Source: Candidatus Saccharimonadota bacterium
Lineage (GTDB): Bacteria > Patescibacteriota > Saccharimonadia > Saccharimonadales > Saccharimonadaceae
Reading direction: 5' to 3'
DNA length: 35,972 nt
Assembly: GCA_017514675.1 (NCBI GenBank)
Contig: JAFWIY010000027.1
Location: forward strand, 1-35,972
How positions within the stretch are numbered: the stretch's first letter is position 1; every line of letters begins with the position of its first letter. A model generated the notes under the pieces. The model made no database searches. It saw only the letters and a program-made list of their open reading frames with translations, and was not told the DNA's origin. Both the position numbers and the translations under genes were made by a program. Positions 1 through 35,972 of the stretch are shown here, in pieces.

Positions 1-2885
1 AAGTCTTCTGCTTTGGTCCAGTTAATGGCGCCGGAGCTGCCAGCTACGACTGGTTCCCAGGTGGCGTCCATTACAGTATAGTTATTTGGATTAGAGCCGG
101 TGATATTAGTAGCAAAGTAAGTAGTCCAAGTAGTGCCATCTTCTCCTACCATCTTTGGTATGGAAGTGAGTTTGGTGGAGTATTCAAAGGTAGCGTTATT
201 GTCATCTTTAGTCATGGGGCTTTCTATTTCTAGGTTCTCAAAGTATTTGGCATAATCTAGACCTTTTTTAGGTACTGGCATATAGATAGTGCTGCCTTTT
301 TTGTAGTTTGAAGTAGAAGTGGATTCGTAGTAGACTTTAACTTCTGCAGGTTTACTTCTGGCGATTGTAGCTATGCTAGATTCTGTACCATTGTAGGTCA
401 TGAAGTCTTGGTTCATTCCCTTAGTTCTAATACCAATGTCTATATTTAGGCCAATTAGTGGCTTGATCTGAATGTTACCGCCAGCAGCAGCGAGGTTGTA
501 TACCGAACCTTCAGTAGTTTTACCGGAGCGGTTGGCGGTGTCTGGGTAGATGAAAGAAGCGCCGCTAGAATATCCATTAAGCACAGCGGTCCCATAATCG
601 AACGATAAAACATCCTTTAGAGAGAGATTGTAGCTTGGTGAAGTATTTTCAACTATGACATCAAAAGCGACAGCAATATCTTTCATAGTATAATTGGAAT
701 TGTATGGCTGATTGCCTCTTGCCACTAAATCATACGGGTTCTCCGATTTATAATAATACGTGGTCCATTCTGCTCCTTCTATGGTTTGCCTAGTGGAAGC
801 TTTTGCCTGCACCAAGTTAAACCACTGTTCACCCTGTTCGCCATTTGGGGATTGAGCTCTAACGGAAGTAAGATCTAAGTTGAGCCCACTCGGCAAAGAC
901 ACCAATATAATCGGAGAAATCGTATCACTCGTAGAACCCATAATTCTCTCGCCGGATACCGTACTAGTAATCGTTATCGGCGAATTGGGGTAAAAAACAC
1001 TTTCCTCGTCACCCTGGCTATTGGATGCAACAGTGGTAATATACCCAACCCGAGAGTTGACCCAACCAATCGTGGTTTTATCTACAGCGGTAATCGGTTG
1101 GTTGGTGACGCCATTAACTTCTATTTCGCCAGTATTATTATCTATCACCGACAACCGCGCCTCGCCCGCTTCGCCATTCAGGAAATGCCCCCAGTATGCA
1201 ACACTGTTGTCCGCATAAGAAACATCGTAGACCCCCTGCGCAGTATCCATGACAGCAATAATATCGGTCAAATACTCATCCGAAGCCAACCCTAGGTTAT
1301 CTTCGTTTATCATGACACCAATCAAAAGAGTCGCTGCGCCAGATACATTAGCTACATTAATAGTCCTGCCCTTCGTAGTAGTTGCCACTATGTCACGAAT
1401 ATTTTTTCCTGGCATCACTACCGCCCTTACTCCCATATTGTCAGAGAACTCAAATTTCATCTTGACGTTATTATAGCTCATAGCGCTAGAAAAACTAAAT
1501 CTCCCCAGCAAATAGCTAAACGGCGCCAGACCATATTCGCTATCGTTATCTCTCAATGTAAGATTGGAAGCAGTAATACGCATATCTCTTTTGTCGCCTG
1601 GGAATATCAATGTCCTAGTATAATTTGTACTTCCAGTTTTGGTGTTATTATTACGTCTATATTCATAAGCTATCTTTAGATTATCTACTACCGGATTATC
1701 GCGAGTATAAACGGTAGTATCTGCGCGAAAATATGCTATCACTCTATAGACACAACCACTGTTATGGCAGTGGCTAACTCTCATCTTTGACAAGTCCACC
1801 GTAATAGTACCGCCACCATTTGCCCCTTCGGCAATTGTCGTCGCATAATGCGCGCCGTCCTGAGGCATAGACGTCACGCTTCGGTTTACGATTCTAAGAT
1901 CTAGCTTATCATCATAATATACGCCTTCCGGATATGTTATCGTTAACAAAAGTTCATCCACAATCATAGTTACAACACCAGAAGCATTAGAGCAGTTCGT
2001 TCCGGCCATAATCGCAAACTGCTCGCTACGATTTTCTATTTCGCTTTCTGCGTTAATATTATACGTAAGCGTGCCCGGGTAGCCGGTACTACCAACCCGG
2101 TTCGGAAAAGTAAAGTTCTGTACGCCAGTTGCAGTAATATTACAATCTTGGGTAATATCACCCTGATCAGAGCTCATTTTTATCTGAATAGCGTTTAGAG
2201 CTTCAGTAGCAGACATATGAGTAAGAATCTCGTTTTGTACCGATACGGTCAAAACCAACTCGAGCTTAGTAGTCTCATCCGATAAAATCCATTCCAGATC
2301 TCCTCCATAAGTTCTTAAGTTCTCGTCATTAGATGATGCTAGCTTAGAATAGCCCGTAATCACTTGGCTCTCCCAAGCCGTATCAGCTGGAAATTTCACC
2401 TGATTCCCTTCTCCATCCAAGATGTGTGTATTACTAGTAGCGGCAGACAAGCTCGAGCTTAATACATAATCTTTGTAGGCACCATCAATCTCCACTTTGG
2501 TGACGCCAGACATCTCCGTCGTATCAGTTGTAGCTGAATAACTTTTAACGGAAAGGCCGGTCGGGACTTTAACGCTAATTTTCTTATTCTGCCCCGGGGC
2601 AAATTCAGCATCTAAGTGCAGCGTAGCGATAGTTCCATCTATTACACTAAGCTGAAAATTTTTACCGCTAATATCTTCATTTACATAATTAGAGCCTTCC
2701 GAATAAGTAGTTACTAGGCTTCCTACTGTGCTGGTCTCAGCGTGAGCCATCATCTTTATACCAATTCCGCCAAACATTACAAGAAATAAAATCGGTAAAA
2801 TCGTTAATGGTTTATATTGTCTTTTTCTTAGCAGGCTAGATATTCTACCAAGAGCATTAGTGTGGAGACTAAGCATATTTTGCAT
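1..2885 (-). CDS. Giant secreted surface protein, N-terminal 961 residues (C-terminus outside window)
   Basis: Reading the minus strand from an ATG at 2885, the frame stays open for 961 codons and runs off the window edge at base 1, so the true length is unknown. The N-terminus has a basic stretch (RKRQYK, about residues 20-25), a hydrophobic segment to about residue 47 and an AHA-like signal peptidase site, so export is predicted. The rest is rich in Thr, Ser, Asn and Asp with short beta-strand-like stretches and few cysteines, typical of wall-exposed adhesin-like proteins. I recognise no named domain. An AAAGG at 2888-2892 lies only 2 nt from the chosen ATG; an ATG three codons later (2876) has this motif 11 nt upstream and is also possible. 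Its promoter (2980-3006) contains a G9 tract. Role in attachment or surface variation is inference. Confidence 0.8.
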   Translation of the reverse strand, partial: MQNMLSLHTNALGRISSLLRKRQYKPLTILPILFLVMFGGIGIKMMAHAETSTVGSLVTTYSEGSNYVNEDISGKNFQLSVIDGTIATLHLDAEFAPGQNKKISVKVPTGLSVKSYSATTDTTEMSGVTKVEIDGAYKDYVLSSSLSAATSNTHILDGEGNQVKFPADTAWESQVITGYSKLASSNDENLRTYGGDLEWILSDETTKLELVLTVSVQNEILTHMSATEALNAIQIKMSSDQGDITQDCNITATGVQNFTFPNRVGSTGYPGTLTYNINAESEIENRSEQFAIMAGTNCSNASGVVTMIVDELLLTITYPEGVYYDDKLDLRIVNRSVTSMPQDGAHYATTIAEGANGGGTITVDLSKMRVSHCHNSGCVYRVIAYFRADTTVYTRDNPVVDNLKIAYEYRRNNNTKTGSTNYTRTLIFPGDKRDMRITASNLTLRDNDSEYGLAPFSYLLGRFSFSSAMSYNNVKMKFEFSDNMGVRAVVMPGKNIRDIVATTTKGRTINVANVSGAATLLIGVMINEDNLGLASDEYLTDIIAVMDTAQGVYDVSYADNSVAYWGHFLNGEAGEARLSVIDNNTGEIEVNGVTNQPITAVDKTTIGWVNSRVGYITTVASNSQGDEESVFYPNSPITITSTVSGERIMGSTSDTISPIILVSLPSGLNLDLTSVRAQSPNGEQGEQWFNLVQAKASTRQTIEGAEWTTYYYKSENPYDLVARGNQPYNSNYTMKDIAVAFDVIVENTSPSYNLSLKDVLSFDYGTAVLNGYSSGASFIYPDTANRSGKTTEGSVYNLAAAGGNIQIKPLIGLNIDIGIRTKGMNQDFMTYNGTESSIATIARSKPAEVKVYYESTSTSNYKKGSTIYMPVPKKGLDYAKYFENLEIESPMTKDDNNATFEYSTKLTSIPKMVGEDGTTWTTYFATNITGSNPNNYTVMDATWEPVVAGSSGAINWTKAED

Positions 2886-2979
2886 AACCTTTCAAACTTT
2901 CGCCGCATAAATAAATCGCGAAGTTAACTTATATTAAATAATGTTGTTTTATTTTTGTATAACTCTTACTCTGCTTATG

Positions 2980-3006
2980 ATTATACCCCCCCCCGTGGTT
3001 TGTCAA
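2980..3006 (-). promoter_or_regulatory. Surface-protein promoter with G9 homopolymer in the spacer
   Basis: On the minus strand a consensus -35 TTGACA (3006-3001) is followed by AACCAC, nine G (2994-2986) and a consensus -10 TATAAT (2985-2980). The spacer is 15 bp, 2 bp shorter than the optimum of 17. Transcription would start near 2973, giving a leader of about 88 nt before the ATG at 2885. Homopolymers at this place change promoter strength by slippage in Neisseria porA; that this one does so is inference. Confidence 0.75.
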
Positions 3007-3028
3007 GACTTTTTTTTCATGGTATAAT
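3000..3028 (+). promoter_or_regulatory. aspS promoter, divergent and sharing its -35 with the surface-protein promoter
   Basis: TTGTCA (3000-3005), a 17-bp spacer and TATAAT (3023-3028). The predicted start of transcription is about 3035, one base before the ATG at 3036, so the mRNA would be leaderless. The -35 hexamer overlaps the minus-strand TTGACA at 3001-3006 by five bases, so RNA polymerase cannot occupy both promoters at once. Confidence 0.75.
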
Positions 3029-3035
3029 ACCCCAT

Positions 3036-4835
3036 ATGAGAACTCTAGCAAACAACCTAAATAATTTTATTGACAAAACCGTAACCGTAGAAGGCTGGGT
3101 CAATTCCCGTCGCGACCACGGTGGGCTGATTTTTATCGACCTCCGCGATTACACCGGCATTATTCAGCTTGTTATTACTCCCGAAAATTCCGAAAACTTT
3201 AAACTTGCTGAGACTCTCCGCGATGAGTTTGTTATTAAAGCCACGGGCAAGGTCTGCAAAAGAGCAAAAGATTTAATCAACCCAAATATCGAAACTGGCG
3301 AAATTGAACTCGTTGTTTCAGAACTCAAGCTATTAAACAAATCTGAACCTCTCCCTGTCAACACTCACGATGATGGCGAAAAATCTTCCGAAGAACTTCG
3401 GCTCAAGTATCGTTACCTGGACCTTCGCCGTCCCTCAATGCAGAAAATCTTAGCTCGCCGCTCAGATTATTATCGCTTTATTCGTAACTATATGTACGAT
3501 CACGACTTCACCGAGGTCACCACCCCAATTCTTGCTAACTCTTCGCCCGAAGGCGCTCGCGACTTTCTCGTTCCCTCCCGCCTTCACCCCGGCAAATTTT
3601 ATGCCTTGCCGCAGGCCCCACAGCAATTTAAGCAACTTCTGATGGTTGGCGGCGTCAATCGTTATTTCCAAATCGCACCATGCTTCCGCGATGAAGATCC
3701 GCGTGCCGACCGGCTCTACGGCGACTTTTACCAGCTAGACCTAGAGATGTCTTTCGTAGATGACGGCGAAATCGTCCGCCAAGAAATCGAACCTCTCTAT
3801 ATCAAACTCGCCACCGAATTTAGTAATAAAAAATTAGTTCTAAAATCCGAACCAGCCAAACAATTTGTTAGTACAAACAGTAAAATTCCACGCATACCAT
3901 ATAGTTTTGCTATGGAAACCTACGGCGTAGATAAACCAGACCTTCGCTATAGCATGGAGCTCATTGAGCTTACCGAAGTATTCAAGAACACAGACTTCAA
4001 GGTCTTTAAAGCTCCTTGCGTTAAAGCAATTTGCGTAAAAGGCGGCGCCAGCCTCACTCGCCGCGAAATCGACGAATTCACCGAAAAAGCCAAAAAGGAA
4101 GGCGCCGGTGGACTTGCTTATATATTATATGCAGAAGGCGAAGCCAAATCCCCAATTCTAAAATTCATGTCCGAAGCCGAAATTAAGAATGTCCAAAAAC
4201 TCACTGGGGCCAAAGATGGTGATGCCGTTTTCTTCGGCGCCGATGAACGCAGCAAAGTCAACAAAGTTCTAGGTCAGCTCCGCATCGCTTTTGCTGATCA
4301 TTTCGGCCTTAAAAATCCAAACGAAGTCGCCTACACCTGGGTTATCGACTTCCCATTCTATGAGTGGGATGACAAGAATAAAAAAGTCGAATTCGGCCAC
4401 AATCCATTTTCCATGCCAAAAGGCGGCCTAGAGGCCCTAGAAAACGCCAAAACCGACAAAGAAAAACTTGCCGTTGTCGCCGATCAATATGATATGGTCA
4501 TGAACGGGCTTGAAGTTTGTTCTGGCGCTGTCAGGAATTATAACCCAGAGATTATGTACAAAGCTTTCAATGCTCTCGGTTTTAACAACGAATATGTTGA
4601 ATCACGTTTCGGCGGTATGCTAAACGCCTTTAAATTTGGCGCCCCGCCCCATGCTGGCTGCGCTCCGGGCCTTGACCGTATCTTTATGGTCTTAGAGGGT
4701 ATCGAAAACATTCGCGACATCGTCGCCTTCCCGAAAAACGGCAACGGCGTTGACCTTATGATGAACTCCCCCTCCACCGTCGACCCCATCCAACTCGAAG
4801 AATCCCACCTCGCAATTGTTGATGACGAAGAATAA
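3036..4835 (+). CDS. aspS: Aspartyl-tRNA synthetase
   Basis: Class II synthetase of 599 aa that charges tRNA-Asp in the cytoplasm. Visible parts in order: N-terminal OB-fold anticodon-binding domain (about 1-100, with VEGWVNSRRDHGGLIFIDLR), the catalytic core with motif 2 around FRDEDPRADR, the bacterial-type GAD insertion in the middle, and motif 3 with GLDR near the C-terminus. The length suits bacterial AspRS. Motif 2 continues as LYGDFYQLDLEMSF instead of the usual QPEFTQIDxEMSF, and motif 3 reads HAGCAPGLDR instead of the usual GGIAFGLDR-like form. The frame is open back to 2955, but that start would lie upstream of the promoter; the ATG at 3036 sits 7 nt after TATAAT and begins the conserved MRTLANN N-terminus. 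The stop codon lies in the left arm of palindrome E1. Confidence 0.95.
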   Translation: MRTLANNLNNFIDKTVTVEGWVNSRRDHGGLIFIDLRDYTGIIQLVITPENSENFKLAETLRDEFVIKATGKVCKRAKDLINPNIETGEIELVVSELKLLNKSEPLPVNTHDDGEKSSEELRLKYRYLDLRRPSMQKILARRSDYYRFIRNYMYDHDFTEVTTPILANSSPEGARDFLVPSRLHPGKFYALPQAPQQFKQLLMVGGVNRYFQIAPCFRDEDPRADRLYGDFYQLDLEMSFVDDGEIVRQEIEPLYIKLATEFSNKKLVLKSEPAKQFVSTNSKIPRIPYSFAMETYGVDKPDLRYSMELIELTEVFKNTDFKVFKAPCVKAICVKGGASLTRREIDEFTEKAKKEGAGGLAYILYAEGEAKSPILKFMSEAEIKNVQKLTGAKDGDAVFFGADERSKVNKVLGQLRIAFADHFGLKNPNEVAYTWVIDFPFYEWDDKNKKVEFGHNPFSMPKGGLEALENAKTDKEKLAVVADQYDMVMNGLEVCSGAVRNYNPEIMYKAFNALGFNNEYVESRFGGMLNAFKFGAPPHAGCAPGLDRIFMVLEGIENIRDIVAFPKNGNGVDLMMNSPSTVDPIQLEESHLAIVDDEE

Positions 4836-4991
4836 TCACAATAAATTTATTTCGAAGCATTTAAAATTACCCAATCAAAATCACGACGCTACGGAACGAG
4901 CACGAAACTGTAATTTCGGCGCAGTTCCGCCTAGCGGAGTGATTTTGATTAGGCGTAATTTTAAGCCGAGAATAAATTTATTGTAATTATT
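4831..4991. repeat. Palindromic element E1 between convergent aspS and ABC permease genes
   Basis: A nested inverted repeat of about 160 bp. Outer arms 4831-4851 and 4971-4991 match in 20 of 21 positions and include the stop codons of both flanking genes. Middle arms are about 4862-4883 and 4939-4964. The inner hairpin pairs CGGAAC (4892-4897) with GTTCCG (4924-4929). The core 4891-4932 is nearly identical to that of E2 (one substitution and one indel), while the arms differ in sequence between the copies. It probably ends transcription in both directions (inference). Confidence 0.8.
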
Positions 4992-6186
4992 TCTTCTTTT
5001 TCAACCATTTCGGCAAGGCAACTTCAAAATTAATCGCATTCTTCTGGAATGTTTTTGCAGTTAAATAAATCATCGCAACCGAAATCAAAGTAATTTCAAT
5101 TAAACCAATAATTAGCTCCGGGGTACTCAAAGTTCCAAAAGTGTTTCGAAGCATTAACCCAGTCGGCGCCGAAAGCGGGAAGAATGTAATAAACTCTACT
5201 AAAAAGTTTACTTCGCCCGATAGAAACAAGCTCATGAAGTAAAGCGGAAAGACTGTAGCAATAATCGCCGGCGCCATAAAGTTTGACGCATCCCGCGCAT
5301 TCGGAGTGAACGAACCAATAAATGTCAAAATCCCAGTTACAAACAAAATCGAGAACAAGAATAGAATCACGCTCGTAATTACCATAAATGGGTTAATCTC
5401 AATCGAATTCAAAATCCCCGCCACCATCGGATTTTCGCGATTTAAATAAACCAAAGCCGCAACTGGTATCACAAACGCTAAAATCTGAATAAACCCAAGC
5501 GCAATCATTGCAATCATTTTTCCTACAATCAAGGTTTTCGCCGAAACTGAAGTGAGAATCATTTCCGAAATCCTATTCTCTTTTTCCTCAACTACTGTCA
5601 TTGTCAACCGGTTCCCGCCTAGCGTAAAGTATAATATAAACGCCACTAAGACTATCCCGGGGATAATCGCTCGCCCTAAAACGTTTGCATCATCGCCCGA
5701 AGCGGCAAATTGTGTCGTTTCTACTTCATACTCTCCCGTAATCGCCAAAATATCTTTCTCTGGCAAAGCCGATGAAACAAATCCTCGCAAAATCCCCTTG
5801 ATCGCTTCCGAACTATAGTCAAAAAGATGAAGCCCCTCCGAAACTTGATAGAACTCAACCTTCTTGCTCTCTGCAAAATCCGCCGGAATATAATAGAATA
5901 GATCTACCTGCTCATTTTTTACCGCCTCAATTCCCTCATCCTTAGTCGCATAAAGCGCAAACGGATTTTCCGCCGGCAAAACTCCCGCTTCATCAACAAT
6001 CGCCAGTGTCGTATCCTCCGGCAATTCTTCCACCCTACCAGATGTACCTCCAATATATCCAATCAACGCCATTAACCCAATAAACGCCGGCACGAGAAGC
6101 ACCGAAAGCCAAAACGACGGCTTTTTAAGCTGCCGAATAATTTCAAATTTCGTAACAATAAATAGCGGTTTTTTTATCTTATTCAT
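4987..6186 (-). CDS. ABC-2 type exporter permease (NatB-like)
   Basis: Membrane subunit (399 aa) of an ABC exporter. One membrane segment follows the basic N-terminus, then comes a hydrophilic extracellular region of roughly 150 residues, then about five membrane helices in the C-terminal half, which is the layout of ABC-2/NatB and YhaP-type permeases. The C-terminus is very basic. The frame is open back to 6207, but the ATG at 6186 has GGAG six bases upstream and overlaps the end of the ATPase gene (6179) by 8 bp, so it is the better start and the two are translationally coupled. The substrate cannot be told: NatAB exports sodium, and relatives export antimicrobials or lipids. The stop lies in the right arm of palindrome E1. 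Confidence 0.85.
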   Translation of the reverse strand: MNKIKKPLFIVTKFEIIRQLKKPSFWLSVLLVPAFIGLMALIGYIGGTSGRVEELPEDTTLAIVDEAGVLPAENPFALYATKDEGIEAVKNEQVDLFYYIPADFAESKKVEFYQVSEGLHLFDYSSEAIKGILRGFVSSALPEKDILAITGEYEVETTQFAASGDDANVLGRAIIPGIVLVAFILYFTLGGNRLTMTVVEEKENRISEMILTSVSAKTLIVGKMIAMIALGFIQILAFVIPVAALVYLNRENPMVAGILNSIEINPFMVITSVILFLFSILFVTGILTFIGSFTPNARDASNFMAPAIIATVFPLYFMSLFLSGEVNFLVEFITFFPLSAPTGLMLRNTFGTLSTPELIIGLIEITLISVAMIYLTAKTFQKNAINFEVALPKWLKKKK

Positions 6187-6898
6187 TTTCTTCTCCATAT
6201 GTATCAATAAATATCTGCTCTAGGCTCTTTCCCTTAAACTTCTTCTTTATCTCCGCGATTGTACCATAAACCATCGCCTTCCCGTCTTTCAGAAGTAGCG
6301 CCCTATCGCACAACTTCTCTACCTCATCCATATAATGCGTAATCAAAATTATCGCGCAGCCTTTCTCGTGTAACTCCTCAATAATTTCCATGAGAAGCCT
6401 CCGGTTCATCGGGTCAAATCCCTTTGTCGGCTCATCCAAAATCAAAAGCTTCGGGTTCCCCATAATACAGACTCCAAGCTGCACCTTCTGCTGTTGCCCA
6501 CCTGACAATTTTTCCAACTTCTCGTCCTTTTTGTCTAAAAGCCCCACTCGCTTCAAATATTTCTCGCACCATTCTAAAGGATTTTTTAAACCCTTTAAAT
6601 TTGCAAAATAAACTAAATTATCCATCACGGTCTCTTTTTTATAAAGCCCGCGTTCCTCCGGCAAATACCCAACCGTTACGTCCAAATCTTCTGGATTATA
6701 AACTTTCCCATCTACTAGAAGCTCCCCTTCGGACGCTTTATAAAATCCAAGTAGCGCTCTTATCGTAGTGGTTTTTCCCGACCCGTTTGCGCCAAGTAGC
6801 CCAAACACCTCCCCCTTCTTTACATCAAAACTTAAATCTTCGATAACAGTCTTGTTACCGAATTTCATCTTGAAATTCTTCACTTCTACTATATTCAT
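6179..6898 (-). CDS. ABC exporter ATP-binding protein (NatA-like)
   Basis: A 239-aa nucleotide-binding subunit that powers the neighbouring permease. Walker A GANGSGKTTT near residue 35, signature LSGGQQQKVQ, Walker B LLILDEPTKG and the switch histidine in LITHYMDE are all intact, so it should be active. The C-terminal tail after the H-loop (KDGKAMVYGTIAEIKKKF) is typical of the NatA/DrrA class. A TATAAT at 6911-6906 lies 7 nt before the ATG at 6898, with no ribosome-binding site, so a leaderless mRNA is predicted. First gene of a two-gene operon with the permease. Confidence 0.92.
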   Translation of the reverse strand: MNIVEVKNFKMKFGNKTVIEDLSFDVKKGEVFGLLGANGSGKTTTIRALLGFYKASEGELLVDGKVYNPEDLDVTVGYLPEERGLYKKETVMDNLVYFANLKGLKNPLEWCEKYLKRVGLLDKKDEKLEKLSGGQQQKVQLGVCIMGNPKLLILDEPTKGFDPMNRRLLMEIIEELHEKGCAIILITHYMDEVEKLCDRALLLKDGKAMVYGTIAEIKKKFKGKSLEQIFIDTYGEENE

Positions 6899-6944
6899 GA
6901 AAATGATTATACCATAAAAAATGGTAGGGCCAGTAGGAATAAAT

Positions 6945-6966
6945 ATCTCGCGCTAACGCGCGAGAT
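6945..6966 (-). terminator. Hairpin downstream of tRNA-Arg(UCU)
   Basis: A perfect 9-bp GC-rich stem (ATCTCGCGC with GCGCGAGAT) and a 4-nt loop. On the minus strand it is followed by ATTTATT. It lies 14 nt past the tRNA 3' end, so it probably ends the tRNA transcript; the T-run is weak. Confidence 0.6.
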
Positions 6967-6979
6967 GCGAACCAACAAA

Positions 6980-7054
6980 TGGTAGAGCTGGCTGGAATCG
7001 AACCAGCATCGCAGACTTAGAGGGTCTGGGTCCTATCCGTTGAACGACAGCTCC
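6980..7054 (-). tRNA. tRNA-Arg (anticodon UCU)
   Basis: A cloverleaf of 75 nt with encoded CCA. Acceptor GGAGCTG pairs with CAGCTCT, so the first pair is G1:U72, with A73. Anticodon stem CAGAC/GTCTG encloses CCTCTAA, anticodon TCT, reading AGA/AGG. T arm GCTGG-TTCGATT-CCAGC. A TATAAT on the minus strand ends 10 nt before the mature 5' end, leaving a leader of only about 3 nt. Confidence 0.93.
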
Positions 7055-7072
7055 ACCTATTTATATTATACC

Positions 7073-7822
7073 TTATTCTTCCGGTTTTCTCAACTTATAG
7101 TAAATCGACGGCGCAAACCGAATCGGCGCTAATACCGACTGCGCTTTATCTTCCATCTTTACTAAATTATTTGTCCCAAAGGTTTTCTTCAAACCTTTAC
7201 TACGAAAATTCGACACCGACAGAACCTTCTCACGTTTAAACCCTACCTTGTCAAAAATCTCCTCCACATATTTTGGATGATAATTGAAAAAGCCATCTTT
7301 AGAAAGCTCCTTTAGGTTCGCTACTTTTTTGTTGAATGGATTGATTTTTGAACGTCCAGTAATATAACGTGCCATTTTCGGCAAAGTGCGTTTATTCGCA
7401 ACCTCAATCACTGCAACTCCGCCCGGCTTCAAGACTCGATACAGTTCCGCCACCGCATCATCAAGATCCTTCAAATGATGCGTTACCCGAATCATCATGA
7501 GACCATCAAGTTCATCGTCTTTAAACGGTAGCTCATAAATATCACCCGCCCTAGTTTCAACCTTATCACCGAACATTTCCTTAGCTTGCTTTAACTCGGA
7601 TTTCGAATAGTCAAAAATTATAACCTTGCGCGCCCGCTTCAAGTATTCATTGGCTAATCTGCCATATCCACCACCAATATCGGCGAATTTCTCCATTCTT
7701 TTTGGCAATAATTTTCGTATTGCCATCCGGTCAGCCTGATCTTCATATTCGCGATCAGCATCTTCCCAAAAAATCTTTTTATAATCGTAGCCGTTGTAAT
7801 CAGAAATAACTTTTTTACTCAT
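7073..7822 (-). CDS. Class I SAM-dependent methyltransferase
   Basis: A 249-aa cytoplasmic protein of the Methyltransf_11/UbiE-like fold. Motif I FADIGGGYGRLA (about residues 46-57) binds SAM, followed by an acidic strand end (IIFDYS), a GDIYELPF motif with the conserved acidic residue, and RVLKPGGVAVIEV (post-motif). The substrate cannot be named; the family methylates small molecules, lipids or sugars. The ATG at 7822 stands 6 nt after a TATAAT (7834-7829) that contains the TAA stop of the upstream pilB-like gene, so it has its own leaderless transcript starting right at the end of that gene. Confidence 0.88.
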   Translation of the reverse strand: MSKKVISDYNGYDYKKIFWEDADREYEDQADRMAIRKLLPKRMEKFADIGGGYGRLANEYLKRARKVIIFDYSKSELKQAKEMFGDKVETRAGDIYELPFKDDELDGLMMIRVTHHLKDLDDAVAELYRVLKPGGVAVIEVANKRTLPKMARYITGRSKINPFNKKVANLKELSKDGFFNYHPKYVEEIFDKVGFKREKVLSVSNFRSKGLKKTFGTNNLVKMEDKAQSVLAPIRFAPSIYYKLRKPEE

Positions 7823-7829
7823 TGCCTTA

Positions 7830-9452
7830 TTATATCACACGTGAGATTTCTTCTAAAGTAGTTTCGCCCCGGAGTACAGCCAGTACGCCCTTTTGTTCCA
7901 AAGTCAACATTCCGTTTTTCTTTGCCACTTTTTCAATCGCATCAGTATTAATATCTGCCACATCGCCACGAATAAACGCCTGGATATCCTCCGATACCAC
8001 TAACTGTTCCATAATCACAGTCCGGCCACTATATCCAAACGGATCTTCCTCGCTCACCACCGGATCGTAAAGCGTGATGTTATCAAAGTCAATTCCCTGA
8101 ATTTTTTCATTTGGCACATCCATCAAAACTTGTTTAATATAATTCGCCTCTGCCGCGGTAGCCGGGCGTGGTTTTTTAGAATCAGACAGTTTTCGCACTA
8201 GCCTCTGCGCAATCACTAATCTAATTGAGCTTGAGAAAATCGGATTCACGCCAATCAAATCGATCATTCTAGAAAACGCTGCCGAAGTTGAATTAGCGTG
8301 AAAAGATGAAAGCACCAGATGTCCCGTAATCGAAGCCTGGATCGCGGTCTTTGCCGTATCGCTATCGCGAATCTCGCCCACCATTACCACATCTGGGTCT
8401 AGACGCAAAACCGACCTCAACCCATCAGCAAACGAGCCGCCCGCATTGGTATTAATCGGAATCTGCGAAATGCCAGTGATACCATACTCAATCGGATCTT
8501 CTAGCGTAATAATCTTTTTCTCAGAAGTATTAAGTGCATTCAACATCGAGTAAAGCGTAGTGGACTTACCCGAACCAGTCGGGCCTACCATCAAAACTAA
8601 TCCGCGCGGATGCGAAATTACGTTGTTAATCTCGCCTAGTTCTTCATCAGACAAGCCAAGTAGATCCAAATTCAAAAGCGACTCGTCAAAGTTAAATAAT
8701 CTTAGCACTGCATCCTGACCATACATTGTCGGTATTGTTTCTACGCGAATATTCAAAATATGCGTAGAGCCATCACGCGTAATTTCTTTTTGCATATGAC
8801 CAGACTGCGGCTTATTAGAGGCTGTGGACACATTTGCTCGCGAAGATAACTCACCCATAAAAATCCGATACCTATCCTTATCGATCGTAGCCACCGGGTG
8901 AAGCATCCCATCTACCCGCATCCTTATCCGAATCTCACCTCGCAAATTTTCAATATGAATATCCGAAGCCCCCAACTTATCAGCCTGGTCAATCAGAAAA
9001 TCAAACACCTTTTCCGTCGACACCACACTTAGCGTTTGCGAAACACTCGCGATTGTTTCCGAATCGCCTTCGCCCGCAATCTTAATATCGTCATAAATCA
9101 CTTCCTTTGGCGGGTCATACCGAAGCATAAATACTTTGTAAGCCGATCCAGAAATCAAGAAAAAATCCACCCTTTCGCCTTCATCCGTATATTCCTGTCG
9201 CATTTTTTCAATCAAAGTCCGCGGTGTTTGGCTAGTTACCATAAACTGGAAATGTTCCTCGCCGCCACCTTTTTGCAAAGGAATAATAAAATCTTGGTGC
9301 ATCTGAGCTACATCGAGTAGTCCCATGGTCAGCGGAATCTCATTTTCAAAGTCTCTCGTATCTAAATATGGCAAGCCTAAAATCCGCGCTCGGCTCTCGG
9401 TCGCCTGCTCTTCGTTTTCGCGCCGCTTTTGCTGCACCTCATTTTCATCCAT
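7830..9452 (-). CDS. Type IV pilus assembly / type II secretion ATPase (PilB/GspE family)
   Basis: A 540-aa AAA-type secretion ATPase that powers pilus polymerisation at the inner face of the membrane. The N-terminal part is a T2SSE_N-like domain; the C-terminal half has Walker A GPTGSGKSTTLYS, the Asp box (TLEDPIEY), Walker B DPDVVMVGEIRDSDTA and a His box (GHLVLSSFHAN). The C-terminal region has no CxxC pairs, so the tetracysteine zinc motif found in many PilB/GspE proteins is absent. The frame opens at a TTG (9470), but the ATG at 9452 lies 6 nt after TATAAT (9464-9459) and is chosen; the TTG would lie upstream of the transcription start. A prepilin gene at 14627 is a possible partner. Confidence 0.92.
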   Translation of the reverse strand: MDENEVQQKRRENEEQATESRARILGLPYLDTRDFENEIPLTMGLLDVAQMHQDFIIPLQKGGGEEHFQFMVTSQTPRTLIEKMRQEYTDEGERVDFFLISGSAYKVFMLRYDPPKEVIYDDIKIAGEGDSETIASVSQTLSVVSTEKVFDFLIDQADKLGASDIHIENLRGEIRIRMRVDGMLHPVATIDKDRYRIFMGELSSRANVSTASNKPQSGHMQKEITRDGSTHILNIRVETIPTMYGQDAVLRLFNFDESLLNLDLLGLSDEELGEINNVISHPRGLVLMVGPTGSGKSTTLYSMLNALNTSEKKIITLEDPIEYGITGISQIPINTNAGGSFADGLRSVLRLDPDVVMVGEIRDSDTAKTAIQASITGHLVLSSFHANSTSAAFSRMIDLIGVNPIFSSSIRLVIAQRLVRKLSDSKKPRPATAAEANYIKQVLMDVPNEKIQGIDFDNITLYDPVVSEEDPFGYSGRTVIMEQLVVSEDIQAFIRGDVADINTDAIEKVAKKNGMLTLEQKGVLAVLRGETTLEEISRVI

Positions 9453-9477
9453 AATATCATTATAACACAAGCATTAT

Positions 9478-9508
9478 TAAAAATTAAAAAATGCTCCTTT
9501 AAGAGCAT
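9478..9508 (-). terminator. Rho-independent terminator reading left, just upstream of the pilB-like gene
   Basis: On the minus strand a 6-bp stem (ATGCTC with GAGCAT) and a 6-nt loop are followed by TTTTTAATTT. It ends a leftward transcript before the pilB-like promoter. No convincing protein gene lies on the minus strand in 9510-9700, so the ended transcript is either a small RNA or read-through from tRNA-Ser. Confidence 0.65.
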
Positions 9509-9708
9509 GGCGGAAATGTTTAAACGAGGCTAGAACCATATTAGTATATTCTAAGCTTGATCCACTACTAATTAGCAACCTAACTATAGTACAATAACTC
9601 AACATAGGCTGGCGACGAGCGAGTCGAAAAATCAAAGACAATATGTTACAATACAAGTAGGCGAGTCGCATTTTGACTTGTACTTTTTTTGAAAGGTGGT
9701 GAAAGCTA

Positions 9709-9897
9709 ATGGCTAGTGGCAATGTCTGTAATACCACAGGGCTGAAAAAGAAAGACTGCTATTGTTGGGATTGCCAGCGTCGTCGTAATAATGCCCAGCA
9801 ACGGTCTGGATACGGAAGATCTTCTTCAGGCTATCAAGACTCACGCAAAGTTCATGACACAAAAGGCAAAAACAATCATGGCAGAAGCAAATGGTAA
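9709..9897 (+). CDS. Small cysteine- and arginine-rich protein, unknown function
   Basis: 62 aa. Four cysteines lie at residues 7, 17, 19 and 22 (the last three in DCYCWDC), which could bind a metal, followed by a basic, Gln/Ser/Gly/Lys-rich tail that looks disordered and could bind nucleic acid. An AAAGGTGG and a GGTGAAAG lie upstream of the ATG, so it is translated with a leader, unlike most neighbours. It is followed 16 nt later by a strong terminator, which supports a real gene. I do not recognise a family. The region 9510-9700 in front of it has a possible -10 (TACAAT, 9647-9652) without a clear -35. Confidence 0.65.
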   Translation: MASGNVCNTTGLKKKDCYCWDCQRRRNNAQQRSGYGRSSSGYQDSRKVHDTKGKNNHGRSKW

Positions 9898-9913
9898 TTC
9901 ATCGACCATCGGG

Positions 9914-9945
9914 GCCCCTCTGCTTGACAGAGGGGCAATTTTTTT
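9914..9945 (+). terminator. Rho-independent terminator
   Basis: GCCCCTCTG (9914-9922) pairs with CAGAGGGGC (9928-9936) around a 5-nt loop, followed by AATTTTTTT. It ends the small gene at 9709-9897. The -35 of the next gene lies in its loop and 3' arm. Confidence 0.9.
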
Positions 9946-9953
9946 GTTAATAT
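9924..9953 (+). promoter_or_regulatory. Promoter nested in the preceding terminator
   Basis: Consensus TTGACA (9924-9929), an 18-bp spacer and TAATAT (9948-9953). The downstream ATG lies 6 nt after the -10, predicting a leaderless mRNA. The -35 sits within the terminator hairpin of the upstream gene. Confidence 0.7.
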
Positions 9954-9959
9954 GTGGAT

Positions 9960-10307
9960 ATGATACATAAACTCATTATCGGAAAAGTGAATTTCGATCC
10001 TACGCTTGGCAAAAGACAGCATGTTCAAGTTCTACTCGATTCAGACAATAAACTACCGTCAGCAAACTCTCTCGTTGCTCTAAAAAAAGAGTTTGGGCAA
10101 AATTTAGACATTGGAAAAATATTTTACGAAAATAAAAGTGAAAAATTTTATTTTGCAGGCATACCCAAAGAATTGCAAAAACATCTATCCGACAAGTGGA
10201 GTTTTATTTTTGTTGAAAATCTAACGCCAGAAAAATGTATTGATTATAAAATTATCCTAAAAATAATTAAAAAATTAGGCTATAAATCAACCCAAAAAAT
10301 AGCCTAA
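9960..10307 (+). CDS. Unknown protein, 115 aa
   Basis: A soluble, lysine-rich protein of mixed alpha/beta character without signal peptide, membrane segment or cysteine pairs; I do not recognise a family. It begins MIHKLIIGKVNFDP and ends with a lysine-rich helix. A GTG at 9954 is in frame, but the ATG at 9960 stands 6 nt behind the -10 of a strong promoter (9924-9953) and fits the local leaderless rule. The last codons lie in an inverted repeat (TTAGGCTAT with ATAGCCTAA) that may serve as a terminator. Confidence 0.7.
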   Translation: MIHKLIIGKVNFDPTLGKRQHVQVLLDSDNKLPSANSLVALKKEFGQNLDIGKIFYENKSEKFYFAGIPKELQKHLSDKWSFIFVENLTPEKCIDYKIILKIIKKLGYKSTQKIA

Positions 10308-10327
10308 TTTCGGCTATTCGTCTTGAT

Positions 10328-10413
<86 letters not shown>

Positions 10414-10459
10414 GCAAATCATTATACCATATTTTGCTCTATTATGGTATAATACCTCC

Positions 10460-10564
10460 ATGGCCAGAAAATTCAAAATGAAAGTGGTTTCTAAGCAAAA
10501 CCGCAATAATAATCACAAGCATAGCGACAAAAGGAAGCATCCTCGCTTAAAAAACGGTCGCTAA
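10460..10564 (+). CDS. Very small basic protein, 34 aa
   Basis: Begins MARKFKMKVVSK and is made almost entirely of Lys, Arg, Asn and His, with no hydrophobic core. The composition resembles small ribosome-associated or nucleic-acid-binding proteins, but I cannot assign a family. The support for a real gene is strong for its size: TATAAT (10448-10453) is 6 nt before the ATG, as in neighbouring leaderless genes, and a strong terminator begins right at its stop codon. A longer frame upstream (from 10352) runs through tRNA-Ser and is rejected as the start. Confidence 0.65.
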   Translation: MARKFKMKVVSKQNRNNNHKHSDKRKHPRLKNGR

Positions 10565-10591
10565 AAATAGACCCCGCCGGGTCTATTTTTT
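10565..10591. terminator. Bidirectional terminator
   Basis: A 10-bp stem (AAATAGACCC with GGGTCTATTT) and a 4-nt loop, with T-runs on both strands. It serves the small plus-strand gene ending at 10564 and the convergent yebC gene ending at 10601. Confidence 0.85.
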
Positions 10592-10600
10592 ATACACCAA

Positions 10601-11302
10601 CTATTCCGCGTTAGTATAGACATTCGTTACATCATCGAGATCATCTACCGCAGCTAGCAACTTCTCTAGTTTCTCCGCATTCTCTCCCTCTACTGGCACA
10701 TAACTAGAAGGCACATATTGTTGCTCAGCGCTCGTTACAGTCATGCCAGCCTCATCTAGAGCCTGTTTTACTTTCATTAAATCCGAGGCTTCCGTATAAA
10801 TTACAATTCCTTCATCTTCTTCTGAAGCATCCTCGGCGCCCGCCTCTAGCGCCACCATCAAAGCATCCTCACCTTTTTCGCTAATCTCAATCACACCCTT
10901 CCGCTTAAACTGAAACATCACGCTACCCGGCTCCGCCATCCGGCCACCATTTTTGTCTAGCGCGTGACGCACTTCTGGCATCGTGCGATTTTTGTTATCG
11001 GTCGCAACTTCAATTACAATCCCCACGCCACCTGGCCCATAAGCCTCGTAGACTTCTTCTATTAACGCTGCTGCCGATTTATCCGCTACCCGTGCAATCG
11101 CCCGCTCAATATTTGCTTTCGGCATATTCGCAAGCCGCGCCTTTTCTAGCACCATCGCGAGGCTCGGATTCATCGCTGGGTCTACCCCAGCCCGCGCTGC
11201 AATCGCGATTTGGTTTCCAATTTTAGTAAAAAGTGCACCTCTTTTGGCATCCACCACGGCTTTTTGCCTTTTGGTTGTCGCCCATTTGCTGTGTCCTGAC
11301 AT
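10601..11302 (-). CDS. yebC: YebC/PmpR family (TACO1-like) protein
   Basis: 233 aa, full length for the family. The N-terminus MSGHSKWATTKRQKAVVDAK with RGALFTK is the hallmark YebC sequence, followed by the conserved PKANIERAI and YEAYGPGGVGIVIE motifs. Family members act as translation factors that relieve ribosome stalling at proline runs, or have been described as DNA-binding regulators; which applies here cannot be told from sequence. A GGGAG lies 7 nt before the ATG, so this gene uses a ribosome-binding site. It stands alone, not beside ruvC as in many genomes; ruvB is about 4 kb away. Confidence 0.93.
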   Translation of the reverse strand: MSGHSKWATTKRQKAVVDAKRGALFTKIGNQIAIAARAGVDPAMNPSLAMVLEKARLANMPKANIERAIARVADKSAAALIEEVYEAYGPGGVGIVIEVATDNKNRTMPEVRHALDKNGGRMAEPGSVMFQFKRKGVIEISEKGEDALMVALEAGAEDASEEDEGIVIYTEASDLMKVKQALDEAGMTVTSAEQQYVPSSYVPVEGENAEKLEKLLAAVDDLDDVTNVYTNAE

Positions 11303-11366
11303 ATATTTCTCCCATCAAAATTAATATCTAACTTAACCTAATTTTACCACTCTTATCCTAAAAAAT

Positions 11367-12287
11367 CTACTCCCGACCGCTATCTTCAGTTTTTCCTACT
11401 TCGACATCTTCTTGCGCGTCATTCCCAAGCTCTTTTTTGGACATCGTAGTATCGATCTTGAGTTCATTATCTCGCGCAACCGTAGGCGGCATATCATCAC
11501 TCTGGAGTGGCGGCAACGCTGCCACCCTTTCTTTTTCTTTTTCCGCCGCCAATCTTTCCCTTACCTCTTTCTCTATCATTTCTCGGATTGCAGCATCCGT
11601 TGTTTCACCGCCCGCTTTTGCGATCTGTTTTTTACCAGTGGTTCTTGATATAATCCACGCCGCCAAAGCTGTCACCACAAATGCAAACCCCGCCAATCCT
11701 GAAAGTTGCGACCACCTCAACAAGTCCGAGTTATAATTTAAATTCTCGTAACCAATCAAGGTAAGTATTATTGCATACGCACAAGTATAAATTTCGCACA
11801 CTACCGCCGTAACTTTTAACGGCTTCACTGGTTTTACGGTTTCACGAATAGACAATACGTTCGAAGTCCAAAATCCGGCCGCACCCAAGCTTAACGCCAC
11901 CAAAGCCAATTTAACAAAGACCGACATCACTGCTATTTCCCTATCCACGCTAAGTCCATAGTAGCTGGGTACTGTCTTTCTCACATACTCAACGGTCGGC
12001 AGCGCCTCCCAGATCAATAAAACCCCAATCAGTAGACCCACCGCGTTCGCGCCCAAACTCAGCCACGCGAAATTTCGTACGGATTGCTTCCCATACTCAA
12101 TCCTGAAAAGATTATTTACGCCTACAAACAAAAATACCGCCAACATCAAAAGAGTTAGTTGTATTTTACCGATATGTATATTCCAGACGTCAGTCAATAT
12201 TACGATCGCGCCAAAAGCAAGCTCGCCAATCAAAATACAAACTGCTACCCACAAAAATGTTTTTTTCAATTTCTTAAAATCCATCAT
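11367..12287 (-). CDS. Unknown multi-pass membrane protein with charged C-terminal tail
   Basis: 306 aa. About seven hydrophobic segments span residues 1-220, followed by a cytoplasmic tail with an Ala/Glu/Arg-rich helix that looks like a coiled coil (around EMIEKEVRERLAAEKEKE) and a disordered acidic end. I recognise no family. The start overlaps the end of comEC (ATGATGG, with GGAAAGGA upstream), so it is the second gene of a coupled comEC operon; a role with ComEC in the membrane is only suggested by this linkage. Confidence 0.75.
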   Translation of the reverse strand: MMDFKKLKKTFLWVAVCILIGELAFGAIVILTDVWNIHIGKIQLTLLMLAVFLFVGVNNLFRIEYGKQSVRNFAWLSLGANAVGLLIGVLLIWEALPTVEYVRKTVPSYYGLSVDREIAVMSVFVKLALVALSLGAAGFWTSNVLSIRETVKPVKPLKVTAVVCEIYTCAYAIILTLIGYENLNYNSDLLRWSQLSGLAGFAFVVTALAAWIISRTTGKKQIAKAGGETTDAAIREMIEKEVRERLAAEKEKERVAALPPLQSDDMPPTVARDNELKIDTTMSKKELGNDAQEDVEVGKTEDSGRE

Positions 12288-13759
12288 TCCTTTCCTTTTT
12301 TAATGCTTAATACTAATGTTTTATATTCTATCATAAAAGTATCTTTTAAAAAACCGTAGGTCAGCGGGGATAAAATCAAAGCATAAATCAAAAACACTTG
12401 CGGTTGCCCTGCTTCCATCTCAAACAAAAAACTTTTTTGCTCGCCAAAAAATTCTACCACCGCAATATGAAAATCTAATAATTTCGTCGCCAAAAACGAT
12501 ACTACCATCTCTACGCCCGGCACGCCAGCGACCACTCCAGTCAGAAACGCCAACCCCATCGCATACGGTAAAGTCGGCAAAATCAATAAATTCGCTAAAA
12601 CCGAAATTAAAGACACCGCCCCATAAAAATATAAGATAATCGGCAAAGTCATTAAGGTTGCCGACAATGTCGTAATAATTACTTCCGCCACAAAGCCCGG
12701 TTTTTTCTCGCCATAAAAAAACTTTGTTAGTCTTGGTCCTAAAATCATAATCCCGCCGAAACTCGCAAACGACAAAAGCCAACCAAGATTAATGACAAAC
12801 ATCGGATCTAAAAGCAAAGTAAACGCCGCCACCAGTAAAATTATCCGCCACGGAGCAATTTTCCGCCCTACATACCAAGCGGCTAAAGTCAAAATTGCCA
12901 TCACCCCTGCCCTTAAAATTGACGGCGTCCACCCTACCATCGCCATAAAAAACACCACAAAGAGTAGCGAAAAAAGTAAGCCGGCAAACCGTGACAGTTT
13001 ACCAAAAATCTTCCGCGCAATTTCTACTAGAATCGAGAGATGTGCTCCCGAAGCCACCACGATATGTACCAATCCTACCACCCGCAAATTCTCCGACAAA
13101 CCATCCGGCAAACCCGATTTCATCCCAAGTAAATATGATAAGCCTAAATCCACCTGCGGGCTTTGAATTAGTCCGCGTATCCTCTCGGCAAACCAATTCC
13201 TAATTTTTAAAACCAAATCCCCAGGTTCTGGTCGCCAGATTCCTAAAACCATTGGCTTATACATATACCCAGCATACGTGCCAAATCCTTCTGTTAGCCT
13301 TCCTTTTAGTTTTAGGGTATCGGCTCTAGCGATTTTTTCATTTTGCCTAAGCGTGATAAATATACTTCCGCCTACTTCATGCTCGCCGTTTTCACCCAAC
13401 TTCAAATCCACCAGTTTTACCTTTGTTCCGCTTTCATCAGTTTCTGGGTCGCCGTTCACTTCGCCAAAGCACACGATTTCCTGTCCCACAAATTTTCGCA
13501 ACATCTCTTCTTTACCTAGTTCGTTCGCTACCCGAAAGAACGCTAGCACCATTCCGGCAATCAAAGCCAGCCCCACAAACATCAATCTCGGCCTTAAATA
13601 TATCAACACTAAAACTAAAACCACAGACCCCACCCACACCGGCGACCAAAAAAAGTTGATCCTAAAAATCAGCGCCAAAATCGTACCAACAATCACCCCC
13701 GCACAAAAAACTACCAAGTGATAGGACTGATGCAAATATCTCCCCAGTAAATTTTTCAT
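12284..13759 (-). CDS. comEC: ComEC/Rec2 family DNA-uptake channel, short form
   Basis: 491 aa, a polytopic membrane protein that in competent bacteria carries single-stranded DNA across the membrane. Two to three hydrophobic segments at the N-terminus are followed by a soluble OB-like domain (about 90-170), then the Competence domain with the characteristic VVASGAHLSILVEI motif and eight or more helices. The metallo-beta-lactamase-like nuclease domain found at the C-terminus of many ComEC proteins is missing; short forms without it are known. The frame opens at a GTG (13765), but the ATG at 13759 has AGAAGG five bases upstream and is the likely start. A prepilin and a PilB-like ATPase nearby are consistent with natural transformation. 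Confidence 0.88.
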   Translation of the reverse strand: MKNLLGRYLHQSYHLVVFCAGVIVGTILALIFRINFFWSPVWVGSVVLVLVLIYLRPRLMFVGLALIAGMVLAFFRVANELGKEEMLRKFVGQEIVCFGEVNGDPETDESGTKVKLVDLKLGENGEHEVGGSIFITLRQNEKIARADTLKLKGRLTEGFGTYAGYMYKPMVLGIWRPEPGDLVLKIRNWFAERIRGLIQSPQVDLGLSYLLGMKSGLPDGLSENLRVVGLVHIVVASGAHLSILVEIARKIFGKLSRFAGLLFSLLFVVFFMAMVGWTPSILRAGVMAILTLAAWYVGRKIAPWRIILLVAAFTLLLDPMFVINLGWLLSFASFGGIMILGPRLTKFFYGEKKPGFVAEVIITTLSATLMTLPIILYFYGAVSLISVLANLLILPTLPYAMGLAFLTGVVAGVPGVEMVVSFLATKLLDFHIAVVEFFGEQKSFLFEMEAGQPQVFLIYALILSPLTYGFLKDTFMIEYKTLVLSIKKGKE

Positions 13760-13855
13760 AGTCACCTTCTACCACACTGGAGCAAAAATCGCAACCACCC
13801 CATTCCGCCTAGGCTTTAAAAGCGCACCAAAAAATGCTATAATAACCCTTAGCGT

Positions 13856-13931
13856 GCGCCCGTAGCTCAGTGGATAGAGCACCAGCTTCCGGAGCTGGGT
13901 GTCGTAGGTTCGACTCCTATCGGGCGTACCA
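13856..13931 (+). tRNA. tRNA-Arg (anticodon CCG)
   Basis: 76 nt with encoded CCA. Acceptor GCGCCCG pairs with CGGGCGT (first pair G1:U72), A73. Anticodon stem CCAGC/GCTGG encloses TTCCGGA, anticodon CCG. TATAAT at 13838-13843 gives a leader of about 6 nt. It is only 9 nt from the next tRNA and must be co-transcribed with it. Confidence 0.96.
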
Positions 13932-13940
13932 TAACCATGC

Positions 13941-14017
13941 GCATCCGTAGCTCAGTGGATTAGAGCACTTGTCTTCGGAACAAGGGGTCGTGGGTTCGAA
14001 TCCCTCCGGATGTACCA
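13941..14017 (+). tRNA. tRNA-Arg (anticodon UCG)
   Basis: 77 nt with encoded CCA. Acceptor GCATCCG pairs with CGGATGT (first pair G1:U72), A73. Anticodon stem CTTGT/ACAAG encloses CTTCGGA, anticodon TCG. The T stem GTGGG/CCCTC has a U50-U64 mismatch, and position 64 lies in the 18-nt 3' end that is repeated at 14050-14067. Confidence 0.95.
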
Positions 14018-14049
14018 GATTCTATTGCGAGTAAGACAGAGGGATCCCT

Positions 14050-14067
14050 ATCCCTCCGGATGTACCA
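14050..14067 (+). repeat. Duplicate of the tRNA-Arg(UCG) 3' end, attachment-site-like
   Basis: The 18 nt from 14000 to 14017 (ATCCCTCCGGATGTACCA) recur exactly at 14050-14067, 50 bp downstream. Duplicated tRNA 3' ends are the usual mark left by integrases that recombine into tRNA genes. No integrase remains between the copies, so this would be a scar or an empty tandem site. Confidence 0.75.
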
Positions 14068-14070
14068 AAC

Positions 14071-14112
14071 TTGACTTTTTTATTGAAGTGTGATATAATT
14101 AAAAGATATACT
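14071..14112 (+). promoter_or_regulatory. Two staggered promoters for the AbrB/MraZ-like gene
   Basis: P1: TTGACT (14071-14076), 17 bp, TATAAT (14094-14099). P2: TTGAAG (14083-14088), 18 bp, TATACT (14107-14112), 6 nt before the ATG at 14119. P1 would give a leader of about 13 nt and P2 a leaderless mRNA. P1 begins 4 nt after the duplicated tRNA end. Confidence 0.6.
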
Positions 14113-14118
14113 ATTTTT

Positions 14119-14460
14119 ATGGGGGTACAAAATATGCACATTTTTGGTTTTTCTAAGATCGACAAGCAAAATCGAATCAATTTAACAGATTTTTTCGAAC
14201 CCGGCAATATGCCCAAAGAAGTCGTATTTACCGCCGCAGAAACAGTCAAAAACTGGATCATCTGCTTTACAGTAACAGACGCAGCCGACCTTCCCGAATT
14301 GAGCCCGCGAATGAAGGTCGACAAAAAAGGCCGAGCTATTATTCCAAAATGGCTTCGGGCTACCCTCGCAACATACGGCGAAGGAGCACTTTTCCTCTAC
14401 GATGAGAAAACTAAGCGAAAACTCATCATGCCGCAAGAAGAAGAGGAAGAAGAACCATAA
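14119..14460 (+). CDS. AbrB/MraZ-like swapped-hairpin transcription regulator (two halves)
   Basis: 113 aa from the ATG at 14119. Two similar halves each carry an AbrB-type beginning: SKIDKQNRINL near residue 13 and KVDKKGRAIIPKWLR near residue 69. This is the pattern of a double SpoVT/AbrB or MraZ-like DNA-binding beta-barrel, though the first half is degenerate. The C-terminus is a run of glutamates. MraZ normally heads the division cluster and is longer, so I do not call it mraZ. An alternative start is the ATG at 14134, preceded by GGGGGT; the frame open to 14071 is not used because it overlaps the promoter. A strong terminator follows. Confidence 0.6.
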   Translation: MGVQNMHIFGFSKIDKQNRINLTDFFEPGNMPKEVVFTAAETVKNWIICFTVTDAADLPELSPRMKVDKKGRAIIPKWLRATLATYGEGALFLYDEKTKRKLIMPQEEEEEEP

Positions 14461-14468
14461 CCACAAAG

Positions 14469-14496
14469 GCGCCGATTTAATCGGCGCTTATTTTTT
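14469..14496 (+). terminator. Rho-independent terminator
   Basis: GCGCCGAT (14469-14476) pairs with ATCGGCGC (14480-14487) around a 3-nt loop and is followed by TTATTTTTT. It ends the AbrB/MraZ-like gene. Confidence 0.9.
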
Positions 14497-14507
14497 CACA
14501 AAAAAAA

Positions 14508-14584
14508 TGGTAGTACCGACTGGAATTGAACCAGTGACCTTGGGCTTATGAGTCCCACGCTCTAACCAACTGAGCTACGGTACC
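14508..14584 (-). tRNA. tRNA with CAU anticodon (Met elongator or lysidine-type Ile)
   Basis: 77 nt with encoded CCA. Acceptor GGTACCG pairs with CGGTACT (first pair G1:U72), A73. The loop CTCATAA gives anticodon CAT. Stem TGGGA/GCCCA has an A31-G39 mismatch. The first pair is not the unpaired type of an initiator tRNA. Elongator Met and TilS-modified Ile2 cannot be separated by eye; the TTCAATTCCAG T arm slightly favours the Ile2 type. A minus-strand TATAAT ends 10 nt before the 5' end. Confidence 0.85.
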
Positions 14585-14626
14585 AACTTTTCTAATTATA
14601 TCACAAAATCATGCTATAATAAAGTC

Positions 14627-15016
14627 ATGAAAACGAATAAAGGCTTTACAATCTTAGAAATCATCATCGTGGCAGTTTTTGCCAGCTTACTTTTAATCCT
14701 CTTCTTTGTCCAAAAAGGCAACATTGATGCCATGGAACGCGACGAAGACCGCAAAACCGCCATCAACGCCATGTATTACGCCCTAGAAGAGAGTTACTAC
14801 CAAGACCACAAATACTATCCCGAATCCATCTCCGAAGAAAACATCAAGGTCATCGACCCTGCCCTCTGGACCGACCCCAACGGTTTTAATCTTGGCGATC
14901 CAATGGGTTCTTATTTCTACGAGCCAGCCAACTGCGAAAACGGCAAATGCAAAGAATACATCTTGAAAGCCGAACTCGAAAAAGAAGATACCTACACCAA
15001 GTATAATCGTAATTAA
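14627..15016 (+). CDS. Type IV prepilin-like protein
   Basis: 129 aa. The short leader MKTNKG is followed by FTILEIIIV, the prepilin peptidase site with Glu at +5, and a hydrophobic helix to about residue 28, so it should be processed by PilD and assembled into a pilus or pseudopilus. The soluble part contains two cysteines (CENGKC) that could form the disulfide of a small C-terminal loop. TATAAT (14615-14620) is 6 nt before the ATG, so the mRNA is probably leaderless. The gene stands alone; the PilB-like ATPase is 5 kb away. Confidence 0.85.
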   Translation: MKTNKGFTILEIIIVAVFASLLLILFFVQKGNIDAMERDEDRKTAINAMYYALEESYYQDHKYYPESISEENIKVIDPALWTDPNGFNLGDPMGSYFYEPANCENGKCKEYILKAELEKEDTYTKYNRN

Positions 15017-15592
15017 TTACTCTGCTTTTTTATACTTCTTCTTGGCGTCCGAGATCAGCTTCGTCACCGCCTTTAATTCCGCCGGAGCAATGTCCGAATA
15101 TTTGAAAGTATAAGTCGTTTCGTCACCGACGGTCGACAATCTAAATGTTCCATAATGGAGTATTCTCTGCCAAATACCGTCTTGCCTAAAGCTCGCATCT
15201 TCTACCGAAGTCAAATCTATAATATTCACCGAACTAGAAACCAGTGATGTCATAATCATTTGAGTTACTTTTTTATTTGTAATAAATAGTCTGTTACCGC
15301 TATAAATCCTAAGCGACACCAAGCCAATCAATATTGCCGACGCGAGCAACGTAAACAAAATTATCATCAAGAAGTGTCTACCCATTTCATCTATTCTTGA
15401 TTGATTAAGCAACACAATCAAAAAAGCTAGCAAAACCAAAATCAACCCAGCTGCGACCGCGCCAAGAATCATCAAGATACAAATTCGCGCCCTCTTAAAA
15501 GCAAACTCTACATACTCATCATCATCCAGCTTTAGCTCCGGAAAATCTTTCCTGCTTCTCTCGTGGCGAATTTTGGTTAAACTCTCTTCCAT
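15017..15592 (-). CDS. Membrane protein with bacterial PH-like domain
   Basis: 191 aa. A hydrophilic N-terminus is followed by two membrane segments (about 35-60 and 70-95) and a C-terminal region that reads like a bPH_2 (DUF304-type) domain: RLFITNKKVTQ, then IIDLTSVEDASFRQDGIWQRILHYGTFRL, matching the usual order of YTITNERI, IPLxxIxxV and the GTI strand. Function of such proteins is unknown; they are thought to act at membranes. A TATAAT at 15615-15610 contains the stop codon of ruvB, and AAGGAG lies upstream of the ATG. The stop codon abuts that of the convergent prepilin gene. Confidence 0.75.
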   Translation of the reverse strand: MEESLTKIRHERSRKDFPELKLDDDEYVEFAFKRARICILMILGAVAAGLILVLLAFLIVLLNQSRIDEMGRHFLMIILFTLLASAILIGLVSLRIYSGNRLFITNKKVTQMIMTSLVSSSVNIIDLTSVEDASFRQDGIWQRILHYGTFRLSTVGDETTYTFKYSDIAPAELKAVTKLISDAKKKYKKAE

Positions 15593-15610
15593 CTTTACTC
15601 CTTTTTGTTA

Positions 15611-16630
15611 TTATACATTATTTTCGGTGTTTTGTAAATGCCTCCGACCTTTCTCGGTTACCACTCTCCCCTTCGGCGTTCTCGCAATTAACCCTAGCTG
15701 CAATAAATACGGCTCATAATAATCCTCAATCGTGGTCGCCTCATCACCGGTAAGCGCTGCAATCGTAGATAGCCCAACCGGCCTTTCGCCATAATTTTCC
15801 ATCATCAATCTAATCATATTCCGATCCGCCGGATCTAGCCCCAACTCATCAATTTCCATGAGCTTCAGCGCATCAATTGCAATTCTTGTATCAATAATCC
15901 CATCTCCATTCACATCTGCATAATCACGCACCCTTTTAAAAATCCGGTTCGCAATTCTCGGCGTTAGCCTCGCTCGGCTAGAGAGTAACCCCAAAGCCTC
16001 AGGTTTTATCTCGGTCTCTAAAATCCCCGCCGTCCGTTTAATAATCTCCGAGATCTCCGGCTCTTTATAATACTCTAGCCGATGAATAATCCCGAATCTA
16101 TCGCGCAGCGGCCCCGCAAGCGACCCTGTCCTTGTTGTTGCCCCAATCACCGTAAACCTCGGCAAGTCCAACCTTACCGACCTAGCCGCCGGCCCCTTCC
16201 CGATCACGATATCAAGTTTAAAATCCTCCATTGCCGAATATAAAACTTCCTCAACTGCCCGACGCAAACGATGTATTTCGTCTATAAACAAAACATCTCC
16301 GTCCTTTAAATTCGTAAGTATCGACGCTAAATCCCCCGCCCGCTCAATCGCCGGCCCGCTCGTCACCCGAAACCCTGCACCGAGCTCCTTCGCAATCACC
16401 CCCGCCATCGTCGTTTTCCCAAGCCCCGGCGGCCCATATAATAATATATGGTCAAGCACCGATCCTTCACCGCGTTTTTTTACCGCATCAATCGCGAGTT
16501 TTAAATTCTTCTTCAAATGCTCCTGACCAATATATTCCGAAAATGACAAAGGCCGCAGCGAAACTTCCAACTTCGCCTCTTCGGTATCTTCACTAAAACT
16601 TGTCGGTTCTACCAGCCTCTCAATTGCCAT
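15611..16630 (-). CDS. ruvB: Holliday junction branch migration helicase RuvB
   Basis: 339 aa, full length. With RuvA it drives branch migration of Holliday junctions in recombinational repair. N-terminal SLRPLSFSEYIGQ, Walker A GPPGLGKTTMA, Walker B VLFIDEIHRL, sensor 1 GATTRTGSL with the PLRDRFG arginine finger motif and a C-terminal winged helix (TPKGRVVT) are all present. The ATG at 16630 is 6 nt behind a minus-strand TATAAT (16642-16637), predicting a leaderless mRNA. ruvA and ruvC are not adjacent. Confidence 0.97.
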   Translation of the reverse strand: MAIERLVEPTSFSEDTEEAKLEVSLRPLSFSEYIGQEHLKKNLKLAIDAVKKRGEGSVLDHILLYGPPGLGKTTMAGVIAKELGAGFRVTSGPAIERAGDLASILTNLKDGDVLFIDEIHRLRRAVEEVLYSAMEDFKLDIVIGKGPAARSVRLDLPRFTVIGATTRTGSLAGPLRDRFGIIHRLEYYKEPEISEIIKRTAGILETEIKPEALGLLSSRARLTPRIANRIFKRVRDYADVNGDGIIDTRIAIDALKLMEIDELGLDPADRNMIRLMMENYGERPVGLSTIAALTGDEATTIEDYYEPYLLQLGLIARTPKGRVVTEKGRRHLQNTENNV

Positions 16631-16682
16631 GCCTCAATTATACCCCATTTCCACCAAAACCCCAAACTAGTGCTAACCAACC

Positions 16683-16715
16683 CAAAAAAGCCCCGCATTT
16701 TTGCGGGACTTTTTA
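16683..16715. terminator. Bidirectional terminator after the InlB-repeat surface protein
   Basis: CCCGCA (16692-16697) pairs with TGCGGG (16702-16707), with T-runs on both strands. On the minus strand it lies about 30 nt after the stop of the surface protein gene. Confidence 0.85.
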
Positions 16716-16738
16716 AACCTAGCTCACTATCCTATAAA

Positions 16739-19231
16739 CTACGGGTTCGACTCAAATGAACCCTTACTCGTCCATCCCCATGTCGATGGTTTTACCGAGA
16801 ACTTCGGAAGCTTTTCAGTGTTTATATAAGGAAGTACCCCAGATCCAGAAGAGAATACACCAGTAAAGTTCGTTACATTTACTACGTTCCAATCTTTAAT
16901 TGCTGATGCATCCTGAAGACCCGTTGTACCCGTAAACATATTACTTAAATCAGTTGCACTACTAAAGTCCCATTCCTTAAATGCGTTTAGATTCTTTAGT
17001 GCTTGATTATGCTTAAACATCTGATTAAAGTCTTTTACATTTCCCACATTCCACTTGCTTATCTTGCTGAAGTCTTCAATCTGCGGGCCATTTTCATAAG
17101 ACTGGGCACCACCAAACGCAAATCTAAATGAAGTCACGCCAGATACATCCCAATTTTCTAATGCATCGATATTAGTCAAACTTTTATTGTTTTGGAACAA
17201 CCTATTCATATCTGTTACCTTAGAAGTATCGAAGTCTGCAAATCCACTAATATCAGTTAATGCAGAATATTTTGCAAATAATCTTCCCATAGATCCACTA
17301 AATTCTACTTTAGCAGCTTCAGTATACCAATACATCGTTCCTGTACCATCATTTGCAGTAGCATCCTCTTCAAACCACATATATATAGGTGTCAAAGAGC
17401 CTGATGTAGATACGATATTGTCATTTGTTAAATTATCTTTAATAGCTTCATATTTTTCATCAGTTGCTTTTTTAAATGCAGTAGTTACTGTATCAATATA
17501 ATTATAACCACTTGTAATAGATTTTCCCGGATTAGCTATCTGTTTCATCTTTAAGTTAAGTGTATTATCAGATCCTGTATCAGTTGATGAAAACGTAGCT
17601 TTAGCCACCTGCCATTTAGCGGTAAGTATTATATTTCCCGTAATTGGAGTGGTAAAGTCGAATTTATTTCCGTCTTCATCCATCCAATACTTAAATACGT
17701 AATCTGTCTTCGTTGGCTTAATAGGCTCGGATGCAAGTTCTTGGTACTTAACTTGCATTTCTTGCTGTAATGGTACACCGCCATCCGAATTAAAGGTTAC
17801 GGTGTATTCCTCCTTTTTCCAATCGGCCTCAAGTTCAATGTTTTCTTTTACTTCTTCATTAAAGTTATAAGCCGTGCCGTTTTTCAATAGCCATCCTTCA
17901 AATGTGTAGCCTCTCTTAGTTGGGTCAGCTGGTTTAGTGAAGGTTTCTTTGTATTTTCTGGTTTGGCTTTCAATCGTATCAGGAGTACCGCCCTTTGTAT
18001 CAAAGCTTGCAGTATATTCTTTTTCTGTCCAAGTAGCAGTATAGACACGATTCCCTATGGAGCCGGTTGGGATTTTAACTTCCATAGTTGGGCCAGATAG
18101 ATCTTCTCCAGTCCAGCCGGCAAAATTGTAGTGATCCCTAGTTGGATTAGCAAGAATAATTTCTGAAGATTCCACTGTATATTCTTCTGGGTTAGTAGGC
18201 ATTGTTGCTGGATCCGTAGCATCATCGCCTGGTTCGTAGGTGATGGTGTAGGTAATAGGCTGCCACTTAGCAGAAATTGTCACGGGCCCAGTAATTGGAG
18301 TATTAAAGTCATATGGATCGCCATTCTCATCCACCCAATCTACAAAATTATAGCCTTCCTTAGTAGGGCTTGACGTTGGCCGCGAAACCAAATCGCCATT
18401 ATTAACAACCTGAACAGGCAGCTCGGTTCCACCCTCGCCAGTATCAAAAGCAACAATATAAGGCCCATTAAGCTTTACTTCTGTTAAATACACCGTAAAG
18501 TATACATTCTCAAACGAAGCCGCAATCACTGCAACCGGCAAAATCCCAAGCAGGAGTGCCATCCCAAGTAACACCTTGGGGACCCTCATATCAACCCTGA
18601 CATTGACCTTGGTTTTTTTACGACGCACTATTATATATATAGCGCAACAAATCGCAGCAAACGCTATGTATGCAACAATAGACTGAGCAGTAACCGCCGA
18701 AACCGTATCGAAAGAAGTATTAGCGCCAGTATTAGGAATTACGATTGGAATTTCTTCAGAAGCATCGTCCTCGTCAACAATTTTTATCACCACATTAATA
18801 GTTTTTAGAGGCAAATCAGTTGTTTTTATATATTTAACAGTAAACTCAATTTCTTTATTCTTGATATCCATCTCGGCAGGATACAAATAGGTCAGAGCAA
18901 TCGCCTCATTGGCATTATCATCGGTAATATCAACAATTCTATATCTCCTACCATCATTGTTCTTGATCACCAACTTATAAGAAATGAAATCGCCTAAACG
19001 ATTAAACTCTAGGTTCGGCGTAATACTAAGATTACCAATGCCAGCATCATGCACAATAGTAGTACTACTTTTGTCGACAATTTCAATAGATTCCTGGCTT
19101 AGATCCAAGGCGGATACAGAAGCTCCAAAAACCGTAGCCACAACAATCGATATAATTACAGACGATATTAGATATTTTAGTTTGCTTTTAATACTATATA
19201 TGTTTATTGCGTGTAAGAACGACCTTCTCAT
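16739..19231 (-). CDS. Surface protein with internal PNTG anchor-like motif, InlB-type repeats and BspA/DUF285 region
   Basis: 830 aa. A signal-anchor segment (residues 18-42) is followed by a folded region to about 160, then IPNTGA (165-170), a membrane helix (184-202) and RRKK (203-206), which together look like a complete wall- or membrane-anchoring tail. The chain then continues through a second hydrophobic segment (219-238), four InlB B-type repeats of about 65 residues (259-323, 330-401, 407-472, 478-540, each ending in an A.W motif) and a leucine-rich DUF285/BspA-like region (about 610-800) with repeats such as FDTSKVTDM and NWDVSGVT. These modules bind host or partner surfaces in known families. 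Met215 has AGGG six bases upstream and could be a second start. The ATG at 19231 is 6 nt after TATATT (19243-19238). A terminator follows. Confidence 0.85.
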   Translation of the reverse strand: MRRSFLHAINIYSIKSKLKYLISSVIISIVVATVFGASVSALDLSQESIEIVDKSSTTIVHDAGIGNLSITPNLEFNRLGDFISYKLVIKNNDGRRYRIVDITDDNANEAIALTYLYPAEMDIKNKEIEFTVKYIKTTDLPLKTINVVIKIVDEDDASEEIPIVIPNTGANTSFDTVSAVTAQSIVAYIAFAAICCAIYIIVRRKKTKVNVRVDMRVPKVLLGMALLLGILPVAVIAASFENVYFTVYLTEVKLNGPYIVAFDTGEGGTELPVQVVNNGDLVSRPTSSPTKEGYNFVDWVDENGDPYDFNTPITGPVTISAKWQPITYTITYEPGDDATDPATMPTNPEEYTVESSEIILANPTRDHYNFAGWTGEDLSGPTMEVKIPTGSIGNRVYTATWTEKEYTASFDTKGGTPDTIESQTRKYKETFTKPADPTKRGYTFEGWLLKNGTAYNFNEEVKENIELEADWKKEEYTVTFNSDGGVPLQQEMQVKYQELASEPIKPTKTDYVFKYWMDEDGNKFDFTTPITGNIILTAKWQVAKATFSSTDTGSDNTLNLKMKQIANPGKSITSGYNYIDTVTTAFKKATDEKYEAIKDNLTNDNIVSTSGSLTPIYMWFEEDATANDGTGTMYWYTEAAKVEFSGSMGRLFAKYSALTDISGFADFDTSKVTDMNRLFQNNKSLTNIDALENWDVSGVTSFRFAFGGAQSYENGPQIEDFSKISKWNVGNVKDFNQMFKHNQALKNLNAFKEWDFSSATDLSNMFTGTTGLQDASAIKDWNVVNVTNFTGVFSSGSGVLPYINTEKLPKFSVKPSTWGWTSKGSFESNP

Positions 19232-19318
19232 TCCTTAAATATAACATTAGCTCAATCATAATGCAAGTGTTTTTAAGTAAAAAATGTTCAAATCGTTGTA
19301 ATTTTTACAACAATAATA

Positions 19319-19392
19319 TTAGCACTCTTGCATTTTAAGTGCCAACGTGCTACAATTGGGGTATATTAGCACTCACATACAACGAGTGCCAG
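19319..19392 (+). promoter_or_regulatory. dnaK promoter with two CIRCE operators (HrcA sites)
   Basis: CIRCE 1 (19319-19345) is TTAGCACTC, 9 nt, AAGTGCCAA. CIRCE 2 (19366-19392) is TTAGCACTC, 9 nt, GAGTGCCAG. Between and overlapping them lie a -35 TTGCAT (19328-19333), 17 bp and a -10 TACAAT (19351-19356), so transcription starts near 19363. The HrcA repressor would cover the -35 and the transcription start. hrcA is not in the window. Confidence 0.9.
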
Positions 19393-19418
19393 AATAAATT
19401 AAACGAAAGTGAGGAAAA

Positions 19419-21305
19419 ATGTCAAAAATTATTGGAATTGACCTAGGAACCACCAACTCGGCCTTTGCCTACATGGTCGCCGGAAAACCTGAAGTTATTA
19501 CTAACGCCGAAGGTGATCGCACGACCCCTTCTGTTGTTGCTGTTACGAAAAAAGGCGAGCGCTTAGTTGGAAAAGTCGCTCAAAGACAAAGAGTAACAAA
19601 CCCAAAAAATACCATCTATGGTATCAAGCGCCTCATCGGCCGCAAATTCTCCGACAAAGAAGTTGAAAAAGATAAGGAAATCAGCCCATATAAAATTGTC
19701 AAAAAAGGTAACGGCGTAGCCGTAGAAATGGATGGCAAAGAATACACTCCAGAAGAAATCAGCGCTATGGTTCTCTCCAAAATCAAAGCCGATGCTGAAA
19801 GCTTCCTTGGCGAACCGGTCACCGAGGCTATCATTACCGTTCCGGCCTATTTTGATGACTCTCAGCGCCAAGCCACCAAAGATGCCGGCAAAATCGCTGG
19901 CCTTGAAGTTAAGCGCATCATCAACGAGCCTACCGCTGCAGCTCTTGCCTACGGCCTAGAGTCTAAAAAAGATGAAAAAATCGTGGTCTTCGACCTCGGT
20001 GGCGGCACCTTTGATGTTTCTATTTTGGAACTTGGTGATGGCGTGTTTGAAGTAATGTCCACCAACGGCGATACCCATCTCGGCGGTGAAGATTTTGACA
20101 ACATCATTGTTAATTTCCTCGTTGATGAATTCAAAAAAGAATCCGGTATTGACATTAAAGGCGATGCTGCCGCCATGCAGCGTGTCAAAGACGAAGCCGA
20201 AAAAGCCAAGAAGGAATTATCAAGTTCCACTTCCACCGACATCAATCTTCCCTTCCTTTCTGCCGATGCCGATGGTCCGAAACACTTTGAATATACTTTA
20301 ACCCGTGCCAAACTCGAAGAACTAGTCAAAGATCTTCTCGATCGCCTCTCCGGCCCGGTCGAAAAAGCCCTAAAAGATGCCAAACTTACCACCAAAGACA
20401 TCGATGAAATTGTCATGGTCGGCGGTATGACTCGTATGCCAGCCGTTATCGAGAAAGTTAAGTCTATTTTCGGCAAAGACCCGATGCAGGGTGTTAACCC
20501 AGATGAGGTCGTGGCCATTGGCGCAGCTATCCAAGGCGGTGTCCTTCAGGGCGATGTCAAGGATATTCTTCTTCTTGATGTTACTCCGCTCACCCTCGGT
20601 ATCGAAACTATGGGCGGCGTCCGCACTCCTCTAATTGACCGAAATACGACTATCCCTACCTCCAAATCCGAAACTTTCTCCACCGCTTCCGACAACCAGC
20701 CTCAGGTAGAAATCCACGTTCTCCAAGGTGAGCGCGAATTTGCCGCGGATAATAAATCCCTCGGTCGCTTTATCCTAGATGGTATCGCTCCGGCCCCTCG
20801 TGGTGTCCCACAAATCGAAGTTACCTTTAACCTCGATGCAAACGGCATCTTAAATGTCACCGCCAAAGATAAGGGAACCGGCAAAGAGCAGTCCATCACC
20901 ATCCAAAACTCCGGCAACATGAGCAAAGAAGATATCGAAAAGGCTCAAAAAGAAGCCGAAGCTCACGCCGATGAGGATAAGAAGAAAAAAGAAACCATTG
21001 ATGCCAAAAACCACCTAGAAAATAGCATTTACCAAGCCGAAAAAATGCCAGATGAGTTTAAAGACAAAATCTCCGACGACGATAAAGAAACTATCAAAAA
21101 AGCCGTCGAAGAAGCCAAAAAGGTCTTAAACGATTCCGACGCCGACAAAGAAAAATACGAATCGGCGATGAAGGAATTGAACGACAAAATCATGCCAATC
21201 GGCGCAAAGATGTATCAAGAAGCCTCCAAAGATGAGCCAAAATCAGAAGACAACAAGTCTTCCGACAACGATGAACCAGTTGAAGGCGAAGTGGTAGATA
21301 AATAA
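19419..21305 (+). CDS. dnaK: Chaperone DnaK (Hsp70)
   Basis: 628 aa, full length. ATP-driven cytoplasmic chaperone that works with DnaJ and GrpE. The N-terminal ATPase domain shows [12 protein letters not shown], the [17 protein letters not shown] and [11 protein letters not shown] motifs, [12 protein letters not shown] and VGGMTRMP; the linker [13 protein letters not shown] leads into the substrate-binding domain, and the lysine/glutamate-rich helical lid ends in EGEVVDK, close to the typical DnaK tail. GAGG lies 4 nt before the ATG, so it uses a leader. Two CIRCE sites predict heat induction through HrcA. grpE and dnaJ are not next to it, unlike the usual hrcA-grpE-dnaK-dnaJ order. The stop codon lies in the left arm of palindrome E2. 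Confidence 0.98.
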
Positions 21306-21455
21306 AGTAATTTTATCAACATTACGACGAGCCAACAGTAAAAAATACAACGGTCACGGAACGAGTACGAAACTGTTAATTTCGGCGCAGTTCCGCCTGA
21401 ACCGTTGTATTTTTTACGATTGCGCGAGGAGTAGTTGATAAAAATTACTTTATTT
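21301..21455. repeat. Palindromic element E2 after dnaK
   Basis: A nested inverted repeat of about 155 bp. Outer arms 21301-21320 and 21434-21455; middle arms 21338-21354 and 21401-21417 are perfect over 17 bp; the inner hairpin pairs CGGAAC (21357-21362) with GTTCCG (21390-21395). Core 21356-21398 matches E1 apart from one substitution and one indel. It probably ends dnaK transcription (inference), and the right arm overlaps the promoter region of the next gene. Confidence 0.8.
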
Positions 21456-21471
21456 ATGCTACAATTAGCCT

Positions 21472-22218
21472 ATGAAAATCATTTTTCCGGAATTAGATAA
21501 TCCAACGGTAAAACTAGCCACCGCATCTTTTCCCGAAATCGAATTTATCCCAGCAGAGAGTTTAGACGCAGCTCCCGAGATGTTAAAAAATGGCTTTGCA
21601 GATTCCATGATTTCCGGCCTCGACTATTCCTCACGCGATGTTTTACTAGCCTACAAAAACCACATCCCCCTAAAATCCGACTATTTCTCTAGCTGTTTCA
21701 TTTGTGAGAAAGGCAACCAAATCCTCGCCATAGCCGATGGCGGCGTAAACAAAATCCCGACCAAAGAACAGCTCTACACCATCGTCGAAGACACTGCCAA
21801 AACTTTCAAAAACTTCACCAACGAAACTCCAAGAATCGCCATGCTTTCCTACTCCACCAACGGCTCTGGCGGCAAAAATCCCGACCTCGAAAAAATCCAT
21901 TTCGTAATTGAAAAGATCCGCAAAAACCATCCTGATTACCTTATCGACGGGGAAATGCAGCTAGATTGCGCAATCGACCCCGCGGTCGCCGCGAAAAAAT
22001 TCCCCACTTCGTTAGTCCAAGGCGACGCCAATATCCTAATTACTCCCGACCTAAACTCCGGCAACATCCTTTATAAATCCCTCGAACGCTTCGGCGGTTT
22101 TACCTGTGCTGGCCCCATCATTCAAGGTTTCAACACACCCCTCGCCGACCTCTCGCGCGGCTCCACCCTAGAAGATATAAAATTAACCATTGAAGTAATA
22201 AGGAAACAATTATCATGA
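21472..22218 (+). CDS. Phosphate acetyltransferase-like protein, short form
   Basis: 248 aa against about 320-330 for usual Pta. The family swaps acetyl between CoA and phosphate. Conserved C-terminal signatures are clear: MLSYSTNGSG, DGEMQLDCAI, LVQGDANILITPDLNSGNI, and PLADLSRGSTLEDI, which holds the catalytic Ser-Arg pair. About 70-80 residues are missing relative to the family, mainly from the N-terminal half, so activity is uncertain. The ATG at 21472 lies 6 nt after TACAAT (21460-21465), predicting a leaderless mRNA. It overlaps the next gene by 4 bp (ATGA), so it is cotranslated with the GlmM-like mutase. Confidence 0.78.
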   Translation: MKIIFPELDNPTVKLATASFPEIEFIPAESLDAAPEMLKNGFADSMISGLDYSSRDVLLAYKNHIPLKSDYFSSCFICEKGNQILAIADGGVNKIPTKEQLYTIVEDTAKTFKNFTNETPRIAMLSYSTNGSGGKNPDLEKIHFVIEKIRKNHPDYLIDGEMQLDCAIDPAVAAKKFPTSLVQGDANILITPDLNSGNILYKSLERFGGFTCAGPIIQGFNTPLADLSRGSTLEDIKLTIEVIRKQLS

Positions 22219-23531
22219 AATATTTTGGCACCGATGGCATCCGCGAGAAAGCCGATAAATTCACACCAGAATTTTTAACCAAAATCATCGCCGGATTAGT
22301 CAACTACGCTGGCGATACGGTCTCAGTTTTTCTCGCTGGCGACACCCGCGAATCCACTGAATGGATTTTAGCCGACCTCGAATCCGCTCTCGAAACTTTC
22401 GGTATAGAATACATAAACGCCGGCGTTTTACCTACGCCCGCCATTAATTATTGTTTCTTTAAAATGGGCTTTGATTTTGCCATCGATGTTACCGCCTCTC
22501 ATAATCCCTACACCGACAACGGCATCAAAATCTTTGAGCGTGGCCACACCCACGGCAAAAAGCTCAACAAAAAAGCCCGCGAAGCCATCGAAAAAGTCCT
22601 CTCCTCAGAAAAGCCCTACTCGCTCATCGCGCCAACTTTGCGGGAGCATATCAATACTGATGCCATCATACTCTACAAAGAACATCTTGAAAGTTACATC
22701 GGCGAGGCCAATTTCAGCGACCTCAAAATCGGCCTCGACTGCGCCAATGGCGCCACTAGTATTATCGGCGACTCTATTTTTAGAGAGCTCGGCGCTTCCA
22801 CTACACTAATCAATGCCGACCAAAATTATAACACTAAAATCAATCACCACTGCGGCAGCACCCATCTCGAAGAAATCAGCGATCTAGTCACCAAAAATCA
22901 CCTCGATTTCGGCATCGCTTTTGATGGCGATGGCGACCGCGTGCTCATGGTTGATGAAAACGGCCAGACCGTAGATGGCGATGAAATCATCGCCATCCTC
23001 GCAAACTATCTAAAGCTCGACAAAATCGCCATCACTGTTATGGCTAATCAAGGCCTCCTCAACTGGGCTAAAGCCAACCACATTTTCGCACAAATTACCG
23101 ATGTTGGCGACCAAAATGTCGTAGAGGCTATGATCGAAAAAAATATCGAAATCGGCGGCGAACAATCTGGCCACATTATTCTACCTGGCGAATGTACTGG
23201 CGATGGCTATCTAACTGCGCTCATGATTACCAAGATAATTTCCGAAACCAAAAAACCCCTCAGCCAACTCGCTAGCATTATCACCAAATCCCCTCAAGTC
23301 ATCGTTAATCTCGAAGTCACCAAGACACAAAAAGTATCTTTCGCGACTTCAACTGTCGCTAATGCCATTATATCACAATTTACCGAAAAAGTCAAGCCGA
23401 TAAACGGTCGCTTACTAGTCCGCCCATCTGGCACCGAAAACCTTATCCGCATCACCGTGTGGGGCGACAACAAAGATAAAATCACCGCCCTCGCAAACGA
23501 TTTAAAGTCTTCCCTCTCTGAAAGACTTTAA
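22215..23531 (+). CDS. glmM: Phosphoglucosamine mutase-like alpha-D-phosphohexomutase
   Basis: 438 aa. Interconverts hexosamine (or hexose) 6- and 1-phosphates on the way to UDP-GlcNAc. All four family motifs are present: the phosphoserine loop TASHNPYTDNG, the metal loop DGDGDR, the sugar-specificity loop GEQSGH and the phosphate-binding RPSGTENLIR. GEQSGH and the N-terminal YFGTDGIR favour GlmM over phosphomannomutase. The start overlaps the Pta-like gene by 4 bp, with AAGGAA upstream. The 3' end overlaps the convergent flippase-like gene by 50 bp. Together with glmS (29217-31040) it would cover two of the steps to UDP-GlcNAc. Confidence 0.88.
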   Translation: MKYFGTDGIREKADKFTPEFLTKIIAGLVNYAGDTVSVFLAGDTRESTEWILADLESALETFGIEYINAGVLPTPAINYCFFKMGFDFAIDVTASHNPYTDNGIKIFERGHTHGKKLNKKAREAIEKVLSSEKPYSLIAPTLREHINTDAIILYKEHLESYIGEANFSDLKIGLDCANGATSIIGDSIFRELGASTTLINADQNYNTKINHHCGSTHLEEISDLVTKNHLDFGIAFDGDGDRVLMVDENGQTVDGDEIIAILANYLKLDKIAITVMANQGLLNWAKANHIFAQITDVGDQNVVEAMIEKNIEIGGEQSGHIILPGECTGDGYLTALMITKIISETKKPLSQLASIITKSPQVIVNLEVTKTQKVSFATSTVANAIISQFTEKVKPINGRLLVRPSGTENLIRITVWGDNKDKITALANDLKSSLSERL

Positions 23532-24675
23532 ATTTCCTACACTTAATACTCGTATAAATCAATTCTGATGCCACCTCAAACGTTTGGCCAATATACGTAC
23601 AAAAAGCCGTCGGCAAGAATGAGATCAGTACTCTTATTACTCTAACTCCAAAAACTACTACATTATGCTCTATTTTATTATTTTCAATTTGCAAATATTT
23701 CCATCTATACTCAACTAACGGTTCCAAAATCATAGTTATTACCCCAATAGCAAGAATTACCAAAAACACCCACAATTCCGGTCGATAATACGAATACAAC
23801 AAAGCGTCCATCACGAGCACAGACCCAATCAAAATCGCAAGTAATTTATATGCGTTCTTTAATGATTTTCGATATACAAATCTTCCCTTAGATATATCAA
23901 TTTCCGCCGTCGTGCCAACTGAATGTATTAATACATCCCACTGCGCATCAGTCGTCAAAGTATCGAAAGTAATAGCCACCACAAAAATCTCCCCATAAGA
24001 GAAACTGTTCATAAACCCAAAACCATACGCTAATAGTAACCCTAAATAATCCAAAATATTAAACGAGGTATTTTTAATATTTTGTAAAAATCGCAAACTA
24101 AATTTCCTTTTCTCAAAATTTTTTAACAAAAACGCTATTATAATCGCCGCATCAAACACCAAAGTTAATGTTATTGCGTTCCATTCTGACATCATTAAAT
24201 TAAATCCAACGATCATCAAAAAATTTACACCATTCAAAAATAAATTCATTATATTGGACGAATTATTTTTCCCCACATAATATAGTTTCTGCGAAATTAT
24301 CTGCGCAATAAACGAAATATAAAGCCAAACCATCCCATAAAAAACAAAATCGTGATAAGCTACTGGATCTAAATTCATCATAATAATATACGCGTCAACA
24401 TTGACACAAAGAAAAATAGTCAAAACTCCACCCACCACTATTCCCATAATCAAATTCGTCATCACTACATTTCGGTCTTTTAATTTTCTAGCCGTAATAT
24501 TTGGACCCACTGCAAAAAGATTTACTAAAATTAACCAAACAAATTGTATCGGATAAGTCAACGAAAATACACTAGCGACTTCCGAACGCACTACTATTCC
24601 CAGCACAATCCACATCACGATTGGCAACGCCGAAGTCAACAAAACATCTAGACTAATTTGTAACAATCTTTTCAT
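23482..24675 (-). CDS. Polytopic membrane protein, flippase-like (MATE/MOP superfamily suspected)
   Basis: 397 aa with about 12 hydrophobic segments and short loops, a basic C-terminal tail and no cofactor motif. Length, spacing of helices and position beside polysaccharide genes suggest a lipid-linked oligosaccharide flippase or MATE-type exporter, but I cannot point to a diagnostic motif. The ATG at 24675 is 9 nt behind a minus-strand TATAAT (24690-24685) that overlaps the -10 of the divergent GNAT gene. The 3' end overlaps the convergent glmM-like gene by 50 bp. Confidence 0.55.
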   Translation of the reverse strand: MKRLLQISLDVLLTSALPIVMWIVLGIVVRSEVASVFSLTYPIQFVWLILVNLFAVGPNITARKLKDRNVVMTNLIMGIVVGGVLTIFLCVNVDAYIIMMNLDPVAYHDFVFYGMVWLYISFIAQIISQKLYYVGKNNSSNIMNLFLNGVNFLMIVGFNLMMSEWNAITLTLVFDAAIIIAFLLKNFEKRKFSLRFLQNIKNTSFNILDYLGLLLAYGFGFMNSFSYGEIFVVAITFDTLTTDAQWDVLIHSVGTTAEIDISKGRFVYRKSLKNAYKLLAILIGSVLVMDALLYSYYRPELWVFLVILAIGVITMILEPLVEYRWKYLQIENNKIEHNVVVFGVRVIRVLISFLPTAFCTYIGQTFEVASELIYTSIKCRKFKVFQRGKTLNRLRGR

Positions 24676-24682
24676 TCTTTTT

Positions 24683-24694
24683 ATATTATAATAT
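24683..24694. promoter_or_regulatory. Symmetric bidirectional -10 element
   Basis: The 12-bp palindrome ATATTATAATAT holds TATAAT on both strands (minus 24690-24685, plus 24687-24692). It would start the flippase-like gene leftwards with a leader of about 2 nt and the GNAT gene rightwards with a leader of about 12 nt that contains AAGGAG. Confidence 0.6.
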
Positions 24695-24710
24695 AGAAAA
24701 GGAGATTTTT

Positions 24711-25148
24711 ATGCTTATCAAACGCTTAGATAAATACACCCCCGAAATCGCAAACCAAATCCGCAAACTCTTAATCCAACTCTCTCGCAGCGGCAAAGAC
24801 AAAGGGGAAATATCAGAATCCTGGTTTAACGACATCATTAATTCCCCCTGGCACGATCTTCTAATCGCCGAAGAAGATGGCAAAATCATCGGCCTCGCCG
24901 CTATGTCTGTCACCATGGGTCCCGGCATCAAGAAAAACGCCTACCTCGAAGATTTTGTCACTGATAAAGAAGTCCGCGGCAAAGGCGTTGGCTCGGCTCT
25001 CTGGAATGAAATGCTAAATTGGGCCAAAGAAAAAGGCTGTGAACGCCTCGAGTTCACCTGCGGCAACGGCCGCGAAATAGCGCAACAATTTTACAAGTCA
25101 AAAGGTGCCGAAATCTACGACACTAACTTCTTCCGCTACGAACTTTAG
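24711..25148 (+). CDS. GNAT family N-acetyltransferase
   Basis: 145 aa, a complete single GNAT domain that moves acetyl from acetyl-CoA to an amine. Motif A is VRGKGVGSALWNEML (about residues 89-103), preceded by the YLEDFVTDKE strand and followed by the LEFTCGNGREIAQQFYKSKGA motif B region. The acceptor is unknown; the setting would allow a sugar amine or a protein. AAAAGGAG stands upstream of the ATG. The last 26 bp overlap the convergent ligase-like gene. Confidence 0.9.
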   Translation: MLIKRLDKYTPEIANQIRKLLIQLSRSGKDKGEISESWFNDIINSPWHDLLIAEEDGKIIGLAAMSVTMGPGIKKNAYLEDFVTDKEVRGKGVGSALWNEMLNWAKEKGCERLEFTCGNGREIAQQFYKSKGAEIYDTNFFRYEL

Positions 25149-26595
25149 AATCAACCAGCATCAGTACCGCTGGCAGAAGATAAATATGCAACGCATTCGG
25201 CAGCCCCGAGAAAAACAGCAACGTTACACCATAAGCCAAAAACAGCACCAAAAACATCCCGGCGTCCGGCCTTTTTGATACCACCTTAAAGACCAACCAT
25301 AAAGAAAACGCCAAAAGCGCCATTCCTACTAAGCCTGTTTCAAGCAGTAAACTCGCGTATTCATTTTGCACAATTTCCTTTGGCCAGTCCATCAGCCCAT
25401 CGGCATACATCACCACTCCGGCCCCACCTAGTCCCACGCCAAATAGTATTCTTCGCCAATTTTTTGACCATGATTTAATCGCCACATCAGTCAGCTTCAC
25501 CCGCGTTTCGGTTGACTCCGCCACATATCCATCAAACATCGCTTCTTCAGCTGCGTTTGCCTGCCTTATATCAATAATCCCAAGCGACAAATGATTCAAA
25601 ACTTTCGACACCCCCGACCAATAAGTATCATTTGTTGGGCTAACCTGCGCCATAATCCCCTGCGCATTCAGCGTAAACAAAAACGCGACGATAGTAATCA
25701 CCCAAACTCTAACAGTCGCCCGCCGCATTATAGTCATAAATAGAAGCGCCACCCCAAACGCATAAATCGCCCCCCGCGAAAATGTCAAAAACAATGTTGA
25801 CGCAAATACGAAAAAGCAAAATAATAAAAGTTTGGAACATAAAAAACGCGAACCGGCGTAATTTTTACAACGGTCACGGAGCGAATCGAGAAACTGTAAT
25901 TTCTTGTGAGCTCCAACTGATCCGTTGTAAAAATTATCACCGCGTGAGCGTTCAAGTTTCAAACTTTTATTATTCTGCTTTATTGACATCATATACATCC
26001 AAATTGATATTATCGCCGGCGCGAGCAATAAGTTGCCCATAAATTGCGGTTCTATCGCAAATCCATTCGGATGCGGAAACCCAAACATTTGATACGTGCA
26101 CCCCGGGCACATCAAGCTCACTTCCCTCCCCGCTCCAAGCAAATCCACAATGCTCTGCACCCAACACCACGCACAAACAGCCAAGCTAGCCCCAAAAAAC
26201 CATTTCCAAAACTTTTCTTTAAACCCATCTTTAAAATAATCCTTTAAACTAAACATCGCGTAAACCGCAAAATAAATCATCCACAAAATCCCTACCGTCA
26301 AAATCCCCCTTGTACGATTTGCCGACCACAATATCGACAAACTCAAAAACGCTGGAAAAAGCATCCACTGCCAATTTTTTAAAATCCCGCCCAACTTTTT
26401 CTCACGAATCAACAGAAATCCAGCAAACAAATCAAATAACACCAGCCAAACCAAAGGCAGCGACAATTCAAAATTCATTGATTCGCCACTACCTAAACGA
26501 ATGATCGGATGATACGAAAAAAACAGTATCGCCGGCAGAATACAAATCATTCCGCAAAAAATCTTCCTAAGTCCTTCGTTTTTATTTTTTTTCAC
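25123..26595 (-). CDS. O-antigen ligase/polymerase-like (Wzy/WaaL) membrane protein with in-frame palindrome
   Basis: 490 aa with about 11-12 membrane segments and the LFLTFSRGAIYAF motif typical of Wzy_C/O-antigen ligase proteins, which join lipid-linked glycans to an acceptor or polymerise them outside the membrane. A large periplasmic-type loop (about 320-390) follows, as in the family. Residues about 205-260, between two membrane segments, are encoded by palindrome E3 and read as hydrophilic, Lys/Arg/Asn-rich sequence unlike the rest. The start is a GTG at 26595 with GGGAG 8 nt upstream; it overlaps the upstream GT4 gene by 14 bp, so both belong to the operon that begins at 29199. Confidence 0.8.
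   Translation of the reverse strand: MKKNKNEGLRKIFCGMICILPAILFFSYHPIIRLGSGESMNFELSLPLVWLVLFDLFAGFLLIREKKLGGILKNWQWMLFPAFLSLSILWSANRTRGILTVGILWMIYFAVYAMFSLKDYFKDGFKEKFWKWFFGASLAVCAWCWVQSIVDLLGAGREVSLMCPGCTYQMFGFPHPNGFAIEPQFMGNLLLAPAIISIWMYMMSIKQNNKSLKLERSRGDNFYNGSVGAHKKLQFLDSLRDRCKNYAGSRFLCSKLLLFCFFVFASTLFLTFSRGAIYAFGVALLFMTIMRRATVRVWVITIVAFLFTLNAQGIMAQVSPTNDTYWSGVSKVLNHLSLGIIDIRQANAAEEAMFDGYVAESTETRVKLTDVAIKSWSKNWRRILFGVGLGGAGVVMYADGLMDWPKEIVQNEYASLLLETGLVGMALLAFSLWLVFKVVSKRPDAGMFLVLFLAYGVTLLFFSGLPNALHIYLLPAVLMLVDSKVRSGRS
25816..25981. repeat. Palindromic element E3 inside the ligase-like gene
   Basis: A nested inverted repeat of about 166 bp. Outer arms lie near 25816-25838 and 25960-25981; middle arms TAATTTTTACAACGG (25859-25873) and its complement (25922-25936); the inner part pairs GGAGC with GCTCC. 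Its core from 25876 resembles those of E1 and E2 (ACGGAgCGA, then GAAACTGTAATTTC), more diverged. The gene's frame passes through without a stop. Confidence 0.75.
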
Positions 26596-27772
26596 GCTTT
26601 TTACTCCCGCGTTTTTTCACAAAATCCAATATTTCCTTATCAAATCTCGGCAAATCAAACTTCTGCACGCCTCGCGATATTTTTTTACGGTCAAACTTCA
26701 TTTTTTCAAAGGCTAAAATTGCCTCCGCCAAAGACTTGGCCGTCTGCTCCTTAAACAAAATTCCATTTTTACGATTTTTTACATAATCGCAAGCGCCACC
26801 TTTGCCGTACGCAATCACTGGGCATCCCACAGAGAGCGCCTCCACCGGCGCAATCCCAAACGGCTCCAAGCTTGGGAACAAATACCCTTTTGCTCCCTTT
26901 AAATATGTCACCAATTCTTCTTTTTTCATAAACGGCAAAAACTTCACTAGATTGGAACCCTTGGCTAGCTTCACCAATTTTTTGTGTTCTGGCCCATCAC
27001 CAATCACTAACAATTTTCGCTGCGTCATCAAACATGCCTTCACCGCCAAGTCAATCTTCTTCCAATTCACCTGCCTTGATGTAGTTATGTAATATGGTGA
27101 AGATGCGAACGCGAAGTGTTCTGCGGAACATGAAGACTTGGCCAGAGCGGCCCGGAGCGTGTCCGAAGGACACGCCGCGTTCGCATCTTTACCATTGCGA
27201 AAATCATCAAGCTCCACCGGCGGATAAATTATCGTTGATTCTCGGCCGTAATATTTTTTAATCATATCTTTAGCGTATTCCGAAATCGTTACAAAATAAT
27301 CTGGTCGCTGCGCCGCCTTTAGATCCGCCTTCCGAAGTGGCCGCACCAATAATTTAAAGAAAAACCTCACAAACGGATTCAAAATCCCAAACCCCGGATT
27401 TTTTACATAATCATCATACATCTCCCAATAATACTGAGTTGGCACATGGCAATAACAAATATGTACGCCATTTTTTGGTCGCACAGCTTTAGCCTCCGCA
27501 CCGGTCACCGAAATCACCAAATCATATTCCGATAAATCAATATGCGAAAAATACCATTGGCGCAGCGGTCCCAAAAACCGCCGAAGTCCCAAAGGGAATT
27601 TCTGTAAAAACCCAGTCCGTACATCCGCATCATTAAACCAGTCCATCAGCTCCGGCTTATACTGTGAAGTATAGATCGGTGCCTCCGGGAACAAACGATG
27701 TAGTTCTAGAAGCACCTTTTCTCCACCGCCAACCCCAGTCAGCCAATCACAAACTAAAGCTACCCTGCTCAC
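26582..27772 (-). CDS. GT4-family glycosyltransferase with in-frame palindrome
   Basis: 396 aa, GT-B fold, WbaZ-like mannosyltransferase type: N-terminal CDWLTGVGGGEKVLLEL, CYCHVPTQYYWEMYDDY, ISEYAKDMIKKYYGRESTIIYPPVE, and the C-terminal donor site GYLFPSLEPFGIAPVEAL with the EX7E glutamates. It adds a sugar to the lipid-linked glycan begun by the WcaJ-type enzyme. Residues about 192-227, between YPPVELDDF and YYITTSRQV, are encoded by palindrome E4; relatives have only a short loop there. The start is a GTG at 27772 that overlaps the stop of the upstream gene (GTGA), with GGAG upstream. The 3' end overlaps the ligase-like gene. Confidence 0.88.
   Translation of the reverse strand: MSRVALVCDWLTGVGGGEKVLLELHRLFPEAPIYTSQYKPELMDWFNDADVRTGFLQKFPLGLRRFLGPLRQWYFSHIDLSEYDLVISVTGAEAKAVRPKNGVHICYCHVPTQYYWEMYDDYVKNPGFGILNPFVRFFFKLLVRPLRKADLKAAQRPDYFVTISEYAKDMIKKYYGRESTIIYPPVELDDFRNGKDANAACPSDTLRAALAKSSCSAEHFAFASSPYYITTSRQVNWKKIDLAVKACLMTQRKLLVIGDGPEHKKLVKLAKGSNLVKFLPFMKKEELVTYLKGAKGYLFPSLEPFGIAPVEALSVGCPVIAYGKGGACDYVKNRKNGILFKEQTAKSLAEAILAFEKMKFDRKKISRGVQKFDLPRFDKEILDFVKKRGSKKREKK
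27092..27198. repeat. Palindromic element E4 inside the glycosyltransferase gene
   Basis: 107 bp. Outer arms 27092-27114 and 27177-27198 pair over about 20 bp with few mismatches. Inside are three separate hairpins: TGTTC/GAACA (27118-27131), GGCC/GGCC (27141-27153) and a perfect CGTGTCC/GGACACG with GAA loop (27159-27175). The outline is that of a cloverleaf. The sequence is not related to E1-E3. The coding frame passes through without a stop. Confidence 0.75.
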
Positions 27773-29199
27773 TTTGCTCCTTCGCCCCGAATTACCACCG
27801 CAATAGTCTTAAAGAAAATCTGAAAATCAAGAAGTAGCGACCAATTCTTTACATAGTAAATATCTAGCACTCTTCTTTCTTCAAACGAAATATCACGCCT
27901 ACCTAATACTTGTGCAAATCCAGTCAAGCCAGATTTAACCGTTAGAATTAAAGAACTTCTCTCGCCAAAGTCATGCATCTCTTTTGGCGGCAAAGCCCTT
28001 GGCCCAATCAAAGAAATATCACCTTTCAACACATTAAATAATTGCGGCAGTTCATCAATTGATGTCTTACGAATAAACGCACCAATCTTAGTAATCCGCG
28101 GATCATTATCAAGATAAAGCCGCCCTTCAAAATAATACTTATCCGCTAGCTCCGGCTTACCCATTTTTAAAAACGCCTCTTCCGGCGACATGCCACTATA
28201 TTCCGGCTTCAAAGAGCGAAACTTATAACACTTAAACCTCCGTCCATACTGGGTCAACCTTTCGCCTGCGTAAATCGGCGAATGTTTAAAATCACTCAAC
28301 TTCAACGCCAGCCACACTACTGCCATCGGAATCGCAAGCAGAATAATTGCAATCAAACTAATCACAATATCAAAGATTCTCTTCACTACCGCATTTCCGC
28401 CCGAAAGTGGCGTTACCTTCACTAGCATCGCCGGCGTATTCCCAACTAATTCCAACTCACCAAGATGCGACGAAAGCGCCGTTTCGCTCGGCACAAAATA
28501 ATACAACAAATGTTTTGCGATCGCCTGTTTATAAACATACGCGGTCGCTTCCTCATCGGTTTGGAAAATTACATCTACCTTCTTTTTTTCTAACGCCGCC
28601 TTCAGGGATGAATACTGTTTCTTTTTCAAATCATCCGGAATGTATTTTTTGCTTGCTACAATCCCTGCCAGACTATATCCAGATTCCGGGGCCGAAGCAA
28701 TATAATTTGCTAAATATTCCGTGTTGCTATTATCGCCTACGATGAGCACTTTTTTTACGCCATAACCCTTTTTGAAAATCTTCTTCACAAAAAACCTCAG
28801 CAAGTTCCTTTCCACAATCAAAAAACCAAACGAAAGCGCCATTGATACCACTGTCATTATTCTCACCGGAAACAAATCTTCATAACTAAAAAATCCGTAC
28901 ACAATCAAAGCGCAAACCGACAAAACCGCCGCCAAAATTAATCTTCCCGTTTCCGGCAACAAAGACTTGCTTAAGAAAACTGATTTTTTATAAAGCCCCA
29001 GCGCCGCCAAAATTACAAGTAATACCGGCACCAAAAATACCACAGTTTTTGTAAATTCCCAAAGTTGCGGTTCAAACTCATATGGCCTCGGATCTACATG
29101 CACCCGAATATAATACGCCGCTGCAAAAGACAGCACTAGCATCAAAGCATCCCCAATAATCAAGCATAGACGCAACACAAAATCCGACTTTTTCTGCAT
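27769..29199 (-). CDS. WcaJ-type polyprenyl-phosphate sugar-1-phosphate transferase
   Basis: 476 aa initiating enzyme that puts the first sugar phosphate on a lipid carrier for exopolysaccharide. Four or five N-terminal membrane segments are followed by a Rossmann-like CoA_binding_3 region (about 130-240, VLIVGDNSNTEYL), another membrane segment near 275 and the catalytic bac_transf domain with KCYKFRSL, DNDPRITKIGAFIRKTSIDELPQLFNVLKGDISLIGPR, which contains the catalytic Asp-Glu pair. The ATG at 29199 is 6 nt behind TATAAT (29211-29206), so the operon mRNA should be leaderless. First gene of an operon with the GT4 enzyme and the ligase. Confidence 0.93.
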   Translation of the reverse strand: MQKKSDFVLRLCLIIGDALMLVLSFAAAYYIRVHVDPRPYEFEPQLWEFTKTVVFLVPVLLVILAALGLYKKSVFLSKSLLPETGRLILAAVLSVCALIVYGFFSYEDLFPVRIMTVVSMALSFGFLIVERNLLRFFVKKIFKKGYGVKKVLIVGDNSNTEYLANYIASAPESGYSLAGIVASKKYIPDDLKKKQYSSLKAALEKKKVDVIFQTDEEATAYVYKQAIAKHLLYYFVPSETALSSHLGELELVGNTPAMLVKVTPLSGGNAVVKRIFDIVISLIAIILLAIPMAVVWLALKLSDFKHSPIYAGERLTQYGRRFKCYKFRSLKPEYSGMSPEEAFLKMGKPELADKYYFEGRLYLDNDPRITKIGAFIRKTSIDELPQLFNVLKGDISLIGPRALPPKEMHDFGERSSLILTVKSGLTGFAQVLGRRDISFEERRVLDIYYVKNWSLLLDFQIFFKTIAVVIRGEGAK

Positions 29200-29216
29200 A
29201 ACTTAATTATACCACA

Positions 29217-31040
29217 CTACTCCACCGTCACCGACTTCGCCAAATTCCGCGGCTGGTCTACATTATACCCTTTAGCTGTAGTCATATAATACGCTAGAAG
29301 CTGGCTCGCCAAGTTCATCAAAATCGGCGCAAATATTTCTATATCTGTTGTAATTTTTACAACATCTTCCACCGCCAAATCGCAATCTCTATTTGTTACT
29401 ACTATCATTTTACCGCCCCGCGCCAAGACTTCCTGTACGTTAGAAATCGCCTTCTCGTACAAATCGCCCTTCGGCAAAAATGCTACTTCAAAGAACCGAT
29501 CATCTATTAATGCTAGCGGTCCATGCTTCAATTCGCCAAACGCATAAGCATTTGCATCCACATACGAAATTTCCTTTAGCTTCAAAGCTCCTTCCATCGC
29601 TGTCGGATAAGCCGTATCGCGCCCTAGGTAAATCGCATGTTCATACGTTTTATACTTATCGGCAATTCTTTTAACTGGCTCTGTCGCTTCTTCTAATACT
29701 TTGCCGATCTCTTCCGGCAAAACCGCAATCTCATCAATATAAGGCTTCAGCATACTACTTCTCACCCCCTTCGCCTGCGCAATTGTCAGGCCAAACATCA
29801 CCATCGCAATTACCTGCGAAGTAAAGGCCTTGGTTGAAGCCACCGAAATCTCCGGCCCTACGTGTACATAAGTTCCGCCATCTACTTCCCTCGCAATTGT
29901 TGAACCAATCGCATTCACAATCCCAATAGTTTTAATTCCCTGCTTTTTAATTTCGCGAAGACACGCCAGCGTATCTGCCGTTTCGCCAGATTGCGACACA
30001 ATCAACGCCACCGCATCTTTTGGAATATAAGCATGGCGATAACGATACTCCGATGCAATCACCGTTTCAATTGTAATCTCCGGCGTAAATTGCTCTATGT
30101 AATATCCAGCCAAAAGCCCGGCATGATAGGCCGTGCCACAACCCACAATCACCAAATGCTTAATTTTCCTAAGTTCCGCTTCCGACAAGCCCGGACCGCC
30201 CAGCCTTACTGTACCTTCCTCTTTGTGAATTCGCCCACGCAAAGTTTCCGTGAGAGATTCCGGCTGCTCCATAATTTCCTTTAGCAAGAAATGCTCGTAT
30301 CCACCTTTTTGAATCGCCGCGAGATTTGTTTCAATCTCCTCCACCTTCGCCGATACCGGCTCTGCATTCAAAGTCTTAATCTCCACACTATTTTTTGTCA
30401 CCCTCGCTACTTCGCCATCATTTAAATAAATCGCTTGCTTAGTGTGCCCCACCAACGCCGAAGCATCCGAAGCCACAAACGTCTCATCATGCCCCACACC
30501 AATCACCAGCGGTGAACCCGCTCTTGCCACCACAATCTCATCCGGATTATTCTCCGAAACTACTGCTATGCCATAAGTGCCCTTTGCTAATTTCAAGGCC
30601 TGCACTACTGCATTTAGAAGTGGATGCTCGCCATCTTTATAAAACGAAGCGATTAGCGCCGCCAAAACCTCCGTATCCGTCTCGGACTGAAAATCAAAAT
30701 CTTTTAACTCATTTTTTAATTCTTTATAATTTTCAATGATCCCATTATGCACCAAATATATTTTTCCGGCCTTGTGCGGGTGTGCATTTCTTTCCGATGG
30801 CTCACCATGCGTAGCCCAGCGCGTGTGACCAATGCCAGTCTTATCGCTACGCTTCGCCTTCGCCATTTTTTCTTCAAGGTTAGAAATCTTACCCTTCGCC
30901 CGAATCAGCGTGGCTTCACCATCTTCTGCCAAAGTCACAATCCCCGCCGAATCATACCCACGATATTCTAACCGCTTCAATCCCGAAATCAAAAAATCCT
31001 GCGCGTTCTTTTCGCCTACATACCCCACAATTCCACACAT
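29217..31040 (-). CDS. glmS: Glutamine-fructose-6-phosphate aminotransferase (GlmS)
   Basis: 607 aa, full length. Makes glucosamine-6-phosphate from fructose-6-phosphate and glutamine. The N-terminal Cys2 (MCGIVGYVG) is the glutaminase nucleophile, with LKRLEYRGYDSAG and IGHTRWATHGEPS; two SIS domains follow (IVGCGTAYHAGL, VSQSGETADTLA; YLGRDTAYPTAMEGALKLKE) and the C-terminus ends NLAKSVTVE as usual. AAGGAGG (31051-31045) precedes the ATG, but TATAAT (31059-31054) is so close that transcription should begin inside this motif, leaving a 7-9 nt leader. I see no glmS ribozyme in the short upstream gap. Confidence 0.97.
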   Translation of the reverse strand: MCGIVGYVGEKNAQDFLISGLKRLEYRGYDSAGIVTLAEDGEATLIRAKGKISNLEEKMAKAKRSDKTGIGHTRWATHGEPSERNAHPHKAGKIYLVHNGIIENYKELKNELKDFDFQSETDTEVLAALIASFYKDGEHPLLNAVVQALKLAKGTYGIAVVSENNPDEIVVARAGSPLVIGVGHDETFVASDASALVGHTKQAIYLNDGEVARVTKNSVEIKTLNAEPVSAKVEEIETNLAAIQKGGYEHFLLKEIMEQPESLTETLRGRIHKEEGTVRLGGPGLSEAELRKIKHLVIVGCGTAYHAGLLAGYYIEQFTPEITIETVIASEYRYRHAYIPKDAVALIVSQSGETADTLACLREIKKQGIKTIGIVNAIGSTIAREVDGGTYVHVGPEISVASTKAFTSQVIAMVMFGLTIAQAKGVRSSMLKPYIDEIAVLPEEIGKVLEEATEPVKRIADKYKTYEHAIYLGRDTAYPTAMEGALKLKEISYVDANAYAFGELKHGPLALIDDRFFEVAFLPKGDLYEKAISNVQEVLARGGKMIVVTNRDCDLAVEDVVKITTDIEIFAPILMNLASQLLAYYMTTAKGYNVDQPRNLAKSVTVE

Positions 31041-31087
31041 AAAACCTCCTTAAATTATAGACTAACCACTTTTACCACCACTACTAA

Positions 31088-31489
31088 TTATTTATTCTCT
31101 TTTCTCACCTGAGCAAGATAATAAAGACCCATTGTGTCAATAATGAAGTCGAGCGACAAGAGGCCCGTAACACCAGTTTTTGTAGTAAAGAAAGTTACAA
31201 TAGCGCCAACAATACCCAAAATCAACAGGACCCCATAAAGCACGCCATCGCTTTTCTTGGCCGCAACTCTTCTTGCAAGCCAAAAATACCACAAATTAAG
31301 CAGAATGGTAACTCCGGCCGTAATACCAAACTTTATCATTCCTTCACTGCCACCCAGACTTTCTTCCAAGCCATTACGAAGTTCTGGTATAGCAAAACAA
31401 ATAATTGTGCCGATAGTATAAAATGCAGCAACAATAATATAAATCCAACTAAACGATTTTATTGTTTCATACGATGTTCTTTTTGACAT
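31088..31489 (-). CDS. Small four-helix membrane protein, unknown function
   Basis: 133 aa with four hydrophobic segments (about 13-33, 50-70, 83-102, 108-124) and basic ends (MSKRTSYE, RKENK). I recognise no family. AAAGGAGG stands 6 nt before the ATG, a strong ribosome-binding site. A promoter TTGACT (31553-31548), 16 bp, TATATT (31531-31526) gives a leader of about 30 nt. It is the last gene before the accessory region. Confidence 0.75.
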   Translation of the reverse strand: MSKRTSYETIKSFSWIYIIVAAFYTIGTIICFAIPELRNGLEESLGGSEGMIKFGITAGVTILLNLWYFWLARRVAAKKSDGVLYGVLLILGIVGAIVTFFTTKTGVTGLLSLDFIIDTMGLYYLAQVRKENK

Positions 31490-31583
31490 TTTATTCCTCC
31501 TTTAGCTTAATATTATGTTATTTCAAATATATCAAACCACCGATAAAAGTCAAGCCGCTCATATTTTAGACACGGGACAATTC

Positions 31584-31674
31584 TCTCTACAATCCGGGTG
31601 GGACTAGACATACTTATTCGGTTATGCATGGTTGTGGACTGGTGTATTGACCACCCCGAATGGAGTCGTAGAGA
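31584..31674. other. Two-stem inverted repeat at the edge of the accessory region
   Basis: TCTCTAC (31584-31590) pairs with GTAGAGA (31668-31674), and GGGTGG (31596-31601) pairs with CCACCC (31651-31656). Smaller complementary stretches lie inside. The space 31490-31754 holds this structure, the two flanking promoters and no gene that I can see. Confidence 0.45.
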
Positions 31675-31754
31675 CCTAAAACAATGACAATGAACAAAAT
31701 GAAAGAAATACGATGTTAATGGTATAATTATAGTAAGTAAACAAAGGATCTTTT

Positions 31755-32012
31755 ATGGAACAAACTATTTGCCAAAGCTGCGCAATGCCATTAACTTCAG
31801 AAGATATGTATTCTACTGAAAAAGACGGTAGTATCAATAAAGACTACTGTAAGTGGTGTTATAAAAATGGCGAATTCGTAGATAAGGTTTCCATGGAAGA
31901 GTATATTGAAATGTGCTCTAAGTTTGGCGAACAGGCTGGTATGACCAATGAGCAAATGAAAGAGTATTGCACTAAAGTTTTCCCAACTTTGAAAAGATGG
32001 AAGAAAATATAG
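31755..32012 (+). CDS. Putative zinc-ribbon domain protein
   Basis: 85 aa. CQSCAMPL at residues 5-12 and YCKWCYKNGEF at about 32-42 provide four cysteines in two CxxC knuckles, the pattern of the Zn_ribbon_2 (PF12674-type) family, whose members read CQSCGMPL and DYCxYCYQNGEF. The rest is helical (MEEYIEMCSKFGEQAGMTNEQMKEY). The molecular role of the family is unknown. TATAAT (31723-31728) and AAAGGA upstream support the start. Its stop is one base from the next start, so the two form an operon. The family is common in Firmicutes, so transfer is plausible. Confidence 0.88.
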   Translation: MEQTICQSCAMPLTSEDMYSTEKDGSINKDYCKWCYKNGEFVDKVSMEEYIEMCSKFGEQAGMTNEQMKEYCTKVFPTLKRWKKI

Positions 32013-32013
32013 T

Positions 32014-32523
32014 ATGGTTAGTACTAAAATAGATAAAGGCCTCAAGATTTCCATACCCATACTTGTTGTCGTAGTAGTCTCAGCAATTGTTGTGACAATC
32101 CTAATGAATAATAAAAGTTCAAACATAGATACTGAATTAAACCAAGAGACTTCAATCACCAACAGCAATGAAAAGGAGAATAAAATGGCCAAAATCTACG
32201 CAAACTTTAATAACGAAAAACTCGAGATAAACTTAGAGGAGAACTCAACTACTTCCGCCTTAGTTAAACTATTGCCTCTGGATATCACAATGAACGATTT
32301 GAACAAAAATGAGAAGTACGCGTATTTAGACAAATCTCTACCAACAAATACTTATAGCCCAAAACATATCGAAGCCGGTGATGTGATGCTATTTGGAGAT
32401 AACTGTCTCGTAATCTTCTATGAATCATTCGACACAAGTTATAGCTATTCAAAAATTGGACACATTGATAACTTGCCGGAGCTAGGTAACGAAAGTATTT
32501 CTATAAAATTAAGCATGGAATAA
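32014..32523 (+). CDS. Membrane-anchored cyclophilin-like fold protein
   Basis: 169 aa. A single membrane segment (about 10-30) anchors a linker and a C-terminal domain (about 58-169) that matches the Cyclophil_like family: LEINLEENSTTSALVKLLPLDITMNDL, EKYAYLDKSLPT, IEAGDVMLFGDNCLVIFYESFDTSYSYSKIGHI. The domain shares the cyclophilin barrel but lacks the proline isomerase active site in known relatives; its function is unknown. A second possible start is the ATG at MAKIYANFN (32185), preceded by AAAAGGAG, which would give a soluble protein; this motif is the better ribosome-binding site of the two. Confidence 0.8.
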   Translation: MVSTKIDKGLKISIPILVVVVVSAIVVTILMNNKSSNIDTELNQETSITNSNEKENKMAKIYANFNNEKLEINLEENSTTSALVKLLPLDITMNDLNKNEKYAYLDKSLPTNTYSPKHIEAGDVMLFGDNCLVIFYESFDTSYSYSKIGHIDNLPELGNESISIKLSME

Positions 32524-32539
32524 AAAACACCACCTTACG

Positions 32540-32719
32540 GTGGGTTCAATAATTTCTGCATGTGGTGAACGTTGCACGGAAACGTTTGATGCAGTTTCGG
32601 ACATGAAAGCGCGCCTCTGTGGCGTGGTTGATTGGCTATTTGAGAATCCGGATTATGATCCAAAACCGAAAGTCATCCCGAAGGAAAAATACCCTGTTTT
32701 AGTAGATGTAACATTCTGA
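32540..32719 (+). pseudogene. Probable gene remnant, 59 codons
   Basis: From a GTG at 32540 the frame reads 59 residues with protein-like composition, including CGERCTETFDAVSDMKARLCG and ending PVLVDVTF. No ribosome-binding site or promoter stands in front, and the start lies in a hairpin (CCACC/GGTGG) just after the cyclophilin-like gene. It looks like the C-terminal end of a lost gene; I do not recognise which. Confidence 0.4.
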
Positions 32720-32807
32720 TTAGGAATGACAAGGAGATGAACATTGAACCAATGTAAAGGAATAACTTATTCCTACAATGTCAATGATATAATTGAAGAC
32801 ATTAATT

Positions 32808-33578
32808 ATGGCGTATTACGATGACGAAACAAATATCCTAAAGGATTTCCGCGAATGCAGAGATGAAGACTTATGCCCACTAGATAAAAAGACTACGGAA
32901 TTACTACAAAGGATTCAAGATGAAGAAGCGTGGAGCCACTCAAACCGAAAGTCCGATCCACCCCCTGATTTTTATTCCGACAAATATACATTAATGATGG
33001 AGGTCATGAGAGTTGATGACCATGCTTTCATAAATGATAAAGGTAGGGTAATTAATCCTCATATTCAGAAAGAAAACAAAACGTATAAAGATATTCAGGG
33101 CTTTCTTGAAAAACAAGGTGTTCATTTTTCTGGCGACATAATAGTTAATGCGCCAACAAATTTGTCTACGGAAGACGATCATAGCTACGATAAATACGTA
33201 GCGAATTTTAGGAGAGTACTGGAGAAGCATGATTCGAATTACGATTTATACACGAGTAACCATGAAGGATATAAACTCGCTTACTTCATCCTGGACGAAT
33301 CATCGCCTTACATGCAGGTTAGCAGCCCAGACGATAAAATAGCCGTCGTTGGGAAAGCAGTCAAAGCAAGGCTGCACCTACCTTTCCTAGACAAGGCATT
33401 TATCGATACCTTAGCAGCATCAAAAGCAGATTATTTTATATGGTATATGCCATATAAACATTTTAAATCCAAAGAAATGGTTAGATTACCGCAAGCTGTT
33501 ATTTACTCAAAAGATATTTTGGGTGCGATAACAATTCAGGAATACAATCGTGAACTTTTGTCTAGTATTGAGATATAA
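32808..33578 (+). CDS. Unknown protein, 256 aa
   Basis: A soluble, acidic protein beginning MAYYDDETN with a charged N-terminal third and several aromatic-rich strands later (ADYFIWYMPYKHFKSKEMV). No signal peptide, membrane segment or known motif is visible. A TTG at 32793 is in frame but falls on the -10 element TATAAT (32788-32793); the ATG at 32808 is chosen and would have a leader of about 8 nt. It stands alone in the accessory region, followed by the palindrome array. Confidence 0.7.
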   Translation: MAYYDDETNILKDFRECRDEDLCPLDKKTTELLQRIQDEEAWSHSNRKSDPPPDFYSDKYTLMMEVMRVDDHAFINDKGRVINPHIQKENKTYKDIQGFLEKQGVHFSGDIIVNAPTNLSTEDDHSYDKYVANFRRVLEKHDSNYDLYTSNHEGYKLAYFILDESSPYMQVSSPDDKIAVVGKAVKARLHLPFLDKAFIDTLAASKADYFIWYMPYKHFKSKEMVRLPQAVIYSKDILGAITIQEYNRELLSSIEI

Positions 33579-33648
33579 GACAGAAAAATATTACCACTAG
33601 CACACAAATAATCAATTGCGTCATAACAGATTAGGACCACAATTTAGT

Positions 33649-33955
33649 CCACTTGTTTACAAGTGGATATTTTTATAAAAAAGTACTGCTCAACCGCTTG
33701 TTTACAAGCGGTAACTACGGGGGTAGCACCGATTATTTACAATCGGTCAATTATAAGGGTGGCACAGATTGTACACAATCGGTGAATTATAGCCAGATTA
33801 CATAATAAACCAAGAAAAAAGTACCGCTCAACCGCTTGTACACAAGCGGTGCTTACAGGGGTAGCACCGATTGTACGCAATCGGTGGAATATAGCCAAAT
33901 TACACAATAAAACCAAAATAAGGCAATACTCCCCTATCCACTACAACGCAAGTGG
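33649..33955. repeat. Array of seven 18-bp palindromes in two tandem units
   Basis: Near-perfect 18-bp palindromes lie at 33649, 33694, 33729, 33765, 33832, 33867 and 33938. Arm types are CCACTTG (first, and degenerate in the last), CCGCTTG (second, fifth) and CCGATTG-like (third, fourth, sixth); each arm change is matched in the opposite arm. Centre spacings are 45, 35, 36, 67, 35 and 71 bp. A longer direct repeat starts at 33680 and 33818 (AAAAAAGTAC, then CGCTCAACCGCTTGT). No gene is visible in 33579-34073. Suited to bind a dimeric protein repeatedly or to fold as a string of hairpins; the function is unknown. Confidence 0.85.
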
Positions 33956-34003
33956 ACGATGTAAAGAAACATCTCGAAAGCTTGGTCTCATATAATAACT
34001 AGC

Positions 34004-34031
34004 AAAATAGCCGCCCTATGGCGGTTATTTT
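34004..34031. terminator. Terminator-like hairpin after the palindrome array
   Basis: AAAATAGCCGCC (34004-34015) pairs with GGCGGTTATTTT (34020-34031) with a 4-nt loop; U-rich on both strands. Confidence 0.7.
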
Positions 34032-34073
34032 GTGCCCATAAATTACGGAACCCTGCAAGGATTTATCTATATA

Positions 34074-34232
34074 TCATAAAGAGCTGCACCCTTTTAGTTC
34101 TTTGCCGACTCCCATATCTTGTGGTCGGTATGTTCCAAAAAGCACAATATCTTGTGGTGATTTTCCATCAATTCCATACATTATTTCGGTTTTGATGGTC
34201 GATAGTTGGCTTTTTGTTGGCTTATCATTCTT
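34074..34232 (-). pseudogene. Probable gene remnant on the minus strand
   Basis: Between an in-frame TAA at 34235 and a TGA at 34074 the minus strand reads 52 protein-like residues (KPTKSQLSTIKTEIMYG, then GKSPQDIVLFGTYRPQDMG). The only ATG is at 34181 and there is no ribosome-binding site. It is probably the tail of a broken gene; I do not recognise it. It contains the left copy of the 19-bp direct repeat. Confidence 0.4.
34206..34224 (+). repeat. 19-bp direct repeat, left copy
   Basis: TTGGCTTTTTGTTGGCTTA occurs exactly here and at 34868-34886. The two copies bracket the DUF4180 gene with 643 bp between them, as an insertion boundary or attachment site would. Confidence 0.6.
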
Positions 34233-34314
34233 TTATGACAGTTAAATCATTATAAGTCTTAGATAATTATATTCCGGAGATAACGCTCTATCGTTCATCC
34301 CGACAAACTTGAAA

Positions 34315-34677
34315 TTAGCGTGTCAGCATATCCACGGCTTCATCTTCTGTGGCAACAAAGAATACATCTTTGCCTTTGTTGCCCTCGTAGATGAAGTCCT
34401 TCAGCGGCTTGCTGGTGTAATGCGTATAGTCACCGTAGATGGCGATGCGCCCACCATAGTTGATGTACTTCTGCAAAATCTCTCCGGCAAGCCCGCTGCC
34501 GAGGATAAAGAACTCCTCGACAATCAATTTCTTGTTAATCACGATATTCTTTGTTCCCACATCATATTTTGCTCTCATCAGCACATCCAACGCTGACTGA
34601 GCATCTGTAATCACCGGCTCATCTGCCATCACAATGGCGCAGATAATGCCGTTCTTTTCTGTCTTCTTAAATTCCAT
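34315..34677 (-). CDS. DUF4180 domain protein
   Basis: 120 aa, one complete DUF4180 domain. Recognised from DAQSALDVLMRAKYD, the EEFFILGSGLAGEILQKYINYGGRIAIYGDY run and KPLKDFIYEGNKGKDVFFV. Function unknown; members are scattered in Firmicutes and often lie beside transport or regulator genes. GGAG stands 8 nt before the ATG and TATAAT at 34769-34764 gives a leader of about 80 nt. The gene lies between two exact copies of a 19-bp repeat and among gene remnants, which suggests recent acquisition. Confidence 0.9.
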   Translation of the reverse strand: MEFKKTEKNGIICAIVMADEPVITDAQSALDVLMRAKYDVGTKNIVINKKLIVEEFFILGSGLAGEILQKYINYGGRIAIYGDYTHYTSKPLKDFIYEGNKGKDVFFVATEDEAVDMLTR

Positions 34678-34867
34678 AATTATTTCTCCATAAATCTCGA
34701 TTTGTCATCGTAAATAAAACTGCTGATTTTCTATACCAAGGGATTTCTCCCTCAGATAAGTAAATTATATCATCCGAGTAAAGAACTCTTATTTACTATT
34801 TGATCTGCAAACCCATTCATGAAATACAAATATGTACCCATCACAAAATACCAATACGTCATTTTGG

Positions 34868-34886
34868 TTGGCTTTTTGTTGGCTTA
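34868..34886 (+). repeat. 19-bp direct repeat, right copy
   Basis: Exact copy of 34206-34224. It is followed directly by a minus-strand terminator hairpin (34888-34918). The space 34678-34867 holds the DUF4180 promoter and an in-frame stretch of about 30 codons on the minus strand (MTYWYFVMGTYLYF onward) that may be another remnant. Confidence 0.6.
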
Positions 34887-34887
34887 A

Positions 34888-34918
34888 AAAAATGAAATGC
34901 CCTAAAATAGGGCATTTC
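34888..34918 (-). terminator. Terminator reading left
   Basis: A perfect 10-bp stem GAAATGCCCT/AGGGCATTTC (34894-34903 with 34909-34918); on the minus strand it is followed by seven T within ATTTTTTT. It would end a leftward transcript from 34919-35300, but I see no gene there on that strand. Confidence 0.8.
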
Positions 34919-35018
34919 CAGGGTTTTGAGACTATTCGAGTTCAATAGTTAATTGCGGCAATCCTCGCAGGGTTGTCGTATTTTAGCTTGGTTCGAACTA
35001 TTCTTCAACTAGTACAAA

Positions 35019-35213
35019 TTGCTTATGCTTGCGTTATTGAACCGGCGACATATAATAGTAGTTAACGAAAAAGTTGCGCGAATATTGAAGACCAACGACT
35101 GTAACGTTGGTTTGGTGGCTCGAACGAAAAACACCTCAATTTACTACAAGGTAAGGTCGCCTAGAAAGCGATTAGACTTCCGTAGGAAAAAATCTATGGG
35201 ATGCTTTTCCTAA
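35019..35213 (+). CDS. Doubtful basic ORF in the leader of the recombinase region
   Basis: 64 codons; basic, Arg/Lys-rich second half (SPRKRLDFRRKK). A promoter TTGCGT (35029-35034), 16 bp, TATAAT (35051-35056) lies inside the frame, so a transcript would start near 35063 and lack the first codons. More likely the stretch 34919-35287 is a structured untranslated leader: it also contains CCAACG/CGTTGG and a perfect 10-bp hairpin (35210-35232). Confidence 0.25.
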   Translation: MLMLALLNRRHIIVVNEKVARILKTNDCNVGLVARTKNTSIYYKVRSPRKRLDFRRKKSMGCFS

Positions 35214-35263
35214 TTATTTATCAAATAATTAGAGCGAACATTCGTGTTGTGGAGTTTAGAATG

Positions 35264-35284
35264 TTCTGTTCTGAAAGGACAGAA
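35264..35284 (+). promoter_or_regulatory. Hairpin covering the ribosome-binding site of the small ORF
   Basis: TTCTGTTCT (35264-35272) pairs with AGGACAGAA (35276-35284) over nine pairs with a GAA loop. The AGGA used for the following small ORF is in the stem, so translation would be off while the hairpin holds. Confidence 0.5.
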
Positions 35285-35289
35285 TTGAT

Positions 35290-35445
35290 GTGGACCCGGA
35301 ATTCACAGAATCAGATAGTCACGACGGCGTGGCAAACCTTATTTCAGTTTTGCGTATTTGCGAACAAATCGAAACAAACAAAGAGACGATCGAGAAGAAC
35401 TCAGACCAGGGCGAGTGTAACGACGGCATTATCGTTACGTACTAG
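35290..35445 (+). CDS. Small acidic protein upstream of the serine recombinase
   Basis: 51 aa from a GTG (VDPEFTESDSHDGVANLIS, then a charged helix EQIETNKETIEKN). Composition and helix pattern look real, unlike the competing frame at 35201-35503 on the same strand. AGGA lies 10 nt upstream inside a hairpin. It ends 59 nt before the recombinase and may be a small regulator of it; no family recognised. Confidence 0.45.
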   Translation: MDPEFTESDSHDGVANLISVLRICEQIETNKETIEKNSDQGECNDGIIVTY

Positions 35446-35504
35446 CTTTTATTCCCTTTATCGGTATAATGTTTTGCTAACAAAGCGAAGAATCGAGCGT
35501 TAGC

Positions 35505-35972
35505 ATGAAACTGTTAGACTATGTAGGAATGGCGCCCGAACCTGCGGAGAAGCCTTTACGTTACGTCATATACGTGCGTAAATCTTCCGAGGACGCCGAG
35601 GCGCAAGCTAAATCATTACCAGACCAAATCGCGGCATGCAAAGAATATGCCAGAGCGAAAGGATTGCTCGTGGTAGGCGAGCCAATTCAAGAATCAAAGT
35701 CTGCTAAGAAAAGCGGTAATCGTCCACTCTTCTTGCAGATGCTAAAAGATATCGAGAAAGGCAAATACGACGGCATTCTGGCTTGGCACCCAGACCGTCT
35801 ATCTCGTAATTCACTAGAGGCCGGCAAAATTGTGGATATGGTAGATAACGACACGATTAAAGACCTTAAATTTCCAACCCTAGAATTTACCAACGATTCA
35901 AGCGGTAAGTTACTACTAAACATCATGTTTGCGATGTCTAAGCAGTACTCCGAGCATTTGAGCGAAAGCGTA
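35505..35972 (+). CDS. Large serine recombinase, N-terminal part (cut by window end)
   Basis: 156 codons are visible. The resolvase/invertase catalytic domain begins at about residue 19: YVIYVRKSSEDAE holds the nucleophilic serine, SLPDQIAACKEYA follows, then GNRPLFLQMLKDIEKGKYDGILAWHPDRLSRN with the conserved arginines of the active site, and LLLNIMFAMSKQYSEHLSE, the start of the long E helix. Such enzymes integrate and excise phages and integrative elements. A TATAAT at 35465-35470 gives a leader of about 28 nt; no ribosome-binding site is clear. The full gene would carry zinc-ribbon and coiled-coil DNA-binding parts beyond the window. Confidence 0.92.
   Translation, partial: MKLLDYVGMAPEPAEKPLRYVIYVRKSSEDAEAQAKSLPDQIAACKEYARAKGLLVVGEPIQESKSAKKSGNRPLFLQMLKDIEKGKYDGILAWHPDRLSRNSLEAGKIVDMVDNDTIKDLKFPTLEFTNDSSGKLLLNIMFAMSKQYSEHLSESV

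Follow-up and report, generated by a model that had tools for sequence, protein, structure and literature searches.

A poly-G promoter spacer, probably phase-variable, at a surface-protein gene of a Saccharibacterium

The surface-gene promoter and its divergent neighbour

We analysed a 35,972-nucleotide stretch of Candidatus Saccharimonadota DNA, hereafter the window, which is the entire contig G000:C19; the source organism is a tiny parasitic gut bacterium. At its left end a large gene, cut by the contig end, stands divergent from a gene that reads as an aspartyl-tRNA synthetase (Table 1). The original prediction was a porA-like promoter for a secreted protein of more than 961 residues, with perfect -35 and -10 hexamers and a 15-bp spacer that includes nine G. 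The promoter lies exactly so on the minus strand, from 3006 to 2980, and the reading frame runs for 961 residues, begins with a signal peptide, and is still open at the contig end. Transcription is expected, by inference, to start near 2973, and the ATG lies 94 nt from the -10 hexamer. The discriminator and 5′ untranslated region start with CATAAGCAGAGTAAGAGTTATACAAAAA, nearly common to the paralogous promoter at C10:37423, and the AACCAC that precedes the G tract stands unchanged before the tract in the promoter at G061:C10:76245, which carries G11 and a 17-bp spacer. The window holds a single G9 run (chance mean in shuffles 0.21) and a single TTGACA-N15-TATAAT site at no more than one mismatch (chance mean 0.31). 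Singly, either could be due to chance; both coincide at one site.

Table 1. Features of the window and G-tract promoters of the source genome
Feature	Location	Strand	G tract	Spacer (bp)	Basis
Surface-protein gene, 961+ aa, signal peptide, cut by contig end	3..2885	-			
Discriminator and 5′ untranslated region, surface gene	2886..2979	-			
-10 hexamer TATAAT, surface-gene promoter	2980..2985	-			
G tract, 9 of 15 spacer bases, adjoins -10	2986..2994	-	G9		
AACCAC, non-repetitive spacer part	2995..3000	-			
Spacer AACCACGGGGGGGGG (AACCAC+G9)	2986..3000	-	G9	15	sequence
-35 hexamer TTGACA, surface-gene promoter	3001..3006	-			sequence
aspS promoter TTGTCA-17-TATAAT, extended -10 (TGG before -10)	3000..3028	+		17	sequence
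aspS-like gene (aspartyl-tRNA synthetase by sequence reading)	3036..4835	+			
Window promoter	C19:2986		G9	15	
Sister promoter	C10:37423		G8 plus T	15	
Sister promoter	C29:19348		G9	16	
Sister promoter, TTGACG/TATTAT	C29:40496		G10	16	
Sister promoter	C28:18959		G14	20	

P0003, a 1364-residue protein of the same genome with the sortase signal PVPDTG at its end, is a paralogue of the window protein. The C-terminus of the window protein, where an xPxTG signal, a hydrophobic stretch and a basic tail would be expected by analogy, lies beyond the contig end. At the DNA level most of the window gene is about 55-70% identical to P0003 (L024), and over the final ~0.5 kb, up to the contig end (window 3 to about 550), identity rises to 93-97%. 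The contig breaks here because this near-identical segment is common to both paralogues, and high identity at the truncated end suggests homogenisation, or gene conversion, between surface genes, a reading drawn from the sequence alone. No orthologue of the window protein was found outside its own genome in 170 genomes, so the exact window promoter cannot be compared across species. PDB and Pfam searches with the surface product assigned no fold.

On the plus strand, the aspS-like gene has its own promoter, absent from the original prediction, whose -35 overlaps that of the surface gene by 5 bp on the opposite strand. Because the ATG lies only 7 nt past its -10, the aspS-like transcript is probably leaderless; because the -35 boxes overlap, the two promoters are probably, by inference, mutually exclusive. 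The overlap could mean that slippage mainly tunes aspS through competition between the -35 boxes, with the surface gene secondary, and bidirectional switching by a repeat is known for Haemophilus influenzae hifA/hifB, where a repeat in a divergent promoter region alters the -10/-35 spacing (PMC3899988). There the repeat is TA and both genes are fimbrial, whereas here the partner is a housekeeping gene and only -35 bases are common. We give this explanation almost no weight: by inspection, none of the four sister promoters has such an overlap, one of them lies downstream of a co-directional gene, and what G-tract promoters have in common is a surface product. Frame-shifting of the plus-strand frame by the C run was also considered and rejected: a frame of 626 aa is open ahead of aspS, yet resemblance to AspS starts only at 3036, so the C run lies upstream of it and its slippage should not affect AspS.

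Recurrence of G-tract promoters and the products behind them

Pattern searches of the 632-kb source genome found nine tracts of at least eight G, five of which are promoter spacers with near-perfect hexamers (Table 1); the reversed pattern gave no match in this genome. The other four tracts were set aside, two as terminator-like (C9:1211 and C29:23416), one as lying beside a gene end (C1:7337) and one as lacking a clear promoter (C10:7008); at C16:19847 a G6 site is followed by no matching surface gene. All five promoters have a start region TATAATCATAAGCAGAG or TATAATTATAAGCATAA in common. Their upstream neighbours, by reading, vary (aspS-like, helicase-like, ribosome-recycling-factor-like and others), so what recurs is a type of promoter, rather than copies of a single duplicated block.

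The relatives used for comparison form a genus within Candidatus Saccharibacteria; contig C15 of one of them, G028, matches GenBank JAFWHT010000036.1 (RGIG5751) letter for letter. The pattern TTGA..G7+..TANNAT has at least one site in 50 of 174 genus genomes and is absent, under that pattern, from the other 124; the reversed pattern gave about 6 matches across the genus scan. A version with a C run was found in 5 of 170 genomes, a strict preference for G on the non-template strand. In nearly all these promoters the tract abuts the -10 within the spacer. Across the phylum 54 of 380 genomes match, many without tight register. Sites in G133 written TTGACG10TATAAT have a spacer too short for the -35 and were excluded from the statistics, and some contigs of relatives are possibly mis-binned (L224 and L225 are unlike the rest). 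That a random homopolymer merely fell beside a promoter, as the presence of G9 in 16 of 100 window shuffles would allow for the tract alone, is hardly credible against five instances in one genome, the genus-wide count with its near-zero controls, and the strong enrichment for secreted products described below; recurrence and controls refute it.

Two further features of genus promoters were observed. A 5′-UTR motif, AAAGGTYATA, lies about 10 nt after the -10 at several loci (L025, L072, L074, L086, L090, L231, L252, L254); its AGGTYATA core occurs behind 17 of 50 G-tract promoters vs 3 of 30 non-G promoters, with a background of 0.6% per 110 nt. In another recurrent promoter the spacer that separates TTGACA from TATAATCATAAG is a palindrome, ACGCTATATATAGCGT, for example at G027:C3:273606, G017:C10:27288 and similar loci (L045, L050, L057, L060, L062, L064). 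Several of these precede a protein of about 150 residues, MKNIIYF..KFDF.RY.KSLNKY, and the arrangement looks like an autoregulated operator.

Products of the G-tract promoters in the source genome all have signal peptides (5/5), called by a simple hydrophobicity rule, and the four complete ones all carry sortase signals, ending in VPDTG, SPDTG, VPDTG and VPNTG, each accompanied by a hydrophobic stretch and by a basic tail. One sortase gene was found in this genome, together with about eleven recognisable sortase-type proteins; at least three of the other sortase-type genes lie behind promoter-like sites that lack a G tract and whose spacers measure 16, 17 and 19 bp. Across the genus, signal-peptide-like products lie downstream of 25 of 37 sites; the share is 19% for the remaining genes on that DNA, and 3 of 16 behind matched non-G promoters. 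GTDB-wide, they follow 69 of 91 sites among the matches listed, with an overall background of 14-19%.

Roughly one in three G-tract promoters of the genus stands before a gene in which no signal peptide is recognisable. At L233, L234, L237, L241, L249 and L251 the products form a second G-tract-controlled class that lacks a signal peptide; they have in common a polar N-terminus with a motif like GW(D/E), for example NNGWDVVSELAD and SSGWDSLSEVPFRG, which may serve effector-like proteins as an export signal. We also observed that a leucine-rich-type sortase substrate of the source genome (L300:327-1466) has an ordinary 17-bp promoter-like site, and that a similar protein in G035 (L239) lies behind a G14 promoter; individual genes seem to acquire or lose the poly-G switch one at a time.

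There is no transcript map, and other starts are possible in the stretch between -10 and ATG, which leaves room for a hypermutable tract without functional effect, in a promoter that is minor or beside another that drives the gene. We judge this very improbable, given perfect hexamers whose register relative to the G tract is conserved, downstream sequence common to paralogues, and placement specific to surface genes.

Spacer lengths and tract variation

Sigma-70 promoters work best with a spacer near 17 bp, and ordinary promoters of this lineage cluster at that length (20 of 30 control sites; 31 of 44 under a lax pattern). G-tract promoters of the genus do not, and are spread over 14-22 bp: counts were 5 at 14 bp, 14 at 15, 10 at 16, 8 at 17, 11 at 18, 11 at 19, 6 at 20 and 4 at 21, the full range being 12 to 26 bp, with tracts of 7 to 19 G. 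Spacers of 17 bp make up 8 of 60 G-tract promoters vs 31 of 44 non-G promoters on comparable DNA (Fisher P about 3e-9; P values for spacers are indicative only, as related sequences are not independent). Among the GTDB-wide matches listed, 5 of 115 G-tract spacers are 17 bp vs 13 of 23 non-G spacers on comparable DNA, and 16, 18 and 19 bp account for 19, 29 and 39 of the G-tract spacers listed; that scan demanded at least nine Gs, and its 17-bp deficit is partly ascertainment. In the window, G9 gives 15 bp and G11 would give 17 bp, a range that reaches the lineage's optimum of about 17 bp; promoter strength itself is inferred.

The original prediction implied that tract lengths should vary among related genomes, and they do, from one species to another as well as among near-identical copies of a promoter. 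One small secreted family, MSK(T/S)TKIIAAL, has orthologous promoters in five genomes; these carry G12, G9, G11, G11 and, in two copies, G10 and G11, with conserved flanks despite the differing tracts. Close pairs were defined by at least 0.90 flank identity and no more than 4 gaps, a 0.76 cut-off on short gapped flanks being too loose. Tract length differs in six of the eight closest pairs, which are relatives and paralogues, not strains of the source species; within single genomes there are pairs of G10/G15, at 94.5% flank identity, and G10/G14. The contig ends of G141:C1 and C19 (G17, G16) were considered as one locus and rejected, since their flanks differ; they are paralogues and not allelic evidence.

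Could the G tract instead be a selected stretch of stiff DNA or a regulator site, holding the promoter at low, constant strength without switching? The strict non-template preference and the common start region could reflect a binding or structural role, and the recurrent AGGTYATA hints at common regulation. A fixed role predicts constant length, whereas tract and spacer lengths spread widely in the genus, promoters that are otherwise near-identical have tracts 1 to 5 Gs apart, and the pre-G part varies freely; we regard this explanation as unlikely. For the source species itself a fixed G9 cannot be excluded, as there is one assembly and no reads or second strain.

No MutS was found in any of 40 relatives, in a search that did detect it in 11 of 14 controls. 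A published survey agrees, with both MutS and MutL missing from Saccharibacteria (PMC8406219). In the absence of MutS, slippage should go unrepaired, and unrepaired slippage of homopolymers would make switching constant.

A putative surface switch among known systems

With anatomy, gene class and comparative behaviour all fitting, the porA-like slippage architecture first predicted here is supported. We conclude that the window promoter is very likely phase-variable by spacer slippage, of the porA/tp0126 type, and belongs to a surface-switching set; slippage in the population and its effect on expression are inferred. DNA polymerase would slip on the G tract between -35 and -10, adding or removing Gs and shifting the spacer between suboptimal lengths (as with the G9 assembled here) and about 17 bp, so that the surface protein, presumably sortase-anchored like its paralogue, would be made weakly or strongly by spacer length. 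Expression is inferred to rise from low at G9 through intermediate at G10 to highest at G11, and cells of one population are inferred to differ in tract length. With at least five such promoters, all before secreted proteins that carry a wall-anchoring signal wherever they are complete, surface combinations would form a mosaic across a population, and the inferred benefit may be a choice in host-cell attachment or escape from phage or immunity. Slips in the copying of G runs thus probably switch the cell coat on and off at random.

The mechanism, spacer slippage, is already known. In Neisseria meningitidis porA a poly-G in the -10/-35 spacer switches the promoter (PMC3899988, PMC7864442), and Treponema pallidum tp0126 has a poly-G spacer with a 17-nt optimum, the same as porA (PMC7864442). 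As in porA, the tract here lies inside the -35/-10 spacer of a surface-protein promoter, and changes of 1 nt shift the spacer around the optimum; in contrast to porA, the organism and gene are unrelated, five such promoters occur in a 0.6-Mb genome, the complete products carry sortase signals, and MutS is absent. T. pallidum tp0126 and tpr genes likewise have poly-G tracts of variable length in the promoters of several surface proteins (PMC7864442), but the tprL tract adjoins the transcription start, tprE, G and J need no more than 8 Gs, and no sequence kinship is expected. Slippage-type variation is also known in another CPR bacterium, Gracilibacterium, in a hypervariable repeat gene (PMC6851277), where it affects one gene's coding repeat and not promoters. 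The literature searched, which largely excluded subscription papers and preprints, contains no description of simple-repeat promoter switching in Saccharibacteria, nor of its multi-gene use in an episymbiont lineage that lacks mismatch repair.

Perfect-hexamer promoters with poly-G spacers are common, among the GTDB-wide matches listed, in uncultured gut Clostridia and Bacilli (L096-L212), and occur there also in Streptobacillus, Helicobacter and others. For the lineage as a whole we lean, without much assurance, towards a broader reading: that in these ultrasmall Saccharibacteria lacking mismatch repair the poly-G promoter set is a combinatorial, stochastic switchboard for the sortase-anchored surface, possibly bet-hedging attachment, which recurs in gut Clostridia and Bacilli and has most assembled alleles off 17 bp, and so mostly OFF.

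Saccharibacteria are known to have type IV pili for interaction with their hosts, and adhesins acting at close range have been postulated (PMC12206443). For the question of how these bacteria recognise and change host cells, a switchable wall-anchored set would supply named candidates, with a state readable from tract lengths in existing metagenomic reads. The GTDB-wide scan suggests that poly-G spacer promoters are, more generally, an under-recognised switch of the gut microbiome.
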